From positions 124,001 through 188,000 of the forward strand of contig JAJTXV010000003.1 of assembly GCA_021463845.1 (NCBI GenBank): a stretch of 64,000 bases of DNA. The letters are read 5' to 3'. Source of the stretch: Anaerolineales bacterium. GTDB taxonomy: Bacteria; Chloroflexota; Anaerolineae; Anaerolineales; UBA11579. The position numbers were made by a program, and so were the translations under genes. This document shows positions 1 to 64,000 of the stretch, in pieces (positions within the stretch are counted from its first letter, which is position 1; each line of letters starts with the position of its first letter). The notes below the pieces were generated by a model, which saw only the letters and a list, made by a program, of their open reading frames with translations, did no database searches and was not told the DNA's origin.

Positions 1-316
1 CGATGAAGCTGTAGATGGGGTCACGCAAAAAGGCGGGGACCAGCCGCAGCACGCCGAGCAGCGGCCATGGGAAGCGCAGGTAGCGCAGCAGATGCAGGGC
101 GGCCGCCGAGCGCAGATAGATGCGCCCGCCGTCTTGCACGACGATGCTGTCAAAGTCCTGCTGCGGCAGTCCGGCGGCGGCCAGGACATACTGGCCGCGG
201 GCGGACTGCAGCGAGGCATACTCCAGCGCGCCTTCACGCTGGCGGGCTTGCAGGAAAGATACGCTGCGGTTGCACAGCGCACAGTAGCCATCGTAGAGCA
301 CTAGGGGCCGGCTCAT
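1..316 (-). CDS. DCC1-like thiol-disulfide oxidoreductase (DUF393), 3' end cut by window
   Basis: Reading the minus strand from the ATG at 314-316 gives MSRPLVLYDGYCALCNRSV and then about 85 more residues before the window edge. The start YDGYCALC is the DxxCxxC signature of the DCC (DUF393) family, small thioredoxin-fold-like proteins believed to act as thiol oxidoreductases. The later stretch ending FLRDPIYSF is also typical of the family. Its ATG overlaps the TGA of the upstream GNAT gene in an ATGA arrangement, so the two are probably translated together. The substrate is unknown and the C terminus lies outside the window. Confidence 0.85.
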   Translation of the reverse strand, partial: MSRPLVLYDGYCALCNRSVSFLQARQREGALEYASLQSARGQYVLAAAGLPQQDFDSIVVQDGGRIYLRSAAALHLLRYLRFPWPLLGVLRLVPAFLRDPIYSFI

Positions 317-786
317 GCGTTGCCCTCGCGCTTCATGACCATGATGCGCTCATCCACCCGCTCAAATTCGGCGATCATGGCCGGCATCTGCGTCAGGCGG
401 CGAAAATATCTTGGCATGTGCTCGCGTTCGATCTCCACGAAACCGAATTTCTCGTAGAGTGGCTTGAGGGCGGAGATGCTCATGAGGTACAGCTCGCCTG
501 TGTGCCTGGCCAGCAGGGCTTCGATGATGGAGCGGCCAACGCCCTGCCCCTGCCAGCCGGGCTGTACGGCGATAGAGGCCAGCTCCCAAGTGCCATCCTG
601 ATGTTGCTTGACCTGGCCGCAGCCGATGAACTCACCAGCGGGTGTGAGGGCGACGAGGAAGTTGCGCCAGTCGAGCCCGTGCTGGAAGAGGTCGGCCTGC
701 TCGATAAGCTGGCGGATGGGTTCGGCATGCTGGGGTGCAGCCGGCTGGATGCTGAAATCGGATGGCAGCGGGTCGTTACTAGCCAC
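313..786 (-). CDS. GNAT family N-acetyltransferase
   Basis: A 157-residue single-domain protein with the GNAT fold. The acetyl-CoA pyrophosphate loop is visible as QPGWQGQGVGRSIIEALL around residues 78-95, preceded by the β4 strand ASIAV and followed by a Y/F-rich C-terminal part (LYEKFGFVEIERE). It should transfer an acetyl group from acetyl-CoA to an amine, but the acceptor cannot be deduced. The gene starts 8 bp inside the end of gatB and ends overlapping the DCC gene, so gatB, this gene and the DCC gene probably form one transcript. Confidence 0.85.
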   Translation of the reverse strand: MASNDPLPSDFSIQPAAPQHAEPIRQLIEQADLFQHGLDWRNFLVALTPAGEFIGCGQVKQHQDGTWELASIAVQPGWQGQGVGRSIIEALLARHTGELYLMSISALKPLYEKFGFVEIEREHMPRYFRRLTQMPAMIAEFERVDERIMVMKREGNA

Positions 787-2215
787 GCAGCAGTTCGTTG
801 AGGATGCGGGCGGCGGCCTTGGGGTCGGCCTTGCCCTTGGTGCGCTGCATGAGCTGACCGACGAACCAACCCATCAGGGCCTCTTTGCCGCCGCGGAAGC
901 TGGCAACGTTGTCTGGATTGGCAGTGATGATGTCTTCGGCGATCTTGCGCAGTTCAGTCTCATCGCTGACCTGTGCCAGGCCCTCGGCCTGTACGATGTC
1001 AGCGGGAGCCTGGCCGCTGGCCTGCACTTTGGCGAGCAGGCTCTTGCCGGTGGGCGTATTGACCGCGCCGGAATCCATCAGCTTGAGCACCTCAGCAAAA
1101 TAGTGAGGGGTCAACTTAAGCTGGTCAGCGGTTTGGCCGCTCTCGTTGAGCATGGCGAGCACATCGTTCATCAGCCAATTGGAGACGCGCTTGATGTCGC
1201 CTCCGTACGCCGCGGCGGCAGCCTCGAAGTAGTCGGAGAGGGCGCGCTCGCCGCTGAGGATGTCGGCGTCGTACTCCGGCAGGCCAAGCTCGGCGATGAA
1301 GCGTTGGCGGCGGGCGAGCGGAAGCTCGGGCAGCGAGCCGATGATCTCGGCGCGGCGGCCATCGTCGAGCACCAGGGGCAGTAGGTCAGGCTCGCGGAAG
1401 TAGCGGTAATCGGCCTCGGTTTCCTTCGAGCGCATTTTGCTGAGTGTGCCAGTGTTCTCGTCCCAGCCCAGGGTCCAGGGCTGGATGGTGCCGCCGGCTT
1501 CGACTTCGCGGGTTTGGCGCTCGATCTCAGCCTCGATGGCGGAGCGCAGCGAGTCGATCGAGTTGACGTTCTTGATCTCGGTCTTGGTGTTGAGCACATC
1601 GCTGCCGACCGGGCGGATGGAGACGTTGGCGTCGGCGCGCAAGTGACCTTTCTCCATATCGGCCTCAGAGATGCCAAGCCAGCGCAGGAGCTGGCGCAGG
1701 CGGATGAGGTATTGGGCAGCCTCGTCGGCCGAGCGCAGGTCTGGCCCGGTGACCATCTCGACCAGCGGTACGCCGCAGCGGTTGAAATCGATCAGGCGGG
1801 CACCGTCGGCGCGGTTGACAGTCTTGCCGGCGTCTTCTTCCAGGTGAAGCTTGTGGATGCCGATGCGGCGGAGGCCGTTGGCGGTGGGCAGATCCATGTA
1901 CCCGCCCTTGGCGAGCGGCATGTCGTATTGCGAGATCTGGTAGCCCTTGGGTAAGTCGGGATAGAAGTAGTTTTTGCGATCAAAGTGCGAGACGGGCTGC
2001 AACTCGGCACCCATGGCGGCCGCCAGCGTGGCGGCCTTGCGTACGGCGCCTTCGTTCAGCACCGGCAGCACACCGGGCAGGCCGCTGCAGACGGGGCAGA
2101 TGTTGGTGTTGGGCGCATCGTCCCACGAATCGGCGCTGCAGGAGCAGAAGATCTTGCTCTCAGTATTGAGCTGGATGTGGGTTTCGAGACCGATGACTAC
2201 TTCGTAGGCGGGCAT
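779..2215 (-). CDS. gatB: Asp/Glu-tRNA(Asn/Gln) amidotransferase subunit B
   Basis: A 478-residue protein of normal GatB length. It opens with YEVVIGLETHIQLNTESKIFC, continues with the family signature around FDRKNYFYPDLPKGYQISQ, and has KTEIKNVNSIDSLRSAIEAE in the middle. The C-terminal third is the helical YqeY-like tail that contacts tRNA. GatB activates misacylated Glu-tRNA(Gln) or Asp-tRNA(Asn) with ATP and transfers ammonia delivered by GatA. The gatA and gatC genes are not in the window, so the operon is split here. The ATG lies only 6 bp after a TAAAAT hexamer, suggesting a leaderless mRNA. Confidence 0.97.
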   Translation of the reverse strand: MPAYEVVIGLETHIQLNTESKIFCSCSADSWDDAPNTNICPVCSGLPGVLPVLNEGAVRKAATLAAAMGAELQPVSHFDRKNYFYPDLPKGYQISQYDMPLAKGGYMDLPTANGLRRIGIHKLHLEEDAGKTVNRADGARLIDFNRCGVPLVEMVTGPDLRSADEAAQYLIRLRQLLRWLGISEADMEKGHLRADANVSIRPVGSDVLNTKTEIKNVNSIDSLRSAIEAEIERQTREVEAGGTIQPWTLGWDENTGTLSKMRSKETEADYRYFREPDLLPLVLDDGRRAEIIGSLPELPLARRQRFIAELGLPEYDADILSGERALSDYFEAAAAAYGGDIKRVSNWLMNDVLAMLNESGQTADQLKLTPHYFAEVLKLMDSGAVNTPTGKSLLAKVQASGQAPADIVQAEGLAQVSDETELRKIAEDIITANPDNVASFRGGKEALMGWFVGQLMQRTKGKADPKAAARILNELLRG

Positions 2216-2221
2216 GCGGGA

Positions 2222-2227
2222 ATTTTA
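2222..2227 (-). promoter_or_regulatory. -10 box of gatB, leaderless arrangement
   Basis: On the minus strand TAAAAT is followed after 6 bp by the gatB ATG. A start site 6-7 bp after the -10 box would fall on the start codon. No convincing -35 or Shine-Dalgarno sequence is seen. Confidence 0.5.
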
Positions 2228-2250
2228 TCAGCAGGCAGAACTTAGAAGGT

Positions 2251-2769
2251 GTGTCGCCCTGAGCGTTAGCGAAGGGCATCTGCAGCGCCGGTTTCAAGAT
2301 AAGCAATTTAGGGAGCTATTCAAACCAATCTTTGCTTAAGTCTTCAAATTTTGGATTTCGCTCTTGAATCAATGCCAGCTTCTTGCTTCGCAACCAGCCT
2401 TTGATCTGCTTTTCTGCCGCTATCGCGTCAACAATATGATTGAAAGCCTCAAAGTACAAAAGGCGATTTATGCCCAGCTTGCTGGCGTATCCACGAACGG
2501 CTTTGGTTTTGTGCTCATGCATACGGCGCTGGAGATCATTGGTTACACCGACATAAAGCCTGCCGCTCTTATTGCCGAGAATGTAGACGTAGGCTTCAGC
2601 CATATTGATTCTATAAACCGCCCTTACGAATGCCCTTAGTGGAGTTTACACTGAGCGAAGCGAAGTGCTCAAATATTGAGCTGAGCTATAGCAATGCGGG
2701 TAAAAGTTTCAGCCATGTTGACCTATAAACCAGCTTTGCGAATGCCCTTCGCTACGCTCAGGGCGACAC
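2251..2769. mobile_element. Putative inverted-repeat element carrying a GIY-YIG gene
   Basis: The left end (2251-2279) and the reverse complement of the right end (2742-2769) share GTGTCGCCCTGAGCG and then TAGCGAAGGGCAT; the only difference is one extra T in the left copy. Between them sits the GIY-YIG gene. Inside the right part, about 45 bp around that gene's start (about 2588-2635) is repeated imperfectly at about 2705-2750, ending in the right inverted repeat. No target-site duplication is evident. The base composition is visibly more AT-rich than the flanking genes. The idea that this is a mobile unit is inference. Confidence 0.5.
2316..2603 (-). CDS. Small GIY-YIG nuclease domain protein (YhbQ/UPF0213-like)
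   Basis: A 95-residue stand-alone GIY-YIG domain. Residues 5-32 contain YVYILGNKSGRLYVGVTNDL followed by QRRMHEH, giving the two tyrosine-glycine strands and the conserved arginine. A later AEKQIKGWLR segment supplies the glutamate expected of the metal site. Full-length GIY-YIG single-domain proteins of this group are about 80-100 residues, so it looks intact. It stands alone between gatB and hbd, in AT-richer DNA bracketed by inverted repeats, which suggests a mobile or repeat-associated gene. Function is unproven; such proteins are often mis-named UvrC-like. Confidence 0.85.
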   Translation of the reverse strand: MAEAYVYILGNKSGRLYVGVTNDLQRRMHEHKTKAVRGYASKLGINRLLYFEAFNHIVDAIAAEKQIKGWLRSKKLALIQERNPKFEDLSKDWFE

Positions 2770-2815
2770 GTAAAAGTTAGCGATGCACTACTCGAGCAAG
2801 AGACCGCAAACCACT

Positions 2816-3664
2816 CTACTTGTACTCGTAAAACCCCTTGCCGCTCTTGCGCCCTAAATATCCCGCGTCGACCATGCGGCGCAGCAGCGGGGCCGGGCGG
2901 TACTTGCTGTCGCCCAGGTCACGGTGCAGCACTTCCATCACGTAGAGCACGACATCCAAGCCGATAAGGTCGGCCAGGGTCAGCGGGCCCATCGGGTGGG
3001 CCATGCCGAGCTTCATGACGGTATCGATACCCTCGGCGTCAGAGACGCCCTCTTCGAGCGCGTAGACAGCTTCGTTGATCATGGGGCACAGGACGCGGTT
3101 GGACACGAAGCCGGGCGAGTCCTTGACGATGACGGGGGTCTTGCCCATCTGCACGCCAACTTCGCGGGCCAGGGCCACGGTGGCGTCGCTGGTGCCCAGG
3201 CCGCGCACGATCTCGATCAGTGACATGAGCGGCACCGGGTTGAAGAAGTGCATGCCGACGACCTTATCCGGGCGCTGGGTGGCGGCGGCCAGCTTGGTGA
3301 GGCTGATGGACGAGGTGTTGGAGGCCAAAACGGTTTCGGGGCGGGCGATAGCGTCCAGATCCTGAAAGAGCTTGAACTTGATGTCGGGGTTCTCGGTGGC
3401 GGCCTCGATCACCAGGTCAGCCTTGGCCACGCCACTGATGTCGGTCACCGGAGCAATGTTGAGGGCGGCCTGTTTCTGCTCAGCGGTGATGCGGCCCTTC
3501 TCGGCTAGTTTTTCGACCGATTTGGCGATGGTGGTCTTGCCGCGCTGAACGAACTCATCGGTAACGTCCATCATGGTGACCTGGTAGCCGGAAACCGCGG
3601 CGGTCTGGGCGATGCCATTGCCCATGGTGCCGGCGCCGATGACGAAGATGTGCTTGATAGCCAT
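2816..3664 (-). CDS. 3-hydroxybutyryl-CoA dehydrogenase
   Basis: A 282-residue protein of the usual length for the short (hbd/paaH-type) enzymes. The NAD-binding Rossmann motif is [15 protein letters not shown] at residues 8-22. The catalytic region [17 protein letters not shown] contains the His-Pro signature of 3-hydroxyacyl-CoA dehydrogenases. It interconverts acetoacetyl-CoA and 3-hydroxybutyryl-CoA. Its ATG overlaps the TAA of the DinB gene by one base, and a thiolase lies just upstream, so together they can run acetyl-CoA to 3-hydroxybutyryl-CoA or the reverse during fatty acid oxidation. Confidence 0.95.
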
Positions 3665-4155
3665 TAGGACTCCTGCTGCTCTTTCCAGATGCGATAGTTC
3701 TCTGTGATCTGCTGGGCGTGGGCGCGGGGGTGGTTGGAGTAGATGCGTAGCCAGCGCTCGAAGGTGTAGGGCTCATCGTACTCCGGATGGATGACAGTAT
3801 TGCTCCACACGCCATCAGGCAGCTTCTTGATGAAGTCGTAAGTGACCTTGCGCACCATGCGGGTCAGCGCCAGGGCATCCTCGATGTTCTCGGAGTGATA
3901 GTCCAGCTCGACGGCCCAGACGTCCTGGTCGTAGCCCATCAGCGGCTGGCCGGGTTCGGCCACCAGGCGGCGGGCACGCAGGAAGCTGTTGGTCTCGCTA
4001 TCCAGCAGGTGGATGATGTTCTCGTGCACGCTCCACGCATCCGGAGTGGGCTTGAACAGCCAGGCCTCTTTGGGGATGGCGTTCAGCGCGGCTTCGAATT
4101 CGTCAAAGGCAGTCGCGTAGGCTTCAATGAGCTGCTGGCGTTCGGCTTTTTCCAT
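3664..4155 (-). CDS. DinB family protein
   Basis: A 163-residue four-helix-bundle protein of the DinB/YfiT type. The segment [16 protein letters not shown] carries the first metal-site histidine, with further histidines near the C terminus at [11 protein letters not shown], fitting the three-His pattern of the family. DinB-like proteins are metal-dependent transferases or thiol-dependent enzymes in some species, but most are uncharacterised. It is tightly packed between the thiolase and hbd genes (start adjacent to the thiolase stop, one-base overlap with hbd), so co-expression with them is likely. A direct role in that pathway is not shown. Confidence 0.85.
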
Positions 4156-5373
4156 TTAATTCTCCACTTCAATGGCCATGGCCACGGCTTCGCCGCCGCC
4201 GAGGCACAGCGAGGCGATGCCGCGCTTAAGGCCGCGGTCTTTGAGGGCGTAGATGAGCGTGGCCAGCAAGCGGGCGCCGCTGGCGCCCAGCGGGTGGCCG
4301 AGCGCAATGGCCCCGCCGTTGACATTGACCTTGCTCCAATCCCAGCCGTGGTCGGCCAGGGCATAACCGTCAGCGAGGACCTGGGCGGCGTAGGCTTCAT
4401 TGAGCTCGATCAAGTCGACATCTTTGAGAGTCCAGCCGATCCTCTCAAGCAGCAGTGGGATAGCGCGGGCCGGGGCGATGAAGATGCTCTTGGGGTCCAC
4501 AGCAGCCTGGGCGTAGCCCACAATGCGGGCCAGCGGCTTGACCCCCAGCTCAGCGGCGCGGGCGCGGCTGGCCACGACCGTGGCCGCCGCCCCGTCGTTG
4601 AGGCCGGGAGCGTTGCCGGCGGTCACCTTGCCGCCTTCTTTGAAGGCGGCCGGCAACTTGTGGAGTTGCTCCAGCGAGGTGTCACGGCGGGGCGACTCGT
4701 CGGTATCCACGACGGTGACGCCTTTTTTGCCCTTGACCTCAACGGGCACGATCTCATTCTTGAACTTGCCGCCGTCAATGGCGGCGATAGCTTTCTGGTG
4801 GCTGGCGAGGGCGAATTCGTCCATCGCTTCGCGGGTGACTTCGTATTCATCGGCGATGTATTCGGCGGCATCACCCATGATCCAGTCTTCGAACGGGTCC
4901 CACAGGCCATCGTATTGCAGGGCATCGGTAAGCTGGGCGCTGCCGTAGCGCAGCGTGCCGCCGCGCCCGTCCACCAGGAAGGGCGCCTTGCTCATGCTCT
5001 CCATGCCGCCGGCCACGAACAGGCTGCCATCGCCCGCTTTGATGGCCTGGCTGGCCATCATCACGGCTTTGAGGCCGGAGCCGCACACTTTGTTGATGGT
5101 GGTGGCGCCGACCTCGGGGCTGATGCCGGCGAAGATGCTGGCCTGGCGGGCGGGGGCTTGCCCCAGCCCGGCAGAGACCACGTTGCCCATGATGACTTCG
5201 TCGATCTTGGCGGCGCTGTCCAGCCCGGCGCGCTCGAGGGCGGCTTTGACGGCCACCGCGCCGAGCTGCGGCGCGGTGAGGCTGCTGTAGGCGCTGAGGA
5301 ATTTACCGATGGGCGTGCGAACCGCGCTCAGAATAACCGGCTCATGTGCATGACTGTTTTGGGTCATAACCAT
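4156..5373 (-). CDS. Acetyl-CoA C-acetyltransferase (thiolase)
   Basis: A 405-residue thiolase II. The nucleophilic cysteine lies in NKVCGSGLKAVMMASQ (about residue 97), the second signature is GGAIALGHPLGASGARLLAT near residue 360, and the C-terminal catalytic cysteine lies in SLCLGGGEAVAMAIE. It condenses two acetyl-CoA to acetoacetyl-CoA or cleaves 3-ketoacyl-CoA. The usual NEAF is NEAY here, a mild change. The start could be either ATG in MVMTQN. The gene begins 2 bp after the methyltransferase stop, within a five-gene operon that ends with hbd. Acetoacetyl-CoA would also feed the mevalonate pathway. Confidence 0.95.
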   Translation of the reverse strand: MVMTQNSHAHEPVILSAVRTPIGKFLSAYSSLTAPQLGAVAVKAALERAGLDSAAKIDEVIMGNVVSAGLGQAPARQASIFAGISPEVGATTINKVCGSGLKAVMMASQAIKAGDGSLFVAGGMESMSKAPFLVDGRGGTLRYGSAQLTDALQYDGLWDPFEDWIMGDAAEYIADEYEVTREAMDEFALASHQKAIAAIDGGKFKNEIVPVEVKGKKGVTVVDTDESPRRDTSLEQLHKLPAAFKEGGKVTAGNAPGLNDGAAATVVASRARAAELGVKPLARIVGYAQAAVDPKSIFIAPARAIPLLLERIGWTLKDVDLIELNEAYAAQVLADGYALADHGWDWSKVNVNGGAIALGHPLGASGARLLATLIYALKDRGLKRGIASLCLGGGEAVAMAIEVEN

Positions 5374-5375
5374 CC

Positions 5376-6284
5376 TTAGTCTGGTTTACGGGCGATGAAA
5401 GTGAAGGAGCCGCTGGTGGAGAGCTGGCGATAGGCCTCGCTGGCGCGCTCGGAACGAGTGAAAGCATACCCCAGCCACCACCACAGGCGATGGAGCGCCT
5501 GCAGCGGCGCGACCAGCAGGCGGCTGAGCCAGCCAGGCGCCATGCGGAACAGCGCCATGGCGCCGATGGCTTGCAGAGCCTGCCAGTCAGGCGAGGGGCT
5601 GACCGCCTGCACCTCAAAGCCCGCGTTGTGCAGCGTATTATAAGTTGCCAGGTGGCTGTGGTGATATAAGCTGTCGTTGTGGAACGGCTCCATGAACGAA
5701 ACCGTGCCAATCAATACACCGCCGGGCTGCAGGCAGCGAAAAGCCTCCTGCATCATTACGAAGGGGAACTGGATGTGCTCCAGCACGGCGATGCTGAGGA
5801 TGAACTCGAAGCTGCCGTCGGCGAAGGGCAGCGCGTGCCCATCGCCGCGGATGGGGGCTTCGGGCAGTACATAGTCGAGCCCGACCCATTCGTAGCCGAA
5901 GGCTTGGGCGATGTCACGGTGAATGCCGTCGCCACAGCCCAGATCGAGCATGAGCGCGTCGTTGGCGCGCGCCTTGGGGAAGTGGCTGACCAGGGTAAGG
6001 GTGAGATGCCAGGGGATAGATAGGGAGGCAAGCTCGAGAGCGGGCTGGGGGTTGGTGACGAGCGGCTTGAAGTCAAAGCCGGCCGGCACCGGTGCGCCAC
6101 CCAAGGCGAATTCCACCGTCTCTGATTTAGGGCGCTGCAGGCGCAGATCTAGCTGGCCGTTGGCGGCAACTGGATAATGCAGCTTGCAGCGGCTGCAGGC
6201 CGCCCCGCCGGCTTGCTGGGTCAGCTGGGCGCCGCAAGCGGGGCACACCAGGGCGGACCAAACCCGCTCGCTGAGCGTGTGCAT
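5376..6284 (-). CDS. Class I SAM-dependent methyltransferase with N-terminal Trm112-like zinc ribbon
   Basis: A 302-residue protein. Residues about 14-35 contain CPACG and CSRCKLHYPV, a Trm112-type zinc knuckle, and residues about 115-230 form a type 11 methyltransferase domain. SAM motif I is MLDLGCGDGIHRDIA, and ILSIAVLEHIQFPF is the motif IV-V region. The C terminus has a hydrophobic patch that may touch the membrane. The substrate is unknown; this architecture is common among quinone, lipid and glycan methyltransferases. It abuts the HIT gene upstream and lies 2 bp before the thiolase start codon. Confidence 0.85.
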   Translation of the reverse strand: MHTLSERVWSALVCPACGAQLTQQAGGAACSRCKLHYPVAANGQLDLRLQRPKSETVEFALGGAPVPAGFDFKPLVTNPQPALELASLSIPWHLTLTLVSHFPKARANDALMLDLGCGDGIHRDIAQAFGYEWVGLDYVLPEAPIRGDGHALPFADGSFEFILSIAVLEHIQFPFVMMQEAFRCLQPGGVLIGTVSFMEPFHNDSLYHHSHLATYNTLHNAGFEVQAVSPSPDWQALQAIGAMALFRMAPGWLSRLLVAPLQALHRLWWWLGYAFTRSERASEAYRQLSTSGSFTFIARKPD

Positions 6285-6773
6285 TTAGGCGCTGGCCTTC
6301 CAGGCGGCGTTGAGGCGGGCCCAGGTGTCCTCGAGCAGCTCGGGCAGCACGCGGGCTGAGCCAACGGTGGAGGTGAAGTTAGTATCGCCGGCCCAGCGCG
6401 GCACGATGTGCAGATGGAGATGCTCGGCGATGCCGGCGCCAGCCGCCGCGCCGATATTGGCGCCCAGGTTGAAGCCCTGCGGGCTGTATTCGGCTTCGAG
6501 GGCGGCGATGGCGCGGGTCTGCAGCTCCATCATCTCGGCGCGCACCGCGGGGGTGAGTTCCCCCAGGCGGGCGACGTGGGCCAACGGCAGCACCATCAGG
6601 TGGCCGCTGGTGTACGGGTAACGGTTGAGCATGGCAAAGGCGTGCTGGCCGCGGTGCAGGATCAGGTTGTCGGCGCTATCGGCCTGAGATAAGGCTTGGC
6701 AGAACACGCAGCCCTCGGCATCCGGCTTACGCTCGATATAGGGCTTTCGCCAGGGGGAAAAGAGGCGCTGCAT
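6285..6773 (-). CDS. HIT family hydrolase/phosphorylase
   Basis: A 162-residue HIT protein. The histidine triad is AEHLHLHIVPRW near residues 112-123. An N-terminal CVFCQ pair marks the zinc-containing HIT subgroup related to Ap4A phosphorylase and GalT. These enzymes act on nucleotide conjugates such as AMP-lysine or dinucleoside polyphosphates. It is the first gene of the operon that continues into the methyltransferase, thiolase, DinB and hbd. A TACAAT hexamer ends 8 bp before the ATG, so its mRNA is probably leaderless. Confidence 0.92.
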   Translation of the reverse strand: MQRLFSPWRKPYIERKPDAEGCVFCQALSQADSADNLILHRGQHAFAMLNRYPYTSGHLMVLPLAHVARLGELTPAVRAEMMELQTRAIAALEAEYSPQGFNLGANIGAAAGAGIAEHLHLHIVPRWAGDTNFTSTVGSARVLPELLEDTWARLNAAWKASA

Positions 6774-6781
6774 ACAGCCAG

Positions 6782-6787
6782 ATTGTA
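6782..6787 (-). promoter_or_regulatory. -10 box of the HIT-to-hbd operon
   Basis: TACAAT on the minus strand, 8 bp before the HIT start codon. The -35 region is poor. It would drive the five-gene operon. Confidence 0.5.
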
Positions 6788-6838
6788 GCAGGGGTGCTAT
6801 AGAGGTTTGCCAGCCGGCAGGAATTCACTCCTGAGTAG

Positions 6839-6883
6839 GTAGGGACGAAGCATGCTACGCTGCGGAGCAGCGTACGCCCTTAC
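6839..6883. repeat. Palindromic GTAGGG(A/G)CG repeat
   Basis: An inverted repeat whose outer arms read GTAGGGACG and CGCCCTTAC, with AGCATGCT in the left part and a smaller palindrome inside. Related copies lie near 9298, 59213 and 61579. It occupies the divergent gap between the HIT operon and xseA. Confidence 0.55.
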
Positions 6884-6970
6884 GCGGTTTATGTTGATTT
6901 CATGCCAGTAAGCTGGAAACCAACAAGGAGCAACAGATATATGCACAACCTTGACAGTTAGCGTCCTGGC

Positions 6971-6999
6971 TTGACTTGACCCAGTGCGGCAAGTATCCT
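6971..6999 (+). promoter_or_regulatory. xseA promoter (sigma70-like), leaderless
   Basis: TTGACT at 6971-6976, a 17-bp spacer, and TATCCT at 6994-6999. The proposed start codon ATG at 7006 is 6 bp after the -10 box, so transcription should begin at or next to the A of the ATG. Confidence 0.65.
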
Positions 7000-7005
7000 G
7001 CCTGC

Positions 7006-8163
7006 ATGCAGCAAATGGGCATGTTCACCCCCGAACCCAAGACCATCACCGTGACCGAACTGACCCGCGGCCTACGCCGGGCGATCGAGTCAGTCGATGT
7101 GTTCCAGAACCTGTGGGTGCAAGGCGAGGTATCCAACTTCTCGCGCCCGCAGTCAGGCCATTGGTACTTCACCCTCAAAGACCGCGATGCAGCCCTGCCG
7201 TGCGTGATGTGGCGCAGCACTGCAGAACTGCAAGCCCAGATCCCCAAAAATGGCGACAGCATTGAAGTGCACGGCGGGCTGAGCATCTACGAGGCCCAGG
7301 GACGCTACCAGCTGTATGTTGACGAGATCCGCTCGGCGGGCGCGGGCACGCTGTATCAAAAATTTATTGAGCTCAAGAACCGGCTGGAAGCCGAGGGCCT
7401 GTTCGAGCGGCGCCGCAGCCTGCCCGCCTGGCCGCGGCGCATCGGCATCGTCACTTCTGCCACCGGGGCAGCGCTGCAGGACGTGCTGCACACGCTGGAG
7501 CGGCGCTACCCGCTGGCCGAGGTGGTGCTGGCGCCTGCCCAGGTGCAGGGGCCGAGCGCAGCGATGCTGGTGGCGGATGCGCTGGCGACCCTGGACCAGT
7601 TCGCCCAGCCCGACCTGATCCTGCTGGTGCGCGGCGGCGGCTCATTGGAAGACTTGGCCGCGTTCAACAGCGAGATCCTGGCGCGGGCCATTGTGCGCAC
7701 GCGAGCCATTGTGGTGAGCGGCGTGGGCCACGAGACGGATGTCACCATCGCTGATTTTGCGGCTGACCTGCGCGCCCCCACCCCGACGGCGGCAGCGGAA
7801 CTGAGCACGCCGGATGTGCAGGAGTTGCGCGGCCAGCTGGCCGCCTTGCGCAGCCGCCTGCTGCGCCAGACGCCGGTCGCCAAGATCAACCGCGCCCGCC
7901 AGCAGCTGGATGAGCTGAGCCTGCGCGGCGGCCGCGCCCTAGCGCAACGCGCCCGCTTGCAGCGGGCCGAGCTGAGCAGCCAGACGGCGCGGCTGGAAGC
8001 GCTGAGTCCGTTGGCAGTGCTGCAGCGCGGCTACGCCGTGGTGCGCGCCGCGGACGGCAAACTGGTGCGCAACGCCGGCGAGGTCGCGCCTGGCGCCAGG
8101 CTGGATGTGCGCGTGCAGCGCGGCCGCCTGGATGTAGAAGTCAAGGAAACGAAGGAAGACTAA
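7006..8163 (+). CDS. xseA: Exodeoxyribonuclease VII large subunit
   Basis: A protein of about 385 residues. The N-terminal OB-fold includes LWVQGEVSNFSRPQSGHWYF, followed by the nuclease domain with RRIGIVTSATGAALQD and the conserved LLVRGGGSLEDLAAFN, and GVGHETDVTIADFAAD. The C-terminal part is coiled coil. Together with XseB it degrades single-stranded DNA from both ends. A TTG further upstream is in frame, but the ATG at 7006 is chosen because the promoter leaves no room for translation from upstream. Its TAA overlaps the xseB ATG by one base. The domain is shorter than in E. coli (456 residues), as in many Gram-positives. Confidence 0.96.
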   Translation: MQQMGMFTPEPKTITVTELTRGLRRAIESVDVFQNLWVQGEVSNFSRPQSGHWYFTLKDRDAALPCVMWRSTAELQAQIPKNGDSIEVHGGLSIYEAQGRYQLYVDEIRSAGAGTLYQKFIELKNRLEAEGLFERRRSLPAWPRRIGIVTSATGAALQDVLHTLERRYPLAEVVLAPAQVQGPSAAMLVADALATLDQFAQPDLILLVRGGGSLEDLAAFNSEILARAIVRTRAIVVSGVGHETDVTIADFAADLRAPTPTAAAELSTPDVQELRGQLAALRSRLLRQTPVAKINRARQQLDELSLRGGRALAQRARLQRAELSSQTARLEALSPLAVLQRGYAVVRAADGKLVRNAGEVAPGARLDVRVQRGRLDVEVKETKED

Positions 8164-8387
8164 TGGCGAAGCCCAAAGAGATCAGCAGCCTGACTTACGA
8201 CCAGGCGCTGGAAGAGCTAGAGAGCATCGTGCAGCAACTGGAAGCCGAAGTGGGCGACCTGGACACATCCCTGGCGTTGTACGAGCGCGGCCAGGCGCTG
8301 ACGAAGCACTGCGGCGAACTGCTGGAAAAGGCTGAGCTGCGCGTGCAGCAGCTCAGCTCGGATGGCGAACTGAGCCCGCTGGAATAG
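8163..8387 (+). CDS. xseB: Exodeoxyribonuclease VII small subunit
   Basis: A 74-residue protein of normal length, with LTYDQALEELESIVQQLEAE and the helical LDTSLALYERGQALTKHC. Several XseB helices wrap around the coiled-coil part of XseA. The start codon shares one base with the xseA stop, giving translational coupling. Confidence 0.95.
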   Translation: MAKPKEISSLTYDQALEELESIVQQLEAEVGDLDTSLALYERGQALTKHCGELLEKAELRVQQLSSDGELSPLE

Positions 8388-8388
8388 G

Positions 8389-9168
8389 ATGAAACCCGTA
8401 CGCTTTGCGGCTGTGGCCCGGCCCAAGCCACAGCCGAGCGGCATTGACGTGGTCAGCACCCTGCTGCATTTCGCCATCATCACCTACGCCGTCCCGCCCG
8501 AACGACTGCGGCCGCTGGTGCATGAGCGCTTTGAGCTGCTGACAATCGAAGTAAACGGCGAGCGGCGCGCTTTGGTGTCGGTAGTGCCGTTCCAGGAATT
8601 GGACTTTCGACTCGCCGCCTACCCTTCCCCACAGTTTCGTTTTGGGCAGACCAATTACCGCGTGTATGTGACCGACCGCAGCACAGGCCAGCCGTGTGTA
8701 TGGTTCCTGGGCAGTTTGCTGGATTCGGTGACCGTGATGATTCCCCGCTACATATGGAAGCTGCCCTGGCATTACGGGCAGATGCGCTTTGACTGCAGGC
8801 TGGGTGCAGATGGCTTATACAGCCACTATGCGATCCGCACCCGTTCGGCCTGGGGCAGCGCCGCGCTGGAGCTGCGCCAAGGCACCGGCCTGTTTCAGCA
8901 GCATGGCGGGTTCCCCGACGAGGAGACGGCGCTGGTGTACCTGACCCACCCGCTGAGTGGGTATTACACCCGGCGCGACGGCCAGCTGGGCAGCTACAGC
9001 ATATGGCACGACAAGCTGGAGATGCAGTCCGCCGAGGTTGTGGCGGCGCGCTTTGAGGCGCTGGAGCGGCTGGGCGTGGCCAGTTTCGAGGAGCAGTGCA
9101 GGCCGTATAGCGCGCTGGTGCAAGCGCAGACAGAGTTCACGATCTATTTGCCGCCGGGCTTGGCGTAG
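8389..9168 (+). CDS. DUF2071 family protein (acetoacetate decarboxylase-like fold)
   Basis: A 259-residue protein resembling the YqjF/DUF2071 family. Visible landmarks are PPERLRPLVHERFELL near the N terminus, a central FGQTNYRVYVTD followed by VWFLGSLLDS, and a C-terminal HDKLEMQSAEVV. The family adopts an acetoacetate-decarboxylase-like fold, but no reaction is established. It begins one base after the xseB stop, so it is probably in the xse operon, although a DNA metabolism role is not implied by its sequence. Confidence 0.8.
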   Translation: MKPVRFAAVARPKPQPSGIDVVSTLLHFAIITYAVPPERLRPLVHERFELLTIEVNGERRALVSVVPFQELDFRLAAYPSPQFRFGQTNYRVYVTDRSTGQPCVWFLGSLLDSVTVMIPRYIWKLPWHYGQMRFDCRLGADGLYSHYAIRTRSAWGSAALELRQGTGLFQQHGGFPDEETALVYLTHPLSGYYTRRDGQLGSYSIWHDKLEMQSAEVVAARFEALERLGVASFEEQCRPYSALVQAQTEFTIYLPPGLA

Positions 9169-9177
9169 GCAACGCTT

Positions 9178-9294
9178 GTCCTTGCGAGGCACAGGCGGAG
9201 CCTGTGCACAAAGCAATCTGGGTTTCCCAAACAATCTCGGAGATTGCTTCGTCCGTTTGCCGCAAGCGGCAATACTCCTCGCAATGACAGGCAG
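9178..9294. repeat. Inverted-repeat element of the TTGCGAG/AAGCAATCT type
   Basis: About 115 bp with outer arms TTGCGAGG...AAGCAATCT and AGATTGCTTCG...CTCGCAATGAC as imperfect inverted repeats, plus small internal hairpins. Related arms occur at 16445-16475 and 42303-42340. A half copy of the GTAGGGGCG repeat follows at 9298-9316. Confidence 0.6.
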
Positions 9295-9317
9295 TGTGTA
9301 GGGGCGCAGCACGCAGT

Positions 9318-9686
9318 CTAGCGTTCGAGCTTGGCGCGTACGGATTTGGACAGACTGGCAACGACCAAGGCATACGAATGGTCGATCATTTCACGCAACA
9401 CGTCATCCGGCAGGCCTTCGCCGACCACGACGGTATTCCAGTGTTTCTTGTTCATGTGATAGCCGGGGCGAACAAGTGTGGGATAGGCAGCGCGCAGGGC
9501 CAGCGCGTCTTCAGGGTCACATTTGAGGTTGAGGGTCAGCGTATCCTCGCCTTCGCCGATGAGGCCGAACATCTTGCCGCCCACTTTGAGCACGCGCGCC
9601 CCGGGGCCGAAGGGGTAGCTGTCGCTGGCGCCGGGCTTCTTGAGGAAGTAGGCCAGCACGCCGGCGTGGGTCTGTAGCTTAGCCAT
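9318..9686 (-). CDS. MmcQ/YjbR family protein
   Basis: A 122-residue protein from the ATG at 9684-9686. It has the YjbR/MmcQ double-wing pattern: a KVGGKMFGLIGEGEDTLTLN strand pair, then CDPEDALALRAAYPTLVRPGYHMNKKHWNT and an L/I-rich C-terminal helix with HSYALVVASL. The family has a CyaY-like fold and is predicted to bind DNA, with unknown function. The start overlaps the end of tlyA by 8 bp. A longer in-frame extension exists, but the internal methionine matches the family start. Confidence 0.85.
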   Translation of the reverse strand: MAKLQTHAGVLAYFLKKPGASDSYPFGPGARVLKVGGKMFGLIGEGEDTLTLNLKCDPEDALALRAAYPTLVRPGYHMNKKHWNTVVVGEGLPDDVLREMIDHSYALVVASLSKSVRAKLER

Positions 9687-10470
9687 CCTTGTTCTCCGTG
9701 GGTACAGCCAGCACTGCATCCAGATCCGGCTGGATGCTTACTCCGCCCATCTGCGCCCACAGCAAGAACTCAACATTGCCCTTGGGGCCAAGCACTGGCG
9801 AGCGCAGCAGGCCGCGCACGGCTAGGCCACGCTCTGCGACAAAGGCTAGCGTATCCTCAAGCACGCGGCGGTGCACGGCGGCGTCACGGATGACGCCCTT
9901 GCCGCGGGCAACCTCCTTCTTGCCAGCTTCGAACTGCGGCTTGATGAGGGCGACCACCTGCCCGCCCGGCTTAAGCCAGGCCTGGAATACGGGCAGCAGG
10001 GTCTTGAGTGAGATGAACGAAGCATCCACCACGACGCCGTCCACCGGCTCTGGCAATGCCTGCACGTTGCGGGCGTTGGTTTCTTCCATCACCACGACGC
10101 GGGCATCCTGGCGCAGCTGCCAGTGCAGCTGGCCCTTGCCGACATCGATGGCATACACTTTGGCCGCGCCGCCCTGCAGCAGGCAGTCGGTGAAGCCGCC
10201 AGTGGAGGCGCCCACATCGGCCGCCACCCAGCCGGTTACGGCGATACCAAACGCATCGAGGGCGGCTTGCAGCTTCTCGCCGCCGCGTGAGACGAAGGGC
10301 GGCCGGGCGACCAGTTCCAGGGCGGCATCCTCAGGCAGCAGCGCGCCGGGCTTGTCGACCAGTTGGCCGTTGTAGCGGACCTGGCCGGCCATCAGCAGGC
10401 GCTGGGCCTGGCTGCGGGTTTCGGCCAGGCCGCGCTGCACGAGCAGCAGATCGGCGCGTTGCTTGGGCAT
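9679..10470 (-). CDS. tlyA: TlyA family rRNA (cytidine-2'-O)-methyltransferase
   Basis: A 263-residue protein with an N-terminal S4 RNA-binding domain (residues 1-60, RADLLLVQRGLAETRSQAQR) and an FtsJ-like methyltransferase domain. The SAM motif is VAADVGASTGGFTDCLLQGG. ALIKPQFEAGKKEV is a signature of TlyA/hemolysin A proteins. It methylates 16S and/or 23S rRNA cytidines, as in Mycobacterium. A TAGAAT lies 6 bp before the ATG, another leaderless candidate. The MmcQ gene follows with an overlap. Confidence 0.94.
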   Translation of the reverse strand: MPKQRADLLLVQRGLAETRSQAQRLLMAGQVRYNGQLVDKPGALLPEDAALELVARPPFVSRGGEKLQAALDAFGIAVTGWVAADVGASTGGFTDCLLQGGAAKVYAIDVGKGQLHWQLRQDARVVVMEETNARNVQALPEPVDGVVVDASFISLKTLLPVFQAWLKPGGQVVALIKPQFEAGKKEVARGKGVIRDAAVHRRVLEDTLAFVAERGLAVRGLLRSPVLGPKGNVEFLLWAQMGGVSIQPDLDAVLAVPTENKDG

Positions 10471-10476
10471 GCCAGG

Positions 10477-10482
10477 ATTCTA
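10477..10482 (-). promoter_or_regulatory. -10 box of tlyA, leaderless arrangement
   Basis: TAGAAT on the minus strand, 6 bp before the tlyA ATG at 10470. No clear -35. Confidence 0.45.
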
Positions 10483-10588
10483 TAGTAGAAAGGGAACAGG
10501 GATGAGTGAAGAGTGAACCGTGAGCAGCTGTCATTTAGCGAGGTACTGCTCACCGCTTCCCAATCACTGTTCACTGTCTTTTAAATGC

Positions 10589-10594
10589 TATGAT
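10589..10594 (+). promoter_or_regulatory. -10 box of the ubiA-mvk-ipk operon
   Basis: TATGAT, followed after 7 bp by the ATG at 10602. The alternative ATG at 10590 overlaps the hexamer itself, so the second ATG is preferred. Confidence 0.5.
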
Positions 10595-10601
10595 TCCATC
10601 C

Positions 10602-11465
10602 ATGTTCATCGCCCTACTCAAGAACATGCGCCCCAAACAGTGGGCCAAGAACGTTCTGTTGTTCGCCGGATTGGTCTTTGACCGCCAGCTGACCCAGCTC
10701 GGCCCGCTCAAGCAAACCGCGCTGGGTTTTGTGTTCTTTTGCCTGTTGAGCAGCAGCGTCTATCTGATCAACGACATCCTGGACCTGGACGCGGACCGCC
10801 GCCATCCGGTCAAAAAGAAACGCCCGCTGGCTTCCGGGGCACTGCCGTTGTGGCTGGCGGCGAGCGCGGCGGCGGTATGCATGTTGGTGGCGCTGGCGGG
10901 GGCCTTCTGGCTTTCAACTGCGTTCGGTATTCTTTGTATCATCTATCTGGCGCTCAACTTTGCCTACTCCAGCTGGTTCAAGCACATCGCCATCATCGAT
11001 GTCATCGTGCTGGCGCTGTTCTATGTGATCCGGGTTGGCGCGGGCGTGACGCTGATCGATGTGGTGCGCTTCTCGCCCTGGCTGTATGTGTTCACCACCT
11101 TCTTCGCGCTGTTCCTGGGCATCGGCAAGCGCCGGGCCGAGATCCAGGCCAAGGGTGGCGCGCATACGCGCAAAGTGCTGGCTGGCTATACAGCAGAATT
11201 CCTGGACCAGTTGCTCCTGATCGTGCTGAGCCTGGCCATCCTGACCTACAGTCTGTACACCTTCTCAGCCCCCAACTTGCCTGACAACCACAGCATGATG
11301 CTGACTATCCCCTTCGTGCTGTATGGCTTCTTTCGTTATCTATATCTGGTGCAGGTCAAGCACTCCGGTGAAGCGCCGGAAGAGATATTGTTCACCGACC
11401 GCCCGCTGCAGATCGATCTGGTGTTGTGGGCGCTTACCGTGCTGCTGATCTTCTACATCTCGTGA
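10602..11465 (+). CDS. UbiA family prenyltransferase, decaprenyl-phosphate phosphoribosyltransferase-like
   Basis: A 287-residue integral membrane protein with about eight to nine hydrophobic helices. The NDILDLDADRRHPVKKKRPL segment is the first aspartate motif, in the form typical of the decaprenyl-phosphate phosphoribosyltransferase (DPPR synthase) subfamily. The motif near GIGKRRAEIQ supports that assignment. It should transfer phosphoribose from PRPP to a polyprenyl phosphate for arabinan-like or other envelope sugars. It is the first gene of an operon with mevalonate kinase and isopentenyl phosphate kinase, which supply the isoprenoid precursor. A role in quinone prenylation is less likely. 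Confidence 0.85.
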   Translation: MFIALLKNMRPKQWAKNVLLFAGLVFDRQLTQLGPLKQTALGFVFFCLLSSSVYLINDILDLDADRRHPVKKKRPLASGALPLWLAASAAAVCMLVALAGAFWLSTAFGILCIIYLALNFAYSSWFKHIAIIDVIVLALFYVIRVGAGVTLIDVVRFSPWLYVFTTFFALFLGIGKRRAEIQAKGGAHTRKVLAGYTAEFLDQLLLIVLSLAILTYSLYTFSAPNLPDNHSMMLTIPFVLYGFFRYLYLVQVKHSGEAPEEILFTDRPLQIDLVLWALTVLLIFYIS

Positions 11466-11467
11466 GC

Positions 11468-12406
11468 ATGCCCGCCGGCACCGGGGCGGCCCCCGGCAAA
11501 GTGATCTTATTTGGCGAGCACGCCGCCGTGTACGGCCAGCCGGCCATCGCCGTGCCGGTGCAGCAGGTGGCGGCCCGCGCCCTGGTGCGCCCGCTGTTCA
11601 ATGCGCCCAGCGGCCGCATCCGCATTCAGGCGCCCGAAGTGGGCCTGGATACTGACTTAGACCAGCTCGACCCGCAGCACCCGCTGGCCGCCGCCGTGCG
11701 CTTCACGCTGGAGGCGATGGGCGTACAGCGCCCGCTGGCGGTCACCATCAAGGTCAGCTCCACCATCCCGGTAGCGGCTGGACTGGGCTCCGGGGCGGCG
11801 GTCAGCGTGGCCATCGCCCGCGGGCTGTCGAGTTTCCTCGGTCACCCGCTGGCGGATGAGCAGGTCAGCGCGGTCGCTTTCGAAGTCGAGAAAATTCACC
11901 ACGGCACGCCCTCCGGCATCGACAACACCGTCATCACTTATAACCGGCCGGTGTATTTCATTAAGGGCCAGCCGCTGCAAACCTTCACGCTTGGCGCGCC
12001 GCTGAATTTGGTCATTGCCGATACTGGCATCCCCAGCCCCACCAAAGTCACGGTGGGCGATGTGCGCACGGCCTGGCAGGCCGAGCCGGCCCGCTATGAG
12101 ACATTGTTCGCTGAAATTGGCGAGATCGCCAAAACGGCCCGCCGCGCCCTGGAAACGGGCGAGCTGGCTGCAGTGGGCGAACTGATGAACCAGAACCATA
12201 CCCTGTTGCAACAACTCAACGTATCCTCGCCCGAGCTCGACGGGCTGGTGGCGGCGGCCCAAGCCGCCGGCACCCTAGGGTCCAAGCTCTCCGGCGGCGG
12301 GCGCGGCGGTAACATGCTGGCCCTGGCGGCGGGTGATCCTGCGCCGCTGCAGGCCGCGCTGCAAGCCGCAGGCGCCCGCGCCACGCTGCACACGGTGGTG
12401 GCATGA
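11468..12406 (+). CDS. Mevalonate kinase
   Basis: A 312-residue GHMP kinase. The N terminus APGKVILFGEHAAVYGQPAI is characteristic of mevalonate kinase. The GHMP motif 2 is PVAAGLGSGAAVSVAIA, and motif 3 is SKLSGGGRGGNMLAL. The segment HHGTPSGIDNTV holds the catalytic Asp. It phosphorylates mevalonate to mevalonate 5-phosphate. Start choice: the ATG at 11468 follows the ubiA stop by 2 bp; an in-frame GTG at 11462 overlapping that stop is also possible. It overlaps the IPK gene by 4 bp (ATGA). Confidence 0.95.
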   Translation: MPAGTGAAPGKVILFGEHAAVYGQPAIAVPVQQVAARALVRPLFNAPSGRIRIQAPEVGLDTDLDQLDPQHPLAAAVRFTLEAMGVQRPLAVTIKVSSTIPVAAGLGSGAAVSVAIARGLSSFLGHPLADEQVSAVAFEVEKIHHGTPSGIDNTVITYNRPVYFIKGQPLQTFTLGAPLNLVIADTGIPSPTKVTVGDVRTAWQAEPARYETLFAEIGEIAKTARRALETGELAAVGELMNQNHTLLQQLNVSSPELDGLVAAAQAAGTLGSKLSGGGRGGNMLALAAGDPAPLQAALQAAGARATLHTVVA

Positions 12407-13203
12407 GCGAACTCGTATTTTTGAAGCTCGGCGGCTCGCTGATCACCGACAAGCACACTGAGGCGATGCTGCGCCCGGAGGTAGTGCGCCGCATCGTGCA
12501 GGAAATTGCCGAAGCGCGCCAGGCCAAGCCCGATCTGCAAATTCTGCTGGGGCACGGCTCGGGGTCGTTTGGGCATGTGCCGGCCAAGAAATACGGCACG
12601 CGCCAGGGTGTGCACACGCCAGAACAGTGGCGCGGCTTTGTGGAAGTGTGGCGCTACGCCAGCGCACTCAACCAGGCCATCATGGGCGCGCTGCAAGCCG
12701 TGGCCGACCAACCCGCGATCGCGTTTGCGCCGGTGAGCAGCGTGCTGGTCGCCGGCGGCCGCGTGCAGAGCTGGAACCTGGAGCCGCTGCGCGCCGCGCT
12801 GGCCGCGGGCCTGCTGCCTGTGGTGTATGGGGATGTAGTGTTCGACAGCGAGATCGGCGGCACGATCCTTTCGACCGAGGACTTGTTCGAGCATCTGGCC
12901 GCCGAACTGCGGCCGGCACGCATTCTGCTGGCTGGCAGCGACGCCGGCGTGTACACCCGCTATCCGGATGGCGAAGTGGTAGCGCACATCACGCCCGCCA
13001 GCTACGCGGGCATGGCGGCGCTCCCGGGCGCCTCGGCGGCCACCGATGTGACCGGCGGCATGGCCAGCAAGGTCGAGGGTATGCTGCGCATCGTTAAGGC
13101 GCTGCCCGAGTGCCGGGTGAGCATATTCTCCGGCGTAGAAGCGGGCAATATTCGCAACGCGCTTCTGGGCGAGAGCCTCGGCACCACGCTATCAGCGCGG
13201 TAA
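12403..13203 (+). CDS. Isopentenyl phosphate kinase
   Basis: A 266-residue amino acid kinase fold protein. KLGGSLITDK is the N-terminal ATP loop, and GHGSGSFGHVPAKKYG contains the histidine that distinguishes isopentenyl phosphate kinases from other family members. TDVTGGMASKVEGML is the C-terminal kinase motif. It phosphorylates isopentenyl phosphate to isopentenyl diphosphate. Paired with mevalonate kinase, it implies the modified mevalonate route, in which phosphomevalonate is decarboxylated before the second phosphorylation. The decarboxylase is not in the window. The gene is translationally coupled to mevalonate kinase. Confidence 0.95.
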   Translation: MSELVFLKLGGSLITDKHTEAMLRPEVVRRIVQEIAEARQAKPDLQILLGHGSGSFGHVPAKKYGTRQGVHTPEQWRGFVEVWRYASALNQAIMGALQAVADQPAIAFAPVSSVLVAGGRVQSWNLEPLRAALAAGLLPVVYGDVVFDSEIGGTILSTEDLFEHLAAELRPARILLAGSDAGVYTRYPDGEVVAHITPASYAGMAALPGASAATDVTGGMASKVEGMLRIVKALPECRVSIFSGVEAGNIRNALLGESLGTTLSAR

Positions 13204-13223
13204 TTTGCTCCGCGTTTCTCTCG

Positions 13224-13252
13224 TTGACAGTCCCATAGCCATCAACTAGACT
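13224..13252 (+). promoter_or_regulatory. dgt-greA promoter, near-consensus, leaderless
   Basis: TTGACA at 13224-13229, 17-bp spacer, TAGACT at 13247-13252, and ATG at 13262 after 9 bp. This is the clearest sigma70-like promoter in the window, and the predicted 5' UTR is 0-3 nt. Confidence 0.7.
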
Positions 13253-13261
13253 TTTCATACG

Positions 13262-14416
13262 ATGATCATTACTCGCCAACTGCTTGAACAGTACGAGGAC
13301 CAGACCCTGGCACCGTATGGGATGCGCAGCCGCGACAGCAAGGGCCGCGAATATCCCGACAAGGAACCGGAGTACCGCACCGCGTTCCAGCGCGACCGTG
13401 ACCGCATCATTCACACCACCGCCTTCCGCCGCCTGGAATACAAGACGCAGGTCTTCAACAACTTTGAGGGCGACTATTTCCGCACGCGCTTGACCCATAC
13501 CCTCGAAGTGGCCCAGGTGGGCCGCACGATCGCCCGCGCCCTGGGTGGCAACGAGGATCTGATCGAGGCGATCTGCCTGGCGCACGACCTGGGCCACGCC
13601 GCCTTCGGCCACTCCGGCGAAGCCACGCTCAACGAGCTGCTCAAAGACCACGGCGGCTATGACCATAACAAGCAGTCCTTCCGCATCGTCACCAAGCTGG
13701 AGCGGCGCTTCCCCAACTGGCCGGGCCTCAACCTGACCTGGGAAGTGCGCGAAGGCATCGTCAAGCACGAGACCGAATATGATGTCTCGGACGCCACCGA
13801 TTTCAACCCGGAGCTGCGCGGCAACCTGGAGGCGCAGATCGCCAACGTGGCAGATGAACTGGCTTACACCACCCACGACCTGGACGACGGCCTGCGCTCA
13901 GGCATGATCCACCACGAGATGTTCAGCGAGCTGGGCCTGTGGAAACTGGTGATCGACAGTGTGGGTTGGGACGGCAAGGGCGAGATGAGCGAACTGCTGC
14001 GCCACCAGATCATCCGCCGCCTGGTGGGCATCCTCATCACCGATGTGGTTGAGGCTACCAATGCGCGCATCGAGGCCGCCAAGGCCGCCAGCGCACTGGA
14101 CATCCAGCAGCTGGACCACAACGTGATCGGCTACAGCGAAGGCATGCTGCCGATGAACAAGGAGCTCAAGAGCTTCTTGTTCAAGAACCTGTACAACCAC
14201 CCGCGGGTGCGCGGCATGGCCGAGCACGCCCGCAACGCCCTCATCACCATCTACCGCGCCTATGTGGCTAAGCCGGAGATGCTGCCGCCGGACTTCCAGG
14301 CGGCCATCCCCAGCCGCGGCCTCGAACGCGCCGTATGCGACTACATCGCCGGCATGACTGACCGTTTTGCCGAGCAGGAAAACAACCGATTGAAGGGAAG
14401 CACCAGCCTGCCATGA
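13262..14416 (+). CDS. dgt: dGTPase-like deoxynucleotide triphosphohydrolase (HD domain)
   Basis: A 384-residue HD-family hydrolase. The signature RDRIIHTTAFRRLEYKTQVF leads into HTLEVAQVGRTIARALG. The HD pair is LAHDLGHAAFGHSGE, and a later metal aspartate lies in YTTHDLDDGLRSGM. It cleaves dNTPs, classically dGTP, to the nucleoside and triphosphate, controlling dNTP pools. Length and motifs match type 2 dGTPases. It starts behind a near-consensus promoter with almost no leader and overlaps greA by 4 bp. Confidence 0.93.
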   Translation: MIITRQLLEQYEDQTLAPYGMRSRDSKGREYPDKEPEYRTAFQRDRDRIIHTTAFRRLEYKTQVFNNFEGDYFRTRLTHTLEVAQVGRTIARALGGNEDLIEAICLAHDLGHAAFGHSGEATLNELLKDHGGYDHNKQSFRIVTKLERRFPNWPGLNLTWEVREGIVKHETEYDVSDATDFNPELRGNLEAQIANVADELAYTTHDLDDGLRSGMIHHEMFSELGLWKLVIDSVGWDGKGEMSELLRHQIIRRLVGILITDVVEATNARIEAAKAASALDIQQLDHNVIGYSEGMLPMNKELKSFLFKNLYNHPRVRGMAEHARNALITIYRAYVAKPEMLPPDFQAAIPSRGLERAVCDYIAGMTDRFAEQENNRLKGSTSLP

Positions 14417-14883
14417 GCTCACATGAGTTTTATCTGACCCCCGAAGGCATCGAGAAGCTCAAGGCAGAACTGGCCGAACTGAGCGGCCCGCGCCGCACCG
14501 AACTGGCCCAGCGCCTGCGCACGGCCATCCAGCAGGGCGACCTGTCGGAAAATGCGGACTATTCCAAGGCCAAGGAAGACCAGGCCTTTCTGGAAGGCCG
14601 CATTCAGGAGATCAATGCGATCCTGGGCAATGCGGTGTTGATCGAGGAAAAGAGCAACCCGGACGGCGTGATCGGGATTGGCTCGACGGTGACGCTAAAA
14701 GAGAAAGGCCGCGAGCCAGTGAAGTACTTCCTGGTCGGCGCCCAGGAGGCCGACCCGCGCAACGGCAAGATCTCGAACGAGTCGCCGATCGGCAAGGCGT
14801 TGCTCGGCCACAAGGCCGGCGACAAGGTGGAGGCGCAGACTCCAGCCGGAGCGTTGATGTTTGAGATTGTGAGTGTAAAGTAG
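14413..14883 (+). CDS. greA: Transcription elongation factor GreA
   Basis: A 156-residue protein of normal length. The N-terminal coiled coil carries YLTPEGIEKLKAELAEL and the acidic tip DLSENADYSKAKEDQAFLEG, followed by the FKBP-like C-terminal domain ending with AGDKVEAQTPAGALMFEIVSV. GreA promotes RNA cleavage in backtracked RNA polymerase. It is coupled to dgt by ATGA overlap and is followed by a strong intrinsic terminator. Confidence 0.97.
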   Translation: MSSHEFYLTPEGIEKLKAELAELSGPRRTELAQRLRTAIQQGDLSENADYSKAKEDQAFLEGRIQEINAILGNAVLIEEKSNPDGVIGIGSTVTLKEKGREPVKYFLVGAQEADPRNGKISNESPIGKALLGHKAGDKVEAQTPAGALMFEIVSVK

Positions 14884-14914
14884 GTAGCGTTCAGCGCTCA
14901 GCAAAGATAGAACA

Positions 14915-14944
14915 AAAAGAGCCAGCGATACGCTGGCTCTTTTA
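14915..14944 (+). terminator. Intrinsic terminator of dgt-greA
   Basis: A 13-bp perfect stem (14915-14927 with 14931-14943) closed by an ATA loop. The stem begins with A's and ends in TTTT, so it could work in both directions. Confidence 0.85.
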
Positions 14945-14963
14945 TCCAAGATGCGAATCCATC

Positions 14964-15106
14964 GTGCATCCCGAGCGCAGCGAAGGATCCTCACTACGCG
15001 CACAAGTAACTCAAGCCGAATTCAGAAGAACGCCAGCAAGGGTCCTTCGCTGGTCCGGTTCGGCAATCTGGTGTGATTTGTATCAACCCGCTCAGGATGA
15101 CACGGG
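14964..15106. repeat. ~145-bp dispersed repeat, copy 1
   Basis: Starts GTGCATCCCGAGCGCAGCGA and ends CCGCTCAGGATGACACGGG, with GGATCCTC near the left end and GGTCCTTCGCTGG in the middle. Two more copies of nearly identical length lie at 48199-48344 and 59271-59414. Its ends form imperfect inverted repeats (CATCCCGAGCG against CATCCTGAGCG). Confidence 0.75.
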
Positions 15107-15110
15107 ATTA

Positions 15111-15138
15111 AAAAAAGACCAGCCGTGGCTGGTCTTTT
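15111..15138 (-). terminator. Intrinsic terminator downstream of the membrane protein gene
   Basis: AAAGACCAGCC and GGCTGGTCTTT form a perfect stem around a two-base loop. On the minus strand it is followed by a run of seven T's, so it ends transcription of the gene at 15157-16242. Confidence 0.8.
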
Positions 15139-15156
15139 GCCTGCTTGCGATTCAAA

Positions 15157-16242
15157 CTATTGCTTGGACCAGACGGCCAGCTCGAGCGTGACGCGCTCGA
15201 AGAAGCTGTCCTCGGGCAACGCGCCTTCGCCGTATTGCATGTCCACCACGCGGGCGACCATTTGCAGGGTGGCCGTCTCGAGCACCATCTCGACGCCGGG
15301 GCTGCACAGCGCCGGCTCGCCCTTGGCGGAGAGGCGGGCGCGGGCGGCATCGTCTCGGAAGACGTGGCTGCTCATCAGCACCTTGGTGACGGTCTGGATG
15401 TCGTTCTTGTCAAACAGCCAGATCTCGAAGGCGGTGACGCGCTTGGGCGTGCCCACGCCGATGGTCTCGGCGATGCCCACACCGCACTCGCCCATGAATT
15501 CGCCGGCGGGCGAATCGATGCTGAATGAGTCGTCGAACAGGTCATCGCCCACATGGTAGGTGGTCATCCACTGCGAGAGTGGCAGCGCATCCCCGCCGCC
15601 GGCATGCGGCAGCGGGCTGGCGGGCTGCATGCGGCCGCGCGGGCCAAAGGGCGAAGCGCCGCCACCGGCCGCGGCCTGGCGACGCTTCCACAGGGTGATG
15701 CCGCCAAAAGCAACCGCGATCGCGATCATCAGGCCGCACATCATGGTGAGCCAGTTCCGGGCGTTCTGCAGCGGGGCGTTTGCAGCCGGAGTGGGCTGCG
15801 GTGTGGGCTGGCCGTCTACGGGCGTCTGCGGGTCAGCCGTGGCCGGCTGGCCCAGCATGGATTGGAAATGAGCGATGGTATCGATGCTCTGGCTGCCGGG
15901 CGCGGCAGCCACGGCGGCCATGGTGGAGTCCACCGCGGCGCCCAGCGCCTGCAGGCGTTCACGCGCCAGGGTTTCGTCAGGGTTCAGGCTGTAGGAGTCG
16001 ATGGCGGCGCGCAGGTAGCTCTGCTGGTGATCGGCGCGCAGTTGCTCCGGATTGCCGTCAACGAATTCGACGGGGTAGAGCCACCAGCCGATGACCAGCC
16101 AGCCGAAGAGCAGCCCGGCAATGCCGGCGACAATCGCCAAGGTACGGGGCTGGCGCAGGCTGGCGAGCAGCTGGGCGGGGTTGAAAGCCGCCCTGCGGCG
16201 CGGGGCGGGCTCGTTCGTTTGAGGTTCTGGGTCGTAGTCCAT
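15157..16242 (-). CDS. Hypothetical two-helix membrane protein
   Basis: A 361-residue protein I do not recognise. It has a charged N terminus, a first hydrophobic helix (about residues 34-57, IVAGIAGLLFGWLVIGWW), an extracytoplasmic or linker region of about 100 residues ending in a Pro/Thr/Gln-rich stretch, a second helix (about 165-186), a Gly/Pro-rich linker, and a C-terminal domain of about 125 residues. That domain has FDDSFSIDSPAGEFMGECGVG and ends in ERVTLELAVW. No catalytic motif stands out. It is a single-gene unit with its own leaderless-type promoter and terminator. Confidence 0.75.
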   Translation of the reverse strand: MDYDPEPQTNEPAPRRRAAFNPAQLLASLRQPRTLAIVAGIAGLLFGWLVIGWWLYPVEFVDGNPEQLRADHQQSYLRAAIDSYSLNPDETLARERLQALGAAVDSTMAAVAAAPGSQSIDTIAHFQSMLGQPATADPQTPVDGQPTPQPTPAANAPLQNARNWLTMMCGLMIAIAVAFGGITLWKRRQAAAGGGASPFGPRGRMQPASPLPHAGGGDALPLSQWMTTYHVGDDLFDDSFSIDSPAGEFMGECGVGIAETIGVGTPKRVTAFEIWLFDKNDIQTVTKVLMSSHVFRDDAARARLSAKGEPALCSPGVEMVLETATLQMVARVVDMQYGEGALPEDSFFERVTLELAVWSKQ

Positions 16243-16251
16243 TAGGGTTGG

Positions 16252-16280
16252 ATTCTAGAGGAGCGGGCACGAATGCGCAA
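16252..16280 (-). promoter_or_regulatory. Promoter of the two-helix membrane protein gene
   Basis: On the minus strand TTGCGC (16275-16280), 17-bp spacer, TAGAAT (16252-16257), then 9 bp to the ATG at 16242. Confidence 0.55.
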
Positions 16281-16308
16281 CTGGTCTAGGCAATCTGAAA
16301 GGCAAGCC

Positions 16309-16425
16309 GTCATTCCGAACCCGAGCGCAGCGAGTGGTGAGGAATCCTTTAGGGCATTGCCAAAACCAGACTAATTTTTTGGCCTAAAGGATTCCTCCTC
16401 GACCTTCGGCCTCGTTCGGAATGAC
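16309..16425. repeat. MITE-like inverted repeat (GTCATTCCGAAC/GGAATCC type)
   Basis: Left arm GTCATTCCGAAC...GAGGAATCCTTT and right arm AAAGGATTCCTC...GTTCGGAATGAC are inverted copies around a 30-bp AT-rich centre. This gap of about 320 bp (16243-16563) also holds a GTCATTGCGAGCG...AAGCAATCT arm (16445-16474) and a CCCTCTCCC hairpin (about 16500-16520). I see no gene in it. Confidence 0.65.
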
Positions 16426-16563
16426 AAGGGTGTTTTAGCCAAGCCGTCATTGCGAGCGCAGCGAAGCAATCTGGCCCTCACCCGCTCGCTACGCTCGCGC
16501 CCTCTCCCATGTGGGAGAGGGCCGAATCGAAATCACTATATTCCGCACATCAACGGGTGAGGG

Positions 16564-18894
16564 TTACGCCGCCTGGCCTTCGGGTTCTTCCTTCTGCACA
16601 TCGTCCAGCGGGAACTGCGTTTCGCACTTCATGCACTGGGCGAAGTTCTTGTTGGCGATGACCAGGGTGCCGCCGCAGCTGGGGCACGGCGTGGGCAGCG
16701 GGCGCTTCCACGATGTGAATTCGCAGGCTGGGTAATTGGCGCAGCCGTAGAAGATGCGGCCCTTGCGCGTGCGGCGCTCCACCACGTCGCCGCCGTCCAG
16801 CGGGCAGGTCACGCCGATCTTCTCGAGCCATGGCTCGGTGTGGCGGCAATCCGGGAAACGCTCGCAGCCGATGAACTTGCCGTAGCGCCCCCAGCGGATG
16901 ATGAGCTGACCCTGGTTGCATGTGGGGCATTCGCGGCCCACATACTCCGGCCCGGCTTTGGATTCGGGCATCTCCAGCTTGGCCTTCTCGACGGTTTCAG
17001 AGAACGGCTCGTAGAAATCGCTCAGCACTTTAACCCAGTTGGCGTCGCCGGCGGCGATCTTGTCCAGGTTGGCTTCCATCTCGGCCGTGAAGTTGAAATC
17101 CACAATCTCGGGGAAGTGCTCAGTGATGAGGTCATTCACCAGCAGGCCGGTCTCGGTGGGGATGAAGCGCTTGTCTTCACGCACCACATAGCCACGCTGC
17201 TGCAAGGTGTTGAGCGTGGGCGCGTAGGTGGACGGGCGGCCGATGCCGTATTCTTCGAGCGCCTTGACCAGCGAAGCATCGCTGAAGCGCGGCGGCGGCT
17301 GGGTGAAGTGTTGGGCCGGCAAAAGCTCTACGAGCTTTTGGGTTTGACCCTCGGCCAGGTCCGGCGGAATGGGCGAATCATCTTCGCCCTCGGCTTTGAC
17401 GGTCTCGTCCTTGGCCTCTTCGTACACGGCCAGGTAGCCGGGGAATTGCAGGATGGAGCCGGAGGCGCGCAGCAGGTACTCGTTGCTGCCCTTGCCCACG
17501 ACACGCACGGAGATGGTGTCGTACACCGCCGGCACCATCTGCGAGGCGAGGAAACGCTGCCAGATGAGCTGGTACAGGCGGAACTGGTCACGGCTGAGGA
17601 AGTCTTTGACCTGGGTGGGCGTGCGCATGGCGGAGGTGGGACGCACGGCTTCGTGCGCCTCCTGGGCGCCCTTGGCGCGGGTCTTGTACTCGGGCGCCTG
17701 CTCCGGCAGGTAGCTGGCGCCGTGCACGCTGGTGACGTACTCGCGGGCCTCCTGCTGCGCCAGCGGCGAGATGTAGGTCGAGTCGGTACGCATGTAGGTG
17801 ATCAGACCGGTGGTCTCGCCCTGCCCCAGGTCAATGCCTTCGTAGAGCTGCTGGGCGATGGCCATGGTGCGCTTGGCGGTGTAGCCCAGTTTGCGCGAGG
17901 CTTCTTGTTGCAAGGTGCTGGTGGTGAAGGGCGCCGGCGCCTTGCGGCGGCGCTGGCCGCGCTTGATCTCACGGATGGCGTAGGCGGCGGTCTGCATATC
18001 CGCCAGCAGCGGGTCAACTTTGTCTTTGGAACCCTGGTCGGGCTCCTGGCCATTGACCTCGGCCAGCTTGGCGACGAAGGTGTTCTGGCTGCCTTCGGGC
18101 TGCAGCTTGGCTTCGATGGACCAGTATTCGACGGGAACGAAGGCGTCGATCTCACGCTCGCGTTCGACGATGAGGCGCAAGGCGACGGACTGGACGCGAC
18201 CGGCCGAGAGGCGGTTGCGCACCTTAGTCCACAAGATGGGGCTGAGGTTATAGCCCACCAGGCGGTCGAGGACGCGGCGGGTCTGCTGGGCATCAACAAG
18301 ATTCATGTTGATGTCGCGCGGCTGGCCGAAGGCTTCTTCGATGGCTGGCTTGGTGATCTCATGGAAGACGACCCGCTTGGTGCGGGCCGGGTCGATCTCG
18401 GCCGCTTCGAGCAGGTGCCAGGCAATGGCTTCACCTTCGCGGTCGGGGTCGGTGGCGAGGAAGATCTCTTCGGCCTTGGCGGCCTCAGCCTTGAGGACCT
18501 TGACGACCTTGCGCTTCTCGTTGGGGATGCGGTACTTGGGCGCGAAGCTGTTCTCAACATCCACGGAGAGCTGCGAGCGCAACAGGTCACGCACGTGACC
18601 GACCGAAGCTTCGACGCGGTAACCGTTGCCGAGGTAGCGGCCTACGGTGCGGGCCTTGGCCGGAGATTCAACGATGACCAGGCGGCCCTTGCGTTTAGCG
18701 TCCTGGCGCTCCTGCTTGGTGGGTTTGACCGGCGCGGCAATGCCCTCATGGGCAGGGGTGCGCCCCATGCGGAACAGGGTCGTGCCGCATACGCCACAGG
18801 TGCCGCGCGTGCCTGGCGCCCCACTGGCCGTATATTCCGGCTTGGGGTCGACCATCTCACGCTTGGTCTTGCATTTCACACAATATGCTTCCAA
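16564..18894 (-). CDS. topA: DNA topoisomerase I with extra N-terminal zinc ribbon
   Basis: A 776-residue type IA topoisomerase. After residue 70, LVIVESPAKARTVGRYLG opens the Toprim domain, with the DPDREGEAIAWHL metal motif. The catalytic tyrosine is in GLITYMRTDSTYIS. Three C-terminal zinc fingers follow (CPTC, CPLD...CANYPAC, CPSC...CMKC). Residues 3-42 form an additional ribbon, YCVKCKTKREM and CGVCGTTLF, resembling the small DUF5679 domain, which is unusual on TopA. The start is a TTG at 18892-18894 preceded by AGAGGTG. The gene lies 30 bp after manC in the rpsP cluster. Confidence 0.96.
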   Translation of the reverse strand: MEAYCVKCKTKREMVDPKPEYTASGAPGTRGTCGVCGTTLFRMGRTPAHEGIAAPVKPTKQERQDAKRKGRLVIVESPAKARTVGRYLGNGYRVEASVGHVRDLLRSQLSVDVENSFAPKYRIPNEKRKVVKVLKAEAAKAEEIFLATDPDREGEAIAWHLLEAAEIDPARTKRVVFHEITKPAIEEAFGQPRDINMNLVDAQQTRRVLDRLVGYNLSPILWTKVRNRLSAGRVQSVALRLIVEREREIDAFVPVEYWSIEAKLQPEGSQNTFVAKLAEVNGQEPDQGSKDKVDPLLADMQTAAYAIREIKRGQRRRKAPAPFTTSTLQQEASRKLGYTAKRTMAIAQQLYEGIDLGQGETTGLITYMRTDSTYISPLAQQEAREYVTSVHGASYLPEQAPEYKTRAKGAQEAHEAVRPTSAMRTPTQVKDFLSRDQFRLYQLIWQRFLASQMVPAVYDTISVRVVGKGSNEYLLRASGSILQFPGYLAVYEEAKDETVKAEGEDDSPIPPDLAEGQTQKLVELLPAQHFTQPPPRFSDASLVKALEEYGIGRPSTYAPTLNTLQQRGYVVREDKRFIPTETGLLVNDLITEHFPEIVDFNFTAEMEANLDKIAAGDANWVKVLSDFYEPFSETVEKAKLEMPESKAGPEYVGRECPTCNQGQLIIRWGRYGKFIGCERFPDCRHTEPWLEKIGVTCPLDGGDVVERRTRKGRIFYGCANYPACEFTSWKRPLPTPCPSCGGTLVIANKNFAQCMKCETQFPLDDVQKEEPEGQAA

Positions 18895-18924
18895 ACAAAC
18901 ACCTCTAAAAAGTAGAAATCAATA

Positions 18925-20040
18925 TTACAGATACTTCTGCAGGCCTTTTTCTTTCAACACTTCGATGACCTTGCGCACATCCTGGGCGCGCTCACGAGTG
19001 CAAATTAATAGCACATCTCCGGTATCCACGACCACCAAATCCTTGACGCCAACGGTAACGATGAGACGCTCGGCTGTGTTGCTGGCGCCGTGCACCAGGG
19101 AATTGTGACTGTCGAGGTCATGGTGGTGGGGGTGCAGGGCCAGGTTGCCGTTGGTATCCGCTGGCAGCACTTCGAACAGCGAAGTCCACGAGCCGACATC
19201 GTTCCAGGCCAATTCTTTGGCCGGGATGACGGCCACGTTGGCGGCGTGCTCCATGACGCCATAGTCGATCGTCTGGGCGGCGATGCGCGGCCATTCATGG
19301 GCGATCACATCAGCATAGCCCGGCGTGCCCATAGCGGCGGCCACGGCTTGCAGGGTGGTGTGCAGGTCTGGCATCTGCTGCGCAAATTCCTGCATGATGC
19401 GCTCGATGGTCCAGATGAACATGCCCGAATTCCAGGCGTGGTCACCGGCCGCGATCATGCCCTCTGCTTCCTGCTGATTGGGCTTTTCTTTGAATCGCTT
19501 AACCTTGTGGGCTACGAAACCGCCAAACTCCCCTAAGCTCTCGCCCAGTTGAATGTAGCCATATTGGGTGGCGGCGAAGGTGGGCTGGATGCCCAGCGTC
19601 ACCAGCGGCCCGGTCTGCGCCAGGGCCACCGCGGCTTCGAGGTAGCGGTGGAAGCCAGCTTCGTTGCCGATGTAATGGTCAGCAGTGAGCACGATCATGA
19701 CCGCCTGCGGGTCACGCTGGCTGAGAGCAGCGGCGGCCAAGCCGATGGCGGCCGCCGTGCCGCGCGGCTGCGGCTCGACGATGTAATTCTCGGCAGGCAG
19801 TTCGGGCGCATGGGCCTTGAGCTCGGCTGCCTGCTGCTGGCTGGTGACCACCAATATGCGCTCAGGCGGCAGCAGCGCCTGCAGGCGCTGCACGGCTATC
19901 TGGAACAGGCTGCGCTCTTCGATGAGGGTCAGCATCTGCTTGGGCTTGGACTGGCGCGAGAGCGGCCACAAGCGCGTGCCGCCGCCGCCGGCCATGATGA
20001 CGGCATAGGCGTGTAGCATACCTTCGGTATGCTTAGGCAT
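18925..20040 (-). CDS. manC: Mannose-1-phosphate guanylyltransferase
   Basis: A protein of about 371 residues. The pyrophosphorylase signature AGGGGTRLWPLSRQSKPKQ is near residue 20, and FKEKPNQQEA and WNSGMFIW are the conserved sugar-binding parts. It makes GDP-mannose from mannose-1-phosphate and GTP. It lacks the C-terminal phosphomannose isomerase domain found in the bifunctional enzymes. The ATG at 20038-20040 overlaps the dprA stop by 8 bp; a further ATG at 20019 directly before the core domain is an alternative. GDP-mannose is a likely donor for polyprenol mannosylation and envelope glycans. Confidence 0.93.
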   Translation of the reverse strand: MPKHTEGMLHAYAVIMAGGGGTRLWPLSRQSKPKQMLTLIEERSLFQIAVQRLQALLPPERILVVTSQQQAAELKAHAPELPAENYIVEPQPRGTAAAIGLAAAALSQRDPQAVMIVLTADHYIGNEAGFHRYLEAAVALAQTGPLVTLGIQPTFAATQYGYIQLGESLGEFGGFVAHKVKRFKEKPNQQEAEGMIAAGDHAWNSGMFIWTIERIMQEFAQQMPDLHTTLQAVAAAMGTPGYADVIAHEWPRIAAQTIDYGVMEHAANVAVIPAKELAWNDVGSWTSLFEVLPADTNGNLALHPHHHDLDSHNSLVHGASNTAERLIVTVGVKDLVVVDTGDVLLICTRERAQDVRKVIEVLKEKGLQKYL

Positions 20041-21151
20041 AGGTGGCTCCCAGCTCGCGGGCGGCGACATAGGTCATGCCGCCCACGTGGCGCACCAGGC
20101 CCTTGAGCTCCATCAAGGTGAGGGTCGAGGACACCTGTGCAATGGGCAAGGCGGCGCGGGCGCCGATCTCGTTCAGGTGCAGCGGCTCGGCGCCCAACAG
20201 GCTGTACAGCGCTGCCTCGGTGGCGTCAGCCGGCAAGGCCTGGCGTGCGTCTTTGTTGGAATCCATCGTCTCCAAGTTCAATACTTTCAACAGCATTTCA
20301 AATTGCAGCAGCGGGTGCGCCCCGCGCTCAATGAGCAGATTGCAGCCCTTGCTCTGCGGCGCATAGATCGGGCCGGGCACGGCGAAGACCTCGCGGCCCT
20401 GCTCGGCGGCAAAGCCGGCCGTGATCAGCGCTCCGCTGCGCTCGCCCGCCTCGATCACCACTACGGCCTGCGCCAGGCCGGAGATGATGCGGTTGCGCGG
20501 CGGAAAGTTGGCCGAGTCGGGCGGGGTACCGAGCGCATAGTCGCTCAGCACTGCGCCGCGCTTGGTCATCTCGTCAGCCAGGCTGTGATGCACAGTGGGA
20601 TAGATGCTATCCAACCCATGCGCCACCACACCCAGCGTACGCCCGCCGGCCCGCAAGGCAGCGGTGTGGGCCAGTGCGTCCACACCCTTGGCCAGCCCGC
20701 TCACCACGGTGATGGCGCGGCAGGCCAGGAAGCTGGCCAGCTCTTCGGCCACCTGGCGGCCGTAGGCGGTCACCTGGCGGGTGCCGACGATGGCCACGGC
20801 CCACTCGTCCTCGGGCAACAGGTCGCCGCGCACATACAGCACCGGCGGAGCCTGCTCCAGCTCGCGCAGGCGGCGCGGATATTCCGCATCCTCCCACACC
20901 AGGGCGCGCACGCCGTGGGCGGCCAATTGGGCAGGGATCTTGTCAAGGTTCAGGTGTTGGCGGGCTTGCACCAGCCCGGCCACGGCCGCGGGCGGCAGAC
21001 CCGCGGCCTGCCACTGGGCCGGCGTAGCGGCCCAGGCGGCTTGGGCGCTGCCGAAGGCAGCCAGCAGCATGCGGAAGCGCACGGCCCCCACATTCTTGAC
21101 GCTGGTGAGCGCAATGCGGCTCAGCGTTTCAGCATTCATGTGCGTGTTCAT
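20033..21151 (-). CDS. dprA: DNA-processing protein DprA
   Basis: About 372 residues. The N-terminal helical region (ALTSVKNVGAVRFRMLLAAFG) is followed by the Rossmann-like DprA domain with AIVGTRQVTAYGRQVAEELA and VSGLAKGVDALAHTAAL, and FPPRNRIISGLAQAVVVIEA. A C-terminal winged helix covers the last 70 residues. DprA loads RecA on incoming single-stranded DNA during transformation. Start at 21151 or the ATG at 21139; the longer in-frame extension is not conserved-looking. It ends overlapping manC. Confidence 0.95.
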   Translation of the reverse strand: MNTHMNAETLSRIALTSVKNVGAVRFRMLLAAFGSAQAAWAATPAQWQAAGLPPAAVAGLVQARQHLNLDKIPAQLAAHGVRALVWEDAEYPRRLRELEQAPPVLYVRGDLLPEDEWAVAIVGTRQVTAYGRQVAEELASFLACRAITVVSGLAKGVDALAHTAALRAGGRTLGVVAHGLDSIYPTVHHSLADEMTKRGAVLSDYALGTPPDSANFPPRNRIISGLAQAVVVIEAGERSGALITAGFAAEQGREVFAVPGPIYAPQSKGCNLLIERGAHPLLQFEMLLKVLNLETMDSNKDARQALPADATEAALYSLLGAEPLHLNEIGARAALPIAQVSSTLTLMELKGLVRHVGGMTYVAARELGATYA

Positions 21152-21230
21152 GCTGGTACTCAAAACGGCAACCAGAATACCACAGGGGAAAACTAAAGGA
21201 TGAGGGATGAATAACGAAGGATGAAGGAAC

Positions 21231-21845
21231 CTATCCTTCCGCTCCCTCATCCTTGATCTCGGGCAGAAGGCCGGGCAGCAAGTGCACCTGCATTCGCTTG
21301 TTGGCCAGATCTACATCTAGCACAACCTCGCGGATGGCGGGCAGCAGCACTTCCCCATAGCGCTCGGAGCGCACGATGTAGACGTCATTGGCGCCGGTCT
21401 CAAGCACCTGGGTCAGCGTGCCGAGCGCTTCGCCTTCATCGCTCACCACGCTGAGGCCCATGAGCTGGTGACGGTAGTACTGGCCGGGCGGCAGCGGCGG
21501 GCTGTCCTCGATGCGCGAGAACAGCGGCGCGTTGCGGAGGTGCTCGATGGCGTTGCGGTCAGGGAATTCTTCGAAGGACAGCAGCAGGCCGCCGTCCACC
21601 GGGCGCTGGGTGCGGATGGTGACCGGCGTGTGCTCCGGGCCGAGGAACAGCTTGAGCCCGGGTTGCAGGCGCTCAGGGAAATCGGTCTCAATCGATACCT
21701 GGGCTTCGCCGCGCAAGCCGTGCGGGCGGCGCAGAATACCTACCAAAACAAAGTCAGGCTCGCGGAATTCCGCTGAGCCTGACGGTGAGGGCTTGCCTTG
21801 ATTTGCCTTGCGGCGCTGGCTGGCTTGTTGTCTGCGAGAGGTCAA
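21231..21845 (-). CDS. rimM: Ribosome maturation factor RimM
   Basis: A 204-residue protein with a Ser/Arg/Lys-rich N-terminal extension of about 30 residues. The RimM domain follows with LVGILRRPHGLRGEAQVSIETDFP (shortened here: GILRRPHGLRGE), then a PRC-barrel with GVSVVSDEGEALGTL-like strands and VLLPAIREVVLDVDL. RimM helps assemble the 30S head domain. The gene overlaps khpA by 4 bp (ATGA) and follows rpsP-khpA in the usual order. The trmD and rplS genes that normally come next are absent; dprA follows instead. Confidence 0.94.
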   Translation of the reverse strand: MTSRRQQASQRRKANQGKPSPSGSAEFREPDFVLVGILRRPHGLRGEAQVSIETDFPERLQPGLKLFLGPEHTPVTIRTQRPVDGGLLLSFEEFPDRNAIEHLRNAPLFSRIEDSPPLPPGQYYRHQLMGLSVVSDEGEALGTLTQVLETGANDVYIVRSERYGEVLLPAIREVVLDVDLANKRMQVHLLPGLLPEIKDEGAEG

Positions 21846-22078
21846 TCAGGTTCCGAGATGTGCAAGGTGGCGCGCTTGCCATCCTGCGAGGCCGCCACTT
21901 GCAGCAGCAGGCGGATGGCGTTAGCCACGCGCCCGTTGCGGCCAATGATGCGGCCCATGTCTTCCTTGCCAACCAGCAATGAGAGCTCAGTGCCATCGCC
22001 GCGGCGGCGTTGGTTTACGCGCACCTGGGTGGGGTCATCCACCAAGGCGCCGGCAATGTACTCGATGAGCTCTTTCAT
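21842..22078 (-). CDS. khpA: KH domain RNA-binding protein KhpA
   Basis: A 78-residue single KH domain protein. MKELIEYIAGALVDDP opens the family, and the RNA-binding GxxG loop is IIGRNGRVANAIR. KhpA proteins bind RNA, often with KhpB, and affect cell envelope growth. It sits between rpsP (9-bp gap) and rimM (4-bp overlap). Confidence 0.95.
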   Translation of the reverse strand: MKELIEYIAGALVDDPTQVRVNQRRRGDGTELSLLVGKEDMGRIIGRNGRVANAIRLLLQVAASQDGKRATLHISEPD

Positions 22079-22087
22079 GCCAGACGA

Positions 22088-22606
22088 TTATTCGGCGGCC
22101 GGTTCTTCAGCAGCGGGAGCGTCAGCGGCGGGCGCAACCTCTTCGGCCGCGGGCGCGGACTCTTCAGCAGCCGGAGCGGCTTCGGCAACAGCCTCAGCGG
22201 CGGGCGCGGCCGCGGCGGCTTCGGCAGCTGGAGCGGCCTTCTTGCGGCCGCTGGTGGCCGGAGCCGGGAAGCTAGTGCGCTTGTCGGCATTGCGGATCTT
22301 GGCGGCGGCGTCAGCCTCAGCCAGCAGGGTCTCCAGGCTTTCGCCAGCCTTGAAGCGCTCGTAGCGCGCCATCAAGCCGGCCTGCTGGAACACTTGCTGG
22401 GCAGACTCGCTGGGCTGGGCGCCGTTGCTGATCCAGTGATAAATGCGGTCTTCCTGCAACGCGATGGTGGCAGGTTTGGTGCGCGGGTTATACGAACCCA
22501 GCACTTCGATGAAACGGCCCTTGGCCGGGCTTTCTTTGTCAGCCGCTACAATACGGAAGCTGGCCTGATTGTGGCCGCCAACGCGGCGCAGTCTGATACG
22601 TACCAT
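22088..22606 (-). CDS. rpsP: Ribosomal protein S16 with long Ala/Pro/Glu-rich tail
   Basis: A 172-residue protein. Residues 1-90 are a normal S16 (VRIRLRRVGGHNQASFRIV, LGSYNPRTKPA, RIYHWISNGAQPSESA). Residues from about 115 to 172 are an Ala/Pro/Glu tail built of repeated PAAEE-like units after a short basic SGRKKAAP segment. Such tails occur on S16 in some phyla but this one nearly doubles the protein. It heads the rpsP-khpA-rimM cluster, behind a promoter with consensus spacing. Confidence 0.95.
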   Translation of the reverse strand: MVRIRLRRVGGHNQASFRIVAADKESPAKGRFIEVLGSYNPRTKPATIALQEDRIYHWISNGAQPSESAQQVFQQAGLMARYERFKAGESLETLLAEADAAAKIRNADKRTSFPAPATSGRKKAAPAAEAAAAAPAAEAVAEAAPAAEESAPAAEEVAPAADAPAAEEPAAE

Positions 22607-22694
22607 CTAAAAAACAAGCTCCTCAAAAATGTTCTTAAAAGCGGGCCGTGCCCGCGATTTGCTCTGCATGGGGTTGCATCCCAAACAGCGGGTG

Positions 22695-22723
22695 ATTGTA
22701 GCCGCTCTGGGGTAGACGGTCAA
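22695..22723 (-). promoter_or_regulatory. rpsP operon promoter
   Basis: On the minus strand TTGACC (22718-22723), 17-bp spacer and TACAAT (22695-22700). The predicted leader to the rpsP ATG is about 80 nt and includes a GAGGAG ribosome binding site. Confidence 0.65.
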
Positions 22724-22765
22724 GAGCCGTCGAGGCGGCTTTGCGGCCCGGCGGACGGCGCTCTC

Positions 22766-22794
22766 TTGTCCGCTTGGCAGGTTTCCACTACACT
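22766..22794 (+). promoter_or_regulatory. degV promoter
   Basis: TTGTCC (22766-22771), 17-bp spacer, TACACT (22789-22794). The predicted leader is about 95 nt. Confidence 0.55.
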
Positions 22795-22800
22795 AGGAGT

Positions 22801-22870
22801 TCTACCCAAGGGATAGGTAGCGAAAGCTGCCTGGCTTTGGGAACAATCCCGTGCCAACCCGGCACACTGA
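22801..22870 (+). promoter_or_regulatory. Structured degV leader (possible cis-acting RNA)
   Basis: Three consecutive hairpins: GGTAGC-GAAA-GCTGCC (22816-22831, GNRA tetraloop with one G-U pair), GGGA-ACAA-TCCC (22839-22850) and GTGCC-AACCC-GGCAC (22851-22865). GGGAT at 22810-22814 can instead pair with ATCCC at 22846-22850, which would compete with the second hairpin. No T-run terminator follows, and an AGGAGAGAG ribosome binding site is just downstream. No known riboswitch class is matched with confidence. Confidence 0.4.
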
Positions 22871-22893
22871 ATCATTCTCGAGGAGAGAGACGC

Positions 22894-23748
22894 ATGGCCA
22901 AAGTAGCGATTATTACGGACAGTACCACCTACCTTCCCAAGGAGCTAAGCGAGGGCCTGAACATCAATATTGTGCCCACGGTAGTGATCTGGGACGGCAA
23001 AGAACTGCGTGATGGCGTAGACATTCAGCCCGGTGAGTTTTACGAGCGCCTGGCCAAGGCTGAGACCATGCCCACCACGTCGCAGCCCTCGCCGGCTGCT
23101 TTCAAGGACATGTACGAGAAGCTGCAGAAGGATGGCTACACCGACATCCTCGGCCTGTTCGTGTCCGCCAAGCTTTCGGGCACCATCGCCTCCGCCAACC
23201 AGGCCAAAGACCTGGTGAGCGGGCTGAACATTGAAGTGATGGACGGCCACTCGGCCTCCATGGGCACCGGCTGGGCTCTGCTGGAGGCCGCTAAGGCCGC
23301 CAAAGCTGGCAAGTCGCTGAAAGAGTGCGCCGACATCGCCAAGAAGGCTGGCGAGCACACCGGCCTTCTGCTGCTGGTGGACACGCTGGAGTTCCTGCAC
23401 CGCGGCGGCCGCATCGGCGGCGGCGCCCGCTTCCTGGGCACGGCCCTGAACCTGAAGCCGATCCTGGAAGTGCAGGAAGGCCGCCTGGAGCCGCGCGAAC
23501 GCGTGCGCACCAAGGCCAAGGCGCTGGCCCGCATTCTGGACCTGGTGGAAGAGCGCATCGGTGGCCGCACGCCGCTGCACCTGGCAGTCGTGCACGCCAA
23601 TGCTGAGGCGGATGCCAAGGCCCTGCTTGACGAGGCCAAGACTCGCTTCAAGCCAGCCACCACGGCCCTCTCGGCTGTGAGCCCCTCCGTGGGCACGCAC
23701 ACTGGCCCCGGCACATTGGGCGTGGCGTTCATGGCGGGTTACAAGTAG
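22894..23748 (+). CDS. DegV family fatty acid-binding protein
   Basis: A 284-residue DegV protein from the ATG at 22894, preceded by GAGGAGAGAG. It starts KVAIITDSTTYLP, has TSQPSPAAFKDMYEKL and SAKLSGTIASA in the N-terminal domain, and the FLHRGGRIGGGARFLGT signature in the centre. DegV (FakB) proteins bind a fatty acid and present it to a kinase (FakA), or act in lipid trafficking. No fakA is seen nearby. The gene stands alone with its own promoter, structured leader and terminator. Confidence 0.93.
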   Translation: MAKVAIITDSTTYLPKELSEGLNINIVPTVVIWDGKELRDGVDIQPGEFYERLAKAETMPTTSQPSPAAFKDMYEKLQKDGYTDILGLFVSAKLSGTIASANQAKDLVSGLNIEVMDGHSASMGTGWALLEAAKAAKAGKSLKECADIAKKAGEHTGLLLLVDTLEFLHRGGRIGGGARFLGTALNLKPILEVQEGRLEPRERVRTKAKALARILDLVEERIGGRTPLHLAVVHANAEADAKALLDEAKTRFKPATTALSAVSPSVGTHTGPGTLGVAFMAGYK

Positions 23749-23776
23749 CCAAAGAGCCTCAGCTGTCAGCAAAACA

Positions 23777-23805
23777 AAAGCCCTGCAAATTTGCAGGGCT
23801 TTTTT
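23777..23805 (+). terminator. Intrinsic terminator of degV
   Basis: AAAAGCCCTGCAAA/TTTGCAGGGCTTTT forms a perfect stem followed by further T's. The A-run on the left means it may also stop deoA transcription from the other strand. Confidence 0.85.
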
Positions 23806-23827
23806 GATTGTCGGGTACAAGCTGAGT

Positions 23828-23856
23828 GCTGAATGCTGATAGCTATCAGCATTCAG

Positions 23857-23857
<1 letters not shown>
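23828..23857. repeat. 30-bp perfect palindrome
   Basis: GCTGAATGCTGATAG and its reverse complement meet without a loop, overlapping the last base of the deoA stop codon. Related GCTGATAGCTGA-like words appear at 40515-40585 in front of recJ. Confidence 0.7.
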
Positions 23858-25161
<1,304 letters not shown>

Positions 25162-25177
25162 GTCACCTCGGCCTGAA

Positions 25178-25183
25178 ATTATA
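25178..25183 (-). promoter_or_regulatory. -10 box of pyrimidine-nucleoside phosphorylase gene
   Basis: A perfect TATAAT on the minus strand, 16 bp before the ATG, with a GAGGTGAC ribosome binding site in between. The -35 region (CTTTTT) is weak. Confidence 0.55.
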
Positions 25184-25222
25184 CTGGCGGGGCGCAGACC
25201 AAAAAGGACTGTTAAACCAGAC

Positions 25223-25251
25223 TCAACATTCCTCTCGGATTGCCCTACAAT
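25223..25251 (+). promoter_or_regulatory. Promoter of the ATPase-BTAD regulator
   Basis: TCAACA (25223-25228), 17-bp spacer, TACAAT (25246-25251); leader about 30 nt. Confidence 0.55.
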
Positions 25252-25287
25252 ACTCAGGCAGCCCAGCCGTGGCTGCCACCGAACCCT

Positions 25288-28200
25288 ATGACCATCGTAC
25301 TCACCAAAGTGCGTGCCCCGCAGCGCCGCAAGGATGTTTTGCGGCGCGTGCGGCTGGTGGATACCCTGCACCAGAACCTGCACCGCAAGCTGACCTTTGT
25401 TTCCGCCCCTGCCGGCTACGGCAAAACCACCCTGCTGGTGGATTTTGCCGCGGATGTGGACGCCCACGTGTGCTGGTACCGCATCGGGCCGGAGGATGGC
25501 GACCTGGTGCAGTTCGCCCAGCACATTGTGGCCGCCTTCCAGCAGGAGTTCCCCGGCTTCGGGGAAGCGCTGGAAGAGCGCCTGAACACACCCGGCGCCC
25601 GGCCAGACGCCCCCAGCATTGCCACTGAGCTGATCAACGCCGTGCAGGAGCAAGTGCCCGATTTCAGCGTACTGGTGCTCGACGATTACCACCTGGCGGG
25701 CGAAAACCAGCAGATCGTCGATTTCCTCGAGAACCTGCTTGAGCACCTGCCTGACCATCTGCGCATCCTGATCGGCTCGCGCAGCGTGTATGGCATCCCG
25801 GCCGCCAGCCTGTATATCCGCGATGAGCTGGTGACCATCGGCGCGGATGAGCTGCGCTTCCGCGCCGATGAGCTGCAGAAGCTGGTGCTGCAAAACTATC
25901 GCATGCGCCTCTCGCAGGAGGAAGCCGAGGAGTTGGCCAAGCGCGCCGACGGCTGGATCGTAGCCCTGCTGCTGGCGGTGCGGGCCATGAGCACCGGCAG
26001 CATGCCGCACTTCCTGGGCAACACCGAGCAGATCTATACCTACCTGGCCGAAGAGGTCGTAAGCCAGCAAAGTGAAGAGCTGCGCCAGTTCATGCTGGGC
26101 GCCTCCATATTTAGCGACTTCTCCGAAGCCCTGTGCAACTATGTGATGCAGCGCGAAGATTCAGGCGACATGCTGCGCGCCCTGGAGGAACGCAACCTGT
26201 TCGTCAGCCGCACCGAAACGCGCGAGGGCAACAGCTATCGATTCCACCAGCTGTTCTCGGAATTTTTGCAGGATTACTTTGCCCGCCACGACCCGGCCCA
26301 GTTGCGCAGCTTGCACTCGCGGGCGGCAGACTGGCACTTCCAGCGCCAGGAGTGGGAGAACGCCGTCCAGCACAAGTTCGCCTCCGGCGAGGTGCAGGCG
26401 GCCGCGGCCTGGATGGACGCCGCCGCCGAGCACTTCTACACCACCGGCCGCCAGGCGCTGCTGGCGCGCTGGCTGGAAGACCTGGACAAGACCCCCGGCC
26501 TGCGCCAACATGCGCCGCGCCTGATCCTGTACCAGGCCAAATCGCTCACCAACCAAAGCCAGTTTGAAGCCTGTCTAAAACTCCTGGCGGAAGCGGAGCC
26601 TATTCTTAAACAACGCGGTGATGCCGAACTGCTGGCCAATGCCTTCATCACGCGCGGCATGGTGTATCGCTTCAGCGGCAAACCCCAGGGTGCTATTGAT
26701 ATGGCCGAGGCGGCCCAGAAGCTGCTAACAGCCGAATCCCAGCACACCTTGCAGTGGTTCCAAGCGGAGCGCCTGCGCGGCGTACCGCTGCATGTGCTCG
26801 GCAAGACCGAAGCGGGCATCCAGCACATCAGCGCCGCAGTCGTCGGCATGCGTGAATTGGCGGCGAAAGGCTCTGAGAGCAGCCGTACAGTGTATTTGTT
26901 TGACCTGGCAGAATGTCTTAACGATCTTGGGCTTATTCACATCACAAGCGGCCAAATGCTTAGCGCCCAGCAGGCCTTTCAAGAAGCGTTGGATATCCAC
27001 ATCAGCATTCGCAGCAACCTCGGCGCGCTAGCTTCGGCGCGCAACAACATCGCCTACTTGTTGCACCAGACCGGGCAATATCAGGCCTCCTGGAAACAGT
27101 ACATGCAGGCATTGGGGAATGTGCGTTCCTCCGGCCGGGCGCGTGTGCACATTGGCATCCTGAGCGGCCAGGGGGCCCTGCTGCTGGATGTCGGAGACCC
27201 GCATGAGGCCCAGGCCAGCCTGCTGGCCGCGGTGGAGGTGGGCGAAACCACCGGCGAGCTGCAGGAGCTGGTGCCAGTCTACGTAAGCCTGGCCCGCGTC
27301 AGCAGCGCGTTGGGCGACTACAACGAATCGATGGCCTGGCTGCGCAAAGCCGCCAGCCAGGCGGGCTCGCGCTTCAGCCGCGCCGAGTACGCCCTGCACA
27401 TGGGCTGGACCTACGCCAACATGGAACAGTACGACCTGGCGCTGCAACAGCTGGAGCTTGCTCTGCAAAACTGGAGCAGCCCGCCGCAGCAAGACCAGGT
27501 GACGGCTGCTTTCCTGCGGGCCTGCGTACTCTACAAACTGGGCAAGGAAAGCGATGGCGAAGCGCAGCTCAGCCAAGCGTTGCAAGGCGCGGCCCACCTG
27601 GGCTACCAACAATTCCTGATCCCGCTGGCGCGGGACTGGCAGACGGCATTGGTGCGCGCCCAGGCCAAGACGCCCTCGCCGCAACTGGCCGACATCCTGG
27701 AGCAGGCCAGCCGCGCCACCTTCACCCGCAGTATGCTGGAAGGCGAGGTGGAACGCACCACCGCCGAGCCGCAATTGCTGGAGGTACACACCCTGGGCAG
27801 CTCTGAGATCCGCCGCAACGGCGAAGTGCTGCCTGTGACCCTGTGGCGCTCCACACGCGCCCGCTCGCTCTTCATTTACATACTGGACCGCGGCCGCGTG
27901 CGCAAAGACGCGATCGGCATTCACTTCTGGCCTGATTTCAGCCCCGGCAAGGTAAGCAGTAACTTTCACGCCACCCTGTGGCGGGTGCGCCAGGCACTGG
28001 GTTTCAAGGACTCGATCGTGTTCGAGGATGACCACTATTCGCTGCACCCCAGCATTCAAACCTGGTATGACGCCAGGGAATTTGAGAACTACATGCGCAT
28101 GGCCACGACAACCAGCCTGCCCGAAGCGGAACAGGCTGAACTGTTGCGCCAGGCCGTGCGACTGTACCGCGGCCCGTATTTGGAAGATGTGTTCATGGAG

Positions 28201-28506
28201 TGGGCCGACGACCGCCGCGAAGAGCTGCGCGGCCTGTACCTGGGCGCGCTGGAGCTGTTGGGCAATATTGAGGTGAAGGCCGGGCGTCACCGCGAGGCCC
28301 GCGAGATCTATGAGCGCATTGTGGCCAGCGACCCGTACCGCGACGAGGCCCACCTCGCGCTGATGAAGAGCATGGCCGATTCAGGCGCCAGCTCGGCCGC
28401 CATCCTGCACTACAAGGAATATCAAAAGCTACTACGGAGGGAGCTAAACGCCGAGCCGATCGAGGCTCTGCAAACCTATTATCAGCAACTGACCATCAGG
28501 GTTTAA
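25288..28506 (+). CDS. MalT-like ATPase-TPR-BTAD transcriptional regulator
   Basis: A 1072-residue protein. An N-terminal STAND-type ATPase follows the lead-in [15 protein letters not shown]: Walker A is [15 protein letters not shown] (near residue 45), Walker B is [10 protein letters not shown] (near 130). Residues about 370-800 are tetratricopeptide-like helical repeats. The last 250 residues contain an OmpR-type winged helix ([33 protein letters not shown]) and a BTAD domain ending [16 protein letters not shown], as in SARP activators. Such proteins sense a ligand through the ATPase/TPR part and activate nearby genes. The repeat peptide gene lies 152 bp downstream, an obvious target candidate. 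Confidence 0.92.
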
Positions 28507-28546
28507 ACGGCAAGAAAATTGCATCTTACAAGCTGAAAGTCACAGG

Positions 28547-28575
28547 AAAGCTGCTCACTTTGGGTGGCTTTTTTT
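28547..28575 (+). terminator. Intrinsic terminator after the BTAD regulator
   Basis: AAAGCTGCTC pairs with GGGTGGCTTT (three G-U pairs) around an ACTTT loop, followed by T's to 28575. It separates the regulator from the peptide gene. Confidence 0.65.
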
Positions 28576-28612
28576 GACCATTTGCTCATAGCCGCGTTCA
28601 TAGGGCACTGCC

Positions 28613-28618
28613 TACAAT
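28613..28618 (+). promoter_or_regulatory. -10 box of the repeat-peptide gene
   Basis: TACAAT 41 bp before the ATG. The -35 position at 17 bp is poor (AGCCGC), consistent with a promoter that needs an activator, although a TTGACC lies farther upstream at 28574-28579. Confidence 0.4.
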
Positions 28619-28658
28619 GCGGCCAATCTAAATCAGAAAAAACAGGAGATTTACGAAA

Positions 28659-28859
28659 ATGACCAAGAAATTTGCTTTTGCTCATCCCGTTGGTGGCGGC
28701 GTAGGTACTGGCCCGCAGGCGAATCACCCCGTAGGTGGCGGTGTTGGCACCGGCCCCGGCCTGTCTCATCACCCTGTTGGCGGCGGCGTAGGCACTGGCC
28801 CCGGCCTGAGCCACCACCCTGTTGGCGGCGGTGTAGGCACCGGCCCCACCACTCTGTAA
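28659..28859 (+). CDS. Four-repeat HPVGGGVGTGP peptide, unknown function
   Basis: A 66-residue protein: an 8-residue head (MTKKFAFA), then four units beginning HPVGGGVGTGP at codons starting 28683, 28725, 28770 and 28815. The spacers are QAN, GLSH, GLSH, and TTL at the C terminus. Units 2 and 3 are identical in 15 residues, yet 8 of 15 codons differ, including TCT against AGC for serine. The amino acid sequence is therefore under selection, and the gene is real. AGGAG lies 10 bp before the ATG. There is no signal peptide or leader. Its composition (Gly, Val, Pro, His, Thr) suggests a flexible or modified peptide. A multi-core RiPP precursor, a signalling peptide or a metal-binding repeat protein are possible; none is shown. 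Confidence 0.85.
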   Translation: MTKKFAFAHPVGGGVGTGPQANHPVGGGVGTGPGLSHHPVGGGVGTGPGLSHHPVGGGVGTGPTTL

Positions 28860-28915
28860 TCTTCAACCGATTCTGAGCTAAACAATTTTGCAGTATTTGC
28901 CTTAGGAGACCTACA

Positions 28916-29131
28916 ATGTCCAAGCTGAAACTGAACGCTATCGCCACTCTCGCTCTGGTAGACCAGGATTTCAAAGCGGCTATGTTGAGCGGCCGCCTGC
29001 AGGAAAAGTTGGGTGCATTTCAATTGAATGAAGAAGAGATGCGCGCCATCACGGCCATCCAAGCCATGGATTTGGACCAGTTCATGCGCCGCCTCGGCTC
29101 GCTGATCCAGACCTCGGCGGCCGTACACTAG
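28916..29131 (+). CDS. Small Nif11/Os1348-like (NHLP-type leader) protein
   Basis: A 71-residue protein starting MSKLKLNAIATLALVDQDF. The pattern of an N-terminal helix ending in DQDFKAAML, a turn, then FQLNEEEMRAITAIQAMDLDQF resembles the leader domains of NHLP-type RiPP precursors such as Nif11-like and Os1348 families, where a DxxFxxxL and an LTxEExxAL motif are typical. The tail after this (GSLIQTSAAVH) is short and has no cysteines. A TTAGGAGAC ribosome binding site precedes the ATG. It lies 56 bp after the repeat peptide, probably in one transcript. No modifying enzyme is nearby, so a RiPP role is inferred from similarity only. Confidence 0.7.
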   Translation: MSKLKLNAIATLALVDQDFKAAMLSGRLQEKLGAFQLNEEEMRAITAIQAMDLDQFMRRLGSLIQTSAAVH

Positions 29132-29154
29132 AAGCTCTGGCATTACTCTGGGAT

Positions 29155-29175
29155 AGCTGCCCGGTTGCCGGGCAG
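29155..29175 (+). terminator. GC-rich hairpin after the two small genes
   Basis: GCTGCCCGG-TTG-CCGGGCAGC is a perfect 9-bp stem with a 3-base loop. No T-run follows, so it may be a weak terminator or an mRNA 3'-end stabiliser that lets the small genes be expressed more strongly than the downstream gene. Confidence 0.45.
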
Positions 29176-29224
29176 CAAGCACCGTTCCCTTAACATGACG
29201 CAGCCCGCAAGATGAGCAGCGCGT

Positions 29225-32200
29225 ATGGGTATTGAGACAATGCTGCTAGCTTCCTTCAAAGACTCTCAATCGCGCCCGAACGCTCCGGACGCAGCCTCTT
29301 TGCGCAACCTGAGCAAGGTCAAGGCGCTGGTGGAGCATAGTGCGGATGCGGTCCTGATCCTGCATGCCGAAAGCGGCAAGATCCTGGTGGCCAACCAGAG
29401 CGCCTTGCTGCTGTTCGAGGCAGACGAAGGCGCTTTGTACGGGCTTACCTTCAACCAATTGAGCGCAACAAAGAATGCGCCCAAGAGCGCGGCGCTGGAA
29501 CGCTATGCGGACCATGTACAGCGCGTGCGCGCCGGCGAAACGCCAGAATTCGAATGGCAGGGCCGCACGCCCAGCGGCAAGCAAATTTCCGGCAAAGCTC
29601 ATATGTCCAGCCTGCCCGTGAACGATACCGAGTTCATCCGCGTCCTGATCGCACACCCGGAAGCGGATAGCGCCAGCTGGGTCGAAGACGGTCAGCATGT
29701 TGATGAGCTGGCCGCCCTGGCGCTGACCGGCGCCAGCATTGCCTCCAGCCTGGATATTGACAAAGTAATGGCGGTGGTCGGCAAGCAGCTGGCCACCCTG
29801 CTGGACGCGAATGCCTTCATTGCGTATGACTGGATGGCTGACAGCAAAGAGTTGCGCCTGCGCCACAGCTACACCTTGGCGCGCAGCCAACCCAAGCCGG
29901 TTGCGCCTGACTTGGATGTCAGCAACGTGCTCGATCTTGGCCGCCCGCTGCAAAAGCAGGCCAACGCCAGCACCACAAGCGCCAACGAAAAGAAAACCAT
30001 GAAATCGGCCGGGGCCGCCACCGTGCTGGTGCTGCCGCTGATCGCGCAAAGCAAGACGATCGGCCTGGCCGAACTGCAGGACAAGCGCGAGGGCCGCACC
30101 TTCAGCAGCCGCGAGATCTATTTGGCACAGACCCTGTGCCACCAGGCGGCCGTGGCCATCGAAAATGCGCGCCTCTTCCAGGCCACCCGCCGCCAGCTGC
30201 AAGAGCTGACCATCCTGCAGCAGGTGGCCAACGCCACTACTGAGGCCAACACTGTGGACGAGCTGATCGAGAGCGCCACCCAGCTCATTCGCCACAGCAT
30301 TTATTCGGATAACTTCGGCATCATTCTATTGGGTGAAGACGGGCAGCTGCACATTCACCCATCATACGAATCCGCCCCGGAGGTCGCCAGCAAGCCCATT
30401 CCGCTGGGCCAGGGCGTCACCGGCCGCGTGGCGCAAACCGGTAAGCCCATGCGCATTGCCGATACCAGCCAGGAAGCCAATTACCTCGGCTACGATCAGC
30501 AAACCCTATCTGAGTTGTGCGTGCCGATGAAGATCGGCGACCGCGTGATCGGCATCATTAACACCGAGAGCCGCGAGCTCAACCACTTCACCGAAGACGA
30601 TGAGCGCCTGCTGCTGACCCTGGCCGGCCAGCTGGCCACCGGCATTGAACGCCTGCGCAACGCGGCCGCTGAGAGCCGCCGCACGCACCAGTTGGCCGTG
30701 CTCAACGAGCTCACCAACCGCATGAGCGGCGTGCTGGAGCGCGACAAACTGTTCGAGATCATTGTGGAGTGCCTGCACCGCCGCATGGGCTACTACTCCA
30801 CCGATATCTCCCGTGTGGATGACGACACCCAGTCCTACATCGTGGAAGCGGTGGCCGGCGGCTTCGAACTGGTGGCAGAGCGCCAGGGCTATGTGCAGCC
30901 CTTTGGCATGGGGCTGCTGGGCCAGGCCGCCCGCACGGGTGAGGTGGTGTACACAAACAACACCAGCAAAAATCCCAACTTCCTGCAGGTTGAAGGCTTT
31001 GCCAAGATCCAGTCAGAGATCGTGATCCCGATCAAGATCTACAACAAGGTCTATGCCCTACTGAACATCGAAAGCCAGCAGGCCAACGCCTTTGACGATT
31101 ACGAGATCGCGGCCCTCTCCACTTTGGGCGACCAGATCTCCATGTTCCTGGAGAGCGTGCACTTGTTCGAGTCGACCAAGCGCCAGCTGCAGGAGCTAAC
31201 CGTGCTGCACGCCATCACTCAGGCGGCGGTCAACGCCCGCAGCGAAGATGAATTGATCGAGCGCGCCACCGAGATCATTGGCGCCAGCCTGTACACCGAC
31301 AAGTTCGGCTTCCTCACCATGCACCCGGATGGCGATAAGCTGATCGTGCATCCCGCCTACCGGGGCATCGCCCCGCAGGACCTGAGCCGGGTGGTCAGCC
31401 TGGCCGAGGGCGTAACCGGCCGCGTGGCCGCCACCGGCAAAGCCTGGCGCGTGCCAGACGTGCGCAAAGAGCCCAGCTACATGCGCGTGAACCCCAACAT
31501 GCGCTCCGAGCTGTGCGTGCCCATCCTGGGTAACGGCAACCGCGTGCTGGGCGTGATCAACGCCGAGAGCGTGCGCGTCAACGCCTTCACTGACTCGGAT
31601 CTGCGCCTGCTCAGCACGATCGCCGGGCAGACCGGCACCGCCATCGAGAAACTGCGCCTGCTGCAATCCGAACGCTTCCAGCGCAGCCAGGCCGAAACCC
31701 TGCGTGAAGTGGCCGCCATCCTCGGCTCGGCGGCTGACCGTGCCAGCGTGCTGGACCTGATCCTGGAGCAGCTAAAGCGGGTCGTGCCGTTCGACAGCGC
31801 CTCGGTGCAACTGGTGCGCGGCGAGAACCTGATCGTGCACGCCGTAGCCGGCAATCTGGACTCTGCCATCGTTGGCCTGGAACTGCCCATCAAGGAAGAC
31901 AAATTCGCCCATCCGCTGTTGTTCGAGCAGCGCACCGTGCTGTACGAGGACATCAGTGAGCATCCCGATTGGCTGCAGTTGGAAGGCGCCCAGGGCGTGA
32001 AGTCGTGGATCGGCGCTCCGCTGATCGCGCGCGGCGCCTGCATTGGCGTATTGACCGTGGACGGCTACACCGCCAAGCAATTCTCGCAGGCCGATGCCGA
32101 TCTGGTGGCCTCGTTTGCCATCCACGCCGGCATCGCGCTGGAAAATGTGCGCCTGTTTGAGGAGGCACAAGACGCCTACCTGCAAACGGTGAGCGCACTG

Positions 32201-32743
32201 GCCAGCGCCATTGATGTGCGCGACACCTACACCAGCGGCCACAGCCAGCGCCTGGTGGATATGGCCGTGGAGACCGGCCGCCTGCTGGGCTGCACGCCTG
32301 AAGAATTGGTAGACATCAAGTGGGGTGCGCTGCTGCACGACATTGGCAAGATCGGCGTGCCGGACGAGATATTGCGCAAGCCCAGCTCGCTGGAGCAAGC
32401 TGAGCTGGAGGTGATGCGCCAGCATCCCGAGATCGGCGCCCGCATTGTGGAGCCGGTGCGCAACCTGGCCTCGGTAGCCCCCATCATCCGCGCCCACCAG
32501 GAGCGTTACGACGGCACCGGCTACCCGGACGGGCTCAAGGGTGACCAGATCCCTAAGATCGCCCGCATCATCAGCGTGGCGGATGCCTACGTAGCCATGA
32601 CGGATGAGCGCGTCTATCGCAAAGCGCGCTCGAAAGAGGAAGCCATCGCCGAGCTGAAGCGCTGCAGCGGCTCGCAGTTTGACCCACAAGTGGTTGAGGC
32701 GTTCCTGCAGGTGCTGGACACCTGCAACGGCGACGAGAGCTAG
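29225..32743 (+). CDS. PAS-GAF(5)-HD-GYP signalling protein
   Basis: An 1172-residue cytoplasmic protein with no transmembrane segment. A PAS domain (about 33-140) is followed by about five GAF domains (about 165-320, 335-490, 505-660, 670-820, 835-985); internal repeats such as RQLQELTILQQVANATTEAN and RQLQELTVLHAITQAAVNAR show duplication. The C-terminal HD-GYP domain has HDIGKIGVPDEIL and the GYP motif as RYDGTGYPDGLKGD. HD-GYP proteins hydrolyse cyclic di-GMP. Start: the ATG at 29225 or 29240. It follows the two small genes by 93 bp. The GAF array suggests several small-molecule inputs. Confidence 0.93.
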   Translation: MGIETMLLASFKDSQSRPNAPDAASLRNLSKVKALVEHSADAVLILHAESGKILVANQSALLLFEADEGALYGLTFNQLSATKNAPKSAALERYADHVQRVRAGETPEFEWQGRTPSGKQISGKAHMSSLPVNDTEFIRVLIAHPEADSASWVEDGQHVDELAALALTGASIASSLDIDKVMAVVGKQLATLLDANAFIAYDWMADSKELRLRHSYTLARSQPKPVAPDLDVSNVLDLGRPLQKQANASTTSANEKKTMKSAGAATVLVLPLIAQSKTIGLAELQDKREGRTFSSREIYLAQTLCHQAAVAIENARLFQATRRQLQELTILQQVANATTEANTVDELIESATQLIRHSIYSDNFGIILLGEDGQLHIHPSYESAPEVASKPIPLGQGVTGRVAQTGKPMRIADTSQEANYLGYDQQTLSELCVPMKIGDRVIGIINTESRELNHFTEDDERLLLTLAGQLATGIERLRNAAAESRRTHQLAVLNELTNRMSGVLERDKLFEIIVECLHRRMGYYSTDISRVDDDTQSYIVEAVAGGFELVAERQGYVQPFGMGLLGQAARTGEVVYTNNTSKNPNFLQVEGFAKIQSEIVIPIKIYNKVYALLNIESQQANAFDDYEIAALSTLGDQISMFLESVHLFESTKRQLQELTVLHAITQAAVNARSEDELIERATEIIGASLYTDKFGFLTMHPDGDKLIVHPAYRGIAPQDLSRVVSLAEGVTGRVAATGKAWRVPDVRKEPSYMRVNPNMRSELCVPILGNGNRVLGVINAESVRVNAFTDSDLRLLSTIAGQTGTAIEKLRLLQSERFQRSQAETLREVAAILGSAADRASVLDLILEQLKRVVPFDSASVQLVRGENLIVHAVAGNLDSAIVGLELPIKEDKFAHPLLFEQRTVLYEDISEHPDWLQLEGAQGVKSWIGAPLIARGACIGVLTVDGYTAKQFSQADADLVASFAIHAGIALENVRLFEEAQDAYLQTVSALASAIDVRDTYTSGHSQRLVDMAVETGRLLGCTPEELVDIKWGALLHDIGKIGVPDEILRKPSSLEQAELEVMRQHPEIGARIVEPVRNLASVAPIIRAHQERYDGTGYPDGLKGDQIPKIARIISVADAYVAMTDERVYRKARSKEEAIAELKRCSGSQFDPQVVEAFLQVLDTCNGDES

Positions 32744-32746
32744 ACT

Positions 32747-33763
<1,017 letters not shown>

Positions 33764-33774
33764 GGGAGGGTTAT

Positions 33775-33933
33775 TTACCGCAGATAAACGCAGATGAACA
33801 CAGATAAAGCCAGATTACAGAGTAATTCGCTATTTCCATTTAAAGAAATGTAGCATTCAGCAAATCTTGTGTTCGTGTGTCTTCTGGTGAAAAAAGCATT
33901 TACATCTGCGTTTATCCGCGTTCATCTGCGGTA
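33775..33933. repeat. Inverted-repeat element between ruvB and queA
   Basis: The left arm TACCGCAGATAAACGCAGAT and the reverse complement of the right arm (TACCGCAGATGAACGCGGAT, 33905-33933) are imperfect inverted repeats of about 28 bp, separated by about 100 bp of AT-rich DNA with no gene. Confidence 0.65.
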
Positions 33934-33968
33934 GATTAAAGTTTATTCGCGCCATCTGCGGAAAGTGT

Positions 33969-34994
33969 TTAAAACAAAGTAGGCGTATTCAGCTGCGCCG
34001 GCACGGGCAGGCCCAGGTGCGCACAGGCCGCCAGGGTAGCGTGGCGGCCCTGGGCGCGGCGCTCCAGGAAGCCCAGCTGCATCAGATAGGGCTCGACCAC
34101 ATCCATGATGGTGTCGGGCTCCTCGCTCACCGCGGCCGAGATGGTGTTGAGCCCCACCGGGCCGCCGCTGAACTTCTCCACGATCACGCGCAGCACGCGC
34201 CGGTCGAGCTCATCCAGGCCGAGCTCATCCACTTCCAAAAGCTGCAAAGCTTGCTGGGCCACCTCGCGGGTCAGCTGGCCGTTGGCGCGCACCTCGGCAT
34301 AGTCACGCACACGCCGCAGCAGCCGCAGCGCCACGCGCGGCGTGCCGCGGCTGCGCGTGGCGATCTCGCGCATGCCATCTGGGTCGGGCTGCAGGCCCAG
34401 CTCGCCGGCGGCGCGGGCCAGGATGGCCTGAATCGCCTCGGGCTCGTAGTAGTCGAGCCGGAAGGTGGCGCCGAAGCGGGCGCGCAGCGGCGCGGTCAGC
34501 AGGGCCAGCCGGGTCGTAGCGCCGATGACGGTGAAGCGGGGCAGCTTGAGGCGAATGGCGCGGGCAGACGGGCCTTTGCCGATCACAATATCCAGTGAAT
34601 AGTCTTCCATGGCCGGGTACAGCACCTCTTCGACCGCTTTACCCAGGCGGTGGATCTCATCCACAAAGAGCACATCGCCCTCATTCAAGTTGCTCAAGAT
34701 TGCGGCCAGGTCGCCCTGGCGCTCGATAGCCGGGCCAGCGGTGACTTTGATGTTCACGCCCATCTCATTCGCCAGGATATGCGCCAGGGTGGTCTTGCCC
34801 AGGCCGGGCGGGCCATAGAACAACACATGGTCCAGCGCTTCGCCGCGCTGCTTGGCGGCGTCCAGCAGGATGGCAAGGTTCTCCTTGACATTCTTCTGGC
34901 CGATCAGTTCATCAAGCTTGCGGGGGCGCAGGGCAGGTTCGCTGCGGTCGGTGGTTTGTGGCGCCGGGTCAACCAGGCGCGGCGTGTCGCTCAT
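33969..34994 (-). CDS. ruvB: Holliday junction branch migration ATPase RuvB
   Basis: A 341-residue AAA+ protein of normal length. [19 protein letters not shown] opens it, Walker A is [12 protein letters not shown], Walker B is [16 protein letters not shown], sensor 1 is [11 protein letters not shown], and the arginine finger region is [14 protein letters not shown]. The C-terminal winged helix ends with LGLPVPAQ. It drives branch migration with RuvA. A TATAAT ends 8 bp before the ATG, so the mRNA is probably leaderless. ruvA and ruvC are not in the window. Confidence 0.97.
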
Positions 34995-35002
34995 CGCAAA
35001 AG

Positions 35003-35008
35003 ATTATA
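35003..35008 (-). promoter_or_regulatory. -10 box of ruvB, leaderless arrangement
   Basis: A perfect TATAAT on the minus strand, 8 bp before the ruvB ATG at 34994. The -35 region is TGCGCC. Confidence 0.55.
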
Positions 35009-35044
35009 CAGGTTGAAAAAATCGCGGCGCACTGGCGGCGCATA

Positions 35045-35050
35045 TATAAT
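35045..35050 (+). promoter_or_regulatory. -10 box of upp
   Basis: A perfect TATAAT 40 bp before the upp ATG; GGAGGA at 35078-35083 is its ribosome binding site. Confidence 0.55.
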
Positions 35051-35090
35051 CAGCGCAATTTGCAACTCAATAACCACGGAGGAACCGCGC

Positions 35091-35717
35091 ATGGCCCAGG
35101 AAAACGTATCCACCCACCCCATGGTTTTACACAAGCTCACCATCCTTAGAGACAAATCCACCGAACCCCGAAAATTCAGAGAATTAGTCAAAGAGATCAG
35201 CTCTCTGCTCACCTATGAGGCCACCAAGGACCTGCACACCATCAAGAAGGTCGTCGAGACGCCGATGGGCAAGGCTGAAGGCGGCGAAATGGAAGACACC
35301 ATCGGCCTGGTGCCGATCCTGCGAGCCGGCCTGGGCATGGTGGATGGCGTGTGGGAACTGATCCCGGACGCACAGGTCTGGCACATCGGCCTCTTCCGCG
35401 ACGAGAAGACCCTGCAGCCGGTGCAGTACTACAACAAGCTGCCCACTGCCCCGACTGTGGGCGTGTGCCTGGTGCTAGACCCGATGCTGGCCACCGGCGG
35501 CTCGGCGGCGGCCACTGTCAGCATCCTCAAGGAATGGGGCGTCAAGAACATTCGCTACATCGGCCTGCTCGGCGCCCCCGAGGGCATCCAACACCTCAGT
35601 GAGCAGCACCCGGATGTGCCCATCTTCCTGGGCGCCAAAGATGAACGCCTCAATGACATTGGCTACATCGTGCCTGGTTTGGGCGACGCCGGCGATCGCC
35701 AGTTCGGTACCGGCTAA
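35091..35717 (+). CDS. upp: Uracil phosphoribosyltransferase
   Basis: A 208-residue Upp. The start [20 protein letters not shown] is chosen for the GGAGGA 7 bp upstream and the family length (about 208). The PRPP site is [17 protein letters not shown], and the uracil-binding [17 protein letters not shown] is at the C terminus. It makes UMP from uracil and PRPP. With the pyrimidine-nucleoside phosphorylase at 23857 it forms a pyrimidine salvage route. Confidence 0.97.
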
Positions 35718-35746
35718 AAACTGCGAGCCGCATGGCTTGCAGTTTT
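35717..35746 (+). terminator. Intrinsic terminator of upp
   Basis: AAAACTGCGAGCC and GGCTTGCAGTTTT form a 13-bp stem with one G-U pair around a GCAT loop, directly at the stop codon. Confidence 0.75.
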
Positions 35747-35813
35747 GTTAGCTACGGCTTTTTGACGTTTTTGAAAGGTGTATACTCTCAAGAGCGATAG
35801 GGCGTTTTAAGGT

Positions 35814-37202
35814 ATGGCCGTTAAGAAAACCACAAAGAAAGCTGCCAAAAAAGCAGCACCTGCGCGCACTGCTGATTCCCCAGCGCTTACCAAGCTGCGC
35901 AAGGAGAACACCCAGCTCAAGAAAAAACTTGAGAAGGTGTCACTGGAGCGCAACTTCTTTGAGCGCGCCATGTCTGACCTTAACTTCCACAACAACGCCC
36001 ACGACGGCGTGGTGTATACCGACGCCAGCAACCAGATCACGTATGCCAACCCCTATTTCCTCACCATGATGGGCGAGGAAACCAACAGCCAGCTACTCAA
36101 CAAGCCTTTCCCCGAGTACATGTGGAACAACGAGACCGATGTCTCCCGGCTGTTCAACGACATCAAGGCCAACGGCTTCGTGCGCGAGCGTGAGCTGAGC
36201 CTGTACAACAAACACGGCGTGCCGGTCTTCGCCATGTGCTCAGCCGTGGCCAGCAAGGATGACGACGGCAACGTGATCGGCACCGAGATCATGTTCTGCA
36301 ACATCACCGGCAAGCGCAAGTTCCAGGCCGAACTGATGGAGCAGACCGCTCTGTTCGATGCCCTGCTGCAAAGCACGCCCGACCCGATCCTGCTCTTCTC
36401 CTCGCAGCTGACCCTGACCCGCGCCAACCAAGCCGCCATGGACTTCTTCGGCCTGACCGAGCGCGCCCCGCTTACGCTGGAGCAACTGCTCCAGCGTAAG
36501 GAGCTCGACGCGGGCGAGCTGGCCCGCGTGATCGGGCTGTTCACCAACCCGCGCGCCTTTGATTTCGAAATTGCTCTGGGTGACCAGCACTTTGACTGGC
36601 ATGCCGCCCCGCTGCAGTCAGACCACGGCGGCTGGGTGTGCGTGCTGCACAACATCACCGTGCGGAAATACACGCAGGAGCTGCTGCAGCATCACGCCAC
36701 CCACGATGCGCTGACCCAGATCCCCAACCGCTCCTACTTCATTGACCACTTGCAGCGCGCCAATCAGCTGGCCGAGAACAATACCTATCGCTACGCGGTG
36801 CTGTTCATTGACCTGGACGATCTCAAGGTGTTCAACGACACCTTTGGCCATATGGCGGGCGACGAGCTGCTGTACAACTTCGCCCGCCGGGTCGAGACCA
36901 GCATCCGCCCCGGCGATGTCGTCGCCCGCCTGGGCGGCGACGAGTTCGCCGTGTTCCTCGACGGCGTGCACCAGGCGGAGGATGCGGTGCACGTGGCCAC
37001 CCGCGTGCAGGAAGCGATATTGCAACCGTTCCAGCTCACCAAGCCGGAGCAGGAGGCCAACATCACCGCCAGCATCGGCATCGCCCTCAGCGACCCCTCG
37101 CGCGATGCAGAGAGCCTGCTACGCGAGGCCGACCAGGCCATGTATGAAGTTAAACAAACAGGCGGAAACAATTTCCGCCTGTTTGGTCAATCGCAAGCCT
37201 AA
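35814..37202 (+). CDS. PAS-GGDEF diguanylate cyclase with Lys/Ala-rich N terminus
   Basis: A 462-residue protein. Residues 1-18 are a Lys/Ala tail (VKKTTKKAAKKAAPAR) like histone H1 tails, then a coiled coil (KLRKENTQLKKKLEKV), a PAS domain (about 55-165), a second PAS-like region (about 180-280), and a GGDEF domain (about 295-460). The active site is RLGGDEFAVFL, and RPGD five residues earlier is an intact inhibitory I-site. It should make cyclic di-GMP under product feedback. AAGG before the ATG is a weak ribosome binding site. It is convergent with tpiA, 4 bp apart. Confidence 0.92.
   Translation: MAVKKTTKKAAKKAAPARTADSPALTKLRKENTQLKKKLEKVSLERNFFERAMSDLNFHNNAHDGVVYTDASNQITYANPYFLTMMGEETNSQLLNKPFPEYMWNNETDVSRLFNDIKANGFVRERELSLYNKHGVPVFAMCSAVASKDDDGNVIGTEIMFCNITGKRKFQAELMEQTALFDALLQSTPDPILLFSSQLTLTRANQAAMDFFGLTERAPLTLEQLLQRKELDAGELARVIGLFTNPRAFDFEIALGDQHFDWHAAPLQSDHGGWVCVLHNITVRKYTQELLQHHATHDALTQIPNRSYFIDHLQRANQLAENNTYRYAVLFIDLDDLKVFNDTFGHMAGDELLYNFARRVETSIRPGDVVARLGGDEFAVFLDGVHQAEDAVHVATRVQEAILQPFQLTKPEQEANITASIGIALSDPSRDAESLLREADQAMYEVKQTGGNNFRLFGQSQA
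37156..37184. terminator. Hairpin inside the diguanylate cyclase 3' end, convergent with tpiA
   Basis: AAACAGGCGGAAA-CAA-TTTCCGCCTGTTT is a perfect 13-bp stem with A and T flanks in both directions, lying in the last 16 codons of the cyclase gene. The convergent tpiA gene ends only 20 bp away, so it probably terminates tpiA transcripts from the minus strand, and perhaps also those of the cyclase. Confidence 0.55.
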
Positions 37203-37206
37203 GAAT

Positions 37207-37965
37207 TTACGCGGCAGCCTGGGTGATGGCGACGAAGTCCGCCGTTTTCAGGCTCGCTCCGCCCACCAGCGCCCCGTCAATTTCAGGTTGTGAGAAATAT
37301 TCTTTGGCATTGGCGGCATTCACTGAGCCGCCGTACAGCACGCGCACACCCTCGGCCAGCTCCTGGCCCAGCAGGCCGGCCAGCGTGGGGCGCACTACGT
37401 TGCGCAGCAGGGTGTTGATGGGCTCGGGGCTGGCGGCTTTGCCGGTGCCGATCGCCCACACCGGCTCGTAGGCTACCACCAGCGCCTCGGCGGAATTGAT
37501 CTGCACGCCTTCCAGCGCAGCGCGCAGTTGGGCGCTCAGCACCTCGGCGGCGCGGCCGGCTTCGTTCTGCTCCAGCGTCTCGCCAATGCACAGCACCGGC
37601 TTCAGGCCGACGGCCAACGCAGCGGTCACCTTGCGGTGCACGTTGAGGTCGCTGTCGCCGAACAGGGCGCGGCGCTCCGAGTGGCCAATGATGACGTACT
37701 GGCAGAACTCGGCCACCATCCCGGCCGATACCTCACCGGTGTAGGCGCCGTCTTTTTCCCAATGCAGGTTCTGGGCGCCCAGCGCGACGCCCTTGCCTTC
37801 CAGCATGGCCGCCACCGGCATGATCGCCATGGCCGGCGGGCACAATAACTTTTCTACGCCTTGCACGGCCTGCAAGCCCGGCAGCATTTCATCCACCAGG
37901 CGCAGCGCTTCGCCCACCGTCTTGTTCATCTTCCAGTTGCCGGCTACCAGCGGTGTTCGCTTCAT
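37207..37965 (-). CDS. tpiA: Triosephosphate isomerase
   Basis: A 252-residue TIM barrel enzyme. VAGNWKMNKT carries the catalytic Lys, IIGHSERRALFG the catalytic His, and AYEPVWAIGTGKAA the catalytic Glu with loop 6. It interconverts dihydroxyacetone phosphate and glyceraldehyde 3-phosphate. The start [10 protein letters not shown] overlaps the pgk stop by one base; a longer upstream frame is just the pgk shadow. It is the last gene of yvcK-pgk-tpiA. Confidence 0.97.
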   Translation of the reverse strand: MKRTPLVAGNWKMNKTVGEALRLVDEMLPGLQAVQGVEKLLCPPAMAIMPVAAMLEGKGVALGAQNLHWEKDGAYTGEVSAGMVAEFCQYVIIGHSERRALFGDSDLNVHRKVTAALAVGLKPVLCIGETLEQNEAGRAAEVLSAQLRAALEGVQINSAEALVVAYEPVWAIGTGKAASPEPINTLLRNVVRPTLAGLLGQELAEGVRVLYGGSVNAANAKEYFSQPEIDGALVGGASLKTADFVAITQAAA

Positions 37966-39140
37966 TACTTGTCCTCCAAAGCTGCCAAACCCGGCAGCAG
38001 TTTGCCTTCCAGCATTTCCAGCGATGCGCCGCCGCCGGTGGAAATATGGGTGATCTTGTCCGCCAGGCCGGATTGCTGCAGGGCTGCCACCGAATCGCCG
38101 CCGCCCACGATGCTGACCGCGCCGGAGGCGGCCACGGCCTGGGCCACGCCCACCGTGCCGGCCGCGAACGGCGCCAGCTCGAACACGCCCATCGGCCCGT
38201 TCCACACCACCGTGCCGGCCGCGCTGACCGCCGCGCCAAAGGCCGCCACGCTTTGCGGGCCAATATCCAGCACGCGCCAGCCAGCAGGCACATCGCCCAC
38301 CGCCACGGTCTTGTGCTGCGCCTCGGCGCTGAACGCATCCGCGATCACAAAGTCCACCGGGAGGCTCAGCTTGCCGGCCGCGTCGGCCAGCAGGCCTTTA
38401 GCGGTCTCGACCGCGTCCGGCTCCACCAGCGAGTCGCCCATGGCGATCCCTTGAGCCGCGAAGAAGGTGTTGGCCATGCCACCGCCGATCAGGACCTGGT
38501 CGGCCTTGCTGAGCAGGTTGCGAATAACTTCGATCTTGTCGCTCACTTTGGCGCCGCCCAGGATGGCGACGAAGGGCCGCCTGGGCTCCGCCAGCGCCTG
38601 GCCCAGATACTGAATTTCTTTCTCCATCAGCAGCCCGGCCACGGCGGGCAGGTGGCGCGCCACGCCTTCCGTCGAGGCATGGGCGCGGTGGGCCGAGCCA
38701 AAGGCGTCATTGACGTAAATATCCGCCAGCTTGGCCAGCGCCTCAGCCATGGCGGGGTCATTCTTGGTCTCGCCCGGGTAGAAGCGCGTATTCTCCAACA
38801 CCAATATCTCGCCCGGCTTCAGCGCTTGGGCCGCGGCTTCCGCCTTGGCGCCTACCGTCTCTTCCACAAAATGCACGGGCGCCTGGGTCAGCGTGCGCAA
38901 ATGCGCCGCCACCGGGGCCAGCGAATACTTGGGATCGGGCGCGTCTTTGGGCCGCCCCAGGTGCGAGCACAGGATCACGGCCGCACCGCGCTCCAGCAGG
39001 TTCTGTATCGTGGGCAGGGCCGCGGTCATGCGCGTATCGTCCTGAACTACGCTGCCATCCAGCGGCACATTAAAGTCCACTCGCACCAGCACACGCTTGC
39101 CGTGCGGGTCAATATCAGCGATGGTTTTCTTATTGAACAT
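37965..39140 (-). CDS. pgk: Phosphoglycerate kinase
   Basis: A 391-residue enzyme. [14 protein letters not shown] is the N-terminal signature, SHLGRPK follows, and [16 protein letters not shown] and [10 protein letters not shown] form the nucleotide domain. It makes ATP from 1,3-bisphosphoglycerate. Both GTG (39143) and ATG (39140) are possible starts; ATG is chosen. The gene overlaps the end of yvcK by 11 bp and tpiA by one base. Confidence 0.97.
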
Positions 39141-40488
39141 CACTCGTCTCGTCTTCTCGGGTCAGGGGGCCGGTGCGCTCCTGCAGCAAGTCCACCAGCA
39201 GTTGGGCCAGCTTATCGGCCATGTGCTGGCCGGGCTTCTTGGGGTCAGCCACCTGCGCCAGGTACAGCGGATAGTTCTTGCGCAGGTCTTCGTCGATCGT
39301 CACCCACTGGCCGCCATCCGGCAGCGGTTTTTCGGGCGGCTGGTTGCCGATGACCACATCGAACAGCTGTGAGCCGACGTGGCTCTCCAGAGCGCGCACG
39401 TGGTCGCCGCAGCTGTAGCCGTCCGTCTCGCCCGCCTGGGTGGATAGATTACAGATAAAGATCTTGAGCGCTGGGCTGTTGCGCAGCGCCGCCGCCAGGT
39501 CCGGCACAAGCAGGTTGGGCAGAATGCTGGTGTACAAGCTGCCCGGCCCGACCACGATCAAGTCAGCATTCAGCAGAGCCCGCACCGCCGACGGATACGC
39601 CGGCGGCGCATTCGGCTCCAGCCACACACGGCGCACGGCCGCCCCCGGCTGCTCCGGGATCTTGCTCTCGCCGTGCACGCGCACGTCGCCAGAGAGCGGC
39701 ATGCTCAGATCGGCCACCAGGCGCACGTCGTGCAGGGTGGCCGGCAGCACCTGGCCGTGTACGGAGAGTACCCGGCCGGATTCGGCCACGGCTTTTTCAA
39801 AGCTGCCGGTGATCTCGCTCAGCGCGCTGATGAACAGGTTGCCAAACGAATGGCCTTCCAGCCCGCCTTGCCCGCTGGGGAAGCGATATTGAAATAGCTG
39901 CGTAATAAGCGTTTCGTCATTGGAGAGGGCCGCCAGACAGTTGCGAATGTCACCCGGCGGCAGGACGCCCATGTTGTCACGCAGGCGGCCGGAGGAGCCA
40001 CCGTCGTCCGCCACGGTGACGATGGCGGTGATGTTGTAAGTATGCGCCTTGAGGCCGCGCAACAGGGTCGAGAGGCCATGCCCGCCGCCGATGACTACGA
40101 TGCGGTGGCCGCGGCCGCGCTTGCGGTGGTCCACCAGGGTGTCCACCACCGGGCGGCCGGGGCGCATATATGGCGCCAGCAAGGCCCGGTTCATGTTTAG
40201 CACGCCATACACCAGCACGCCCACGCCTATGCCGCCAAACACCAGTACGCGCAGCGGGCGATCAAGGAAGCGCAACGACAGGGTGGAAAGGTAACCGGCC
40301 CACCAGGTGTCCGGCGCGGTGCGGTAAAAGTCCAGCACCAGGATGGCGCCACCCACTCCGATGAGGAAGGTGCCCAGCAGGATCACGAGCAGCCAGCGCT
40401 TGATGCCCAGGCCGGGCGTGAGCCAGCGCAGCACGCGCCGGATCCCCACCCAGGCCACCCGCCACCACTTCTCTGCTTGCTGCAACAT
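39130..40488 (-). CDS. yvcK: YvcK/CofD-like protein with N-terminal membrane anchor
   Basis: About 452 residues from the ATG at 40486-40488. The C-terminal 330 residues are Yvc[21 protein letters not shown], then [17 protein letters not shown] and [13 protein letters not shown]. YvcK binds UDP-GlcNAc and controls carbon flux to the cell wall. The first 110 residues add two hydrophobic helices (about 31-55 and 78-100), which classical YvcK lacks, so it is probably membrane bound. It leads the operon with pgk and tpiA, linking wall precursor control to lower glycolysis. A TATCAT lies 9 bp before the ATG. Confidence 0.93.
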
Positions 40489-40497
40489 AGGGCTAGG

Positions 40498-40503
40498 ATG
40501 ATA
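40498..40503 (-). promoter_or_regulatory. -10 box of yvcK-pgk-tpiA, leaderless arrangement
   Basis: TATCAT on the minus strand, 9 bp before the yvcK ATG. Confidence 0.4.
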
Positions 40504-40588
40504 ACGCAAAGAAAGCCATCAGCAGTCAGCCTTCAGCGGTCAAGCATGAGCAGCCTCTGCTGACAGCTGAACGCCGATAGCTGACTGG

Positions 40589-40594
40589 TATTAT
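40589..40594 (+). promoter_or_regulatory. -10 box of recJ, leaderless arrangement
   Basis: TATTAT, 9 bp before the recJ ATG at 40604. The preceding 80 bp consist of CAGCAGTCAGC/GCTGACAGCTGA-like imperfect repeats. Confidence 0.45.
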
Positions 40595-40603
40595 TGCGCC
40601 GCG

Positions 40604-42295
40604 ATGCCCCCACTGGAAAAAATTTGGAAAGTTGCCGACCTCATCACGCCTGAGGCCGACTCGGCGCTGGGCGCTTACCCCGGCCTGCTGCGCCAGATCC
40701 TATTCAACCGCGAACACACCACGCCCGAAGCGGCCAAGCGCTACCTCGGCGCCCTGCCGCCTGAGGGCAATGACCCTCTGCGCATCAAGGACATGGGCCG
40801 GGCGGTGGACCGCATCGAGCACGCCATCCGCAATCAGGAACTCGTCGCCGTCTACGGCGACTATGACGCCGATGGCGTCACCGCCACCGCCCTGCTGGTG
40901 CAGGCCATCCAGGCCCTGGGCGGCCGGGCGCGGGATTACATCCCTGACCGCTTTGAAGAGGGCTACGGCCTCAACATCCAGGCCCTGCACACACTCAAGG
41001 AGGCCGGCGTCAGCCTGGTCATCAGCGTGGACTGCGGCATCCGTTCGCTGGCCGAAGCCGCCGAAGCCCGCAAGCTGGGTCTCGACCTCATCATCACTGA
41101 CCATCACACACCCGGCACCGAGCTGCCAGATGCGTTCGCCATCATCAACACCAAGCAGGACGGCGATGAGTACCCGGAGAAGCAGCTGGCCGGCGTGGGC
41201 ACCGCCTACAAGCTGGCCGCCGCCCTGCAGGCCCGCCTGCAGCCCAACGCCGACCCGCGCATGGGGCTGGATCTGGTGGCGCTGGGCACCGTGGCCGATA
41301 TGGTGCCGCTGGCGGGCGAGAACCGTTGGCTGGTGCGCGAGGGCCTGGACCAGATCCGCCGCCCGGCCCGCCAGGGGCTCATGTCGCTGATGGGCGCGGC
41401 CGGCGTTAAGCCCGCCGGCGTCAGCTCGGGCGACATCGGCTACATGCTCGGCCCGCGGCTCAACGCCGCCGGCCGCATGGAGAACGCCAAGGCCGCCTAC
41501 GACCTGCTCACCACCAATGACATCTTCAAGGCCGGCCAGCTGGCCCAATATCTGGACGCGCGCAACAAGGAGCGCCAGGCGCTGACCCGCGAGATGAGCG
41601 CCTCGGCGGAGGTGCTGGCGACCCAGGCCGACCCGGAGGCGCTGCTGCTTGTCGCCATTCACCCGGAGTACAGCTCCGGCGTGGTGGGCTTGGCCGCCTC
41701 CCGCCTGGTGGAGCGCTTCTACCGCCCCGCCATCGTCGGCCAGCAGGGCGATGTGTTCACGCGGGCCTCGTGCCGCAGCATCCCCCACTTTCACATCACC
41801 CACGCCCTCGAGCAGTGCGCCGAGCTCTTCGAGAATTTTGGCGGCCACGCCGCTGCGGCTGGTTTCACCATCCGCAACGAGCGCGTGCCGGAGCTGCTGG
41901 AGCGCATGAACGCCATCGCCGCCGAGCAGCTTGGCGCGCTGGACCTGCGCCAGGTCATCAAGGTGGACGCCGAGCTGCCGCTGCACCAGCTCAAGCCGGA
42001 TGTGCTCAACCAGCTGGCCCTGCTGGAGCCGACCGGTTTCGGCAACCCGCAGGTCAACCTGGTCAGCCGCGGCCTGACGGTGCGCTCCGCCCGTACGGTG
42101 GGCAGCGACGCGCGCCACCTCAAGCTCACCGTCACAGACGGGCGCATTGTCTACGATGCGATCGGGTTTGGAATGGGAGAGTGGTTGGAACGCATGCCCC
42201 AGGCGATCGACCTGTTGTATCGTTTCGAAACTAACGAATTCAACGGGCGCACCAGCCTGCAACTCAACATTCGCGATCTAAAACCGGCCCAATAA
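40604..42295 (+). CDS. recJ: Single-stranded-DNA-specific exonuclease RecJ
   Basis: A 563-residue RecJ. The DHH domain has VAVYGDYDADGVTATALLV and ITDHHTPG, the DHHA1 domain has GPRLNAAGRMENAK and SGVVGLAASRLVERFYRPA, and a C-terminal OB domain binds DNA. It degrades single-stranded DNA 5' to 3' in recombination and repair. It is a single-gene unit with a leaderless-type start. Confidence 0.96.
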   Translation: MPPLEKIWKVADLITPEADSALGAYPGLLRQILFNREHTTPEAAKRYLGALPPEGNDPLRIKDMGRAVDRIEHAIRNQELVAVYGDYDADGVTATALLVQAIQALGGRARDYIPDRFEEGYGLNIQALHTLKEAGVSLVISVDCGIRSLAEAAEARKLGLDLIITDHHTPGTELPDAFAIINTKQDGDEYPEKQLAGVGTAYKLAAALQARLQPNADPRMGLDLVALGTVADMVPLAGENRWLVREGLDQIRRPARQGLMSLMGAAGVKPAGVSSGDIGYMLGPRLNAAGRMENAKAAYDLLTTNDIFKAGQLAQYLDARNKERQALTREMSASAEVLATQADPEALLLVAIHPEYSSGVVGLAASRLVERFYRPAIVGQQGDVFTRASCRSIPHFHITHALEQCAELFENFGGHAAAAGFTIRNERVPELLERMNAIAAEQLGALDLRQVIKVDAELPLHQLKPDVLNQLALLEPTGFGNPQVNLVSRGLTVRSARTVGSDARHLKLTVTDGRIVYDAIGFGMGEWLERMPQAIDLLYRFETNEFNGRTSLQLNIRDLKPAQ

Positions 42296-42302
42296 ACATC
42301 GT

Positions 42303-42376
42303 CATTGCGAGCGAAGTAATGATCGCAGGATTGTCATTCCGAACGAGGCCGCAGGCCGAGGAGGAATCCGTTAAGG
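42303..42376. repeat. Paired dispersed-repeat arms after recJ
   Basis: GTCATTGCGAGCGAAG and GTCATTCCGAACGAGGCCG...GAGGAATCC are arms of the same families seen at 9178, 16309 and 47926. This 130-bp gap has no other visible feature. Confidence 0.55.
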
Positions 42377-42426
42377 GCTCGTTTAATCGATTAGATATAT
42401 GTTGAGTACACCCGGGACAGAGCTAC

Positions 42427-43110
42427 CTAATCAAAAAAGCGATACCAAAACAGCGCCCACACCGCCTCAAAGGCGTCTTTGAGCTTGATCTTCTTGCCCT
42501 CGGAATAATCCCGCGGGTTAAAGCTGATCGGCACTTCAAAGATGCGCACGCGGCGCTTGAGCAGCTTGGCGGTGATCTCCGGCTCAAAGTTGAAGCTGTT
42601 CGAACGGATAGTGATGCCTTGCAAGGCCTCACGTTTGAACAGCTTATAGCCGGTCTCCATATCCGTGAGGATGTTGTTATAGAGGATATTGGTCAGCAGG
42701 GTCAGTAGCTTGTTGGCCACCATGTGCCAGAACATGGTTGGCCGGCGCGGGCCGCCCAGAAAGCGCGAGCCGTAGACCACATCCGCCCCCGAATTCTGGA
42801 TCGGGTCGAGCAGCTTGGCGAAGTCACGCGGGTCGTATTCCAAGTCAGCATCCTGGATCAGGATCAGGTCGCCGGTGGCGGCGCCGATGCCGGTGCGCAC
42901 CGCCGCCCCCTTGCCCTGGTTGCGCTCGTGGTGCAGCACATTGATCCCGGCCTGCCCAGCAAATTTTTGCAACACCTGGGGCGTGCCATCGATGGAGCCG
43001 TCATTCACCAGCACCAGCTCATCCGCCAGGCTGGAGGCGCGCACCCGCTTGATGATCTCTTCCAGCGTATTGGCTTCGTTAAAAATAGGGACGACGACGC
43101 TAAGCTTCAT
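42427..43110 (-). CDS. Family 2 glycosyltransferase (dolichol-phosphate mannosyltransferase-like)
   Basis: A 227-residue GT2 protein. It begins KLSVVVPIFNEANTLEEII, has VNDGSIDGTPQVL and the metal-binding QDADLEYDP, then YGSRFLGGPRRP. The closest type is the soluble DPM1/polyprenol-phosphate glucosyl- or mannosyltransferase; no transmembrane tail is present. It could use GDP-mannose from the ManC at 18925. A perfect TATAAT lies 8 bp before the ATG. Confidence 0.9.
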   Translation of the reverse strand: MKLSVVVPIFNEANTLEEIIKRVRASSLADELVLVNDGSIDGTPQVLQKFAGQAGINVLHHERNQGKGAAVRTGIGAATGDLILIQDADLEYDPRDFAKLLDPIQNSGADVVYGSRFLGGPRRPTMFWHMVANKLLTLLTNILYNNILTDMETGYKLFKREALQGITIRSNSFNFEPEITAKLLKRRVRIFEVPISFNPRDYSEGKKIKLKDAFEAVWALFWYRFFD

Positions 43111-43118
43111 ATCGCTGG

Positions 43119-43124
43119 ATTATA
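43119..43124 (-). promoter_or_regulatory. -10 box of the GT2 gene, leaderless arrangement
   Basis: TATAAT on the minus strand ending 8 bp before the ATG at 43110. Confidence 0.55.
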
Positions 43125-43186
43125 TGCGATTGAACTGCCGCACTCCCCAGCGCACCGCGGCCGCCAACAGCAGCAAGCCCGCCGTG

Positions 43187-43192
43187 TATAAT
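43187..43192 (+). promoter_or_regulatory. -10 box of the GH3-like gene
   Basis: A perfect TATAAT with CCAACA 17 bp upstream (43164-43169). Transcription should start near 43199, inside the attenuator-like hairpin. Confidence 0.5.
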
Positions 43193-43194
43193 TT

Positions 43195-43232
43195 GCTTCA
43201 ACCGCAAACGGTTGAAGCTTTGCGGTTTTTTT
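43195..43232 (+). terminator. Attenuator-like alternative hairpins before the GH3-like gene
   Basis: Hairpin 1 is GCTTCAACCG-CAAA-CGGTTGAAGC (43195-43218). Hairpin 2 pairs AACCGCAAA (43200-43208) with TTTGCGGTT (43219-43227) and runs into TTTTTTT. The two share bases and exclude each other; hairpin 2 is an intrinsic terminator. No convergent gene needs it, so it lies between promoter and gene. Confidence 0.6.
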
Positions 43233-43251
43233 GTTACCGCTTCGTGCCGCA

Positions 43252-46098
43252 ATGACGCGCTCCCTGCACTCCACAATTCTGTATCGCTTGCTGCTGGCGG
43301 CGCTGCTGCTGGCTATGCTGCTGCAGGCTGTGCCTGCCGGCCCAGCCCTGGCTGCGCCGCAGGCCCAAAACAACCCTGAGACGCGCGCCGCAGCTCTGCT
43401 GGAACGTCTCTCGCCCGAGGAGCGGGTGGGCCAGCTGTTCCTGGTGACCTTCACTGGCGCCAGCGCCCCGCCTGAAAGCCACATCTACGACCTTATCAAC
43501 AACTATCACATCGGCGGGGTGGTGCTGCGCCGCGACATGGACAACTTCGTTGCCCGCCCAGACACCCTGGCCAGCGCTCACACGCTGATCAGCCAACTGC
43601 AAACCGCCGAGCAGGCCGCTTCGCAAGCCTCTCGTCGGGACCTGACCAGCCAGAACGAATACACCCCGGTCTACATTCCCCTGCTGGTAGCCATCTCGCA
43701 AGAGGGCGACGGCTTCCCCAATGATCAGCTGCTGGACGTGCTCAGCCCGCAGCCCAACGCCATGATGCTGGGCGCCACCTGGCGCACCAGCCTGGCCCAG
43801 CAGGCGGGGGCACTGCTGGGCAGCGAGCTCTCCGCCCTGGGCGTCAACATGCTGCTCGGCCCCTCGCTGGACGTCATCGAAAACCCCCGCCCCGACTCGA
43901 CCGGGGACCTGGGCGTGCGCAGCTTTGGCGGCGACCCCTATTGGGTCGGCCAGATGGGCCAGGCCTTCATCGCCGGCGTGCACACCGGCAGCCAGAACCG
44001 CGTGGCAGTCATCGCCAAGCACCTGCCGGGTTTTGGCGACTCCGACCGCCCGCTGGAAGAAGAAGTGCCCACCATCCGCAAGTCGCTCACCCAGCTGACC
44101 CAGGTGGAGCTGCCGCCCTTCTTTGCGGTGACCGGCAACGCCGCTACGGCAGACGCCACGGCGGACGGCATGCTGCTGGCCCACATTCGCTACCAGGGCT
44201 TCCAGGGCAACATCCGCACCACCACCCGCCCGCTCAGCTTTGACCCGCAAGCCTTCAACGACCTCATGTCGCTGCCCGCCTTTGCCAGCTGGCGCCAGAG
44301 CGGCGGGCTGATCGTCAGCGACAGCCTGGGTACCCGCGCCGTGCGCCGCAGCTACGATGCCAGCGAGCAGAGCTTCAACGGTACGCTGGTGGCGCGCGAC
44401 GCGTTTCTGGCGGGCAATGACCTGCTCTATCTGGGCAACTTCGTCTCGACTGGGGATGGCAATAGCTACACCAGCGTGGTCAATACCCTGCAGTTCTTCG
44501 CCCAGAAGTATCGCGAGGATGTGGCCTTCGCCGAGCGCGTGGACGAATCGGTGCTGCGCATCCTCACCTTGAAGTACGAGCTCTACCCAGCCTTCTCCAT
44601 CAACCAGGTAATTCCTGAACCCAGCGGCATCGAAGACATTGGCAGCAACCGTGATTTCATCTTCGAAGTTGGCCGTCGGGCCGCCACCCTGTTCAGCCCC
44701 AGCGTATCTAGCCTGGCAGATGCTTTGCCTGAGCCGCCCGGCCGCTTTGAACAGATCGTCTTCATTACCGACAGCTACACCTCACAGCAATGCAGCCAGT
44801 GCCCACTACAGTCAGAGGTCTCGGTGAATTCGTTCGCCCAGGCGGTGGTGAGCCTCTACGGCCAAAGTGGCGGCAACCAGATCTCCGCTGCCAACCTGGC
44901 CTCGTTCTCTTTCACCCAGCTGACCCGTACGCTGGATGGCATCGTCGAGGGCGAGGACCCGTTGCTGGGCAACCTGGCCCGCGCCGAATGGGTGGTGTTT
45001 GGCGTCACCCAGAACAACCCCGCCCGCCCCGAGTCACAGGCCCTGCTGCGCCTGCTCTCGGAGCGCGTGGACCTGCTGCAAGGCAAACGCGTGATCGTGT
45101 TCGCATTGAATGCACCCTATTACCTGGATGCGACCGATGTGACCAAAGTAAGCGTATATTACGGCCTGTACGGCGAGAACAGCGAACTGGCCGAAGTGGC
45201 TGCCCGCCTGCTCTTCAAAGAGATCGAGCCCCGCGGCGCATCCCCGGTGAGTGTGGCGGGCGTGGCCTATAACCTGAGCGAAGCGCTGGCGCCCAACCCC
45301 GGGCGCGAGATCCCGCTGCAGGTCACCCGCATCCTGCCGGCTGCCACGGCTACGCCGCTGGCCACCAGCGAATCCGCCGCCACCGCCGAGCCGCCCACCT
45401 TCCAGGCGGGCGACCTGCTCACCTTGCAGGCCGGTCCCATCCTCGACCACAACGGCAACCCGGTTCCCGACAATACACCGGTCAATTTCTCGGTCAGCCT
45501 GATCACTGAGCAGACCACCCTGCAGCGCCAGATCACGGCTCAGACCCATCTGGGCATCGCCACCGCCAACTATTCGATCGAAGATGAGGGCACCCTGGTG
45601 CTCACCGCCTCCAGCGGCGACCCGCCAGCGCTGGCGCTGGGCCAACAGTTCAACGTGGCCGGCATCAACCCGGAGGGTCTGGCGCTGCAAGCCACCCAGA
45701 CCGCCCAATCCATCCTGGCCACCCAGGCCGCCCTGACGCCGCTGGTGACCCAGCAGCCCGGCGGCGCTGAGGACTCGATCCGCCGTACTGACCTGGTGGA
45801 TTGGTTCCTGTGGGTGTTGATCTCTTCGGTAGCCGCCCTGTTCGCCTATCAAAGCGGCGCAAACCTGCACCAGGTGCGTTGGGGTGTGCGCTGGGCGCTG
45901 ACCACTTTCATTGGTGGCGTGTTGGTAGGCTGCTACCTTTCGCTGGATCTGCCAGCCAGCCGAGAAATTCTGGAGTTCGGCGGTAAATGGGGTTTGGTGA
46001 TCTCAGTATTGGCCGGCGCATTGGCCGGCGCGCTGGCAGGTTGGCTGTGGTGGCTGTGGACCCGCCGGAGACCGGCTAGTGTCCGATCGTCGCAATAA
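43252..46098 (+). CDS. GH3-like secreted, membrane-anchored protein
   Basis: 948 residues. A signal peptide (about 1-33, LLLAALLLAMLLQAVPAG) precedes a GH3 family N-terminal domain with LSPEERVGQLFLVTF and KHLPGFGDS (near residue 256), and the expected nucleophile Asp in GLIVSDSLGTRAV (near residue 357). The His of the DSH acid/base motif that follows KHFPGHG in NagZ-type enzymes is not seen. A long C-terminal region with an Ig-like part (DHNGNPVPDNTPVNFSV) leads to about three membrane helices. It may bind or cut wall glycans; activity is uncertain. The start ATG was chosen because an in-frame TTG upstream lies in the terminator. Confidence 0.8.
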   Translation: MTRSLHSTILYRLLLAALLLAMLLQAVPAGPALAAPQAQNNPETRAAALLERLSPEERVGQLFLVTFTGASAPPESHIYDLINNYHIGGVVLRRDMDNFVARPDTLASAHTLISQLQTAEQAASQASRRDLTSQNEYTPVYIPLLVAISQEGDGFPNDQLLDVLSPQPNAMMLGATWRTSLAQQAGALLGSELSALGVNMLLGPSLDVIENPRPDSTGDLGVRSFGGDPYWVGQMGQAFIAGVHTGSQNRVAVIAKHLPGFGDSDRPLEEEVPTIRKSLTQLTQVELPPFFAVTGNAATADATADGMLLAHIRYQGFQGNIRTTTRPLSFDPQAFNDLMSLPAFASWRQSGGLIVSDSLGTRAVRRSYDASEQSFNGTLVARDAFLAGNDLLYLGNFVSTGDGNSYTSVVNTLQFFAQKYREDVAFAERVDESVLRILTLKYELYPAFSINQVIPEPSGIEDIGSNRDFIFEVGRRAATLFSPSVSSLADALPEPPGRFEQIVFITDSYTSQQCSQCPLQSEVSVNSFAQAVVSLYGQSGGNQISAANLASFSFTQLTRTLDGIVEGEDPLLGNLARAEWVVFGVTQNNPARPESQALLRLLSERVDLLQGKRVIVFALNAPYYLDATDVTKVSVYYGLYGENSELAEVAARLLFKEIEPRGASPVSVAGVAYNLSEALAPNPGREIPLQVTRILPAATATPLATSESAATAEPPTFQAGDLLTLQAGPILDHNGNPVPDNTPVNFSVSLITEQTTLQRQITAQTHLGIATANYSIEDEGTLVLTASSGDPPALALGQQFNVAGINPEGLALQATQTAQSILATQAALTPLVTQQPGGAEDSIRRTDLVDWFLWVLISSVAALFAYQSGANLHQVRWGVRWALTTFIGGVLVGCYLSLDLPASREILEFGGKWGLVISVLAGALAGALAGWLWWLWTRRRPASVRSSQ

Positions 46099-47059
46099 AG
46101 CCCAGCAGCAGCAGCAATCCCGCGAACCATACCAACGAGCGCTCCGTGCCGCGTGCGAGGATGTCGCCCCAGGTCGGGGCCGGCACGCGCCCGCTGCCGC
46201 GCCCGCTGGGCTCCAACCGGCCGAACAAGGCTTCCTGGAACTCGGCAATGCTCTGCGGGCGCTCCTCAGGGTGCAGGCTCAGCGCCCAGCTGACCGCACG
46301 CTCGGTGCGCGGGCTGATCTCAGGGTTAAGGCTGCGCAGGCTCGGCATCTGCTCCGGGTGCAAAAAGCGCTCGCGCGCTTCCACCGGGGCGGTGTTGCTC
46401 AACAGGTGGTACATCGTAGCACCCAGCGCGTAGACATCACTGCGCACGTCTGTATGCCCGGTGTCGCCGCCGTACTGTTCCAGCGGCGTGTACAGCGCCG
46501 TGCCGCGCCCCTGCACGATCGTGACGGTATCCTCCTGCGCCGCCAGTATCTTCACCAGGCCAAAGTCCACCAGCTTGACCACGCCGTTGGGGGTCAGCTT
46601 GAGGTTGCTAGGTTTAACGTCGCGGTGCAGGATCGGCGGCTCCTGGCTGTGCAGGTAGCTCAACGCCTCGGCGATCTGGCCCGCCCAGGCCAGCACTTCC
46701 ACCTCAGGCAGGAACTCATCGCGCTGTTTGGCTTCCATCATCAGCGCCCGCAGGTCGCCGCCCGGCACAAAATCCATCACCAGATAATCGCTCTGGCCTT
46801 CGGAGAAGAAATCAGACACCTTTGGCAGGTTCTGGTGGTCGAGGCGCGCCAACACGGTCGCCTCGCGTAAGAACTGAGTACGGGTCTGCTCCAGCGTTTC
46901 GTCCGAGAGCGAAGGGTCCAGGCGCACTTCTTTGACCGCGCACAGGCGGCCTTCCAGGCGCAGATCCTCAGCCAGATAGATGCTGCCCATCCCCCCGCGG
47001 CTGATGAACTCTTTAATTCGGTAGCGCTCGCGTAAAATCTCGCCTGATTCCAAAGGCAT
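46076..47059 (-). CDS. Serine/threonine protein kinase with C-terminal membrane helix
   Basis: A 327-residue Hanks-type kinase. The glycine loop is ISRGGMGSIYLA, the ATP lysine is in CAVKEVRL, the catalytic loop is LHRDVKPSNLKLT, and the Mg motif is VDFGLVK. One hydrophobic helix ends the protein (LVWFAGLLLLLGFIATIG), with no extracellular sensor domain. GGAGAAG precedes the ATG. It is divergent from an FHA-winged helix gene, which is likely its partner. Its 3' end overlaps the GH3-like gene tail-to-tail by 23 bp. Confidence 0.93.
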   Translation of the reverse strand: MPLESGEILRERYRIKEFISRGGMGSIYLAEDLRLEGRLCAVKEVRLDPSLSDETLEQTRTQFLREATVLARLDHQNLPKVSDFFSEGQSDYLVMDFVPGGDLRALMMEAKQRDEFLPEVEVLAWAGQIAEALSYLHSQEPPILHRDVKPSNLKLTPNGVVKLVDFGLVKILAAQEDTVTIVQGRGTALYTPLEQYGGDTGHTDVRSDVYALGATMYHLLSNTAPVEARERFLHPEQMPSLRSLNPEISPRTERAVSWALSLHPEERPQSIAEFQEALFGRLEPSGRGSGRVPAPTWGDILARGTERSLVWFAGLLLLLGFIATIGH

Positions 47060-47156
47060 TCGGGTTTCTTCTCCACATTTCAGCCTGCTACTGGCCCATG
47101 AACTGCTGGCGTAAGGGTCAGACAGCTGAATTTGGTATTATACCTGCGGAGCAAAA

Positions 47157-47849
47157 ATGCCCCCCAGCGCTGAAAGTCACCCCGTGTTGATTGCGCAGAG
47201 CGGCCCACTCAACGGGGAGCGCTGGGCGATCCGCAACCAGCTCACCATCGGCCGCGGTGATGATTGCGACATCATCATCCCTGACCGCAAGATCTCCCGC
47301 CACCACGCCCGTCTCACCATGGCCGCGGATGGCATCCTCCTCGAAGACCTCGAAAGCAAGAACGGCACGCACCACAACGGCAAGCCGCTCAAAGGCAGCG
47401 TGCAGCTGGGCGACGGCGACCTGATCCAGATCGCCCTGGCCCAGAAGTTCACCTTCCTCAGCTCAGACGCCACCGTCCCGCTGGATTTTGACATCCCCGC
47501 CGAGGTGACCGAAGGCCGCCGCCGTCTGCACATGGACAAGCGCTCGCGCCGGGTATGGGCCAGCGATGTCGAGGTGCTGCCGCCGCTCTCGGTGGCTCAG
47601 TTCACCATGCTCGAGATGCTGTATCTGCGTGACGGGCTGGTGGTGACGCGGGATGAATTGGTCAAGCACGTCTGGCAGGAGGACGAGGCCCTCAGCATCT
47701 CGGATCAGGCGCTGGATGCGCTCATCCGCCGCCTGCGCGAGCGCCTGGCCAAAGCCGACCCGGAGCACGAGTACGTCATCACCGTACGCGGCCACGGCCT
47801 GCGCCTGGACAACCCCGTCCTCCCCGAAGAACCAAAGGACCCGCAATAG
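47157..47849 (+). CDS. FHA domain-winged helix transcriptional regulator
   Basis: A 230-residue protein. The FHA domain (about 10-105) has LTIGRGDDCDIIIPDRKISR and SRHHARL, and DLESKNGTHHNGKPL, with all phosphothreonine-binding residues. The C-terminal OmpR/PhoB-type winged helix (about 120-225) has LSVAQFTMLEMLY and ALIRRLRERL. There is no receiver domain. The pairing with a Ser/Thr kinase resembles EmbR-PknH, suggesting DNA binding controlled by phosphothreonine. It is divergent from the kinase gene. Confidence 0.9.
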   Translation: MPPSAESHPVLIAQSGPLNGERWAIRNQLTIGRGDDCDIIIPDRKISRHHARLTMAADGILLEDLESKNGTHHNGKPLKGSVQLGDGDLIQIALAQKFTFLSSDATVPLDFDIPAEVTEGRRRLHMDKRSRRVWASDVEVLPPLSVAQFTMLEMLYLRDGLVVTRDELVKHVWQEDEALSISDQALDALIRRLRERLAKADPEHEYVITVRGHGLRLDNPVLPEEPKDPQ

Positions 47850-47863
47850 CGGGTCTTTTTTTT
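47838..47863 (+). terminator. Intrinsic terminator of the FHA regulator gene
   Basis: GACCCGC-AATA-GCGGGTC followed by eight T's; the stem includes the stop codon. Confidence 0.85.
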
Positions 47864-47925
47864 ACCTCTTTTTATTCCGATCCAGGATACACACAGACTT
47901 GTAGAGTTCCAAACTCTCGCTTAAC

Positions 47926-48205
47926 GGATTCCTCGCTGCGCTCGGAATGACAACAATAGCTCTGTGTCTACTTTGTCATTCCGAACGGGTTTATAAAACT
48001 ACATCAGGTCGCCGATGCCGGACCAGTGAGGAATCCGTATTCGCACGTCTTCCAAGCAACCACAACCTAAAGTCGTGCATACCAATACCTTTACTTTGTC
48101 ATTCCGAACGGGTTTTATAAACCTACATCAGGTCGCCGAGCCCAGACCACTGAGGAATCCGTATTCACATATCTTCCGAAGAACCACAACCTCAACTCGT
48201 GCATC
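47926..48205. repeat. Dispersed-repeat cluster with a 123-bp tandem duplication
   Basis: After an inverted arm (GGATTCCTCGCTGCGCTCGG, 47926-47945), two copies of a unit starting CTTTGTCATTCCGAACGGGT lie at 47971 and 48094 with a 123-bp period. Both contain ACATCAGGTCGCCGA and GAGGAATCCGTATTC. They fill most of the 500-bp gap between the FHA regulator and the CpXC gene, together with the repeat at 48199. I see no gene here. Confidence 0.75.
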
Positions 48206-48344
48206 CCGAGCGCAGCAAGGGATCCTCGCTGGCAAGACTTTCGTTCAAGTGCAGCGTGGAATACATGCCAGCAAGGATTCTTCCCTGGTCCGGCATCGGC
48301 GATTCTGGTGTAGATGCAATAACCCGGTCAGAATGACACGCGGG
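48199..48344. repeat. ~145-bp dispersed repeat, copy 2
   Basis: Begins GTGCATCCCGAGCGCAGC and ends GGTCAGAATGACACGCGGG. Same family as 14964-15106 and 59271-59414. Confidence 0.75.
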
Positions 48345-48348
48345 TTCT

Positions 48349-49698
48349 CTACGAAGCCTGCATCCCCTTCTGCATCGAAGCCTTCAACGCCGCCCGGTAG
48401 GCCTGGCGCACCTTCTCGGCCAGCTCCTTATCCGGGCTCTCCTGCAGCTGGGCCATCATCGCCGACAAGCTCTCCAAAAACTCCGGCGTGATCGACTCCG
48501 TATTCTCAGCAGCCACCTTAGCACGCGCCGCGTCATCCGGCGCCTCGATCAATTCTTCCAGCAGGGCCGGGTTGTAGCCCGGGTTGATCAGCTGCTGGAT
48601 CAGCATGGCCAGGCGCTGCAGCTTCTGCAGGCGCTCGCCGTCCTTCTTCTCGGCCGCCTCCTGCAGGCTTTGGTTGATCACCTGCACGAACAGCTCGTCC
48701 AGAATGGCCGGGTTCTGCTGCAGCAGCTCCACCGGGTTCTCGGCCGCCAGCATCGCCTCCAGGTTGCGCTGGGCCGCGCCCACGCGCACCTGCATCTGCT
48801 CATCGATCTGGCGGGTCATCTCCAGCAGCTTCTCGCGCAGGCTGCTTAGTTTGGCCTTCTCGTCCTCGCCGGCTTTCTCGATTTGTTCGCTCAGCTGCTG
48901 GAAGAACACATAGTCCAGCCCCGGGCGGGCCATGCTCACCATGGCGCTCAGGCGCGCGTCGCTCTCGGCCGCGGCCAGCAGCAGTTCCAGCAGCTTCTCG
49001 CGGGTCAGCTCGGCGCCCACGCCTTCCAGCGCGGCGCGGGCCGCTTCGATCTCGTCGGCCTGCTGTTTGATCTGCTTGCCCAGGTCGGTGTTCTCCAGCA
49101 GCGCCTCCTGGATCTGGCCCAGGCGCACGGCGGCCTTTTCGTCGCCGGCGCCCAACCCGGCCTGCAGCATGCGGCTCAGCAGGGTGAAGAAGTCAGCGTC
49201 CACCGTGTCGGCATTCTGCTTCACCAGCTCCACCAGGCCGTCCTCAGGCGCGGTCAGCAGGCTTTGCAGCAGCTCCACCCGCTTCTGCTGCGCCTGCAGC
49301 ATTTCCTTGGTGATGCCCTCGCCTTCCAGCACTTTCTCGATCAGGTTCTGGTAGGTGAACATCTGCTGCGGCTTGAACAAGTAGGCCTTGCGGTCTTCCT
49401 GCTTCAAGCTGTTGACCACCCGGTTCATGAACGGGGCGATCTGGCGCTCCTGCTCCATTACCGGGGTATTCAACTCCGGCGGGAAGTAGGTCAGCAGCAA
49501 TTCCTTGCTGGGGTCGTGATACACGATCGGCACCGGGATCTGGCCCTGGAAGCGGCAATTGGGGCACTGCATCACATTGACGGAGCCGTTCAGCAGTTTC
49601 TGCTTGGCCTGCGGCTCCACCCCAACGTCAAACAATTGCTCCACTTCAGCGGCTACAGGCGTGCGGCATTGGGGGCAGGCAACTTGGGTTCGTGGCAT
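48349..49698 (-). CDS. CpXC domain protein
   Basis: A 449-residue protein. The N-terminal CpXC domain has CPQCRTPVAAEVEQLFD and, about 35 residues later, MQCPNCRFQGQIPVPIVYHD. The remaining 330 residues are helical and Gln/Glu/Leu rich, probably coiled coil. The CpXC family is a zinc-binding domain of unknown function. GAGAG precedes the ATG. The gene ends within 5 bp of a dispersed repeat. Confidence 0.85.
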   Translation of the reverse strand: MPRTQVACPQCRTPVAAEVEQLFDVGVEPQAKQKLLNGSVNVMQCPNCRFQGQIPVPIVYHDPSKELLLTYFPPELNTPVMEQERQIAPFMNRVVNSLKQEDRKAYLFKPQQMFTYQNLIEKVLEGEGITKEMLQAQQKRVELLQSLLTAPEDGLVELVKQNADTVDADFFTLLSRMLQAGLGAGDEKAAVRLGQIQEALLENTDLGKQIKQQADEIEAARAALEGVGAELTREKLLELLLAAAESDARLSAMVSMARPGLDYVFFQQLSEQIEKAGEDEKAKLSSLREKLLEMTRQIDEQMQVRVGAAQRNLEAMLAAENPVELLQQNPAILDELFVQVINQSLQEAAEKKDGERLQKLQRLAMLIQQLINPGYNPALLEELIEAPDDAARAKVAAENTESITPEFLESLSAMMAQLQESPDKELAEKVRQAYRAALKASMQKGMQAS

Positions 49699-49719
49699 TT
49701 TCTCTCGTTCGTTGTGAAG

Positions 49720-51273
49720 TTAGTGGCGCGGCAGTGAAAAACAAATGCACGCGCCGTCTGTATAGGTCGGGTCCACCCAGATGCTGCCCCCATGCGCTTC
49801 CAGGATGGCCCGCGTCAAATATAAACCAAGACCGGCGCCTTTGGTGTTGCGTTGGGCTTCATCGGCGCGGTAAAAACGGTCAAAGATGTGCGGAATATCG
49901 CTCTGGGCAATGCCAGGGCCTTCATCGCTGACGCAAACCACCACATGCTCCGGGCGCACCTGGCCCCAGATGCGGATCTCGCCGCCTTGCGGTGAATACT
50001 TGACCGCGTTGGAGAGCAGGTTGAGCAGCACCTGGCCGATGCGCTGCTCGTCGGCCAGGATGACGGGATAGTCCGCCGGGAAGTCCAGCACAAACGTGTG
50101 CGAAGGGTACTGGGTGCGGAAGCGCTCGGCCATGCGCTCGGTCAAGGCGGGCAGCGAGATGTCGCTGGCGTTGATCGGCAGCACGCCCGCTTCCAGGCGC
50201 GAGGCGTCCAGCAGGTTCTCGATCAGTTCGCTCAGGCGGTCGGCCTCTTCTTCTATAACTTCCAGGCTATCTTGCACCACCTTACCGTCCCAGCGCACAT
50301 CCGGGCGCCGCAGGGTGCCCACATAGCCCTTGATCAGCGCCACCGGCGTCTTGAGCTCATGGCTGATCACCGAAATGAACGTGCTCTGCAGCTCCTCCGC
50401 CTGGCGGAAGTGGCTCACATCCCGCACCGAGGCGATGATGTTGAGCAACTGGCCATCCTGCGTCTTGAGCGGGGCGTAGGTTACACCCACCGCCAACGCG
50501 CTGCCATCCGGGCGCTGCAGGTCGCCTTCCACATACAGGGTCGCGGTGGGCGTCAGCGGCCAGCCGCCGGCTTCGGCCTGCTCCAGCGTGGGGCCGTGCT
50601 CCACCTCGCCGAACTGGATCACATCGTTGTGCTTCTGGCCCAGCACATCGCCTGCCGCCCGGCCGGAGAGGCGCGCAAAGGCCGGGTTGCAGCGCTCGAT
50701 GGTGTGGTCAGCCCCCAGGATCAGGATGCCGTCGGCGACCGCATCCAGGATCGCTTCCGTGCGCCGCCGCTCACGGTTGATGTTGGCATATTGCTGCGCG
50801 TTCTGCACCGCGATCGCCGCCTGCACCGCAAAGCTCTGCAGCAGCACGCGGTCCTCGCCAGAGAATTGGCCGCGGTAATTGCGGAACACAAAAATTACGC
50901 CCAGCACGCGGTTCTGGGCGATCAGCGGCAGGCCAACGCCAGTGAACAGGCCCAGGCTCACTTCACGCGCCAGGCGCTGGAGTAAACGGTTGACCTCGGG
51001 CAGCTCAAAGCGGGCCGGGTCCTCATGGTCAGGCACCGCCGCCAGGATCGGGTTCAGGTATTGGATCAGCTCGTTGGGAATGCCATAGGACGAGGCCGTG
51101 GCCCAGCCGCCCGTCTCGTCACGCAGCGCCACCAGGCCAGCCTGGCCGGCCAGCAGGTCAGCGGCGTGACGCAGAATGCGCGCCAGCACCTCGTCAAGGT
51201 CCAGCTCTTGGGTGATGGCCCGCGCGATCTCAAGCAGATAATCACGCTGGCGTACTCTAAAGTCAGGCAACAT
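49720..51273 (-). CDS. Sensor histidine kinase (GAF-PAS-HisKA-HATPase)
   Basis: About 517 residues from MLPDFRVRQRDYLL. A GAF domain (about 15-180), a PAS domain (about 185-310), a HisKA dimerisation domain with the phosphorylated His in SVISHELKTPVALIKGY, and an HATPase domain with LLNLLSNAVKYSP (N box), DEGPGIA and KGAGLGLYL (G boxes). There is no transmembrane helix, so it senses a cytoplasmic signal. No response regulator gene is adjacent. It lies 22 bp upstream of the CpXC start codon (same strand), so co-transcription is possible. Confidence 0.94.
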   Translation of the reverse strand: MLPDFRVRQRDYLLEIARAITQELDLDEVLARILRHAADLLAGQAGLVALRDETGGWATASSYGIPNELIQYLNPILAAVPDHEDPARFELPEVNRLLQRLAREVSLGLFTGVGLPLIAQNRVLGVIFVFRNYRGQFSGEDRVLLQSFAVQAAIAVQNAQQYANINRERRRTEAILDAVADGILILGADHTIERCNPAFARLSGRAAGDVLGQKHNDVIQFGEVEHGPTLEQAEAGGWPLTPTATLYVEGDLQRPDGSALAVGVTYAPLKTQDGQLLNIIASVRDVSHFRQAEELQSTFISVISHELKTPVALIKGYVGTLRRPDVRWDGKVVQDSLEVIEEEADRLSELIENLLDASRLEAGVLPINASDISLPALTERMAERFRTQYPSHTFVLDFPADYPVILADEQRIGQVLLNLLSNAVKYSPQGGEIRIWGQVRPEHVVVCVSDEGPGIAQSDIPHIFDRFYRADEAQRNTKGAGLGLYLTRAILEAHGGSIWVDPTYTDGACICFSLPRH

Positions 51274-51342
51274 AGACTGTTCCGTCCTTAAGGCCGGCCG
51301 CATATGCGCCGGCCCCAGGTTGCCCAATCATACGGCGTATGC

Positions 51343-52683
51343 TCAGGCTTTGGGCAGGCTGGCTTCCAGGATATTGAGCGCCTTGTCGATCACGTCGGCC
51401 GGGGTGTCCAGCATGCCGCGGAAGCGCACCGAGCGCGGCCCGCAGCTGAGGGCATACACGCCGTTCTCCTTCATGCGCTCCAGCAGGCCGTCACGCGCCT
51501 CGCTGTCCGGCGTGTCGAAGGCCACCATCATGCCGCGGCCGCGCACGTTGTCCATGAAGCCCTTGGACTTCTCGGCCACGGTATGCAGGCCGCCGATGAG
51601 GCGCTCGCCCATTTTGGCGGTGTGCTCCACCAGTTTCTCTTCCCGCATGATCTCAATGAAGCGCTGCGAGCGCACCATGTCGGTCAGATCGCCGCCCCAA
51701 GTGGAGTTGATGCGGCTCTCTTCCACGAACACGTTCTTGTCCACATCGTCAATGCGGTCGCCGGCGATGAAGCCACACACCTGCGACTTCTTGCCGAACA
51801 CAATGATGTCCGGCTCAATGCCCATGTGCTCCACCGCCCACATTTTGCCGGTGATGCCCATGCCGCTCTGCACCTCGTCCATGATCAGCAGGAACTCGTG
51901 CTCATCCGCCAGGCGGCGCAATTCTTTGAAGAATTCGGGGCGGAAATGGTTGTCGCCACCCTCGCCCTGGATGGGCTCAATGATCAGGGCGGCAATATCG
52001 CCGGGGAACTGCTGCAGGGCGAACTCGATCTGCGTGATGGCGATCTCTTCGGCCTTCTTGACCTCGGCCAGCACCTGGTCAGTCACCGGGAAGCGCAGCT
52101 TGGGGTTTAGGACCCGCGGCCACTCGAACTTGGGAAAGTACAGATACTTGCGCTCGTCATGGGTATTGGTCATCGAAACCGTGTAGCCGGAGCGGCCGTG
52201 GAAGGCCTCGCGGAAGTGGATGACCTTGCTGCCCAGCCCGTCGATGCGGTGCATGCGCCCTTTGGGCGGCTTGCTGATCGTGGCAAAGTTGCGGCGCACC
52301 TTCCAGTCGAACGCCACTTTCAGGGCGTTCTCGACCGCCAGGGCGCCGCCCCCTACCAGGAACAACTTCTGCATGCTGGCTGGCATGACATCCTTGGCAA
52401 AGGTCTCGACGAACTCGGCCATATAAGTGGTGAAGAAGTCAGAGGAGGACGGCTTGGTGATGGCCACGCTCAGCATCTTCTCAATGAAGGCTGATTCGTG
52501 CATCTTGGGGTGGTTGTGGCTCACCGGAGCGCTGGCAAAGTAGGTAAAGAAGTCCAAATACTCTTTGCCGGTGATGGCGTCACGCAAATACGGGCCGTGC
52601 GAACCCTCAATATCAACAACGATCGGCTCGCTGCCCGCGGGCAGATGCTTGGCAATGATTGCGTGAACGTCAGATGGTTTCAT
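51343..52683 (-). CDS. lat: L-lysine 6-transaminase
   Basis: A 446-residue class III aminotransferase. FLVGGGALAVENALKVAFDW and HFREAFHGRSGYTVSMTNT bind PLP, DEVQSGMGITGKMWA is the cofactor aspartate region, and the Schiff-base lysine is in IIVFGKKSQVCGF near residue 298. These features match LAT-type enzymes, which move the ε-amino group of lysine to 2-oxoglutarate. A TATAAA lies 8 bp before the ATG, but a GGAAAT could also serve as a ribosome binding site. Confidence 0.92.
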   Translation of the reverse strand: MKPSDVHAIIAKHLPAGSEPIVVDIEGSHGPYLRDAITGKEYLDFFTYFASAPVSHNHPKMHESAFIEKMLSVAITKPSSSDFFTTYMAEFVETFAKDVMPASMQKLFLVGGGALAVENALKVAFDWKVRRNFATISKPPKGRMHRIDGLGSKVIHFREAFHGRSGYTVSMTNTHDERKYLYFPKFEWPRVLNPKLRFPVTDQVLAEVKKAEEIAITQIEFALQQFPGDIAALIIEPIQGEGGDNHFRPEFFKELRRLADEHEFLLIMDEVQSGMGITGKMWAVEHMGIEPDIIVFGKKSQVCGFIAGDRIDDVDKNVFVEESRINSTWGGDLTDMVRSQRFIEIMREEKLVEHTAKMGERLIGGLHTVAEKSKGFMDNVRGRGMMVAFDTPDSEARDGLLERMKENGVYALSCGPRSVRFRGMLDTPADVIDKALNILEASLPKA

Positions 52684-52769
52684 CGATTTCCTTTATATGG
52701 GTCTGTATCTGAAAGTAACGAGCGGATTATATCAGCAGCCCCTCACACACCCTGTGCCTGCCCCAACGG

Positions 52770-52775
52770 TATAAT
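52770..52775 (+). promoter_or_regulatory. -10 box of the SLC13-tgt-uppP operon
   Basis: A perfect TATAAT 72 bp before the permease ATG; no good -35. Confidence 0.4.
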
Positions 52776-52847
52776 TTTGCCTCCACACATGCTTGCTTCC
52801 TTATCTACACGGCCCCAGCCGCCGTCTGTCGGCGGCCACATCTCCCG

Positions 52848-55205
52848 ATGACCACCGAAATTGCCCTTACGCTGGGCATTTTGTCCGCCGCCGTGCTGCT
52901 GCTGGCCACCGAGCGCTTCCGCGCCGACCTGATCGGCCTGCTGGTCCTGCTGGGCCTGGCCTTCAGCCGCGTCATCTCGCCGGCCGAGGCGTTTTCCGGG
53001 TTCAGCAACCCGGCCGTCATCACCATCTGGGCCATGCTCATCCTCAGCGCCGGGCTGGCCCGCACCGGGGTGGCCAGCTGGCTGGGCCACCGCCTGAACG
53101 CCGTGGGCGGCAAGCGCGAGGTGACCCTGGTGGCCGCCATCCTGTTAATGGTGGCGGCCTTCTCCGCCTTCATGAGCAGCACTGGCATCGTGGTGATGAT
53201 GCTGCCCGTGGTCAGCCAGATCGCCAAAAAGCGCGGCCTGGCCACCTCACGCCTGCTGATGCCGATCGCCTTCGGCACCCTGCTGGGCGGCACCAATACC
53301 CTCATCAGCAACATTTCCAACCTGCTGGTCAACAACGCCCTGATCGAACTCGGGCAGCCCGCCTTCGGCTTCTTTGACTTCGCCCGCGTGGGCCTGCCGG
53401 TGGGCTTGGGCGGCATCGCCTTCCTGGCCATCTTCGGCCGCCGGCTCATGCCGCAGCGCACCTCGGCTCTGCAAATGAGCCAACTGCAGGAGACCGGCGA
53501 ACTGTTTGACCTCGAGGAGCGTCTGTTCACGGTGCGCCTGCCGGCAGACTGCAGCCTGGCCGGCCGCCCGCTGAGCGCCAGCCGCCTGGGCGCCGCCCTC
53601 AAGCTCAACGTCATCGGCATTACGCGTGACCGCCGCCCGCGCTTCTCGCCCACGCCCGACACGCTGCTGCGCGGCGGCGATGAGCTGCTGGTGCTCGGCC
53701 GTAGCGAGCTGCTGCAGCAACTCATCCAGGGCCAGACCCTAACGCTCAGCAGCCCCAACGGCGCCAGCAACGGCGACCCCAGCCTGGCCGTGCGCAACCT
53801 CATCTCGCCTCAGGTCTCCCTGGTCGAAGTTGAGATCACGCCCGATTCGCAGCTCGAACAGCGCACCCTCTCGCGCATGGATTTCCGCAAGCAGTACAAC
53901 GCCAACGTGCTCGCCATCCGCCAGGGCCACAGTCTGGTGCGCACCAACTTCCAGCACCTGCCTCTGCAAGTGGGCGACCGCTTGCTGCTGCAAACCAGCC
54001 GCAAGCAGTTGGCCGCCCTCGGCCAGTCCTCCGACTTCAGCATTCGTGAAGGCGACCTGGCCGAGTACCGCCTGCAAGACCGCCTGCAGATGCTGGCCGT
54101 GCCCGAAGGCTCGCGCCTCGACGGCCTCAGCCTGGCCGAGAGCGACCTGGCGGATGCCTTCGGGCTCTCCGTGCTCGGCATCGTGCGCGGCGGCAAGACC
54201 CGCCTGATGCCGCGGCCCAAAGAGCGTCTGCGCGCCGGCGACCAACTGGTGGTCGAAGGCCGCGCCGAAGACGTGGAATTGCTCCACGGCTTGCAGGAGC
54301 TCGAGATCATCGGGGATGCCACCCTGCCGCGCCCTTCCGAGCTCGAAACCGAGGACGTCGGCCTGGCGGAAATGGTCATCTCCCCGCACGCCGATCTTAA
54401 AGACAAGACCCTGCAAGACATCCACTTCCGTGAGCATTACGGCCTGAACGTGCTCGCCCTCTGGCGCCGCGGCCGCCCCTACCGTGTCAATCTGCGCGAG
54501 ATGCCCCTGCACGCCGGTGACACCCTGCTCATCCACGGCGACCGCAGCCGCATCAAGCTGCTCGCCGAAAGCGGTGAATTCCTCGTCACCTCACCCGATC
54601 TGCAGGAAGCCCCGCGCAAAGAGAAGGCCCTGCTGGCCGTATTGATCATGCTGAGCGTGGTGGCCAGCGTAGGCTTTGGCGTGCTGCCGATTGAGATCGC
54701 CGCCGTGGCTGGCGCGGCGCTAATGGTGCTTGCGCGCTGCATCACCATGGAAGAAGCCCAGCGCGCCATCCAGTGGCCGGCCATCTTCCTCATCGCCGGC
54801 ATGCTGCCGCTCGGCATCGCCATGGAGAGCACCGGCGCGGCCGGCTATCTCGGCAACATCTTGTTCGCCTCGGCCACCCAGTGGCAGGCGCCGCTGCTGA
54901 TCGCGGTGCTGTTCCTCGCCAGCAACCTGGCCGCCCAATTCATCCCTACCGCGGTGGTCGTGGTGCTGACCGCCAGCGTGGCCCTCAGCAGCCAAAGTGT
55001 GCTGGCGGCTTCGCCGCAGGCCATCCTCATCGCCATCGCACTCGGCGCCTCGCTGCCCTTCCTCACGCCCACCGGACACCCCGCCAATCTGCTCGTGATG
55101 GGTCCGGGTGGCTACCGGTTCAGCGATTATTTCCGGCTTGGCCTGCCGCTGACCTTGCTCTCACTCGCCATCGCGGTGGTAGCCGTACCCTATTTCTGGC
55201 CATGA
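52848..55205 (+). CDS. SLC13/DASS-family permease with four TrkA-C domains
   Basis: A 785-residue transporter. Membrane helices at about 5-60, 85-115, 125-200 and again 600-785 surround a cytoplasmic insert of about 390 residues. That insert has four tandem RCK-C/TrkA-C-like units (about 215-290, 325-395, 405-480, 500-575), each ending like GDELLVLG, GDRLLLQT, GDQLVVEG and GDTLLIHG. The SNISNLLVNNALIEL and TGHPANLLVMGPGGY hairpins are the substrate sites. The substrate (sulfate, dicarboxylate or other) cannot be told. It overlaps tgt by 4 bp. Confidence 0.9.
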   Translation: MTTEIALTLGILSAAVLLLATERFRADLIGLLVLLGLAFSRVISPAEAFSGFSNPAVITIWAMLILSAGLARTGVASWLGHRLNAVGGKREVTLVAAILLMVAAFSAFMSSTGIVVMMLPVVSQIAKKRGLATSRLLMPIAFGTLLGGTNTLISNISNLLVNNALIELGQPAFGFFDFARVGLPVGLGGIAFLAIFGRRLMPQRTSALQMSQLQETGELFDLEERLFTVRLPADCSLAGRPLSASRLGAALKLNVIGITRDRRPRFSPTPDTLLRGGDELLVLGRSELLQQLIQGQTLTLSSPNGASNGDPSLAVRNLISPQVSLVEVEITPDSQLEQRTLSRMDFRKQYNANVLAIRQGHSLVRTNFQHLPLQVGDRLLLQTSRKQLAALGQSSDFSIREGDLAEYRLQDRLQMLAVPEGSRLDGLSLAESDLADAFGLSVLGIVRGGKTRLMPRPKERLRAGDQLVVEGRAEDVELLHGLQELEIIGDATLPRPSELETEDVGLAEMVISPHADLKDKTLQDIHFREHYGLNVLALWRRGRPYRVNLREMPLHAGDTLLIHGDRSRIKLLAESGEFLVTSPDLQEAPRKEKALLAVLIMLSVVASVGFGVLPIEIAAVAGAALMVLARCITMEEAQRAIQWPAIFLIAGMLPLGIAMESTGAAGYLGNILFASATQWQAPLLIAVLFLASNLAAQFIPTAVVVVLTASVALSSQSVLAASPQAILIAIALGASLPFLTPTGHPANLLVMGPGGYRFSDYFRLGLPLTLLSLAIAVVAVPYFWP

Positions 55206-56314
55206 GCTTCGATTTCAAATTCACGCTCGAAGCGCAAAGCGGCCGCGCCCGCGCTGGCCGCTTTGCCACCCCGCACGGCGAGCTGCTCACCCCGGTCTTC
55301 GCCCCGGTCGGCACCGCCGCCACCGTCAAAGCCGTCACGCCCGCACAGCTGGACGAAATGGGCGCCAGCCTGGTGCTCTCCAACACCTACCACCTCTACC
55401 TGCGCCCGGGCGACAAGCTGGTGGCCGAGATGGGCGGCCTGCACAAGTTCATGCAGTGGCCGCATCCCATGCTGACCGACTCCGGCGGCTTCCAGGTCTT
55501 CTCGCTCTCACAGACCCGTTCGGTGGATGACGACGGCGTGGATTTCCGCAGCCACATTGACGGCTCGCTCCACCGCTTCACGCCCGAAAGTGTGATGGCC
55601 ATTCAGGAGAATTTGGGGGCCGACATCATGATGGCCTTCGACGAGTGCGCCGAGCCGACCGATCGCGCCTACAACGTACAGGCGATGCAGCGCACCCACA
55701 CCTGGCTGCAACGCTGCATCGCCGCCAAGCAGCGTGGCGACCAGGCCCTGTTCGGCATCGTGCAGGGCGGCGTCTGGCCGGAGCTGCGCGCCCAGTCCGC
55801 CGAATTCGTCGCCAGCCTCGGCCTGCCGGGCAACGCCATCGGTGGCCTCTCGGTTGGTGAAAGCAAAGAAGATATGCACGCCATGCTGGATGTGGTCGAC
55901 CCGATCCTGCCTGCTGACAAGCCGCGCTATCTCATGGGCGTCGGCACGCCCGAGGATCTGGTGCAGTGCATCCAACGCGGCGTTGACATATTCGATTGCG
56001 TGCTGCCTACTCGTCTGGGGCGCACGAACGCAGTCTTCCAACGCGCCGGCGGCCGCCTCAACCTCAAGAACGCGGAGTTTGCGCGTGATGCCCGGCCCAT
56101 CGATGAGACCTGTGGCTGCTACACTTGCCGCACCTTCACCCGCGCCTACCTGCGCCACCTCATCGTCGCCAAAGAGATGCTGGCCGGCACCCTGCTCTCG
56201 ATCCATAATCTCTACACGCTCATCCACATCGCCAAGGATCTGCGCGCTGCCATTCTGGATGGCACTTTCCCGCAGGTCGCCGCCGCGCTCGAGGCCCAGC
56301 ACATAGCGGGTTAA
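55202..56314 (+). CDS. tgt: tRNA-guanine (queuine) transglycosylase
   Basis: A 370-residue Tgt. PMLTDSGGFQVFSLSQ holds the catalytic Asp, GIVQGGVWPELR and GGLSVGESKEDM the base pocket, CVLPTRLGRTN the second Asp region in variant form, and CGCYTCRTFTRAYLRHLI the zinc site. It exchanges guanine for preQ1 in tRNA anticodons; QueA at 32747 does the next step. The ATG overlaps the permease TGA (ATGA). The usual yajC-secD neighbours are missing. Confidence 0.97.
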   Translation: MSFDFKFTLEAQSGRARAGRFATPHGELLTPVFAPVGTAATVKAVTPAQLDEMGASLVLSNTYHLYLRPGDKLVAEMGGLHKFMQWPHPMLTDSGGFQVFSLSQTRSVDDDGVDFRSHIDGSLHRFTPESVMAIQENLGADIMMAFDECAEPTDRAYNVQAMQRTHTWLQRCIAAKQRGDQALFGIVQGGVWPELRAQSAEFVASLGLPGNAIGGLSVGESKEDMHAMLDVVDPILPADKPRYLMGVGTPEDLVQCIQRGVDIFDCVLPTRLGRTNAVFQRAGGRLNLKNAEFARDARPIDETCGCYTCRTFTRAYLRHLIVAKEMLAGTLLSIHNLYTLIHIAKDLRAAILDGTFPQVAAALEAQHIAG

Positions 56315-56357
56315 CGAGTAAGATTCACACACTCCCGAAATTGAGGTATCGCCTTAC

Positions 56358-57161
56358 ATGACCTTGTTCCAAGCGGCCGTGCTCGGCATTGTGCAGGGCC
56401 TGACCGAATTCCTGCCCATTTCCAGCTCCGGCCATCTCATCCTGGCCCGCAACTGGCTTGGCCTGCCCGCCGAAGACAGCACCGCCTTCGTGTTCGACGT
56501 GCTGATCCAGCTCGGCACCTGGCTGGCCGTGCTGGCCTACTTCCGCAATGACTTGCTGGCCATCGCCAAAGACATGCTGGCCGGGCTGCGCACCCGCAGC
56601 GCGAGCCCCAACGCCCGCCTGGGCTGGCTGGTACTGCTTTCTATGCTGCCCGCCGTCGTGGTCGGCTGGCTGATCAAAGACAGCATGGATACCTTTTCGA
56701 GCCTGGCCTATACCGGTATCTTTCTCATCGTCAACGGCTTGCTGCTGGTCGCCGCCGAGCTGTTCGGCAAGAAACAGCGCCAGCTCAATACCCTCACCAC
56801 CGCTGACGCGCTATGGGTCGGCGCGGCCCAGATCCTTGCGCTGCTCCCGGCAGTCTCGCGCTCGGCCTCCACGCTGTTCGGCGGCATGCTGCGCCACTTT
56901 GACCGCCGCCAGGCGGCCCGCTTCGCCTTCCTGATGTCCGTACCCATCATGCCGGCCGCCGGCTTTGTGGCCCTGCTGCAGCTCGGCAGCCTGGCTGGCG
57001 CCGCCAGCCTGCTGCTGCCGCTGGCGGTAGGCTTTGCCGCCGCCGCGCTGGTGGGCTATGTTGCCATCCGCTGGCTGATCAGCTATCTGGCCACCCATTC
57101 GTTCTATCCGTTTGCAGCATATTGCGCAGTCTTGGGTATCCTTATCCTGCTGCTGCAATGA
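56358..57161 (+). CDS. uppP: Undecaprenyl-diphosphatase UppP/BacA
   Basis: A 267-residue polytopic protein. The active-site motif is QGLTEFLPISSSGHLIL, and the second signature is LLPAVSRSASTLFGGML. It recycles the polyprenyl carrier for wall and glycan synthesis by removing a phosphate. It ends with a 4-bp ATGA overlap with the lipoprotein gene. Confidence 0.96.
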   Translation: MTLFQAAVLGIVQGLTEFLPISSSGHLILARNWLGLPAEDSTAFVFDVLIQLGTWLAVLAYFRNDLLAIAKDMLAGLRTRSASPNARLGWLVLLSMLPAVVVGWLIKDSMDTFSSLAYTGIFLIVNGLLLVAAELFGKKQRQLNTLTTADALWVGAAQILALLPAVSRSASTLFGGMLRHFDRRQAARFAFLMSVPIMPAAGFVALLQLGSLAGAASLLLPLAVGFAAAALVGYVAIRWLISYLATHSFYPFAAYCAVLGILILLLQ

Positions 57162-57862
57162 AACCCATCTATCTACTCCTCGTCGCCCTGTTCCTCCTTG
57201 GCTGCAGCCCTCAGGCTGCCCCGCAGGAGAACCTGCGTCTGGCCATCAGCCCGGCCGCCTACCCTGCTGCCCAGGCCGTGATGGCCTGCCTGCCGGCCGA
57301 CGACAGCGTGGCGGTGACGATCGACTCGCCCCATCCTTCCGAAGTCGATCTGAGCGAGTACGACCTCTACTTTCATCTCGGCCGCAACACCTCCGCTGAG
57401 TTCGCCGCCCTCATCGCCACCGAGCAGATCGTGCTCGCCATCAATCCCGCCCAAGGGCTGACCAGCTTCAGCGCCCTGCAGGCCGCTGATCTGCTCAGCG
57501 GCCGCGTGCGCGACTGGGCCCAGCTCGGCGGCCGCGCCGAGACGGTACTGCTCTTCATCCCGCCCGATAGTGATGAGGCCCTGCAAGCCTTCCGCAGCAA
57601 TGTCGTGCGCGGCGCCTTCAGCGGCCAGGCGCTCATCGCCACCAGCCCCGATACGCTGCTGCAGAACGTGGCCATCAACCCCAGCGCGGCTGGCATCCTG
57701 CCCGCCGCCTGGGCGGACGACAGCGTAAAGATCTTTGACTACAAGGTCAGCCTGCCGGTGCTGGCCCTCGCCGCGCAAGTACCGCAAGGCGCGGCCCGCA
57801 GCCTGCTGGCTTGCCTGCAGGGGCCAACCGGCCAGGCCATTCTGGCTGATATCTATCCATAA
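57158..57862 (+). CDS. Lipoprotein with periplasmic-binding-protein-like domain
   Basis: A 234-residue protein. A signal peptide ending in the lipobox LFLLGCSPQ gives a lipid-anchored cysteine near residue 15. The rest resembles the PstS/phosphate-type substrate-binding fold: IVLAINPAQGLTSFSALQAADLLSGRVRDW, a classical PBP-like segment (shortened: LSGRVRDWAQLGG), and VLLFIPPDSDEALQAF. No transporter genes are adjacent. The start codon overlaps uppP; an extension upstream inside uppP is unlikely. Confidence 0.8.
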   Translation: MKPIYLLLVALFLLGCSPQAAPQENLRLAISPAAYPAAQAVMACLPADDSVAVTIDSPHPSEVDLSEYDLYFHLGRNTSAEFAALIATEQIVLAINPAQGLTSFSALQAADLLSGRVRDWAQLGGRAETVLLFIPPDSDEALQAFRSNVVRGAFSGQALIATSPDTLLQNVAINPSAAGILPAAWADDSVKIFDYKVSLPVLALAAQVPQGAARSLLACLQGPTGQAILADIYP

Positions 57863-57864
57863 AA

Positions 57865-58182
57865 ATGGAATCCTTTGACCTGCACAGCCTGCTGGCGCAG
57901 GCCGCCGAGACCGACCAGCGCTATCTTGAATTCCTGCGCGTGCCCAGCATGAGCCTGGGCCTCTATACCTTGCCCGCCGGCGGCGAGGATCTGCAAGGCC
58001 CGCATAACCAAGACGAGGTCTACTACGTCATCCGCGGCAAGGCGGTTCTACGCGTAGACCAGCACGAGCAGCCTGCCTTGCCGGGTGCACTGCTGTTCGT
58101 GCCGGCCCACGCCCCGCATAAATTCATCAACATCGAGGAAGAGCTGCAGCTGCTGGTCTTCTTTGCCCCGGCCGAAGACTAG
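57865..58182 (+). CDS. Cupin domain protein
   Basis: A 105-residue single cupin. The metal motif 1 is GPHNQDEVYYVIRGKA, and motif 2 is PGALLFVPAHAPHKFIN. It should bind a metal ion; the substrate is unknown. It follows the lipoprotein stop by 2 bp in the same operon and is 2 bp before the methyltransferase. Confidence 0.88.
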   Translation: MESFDLHSLLAQAAETDQRYLEFLRVPSMSLGLYTLPAGGEDLQGPHNQDEVYYVIRGKAVLRVDQHEQPALPGALLFVPAHAPHKFINIEEELQLLVFFAPAED

Positions 58183-58184
58183 CC

Positions 58185-59201
58185 GTGGCCACTCCGCTAC
58201 CCGCCCTGCTGGCCACTGCACTTGAAAACCGCACAGACCTGCTCGCCCGCCTGCACACTGAAGACACCGACAGCTATCGCCTCTTCCACGGCACTGCTGA
58301 AGGCCAGCCCGGCCTCACCATTGACCGCTATGGCGATCTGCTGCTGGTGCAGACCTTTCACCGCTCGCTCTCGCAGGGCGAGTTAACCGCCATCGAATAC
58401 TTTTACACCAAAGAGTTCCCCGCGCTGACTCCGATTTACAACGACCGCAGCCAGCGCAATTCGCGCATCCGCAACCCGCTGCCCGCCGAGCGGCAGCCCT
58501 TTGCCAGCCAGCCGCATACCGCCCGCGAGCTGGGCGTGCGCTACCGCATCCAGGCCCGCCATGAGGGGCAAGACCCCTGGCTCTTTCTGGATATGCGCGC
58601 CGGCCGCCGCCACATCATGCGAAACGCGGCGGGCAAGTCATTGCTCAACCTGTTCGCCTACACTTGCAGCATCGGCACCGCCGCCGCGGTCGCCGGGGCG
58701 CGTCAGGTCGTCAATGTAGACTTCGCCGCCAGCACGCTCGCCGTCGGCCAGAAAAATGCCGAGCTGAACGCGCTGCGTATCCAGCCTGAGTTCATCAAGA
58801 GCGATGTCTTCCCCGCCGTGCGCCAGCTGGCCGGCATCGGCCAGCCGAACTTCGTACGCGGCAAGCGCATGCCAAGCTTCCCCAAGCTGGCTCCGCAGCA
58901 ATTCGATATTGTTTTCCTAGATCCGCCGCGCTACGCCAAGAGCCCTTTCGGCGTCGTGGATTTAGTAAATGATTACCCTGCCGTGTTCAAGCCCGCCCTG
59001 TTATGCACCGCTGAAGGCGGCACGCTATATTGCTGCAACAACGTCGCCGCCGTGGAGCGCGAGGCTTGGCTGGCTCAGCTGCAACGCAGCGCCGCCAAAG
59101 CCGGCCGGCCCATCCGCGCCTTCGAATGGATCACTCCCGAAGCCGACTTCCCCAGCCCAGACAACAATCCACCGCTGAAAATACTCGCGCTCTCCGTGTA
59201 G
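58185..59201 (+). CDS. RlmI-like class I SAM-dependent rRNA methyltransferase
   Basis: A 338-residue protein starting with GTG. After a short PUA-less N-terminal part, ENRTDLLARLHTEDTDSYRLFHG and LTIDRYGDLLLVQTF match the RlmI/RlmKL-type lead-in; FAYTCSIGTAAAVAGARQVVNVD is the SAM motif and DIVFLDPPRYAKSPFGVVD holds the DPPR catalytic motif. The family methylates cytosines or guanines in 23S rRNA; the site is unknown. It is the last gene of the SLC13-tgt-uppP operon. Confidence 0.88.
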   Translation: MATPLPALLATALENRTDLLARLHTEDTDSYRLFHGTAEGQPGLTIDRYGDLLLVQTFHRSLSQGELTAIEYFYTKEFPALTPIYNDRSQRNSRIRNPLPAERQPFASQPHTARELGVRYRIQARHEGQDPWLFLDMRAGRRHIMRNAAGKSLLNLFAYTCSIGTAAAVAGARQVVNVDFAASTLAVGQKNAELNALRIQPEFIKSDVFPAVRQLAGIGQPNFVRGKRMPSFPKLAPQQFDIVFLDPPRYAKSPFGVVDLVNDYPAVFKPALLCTAEGGTLYCCNNVAAVEREAWLAQLQRSAAKAGRPIRAFEWITPEADFPSPDNNPPLKILALSV

Positions 59202-59212
59202 GAAGCGCCATC

Positions 59213-59238
59213 TGTAGGGGCGCAGCATGCTGCGCCCA
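59213..59238. repeat. GTAGGGGCGCAGCATGCTGCGCCC palindrome
   Basis: A near-perfect palindrome starting the 317-bp gap between the RlmI-like gene and the secreted protein gene. The gap continues with the 145-bp repeat (59271-59414) and a GTCATTGCGAGC arm (59440). I see no gene in it. Confidence 0.65.
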
Positions 59239-59270
59239 TCCCGAGCGCGCGCCCACCCGTCATTGCTGTC

Positions 59271-59414
59271 GTGCATCCCGAGCGCAGCGAGGGATCCTCG
59301 CTGCCAAAAACTAGAAACACGCGCTACATAGAAGATATGTCTATAAAGATCCTTCGCTGAAGCGGGTTCGGCGCGCAGGTGGTACTGTTTGCACCCGCTC
59401 AGGATGACACGCGG
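59271..59414. repeat. ~145-bp dispersed repeat, copy 3
   Basis: Begins GTGCATCCCGAGCGCAGCGA and ends CCCGCTCAGGATGACACGCG. Same family as 14964-15106 and 48199-48344. Confidence 0.75.
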
Positions 59415-59518
59415 GCTGTGCACATCCGCGTACGCCTGTCGTCATTGCGAGCTGGCCGCATTGACATTCGGCCCCTCTAGCAATCTAGGCTTATCGCAGG
59501 TTGTGCTGCTGCCATGAA

Positions 59519-60259
59519 TCACTCGCTAAAACCGGGCCATGGAAAAATACTTGCGCCGCTCCCTTCGAGTTCCTCCATGAGCGGCGACTCTGCAAGGTAA
59601 ATCAGAAAATCCAATAATGCATTTGAGACTAACTGACCACCCGAAGGCAGGATATCAAAGCATAGTTCCAGCGCTTCATCCCGGTCAAATTCTGTATAGG
59701 AAGCAACAATTCTATGCTCAGACCAAACCATGCTGATATGACACCGAAACCAGCGAGCCTGATGGGCACCTCCATCCGGAAACACCTCAATCCAATCTGG
59801 TGCGCCTAACCTAGAAACAACCTGCCCCGCTGACAATGGGTAATTCAAGAACAGCAAAACTCTTCTCACCCTATCCTTGTTGAAGTCAAGCGATACGCAG
59901 GTTCTTCCTTCGGGATATATGCAGTCCGCAGAAAGCCTGGTGCCGCTCTCCTGGCTCGATGTTGGGTGGTTGTAATAGCCGATTGACACCTCCGCAAACG
60001 ACGTTGTGTCAATAAAATTGAGCGTACCCAGTAATTCGAGGGCTTCATTCTGATGAGAAATACCAGGCAGCAACCCATACCAGCACGGCGCCTCACAAGG
60101 CTCGCCTGTCAGAAAACTTCTATCCTGAAATTCAATAGGAATTGGAGTGAGCGTGGACAATGGAAACGCAGGTGGCACAAACTCTTGACTGATGGCGCAC
60201 AAGAAGATTAGAAAGAAAAACGCAACGGCAAATGCCAGACGTTCACGTTTCTGATGCAT
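59519..60259 (-). CDS. Hypothetical secreted or membrane-anchored protein
   Basis: About 246 residues, not recognised. The ATG at 60257-60259 is chosen because GGAGG lies 5 bp upstream; a second ATG 12 bp earlier is in frame. Residues 5-25 (LAFAVAFFFLIFLCAISQEF) are a signal peptide or anchor. The exported part has CEAPCWYGLLPGIS, a CIYPEGRTC pair and a later WFRCHISMVW, suggesting disulfides. The CxxxCWxGLxPG pattern recalls small lipoproteins common in Chloroflexi genomes. Base composition is clearly less GC-rich than the neighbours, hinting at transfer. Confidence 0.7.
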   Translation of the reverse strand: MHQKRERLAFAVAFFFLIFLCAISQEFVPPAFPLSTLTPIPIEFQDRSFLTGEPCEAPCWYGLLPGISHQNEALELLGTLNFIDTTSFAEVSIGYYNHPTSSQESGTRLSADCIYPEGRTCVSLDFNKDRVRRVLLFLNYPLSAGQVVSRLGAPDWIEVFPDGGAHQARWFRCHISMVWSEHRIVASYTEFDRDEALELCFDILPSGGQLVSNALLDFLIYLAESPLMEELEGSGASIFPWPGFSE

Positions 60260-60294
60260 GCTCCCCTCCATCCTGCAAAGATTTAGCGAACCAC

Positions 60295-61509
60295 TTACCG
60301 CCCCAGCTTCTTCTCCAGCCGCGCCGCCCGCTGCTCGAGCTGCGGCTCCCAGTGCACGCGCTCAAAGTGGGTGGGCCGCTTGCGGCGCACCACTTTGAGC
60401 GCCGTCACCGTGTACTCCAGCGCCAGCGTGTACTCACGCGTGCGGTGCTCGTAGTATTTGGCAATTTCCACATGGGCGTACACCTGCCCATCCGCGGCGG
60501 CCTGCAGCCATAGCTGCAGCGCCGCCTCGTAATTGCCGCGCCTGCGGAACAGCGCCGCAAGCCGCTCCAGCAGTTGGCCGCGCTTCTCATCCGGCAGCTC
60601 CATCGAGAGCGTGCCTTGGAAAACTTCAATGGCCTCTTCGGCGAAGCCGGTATCCGCCAGCAGTCGCCCGATGGCGGCCATCTCGCTACCGTGCTGCACC
60701 AGCTCCATCGGCGTCTCCAGCTTGCGCGCAATATGCTCCAGCAGCGAGGCCATGCTCACCACGTCCATGCGGTTGTGATAGAAAGCGCCGGCCAGCGGGC
60801 GGGCGTCACCGGTGTGCATATAGTCCATGAATAATTGCGGCAGCAGCCAGCCAGGCATGTCCTCGCCGGTGCGCGTGATACCGAGCAGCTGCGCCTCGAG
60901 GTCACCGAGGGCGCGGCTGGGCAGCAGGTCCTTCCACAAGCGGCGCGCAATGTGCAGCAGGTCAATGTGAGGCAAATCTCGGAGAGGTGAGCGCAGGCCA
61001 TTGGCCAGGTAACGGTTGGCCAGCAGCGGCAGGTCAAAGCTCTTGCCGTTGAAGGTCACCAGCGCGTCGTCCGGCGTGATGGCATGGTCGAGCAGCGATT
61101 GCATGGCGCGCTCTTCCGCCGGTTCGCGCAGGAACAGCTGCACGCAGCGGAAACCGCCCGCCTCGAAGCGCCCCATCCCTATCAGGAACGCCATCGTGCC
61201 GCTGCCCCACAGGCCGGTCGCCTCGGTATCGAGGAACAGGAAGCGCTCAGCCGGGATCAGCGCCAGGCGCGTGTCTGCCGCCCAAGCCGCCATGCGCTGC
61301 ATCGCTTCCGGGAAGCGCAGCAGGTGCTGGCCGTGCGGCTCGTCGGCGGCGATGAAGTGCTCGACCACATACGCGTCGCCAAAATCGGTGGGCTGCACGC
61401 GGCCAGGCACGATGCTTTCGATGGCATGGCGAACTGACACCTTCGGTGTCAGTTCGCCAGTGCCCAGCTGCACGCCGAGGGCTTTCAAACGGTCAGAGAG
61501 GGAGGTCAT
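60295..61509 (-). CDS. MrfB/YprB-like ribonuclease H-fold exonuclease
   Basis: A 404-residue protein. The RNase H-like DEDD exonuclease core (about 85-260) has FLFLDTEATGLWGSGTMAF (first acidic motif), LVTFNGKSFDLPLL (second) and AFYHNRMDVVSMASLLEHI (third), as in B. subtilis YprB/MrfB. The C-terminal 130 residues are TPR-like. In Bacillus, MrfB works with the helicase MrfA in repair of mitomycin C damage. A MrfA/YprA-type helicase is encoded just upstream on the same strand. A CATAAT lies 8 bp before the ATG. Confidence 0.88.
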   Translation of the reverse strand: MTSLSDRLKALGVQLGTGELTPKVSVRHAIESIVPGRVQPTDFGDAYVVEHFIAADEPHGQHLLRFPEAMQRMAAWAADTRLALIPAERFLFLDTEATGLWGSGTMAFLIGMGRFEAGGFRCVQLFLREPAEERAMQSLLDHAITPDDALVTFNGKSFDLPLLANRYLANGLRSPLRDLPHIDLLHIARRLWKDLLPSRALGDLEAQLLGITRTGEDMPGWLLPQLFMDYMHTGDARPLAGAFYHNRMDVVSMASLLEHIARKLETPMELVQHGSEMAAIGRLLADTGFAEEAIEVFQGTLSMELPDEKRGQLLERLAALFRRRGNYEAALQLWLQAAADGQVYAHVEIAKYYEHRTREYTLALEYTVTALKVVRRKRPTHFERVHWEPQLEQRAARLEKKLGR

Positions 61510-61517
61510 GGGTATCC

Positions 61518-61523
61518 ATTATG
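61518..61523 (-). promoter_or_regulatory. -10 box of the MrfB-like gene, leaderless arrangement
   Basis: CATAAT on the minus strand, 8 bp before the ATG at 61509. Confidence 0.35.
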
Positions 61524-61578
61524 CGCCAATCAGTTTGAAACTGGTTACTTGCCAGCATAGTAATCTTTTACAACAGAC

Positions 61579-61606
61579 TGAGGGGCGAGGCATGCCTCGC
61601 CCTTAC
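61579..61606. repeat. Palindrome of the GGGGCG-GCATGC-CGCCC family
   Basis: GAGGGGCGAGGCATGCCTCGCCCTTAC-type palindrome in the gap between the two repair genes; same family as 6839, 9298 and 59213. Confidence 0.6.
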
Positions 61607-61652
61607 AGAGCCAGTTTTTGTTAAGGGTTGGCTGGTAAAAAGCTCAACATCC

Positions 61653-64000
61653 CTAGGTTCCCACCAGCTCGCGCAGCAGCGCCAGCGTCTCGCGCTTGCT
61701 GCCCTGGCCTTGCTCGCCGCCTGGCCCCACGCACGACGGACAGCCGTCCTTGCAGCCGCAGTTGGCCACCAGCTCCAGCGCCGCCGCCATCAGCTCGCCG
61801 TGCAGCTCAAACAGGCGCTCGCTGAAGCCCAGCGCATTGCCGACATTGTCGTACATCACCACCACCGGCCCGCCCCCGGCCAGGTCTGAGCGCGGGTCAG
61901 AATGCACGCCCAGGTCGCTCGGGTCGCACATCAGGTACAACGGCGCCAAGTGGCGCAGCACGAACGACAGCCCGGCCAGCCCGCTGCGCATCGCCACCAC
62001 CGCTTCGGCGCGGCGGTGGCAGGCCGGGCACAGGCTGATGAGGTTCTCAAGCTTGTTGCCCTCCGCAAACGAGCGGAAGCTGCGCAGCGGCTGCTTGTGG
62101 TGCACGTCCAGCGGCTCGGGGGCGCCACACACCTGGCAGCGGTGCCCGTCGCGCTCCAATGCCGCCTTGCGCACCGCCGCCCAGTCCGGCCCGTAATCGT
62201 TGGCGTCGTTGGTCCACAGGCCCTGCTCGCGCAGGCGCACGATCGTGTCCTCGCCGATACTGAACCAGTAGCCATACGTATTGAGCTCGATCGGCGGCAG
62301 GCTCAGCTGCCCGCCGCCCGGGTTTTCCGGGTCCACCAGGCTGCTGCCGCTCCACTGGATCTTGTCGTAGCCGGTGATCTCGACCGTGATGTTGAGCTCG
62401 CCATAATGCTTGCTGCCGCCCGGCGCAGGCTGCTGCTTGTGCTCTTCCACCAGCGAGACGGTGCTGCGGCTCTTGGGCACGGTGTAGTAGTCGGCCTCGA
62501 TCGGGCGCAGGTAGGCCACCTTCTCATCGAGGTCGAGCTTGTCCACGAAATACGTGCGGCCATCGTGAATATAGATAGCGTCTGGATGAACCAGCCACAG
62601 CGCCGCGTTCGGCTCCACTTCGCCCACCAACTGCCATACGCCCTTGTCGTCCCGCGCCTGGATGACCACTGAGTCAGTGCTGGCACCGCGCAGGCTCACG
62701 CCGCGCGAGGGCTGCTGCTCCTGCATCCAATAATATTTGCCGCCCGAAGCGCGCAGCTCGCCGCCCTCGGCCAGCAGGCGCAGAAACTCCTCCACTTCGG
62801 CGGCCGGCACTGTGCCGAAGTTCTCGCCCGGCTGGAAGGGCAGCTCGAAGGCCGCGCAGCGCAGGTGCGAGAGCAGAATGAGCAAATTGTCCGGGTTGAT
62901 CAGAGCGCGCTCTGGCGTGCGGCCCAGTAAATACTCCGGATGCCGCGCCAGATATTGATCCAGCGGGTTGGCCGAAGCGACCAGCACGCCGAGGGCGGGC
63001 TGCTCGCCGCGGCCGGAGCGGCCGGCCTGCTGCCAAGTGGCCGCCACGCTGCCGGGGTAGCCAGCCAGCACGGCCGCGCCCATGCCGCCAATGTCCACGC
63101 CCAGCTCGAGCGCGTTGGTGGCCACCACGGCGCGCAGCTCGCCGCTGCGCAGGCCGCTCTCGATCTCGCGACGCTCGGCAGCCAGGTAGCCGCCGCGGTA
63201 GCCACGGATGCTGCCCTCGCCCGCGGCGGTGCGGTCGCGCAGATTTTTTAACATCACTTCCACCATGCGCCGCGTGCGGCCGAACAGGATGGTCTGCACG
63301 TCATAGGCCAGCAGGTCGCTCACTAAGCGCACGCTCTCCTGATACAGGCTGGCGCGCAGGCCTAGCTGCTCGTCCACCACTGGCGGGTTGTACACCAGAA
63401 AGTTGCGCGGGCCGCGCGGCGCGCCGTCGTCTTCGATGAGTGTGACCTGGCGCTCGATGAGGCGCTCGGCCAGCTCACGCGGATTGGCAATGGTGGCCGA
63501 GGCCAGCACGAACTGCGGGCGAGCGCCATAGAAGCGCGTGACACGCGCCAGCCGCCGCAGCACATTGGCCACATGCGAGCCGAACACGCCGCGGTAATAG
63601 TGCATCTCGTCAATGACGATGTATTTGAGATTGCCAAAGAACTCGGCCCACTGGGTATGCGAGGGCAGGATGCTGTAGTGCAGCATGTCGGGATTGCTGA
63701 TGAGCAGGTGCGCCTTGCGGCGGATGTTCGTGCGGTGGTGCGTGGGCGTGTCACCATCGTAGGCCGCGGCCGGCACGCTGGCCGCCGCATCAGCTGCCGC
63801 CAGCCATGTATCCAGCTCGTCGCGCTGATCGTGGGCCAGCGCCTTGGTCGGGAACAGGTACAGTGCCCGCGCACTCTCATCGCGCAGCAGGGTGTCGAGG
63901 ACCGGCAGGTTGTAGCACAGGGTCTTGCCGCTGGCCGTGCCGGTCACCACCGCCACGTCCTCGCGCTCCCGCAGGCCGCGGTAGGCGGCCGCTTGGTGGC
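61653..64000 (-). CDS. MrfA/YprA-like DEAD/DEAH helicase with inserted HNH nuclease domain, N terminus cut
   Basis: At least 781 residues; the frame stays open to the window edge, reading HQAAAYRGLREREDV just before VAVVTGTASGKTLCYNLPVL (Walker A). Walker B is YIVIDEMHYYRGVFGS, motif VI is QQAGRSGRGEQPALGV. The C terminus is DUF1998, with the cysteine cluster NCGCKDGCPSCVG of MrfA-type helicases. Between them, at 61998-62183, an HNH domain has CQVCG, LDVHHKQPL and NLISLCPACHRRAE. It should unwind or translocate on DNA; the HNH could cut. The MrfB-like exonuclease follows 143 bp downstream. Confidence 0.9.
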   Translation of the reverse strand, partial: HQAAAYRGLREREDVAVVTGTASGKTLCYNLPVLDTLLRDESARALYLFPTKALAHDQRDELDTWLAAADAAASVPAAAYDGDTPTHHRTNIRRKAHLLISNPDMLHYSILPSHTQWAEFFGNLKYIVIDEMHYYRGVFGSHVANVLRRLARVTRFYGARPQFVLASATIANPRELAERLIERQVTLIEDDGAPRGPRNFLVYNPPVVDEQLGLRASLYQESVRLVSDLLAYDVQTILFGRTRRMVEVMLKNLRDRTAAGEGSIRGYRGGYLAAERREIESGLRSGELRAVVATNALELGVDIGGMGAAVLAGYPGSVAATWQQAGRSGRGEQPALGVLVASANPLDQYLARHPEYLLGRTPERALINPDNLLILLSHLRCAAFELPFQPGENFGTVPAAEVEEFLRLLAEGGELRASGGKYYWMQEQQPSRGVSLRGASTDSVVIQARDDKGVWQLVGEVEPNAALWLVHPDAIYIHDGRTYFVDKLDLDEKVAYLRPIEADYYTVPKSRSTVSLVEEHKQQPAPGGSKHYGELNITVEITGYDKIQWSGSSLVDPENPGGGQLSLPPIELNTYGYWFSIGEDTIVRLREQGLWTNDANDYGPDWAAVRKAALERDGHRCQVCGAPEPLDVHHKQPLRSFRSFAEGNKLENLISLCPACHRRAEAVVAMRSGLAGLSFVLRHLAPLYLMCDPSDLGVHSDPRSDLAGGGPVVVMYDNVGNALGFSERLFELHGELMAAALELVANCGCKDGCPSCVGPGGEQGQGSKRETLALLRELVGT

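Follow-up and report, generated by a model that had tools for sequence, protein, structure and literature searches.

The 66-residue open reading frame with four copies of HPVGGGVGTGP in the window (the whole 64,000-nucleotide stretch of Anaerolineales DNA analysed here) is a real, old gene. Our reading, to which we give a probability of about 0.42, is that it encodes a multi-copy peptide signal, a pheromone-type precursor, within a module that has one regulator and one promoter. The genes of the module are arranged in the order STAND-ATPase/TPR/BTAD (SARP-type) activator, peptide, Os1348/NHLP-like protein and HD-GYP protein (Table 1). What the data show are the gene itself, how it is conserved, the selection acting on the repeats, and a promoter box associated with the regulator. 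The original prediction had named a signalling or multi-core peptide as possible functions, which is the right class of hypothesis. It overlooked the Os1348/NHLP-like character of the following gene, the likely dedicated activator encoded upstream, the HD-GYP gene further downstream and the signal-peptide-like propeptides of other genera.

Table 1. Features of the peptide module and their positions in the window.
Feature	Position	Strand	Evidence
MalT-like STAND ATPase/TPR/C-terminal winged helix + BTAD (SARP-type) regulator	25285..28506	+	Pfam and PDB sequence matches
Terminator-like hairpin + T-run, 3' of the regulator gene	28546..28576	+	Fold -16.2 kcal/mol, z -1.08
SARP-type direct repeat GCTCATAG-N4-GTTCATAG, 12-bp period	28584..28603	+	30 loci, same period
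-10 element TACAAT, starting 10 nt past the second GTTCATA	28613..28618	+	TA at this offset in 25/30 loci
Shine-Dalgarno AGGAG for the peptide gene	28644..28648	+	Read from sequence
Peptide gene, 66 aa, 4x HPVGGGVGTGP	28659..28859	+	Translation; arrays in 10/10 congeners; pS 0.50, pN 0.004
Shine-Dalgarno AGGAG for the 71-aa gene	28905..28909	+	Read from sequence
71-aa Os1348/NHLP-like helical protein, 56 bp past the peptide gene	28916..29131	+	NF038399 E 7e-4
GC-rich hairpin without T-run, between the 71-aa and HD-GYP genes	29156..29176	+	Strong RNA fold; region z -0.31, no better than shuffles
PAS/GAF/HD-GYP protein, fourth gene of the module	29225..32743	+	Pfam GAF, HD_5

Translation of the gene gave the four copies exactly as claimed: the product begins with MTKKFAFA, the units are separated by QAN, GLSH and GLSH, and TTL follows the last of them. 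The units account for 44 residues, or for 55 (residues 9-63) when the spacers are included, so the repeats were correctly recognized but the earlier count of 58 of 66 residues was slightly too high. Codon counting showed, as had been stated, that 8 of 15 codons differ between copies 2 and 3, including a TCT/AGC exchange, although the 15 encoded residues are the same. The units in the window array are just 65-71% identical to one another at the DNA level, which rules out a recent DNA duplication. The peptide has no family in Pfam, NCBIfam or PHROGs, and the region around its gene has no match in Rfam. A PDB match of the peptide to tau was taken as chance; matches outside the genus in the genome search (E 0.005-0.1) were apparently Gly-rich chance matches and were left unused.

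A search of related genomes for absent or frameshifted arrays, suggested along with the original prediction, found the orthologous array in all 10 congeneric genomes searched (11 genomes with that of the window), flanked in every case by the regulator gene and the 71-aa gene. One frameshifted copy turned up in the congener G004, which carries two tandem peptide/NHLP pairs (L016:3378-3581 and 3949-4140); the first peptide is a frameshifted array and the second is intact. The draft contig of G004 has low coverage, so the frameshift is possibly an assembly error.

Across species the unit reads HPVGGGVGTGP, HPVGGGIGTGP, HPIGGGIGTGP or YPIGGGIGSGP, and further congeners have QPLGGGIGTGP, QPRGGGIGTGP, RPVGGGVGGFP and QPLSGGIGG. 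The core of the unit agrees among the copies of one gene, whereas the unit differs from species to species. When the divergence between copies within a gene was pooled over the 9-codon core, pS was 0.50 and pN was 0.004, which bears out the claim that the repeats are old and that purifying selection acts on them. A chance ORF or a decaying repeat, for which nothing speaks except that the gene is small and that the first of its two copies in G004 is frameshifted, is refuted by this selection pattern, and with the array in 11 genomes and a conserved promoter its probability is negligible. The whole peptide evolves faster than its 71-aa neighbour, with dN/dS values of 0.09-0.42 versus 0.02-0.17.

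The regulator tree has the form (G005,(window,(G007,G008))), with G001 and G002 outside. Unit position 7 is Ile in all five of these congeners and Val in all four copies of the window. Between the window and G007/G008, synonymous divergence is 0.34-0.37 for copies at the same position and 0.57-0.59 for copies at different positions, indicating that whole units have not been homogenised since these lineages split. The change from Ile to Val reached all four window copies without such homogenising; since the Val codon is GTA in three copies and GTT in one, short conversion tracts may have contributed. In favour of a peptide signal we count this parallel change in all four copies, the constant place of the array between the same two genes in 10 of 10 congeners, and copies that are identical within a gene despite the pS of 0.50 while the unit varies between species.

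The peptide gene has its own promoter of the activated type, as had been predicted from a weak -35, and the -35 is weak because a conserved SARP-type direct repeat occupies its position. The consensus of this box is GTTCATAG-N4-GTTCATAG, followed by a -10 element (TAnnnT) whose spacing depends on the repeat end chosen: it starts 10 nt downstream of the second GTTCATA, or 9 nt downstream of GTTCATAG. Several periods were tried; all 30 loci, which come from several families, have a period of 12 bp, with match scores of 12-16 out of 16 against a best of 8-12 in shuffled sequence. The box was not clearly seen in the more distant loci, which belong to other families of the order. A genome scan allowing at most one mismatch found a single box in the window genome, at the peptide gene, and each congener likewise has a box there. 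With the pattern reversed as a control, there was no site in the window genome and at most one in any congener. Of the other box matches read in other genomes, none lies ahead of a module-type peptide gene, and we regard them as chance. The comparison strongly supports a putative activation of the peptide and 71-aa operon by the STAND-ATPase/TPR/BTAD protein through the GTTCATAG direct repeat. The fixed 12-bp box, with one site in the window genome, and the single-copy regulator also argue for a signal. A good ribosome binding site was present as claimed. The terminator said to lie upstream fared less well: the hairpin folds, but it is only slightly better than shuffles and was not called by the consensus terminator scan. 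By eye, comparable hairpins lie upstream of the box in congeners.

The regulator is a protein of 1073 aa, encoded once in the genome, with a BTAD domain (PF03704, E 1.5e-22), several TPR families and a MalT-like N-terminus, and PDB chains of MalT and AfsR match it in sequence. It is likely the dedicated activator of the peptide gene. Divergence within it is fastest in the linker and TPR regions; G002, whose unit has also changed, shares 47% identity with the window in the TPR region and 91% in the ATPase. The presence of TPRs and the rapid divergence of the linker/TPR part are points for the signal reading. This divergence fits a changing ligand but could also reflect relaxed constraint; against the signal reading we count this second possibility and the correlation of every domain of the regulator with unit distance (r 0.54-0.69).

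The slot of the peptide gene, between the regulator and the 71-aa gene, is usually filled in other genera by a protein of 46-64 aa with a basic N-terminus, a hydrophobic segment and a Gly/Pro-rich tail, and propeptides of this build in the same slot likewise speak for a signal. Ala stands at the putative -1 position in 21 of 25 of them, where the putative cleavage sites were set by a rule of thumb, and the resulting tails are of the GPIPGGIGG, GPSPGGIGGGP and DGPSPGPVGG types, most of them 6-24 residues long. The maximal 15-residue KD mean is 2.2-3.6 in these forms versus 0.6 in the window peptide, in which the KD scan found neither a signal sequence nor a hydrophobic segment. At one locus, L030, the hydrophobic segment is followed by seven PIPGGVGG copies with Y/F-G linkers, and the core PGGVGGY is close to the GGGVGGY of congener G006. 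Together these forms suggest an order in which single-copy exported peptides may have given rise to multi-copy exported and then to multi-copy leaderless ones. In most relatives, the peptide would be exported by its signal sequence and a short Gly/Pro-rich tail would be released; in the window genus, where the copies are identical within each species, the unit would have been amplified to four or five copies and the signal sequence lost, a loss judged from the forms in other genera. At L031, a gene located between those for the regulator and the peptide resembles, by eye, aminoglycoside nucleotidyltransferases; another such gene lies upstream of the peptide at L030. L030 and L068 have an adjacent transposase-like ORF and no regulator nearby.

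The exported forms also bear on whether the product is a structural, surface or metal-binding Gly/Pro-rich peptide. Tandem Gly/Pro-rich repeats with one His per unit in the window species would suit such a role, but most exported forms would leave a tail of only 6-24 residues, and a dedicated activator with a single promoter is unusual for a structural protein. Metal binding, which the original prediction had entertained, was set aside because the unit His is not conserved, being replaced by Tyr, Gln or Arg in congeners. We regard this whole class of function as highly improbable.

Export of the window peptide counts against a signal: with no signal sequence in the peptide and no C39 exporter domain found in the genome search, it is unexplained. 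RRNPP-type systems offer precedents for multi-copy propeptides and for leaderless pheromones (PMC11343458, PMC10518010). Oligopeptide-binding proteins are present in the genome and could import peptides, and they are not specific. The lack of a signal sequence in the window genus is consistent with an AfsS-like intracellular effector, an intact array that would be made when the regulator is active and would act on transcription or on the HD-GYP protein, with no intercellular signal. The layout, in which a STAND/TPR/SARP regulator is combined with a direct-repeat box and a small protein made of repeats, is shared with AfsR-afsS and points the same way. The propeptides of other genera, however, have signal-like segments that an intracellular effector would not need, and we consider such an effector unlikely.

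The 71-aa neighbour, for which a simple pheromone pair does not account, is a further point against the signal reading. Homologues of this protein were found in 24 of 61 related genomes. Its likeness to Os1348/NHLP proteins falls below the curated cut-offs (19.6 vs 40 bits for NF038399, 14.2 vs 48 bits for PF14407), and its sequence-profile match to the Os1348 structure 6lk7 is weak (E 0.31). Its AlphaFold model is helical (pLDDT 80); a Foldseek search with this model gave no PDB match below E 0.001, and 6lk7 was not among the matches.

Elsewhere in the order, at L170:4523-5476, L173:4482-5273, L174:489-1286 and L176:4469-5311, an NHLP/Os1348 domain is fused to long tandem-repeat arrays, of the AAGG, GDDAAGRQ, ELTGVPAIDRGGE and AEGSL types. 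Both fused proteins that were tested passed the NF038399 cut-off. The fused loci L173, L174 and L176 adjoin Crp-type regulators and large membrane proteins with a HExxH-type motif, and the membrane protein of L173 matches the daptide protease family (E 1.8e-23) and is similar to daptide/YydH-type maturation proteases. Known neighbours of Os1348 are GNAT, HEXXH and SagB-type genes (PMC7726476). Os1348-like proteins of other Chloroflexota (L081-L097) have a conserved C-terminal tail of the SKSAGRGFF/SKRGGTGLM type, and several of their genes directly follow genes for TPR-like repeats with no small peptide gene between. At L178, L180, L186, L188, L190 and L191, which represent several families, a DUF5317-like membrane protein is encoded directly before the NHLP gene (one of these was checked against Pfam).

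Because of the fused NHLP-repeat loci, a split RiPP precursor stays alive as a rival, in which the 71-aa protein would be an NHLP-like leader acting in trans and the array a multi-core peptide cut or modified to identical short products. The weak Os1348/NHLP likeness of the 71-aa protein, the metalloprotease-like membrane proteins at three fused loci, and the identical copies to be expected of a multi-core precursor all agree with this idea. Yet the 71-aa protein, unlike Os1348/NHLP precursors, is below the cut-offs and has no fused core, and the genes of the module include no modification enzyme. A search of the genome for YcaO, LanC-like and C39 domains found none, and the daptide protease family occurs in it only as weak fragments. 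The unit contains no Cys and has Ser in some species only, and the exported forms have a signal-like segment of their own. On balance a split precursor appears improbable.

With the peptide signal as the preferred reading, the unit, either released by processing or still part of the intact array, would bind the TPR domain of the regulator and thereby close a positive feedback loop; HPVGGGVGTGP, HPVGGGVGTGPQAN and the whole 66-mer are candidate ligands. The 71-aa protein may help in maturing or binding the peptide, and the HD-GYP protein, whose gene lies downstream both in the window genus and in numerous others, may couple the state of the circuit to cyclic-di-GMP; for both roles the conserved neighbourhood is our only guide. 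Sensing, processing and export, like the roles of these two proteins, are steps that we infer.

Criteria published for RRNPP systems are a Sec-secreted propeptide of 10-100 aa, a receptor of 250-500 aa with TPRs, and adjacent genes (PMC10075063). As in the RRNPP(A) systems of Firmicutes (Rap-Phr, NprR-NprX, PlcR-PapR), a small peptide gene here directly adjoins that of a TPR regulator, both in the window and in the related loci compared; the peptide has 66 aa, and the peptides of other genera have a short C-terminal tail after a signal-like segment. The module differs from those systems in the window peptide without a signal sequence, in a receptor of 1073 aa (versus 250-500) with a STAND ATPase and BTAD, in the Chloroflexota host, and in the extra conserved NHLP-like and HD-GYP genes.

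The AfsR-afsS pair of Streptomyces coelicolor likewise consists of a large SARP regulator (nucleotide-binding, with TPRs), a direct-repeat box and a gene for a small repeat protein, AfsS, which has 63 aa and three repeats of a 12-aa segment (PMC2267785, PMC10936776). Unlike in AfsR, the domain order is reversed here, with the SARP part C-terminal; compared with AfsS by description, the Gly/Pro-rich unit is unrelated in kind, and the NHLP-like and HD-GYP genes are additional conserved members. SARP boxes are direct repeats with a period of 11 or 22 bp, located 8 bp from the -10 (PMC10936776), whereas the period here is 12 bp and the -10 starts 9 or 10 nt after the second repeat, depending on the end chosen for it, so the geometry is related but not identical. 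As defining features that were tested for RRNPP and for AfsR-afsS are missing here, we assign the module to neither; by analogy, its logic is best read as RRNPP-like and its promoter architecture as resembling that of AfsR-afsS.

No such module is described for Chloroflexota in the literature searched, the coverage of which was incomplete. In that literature, TPR-sensed peptide pheromones belong to Firmicutes and their viruses, and SARP regulators are actinomycete antibiotic activators; the two themes would come together in a conserved regulator-box-peptide module of Chloroflexota. More tentatively, it is possible that the module serves cell-cell signalling throughout the Anaerolineales, where the STAND-ATPase/TPR/BTAD activator would sense a Gly/Pro-rich pheromone and switch on the peptide, its NHLP-like partner and cyclic-di-GMP turnover, the leaderless four-copy array kept by selection being the form of one genus. 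With a single regulator, promoter and peptide in each genome, the module is a compact test case, and it bears on an open question in Streptomyces, the role of AfsS as a small repeat protein beside a large SARP. The array itself is a clear natural case of copies that are identical within a species and of a unit that changes between species.
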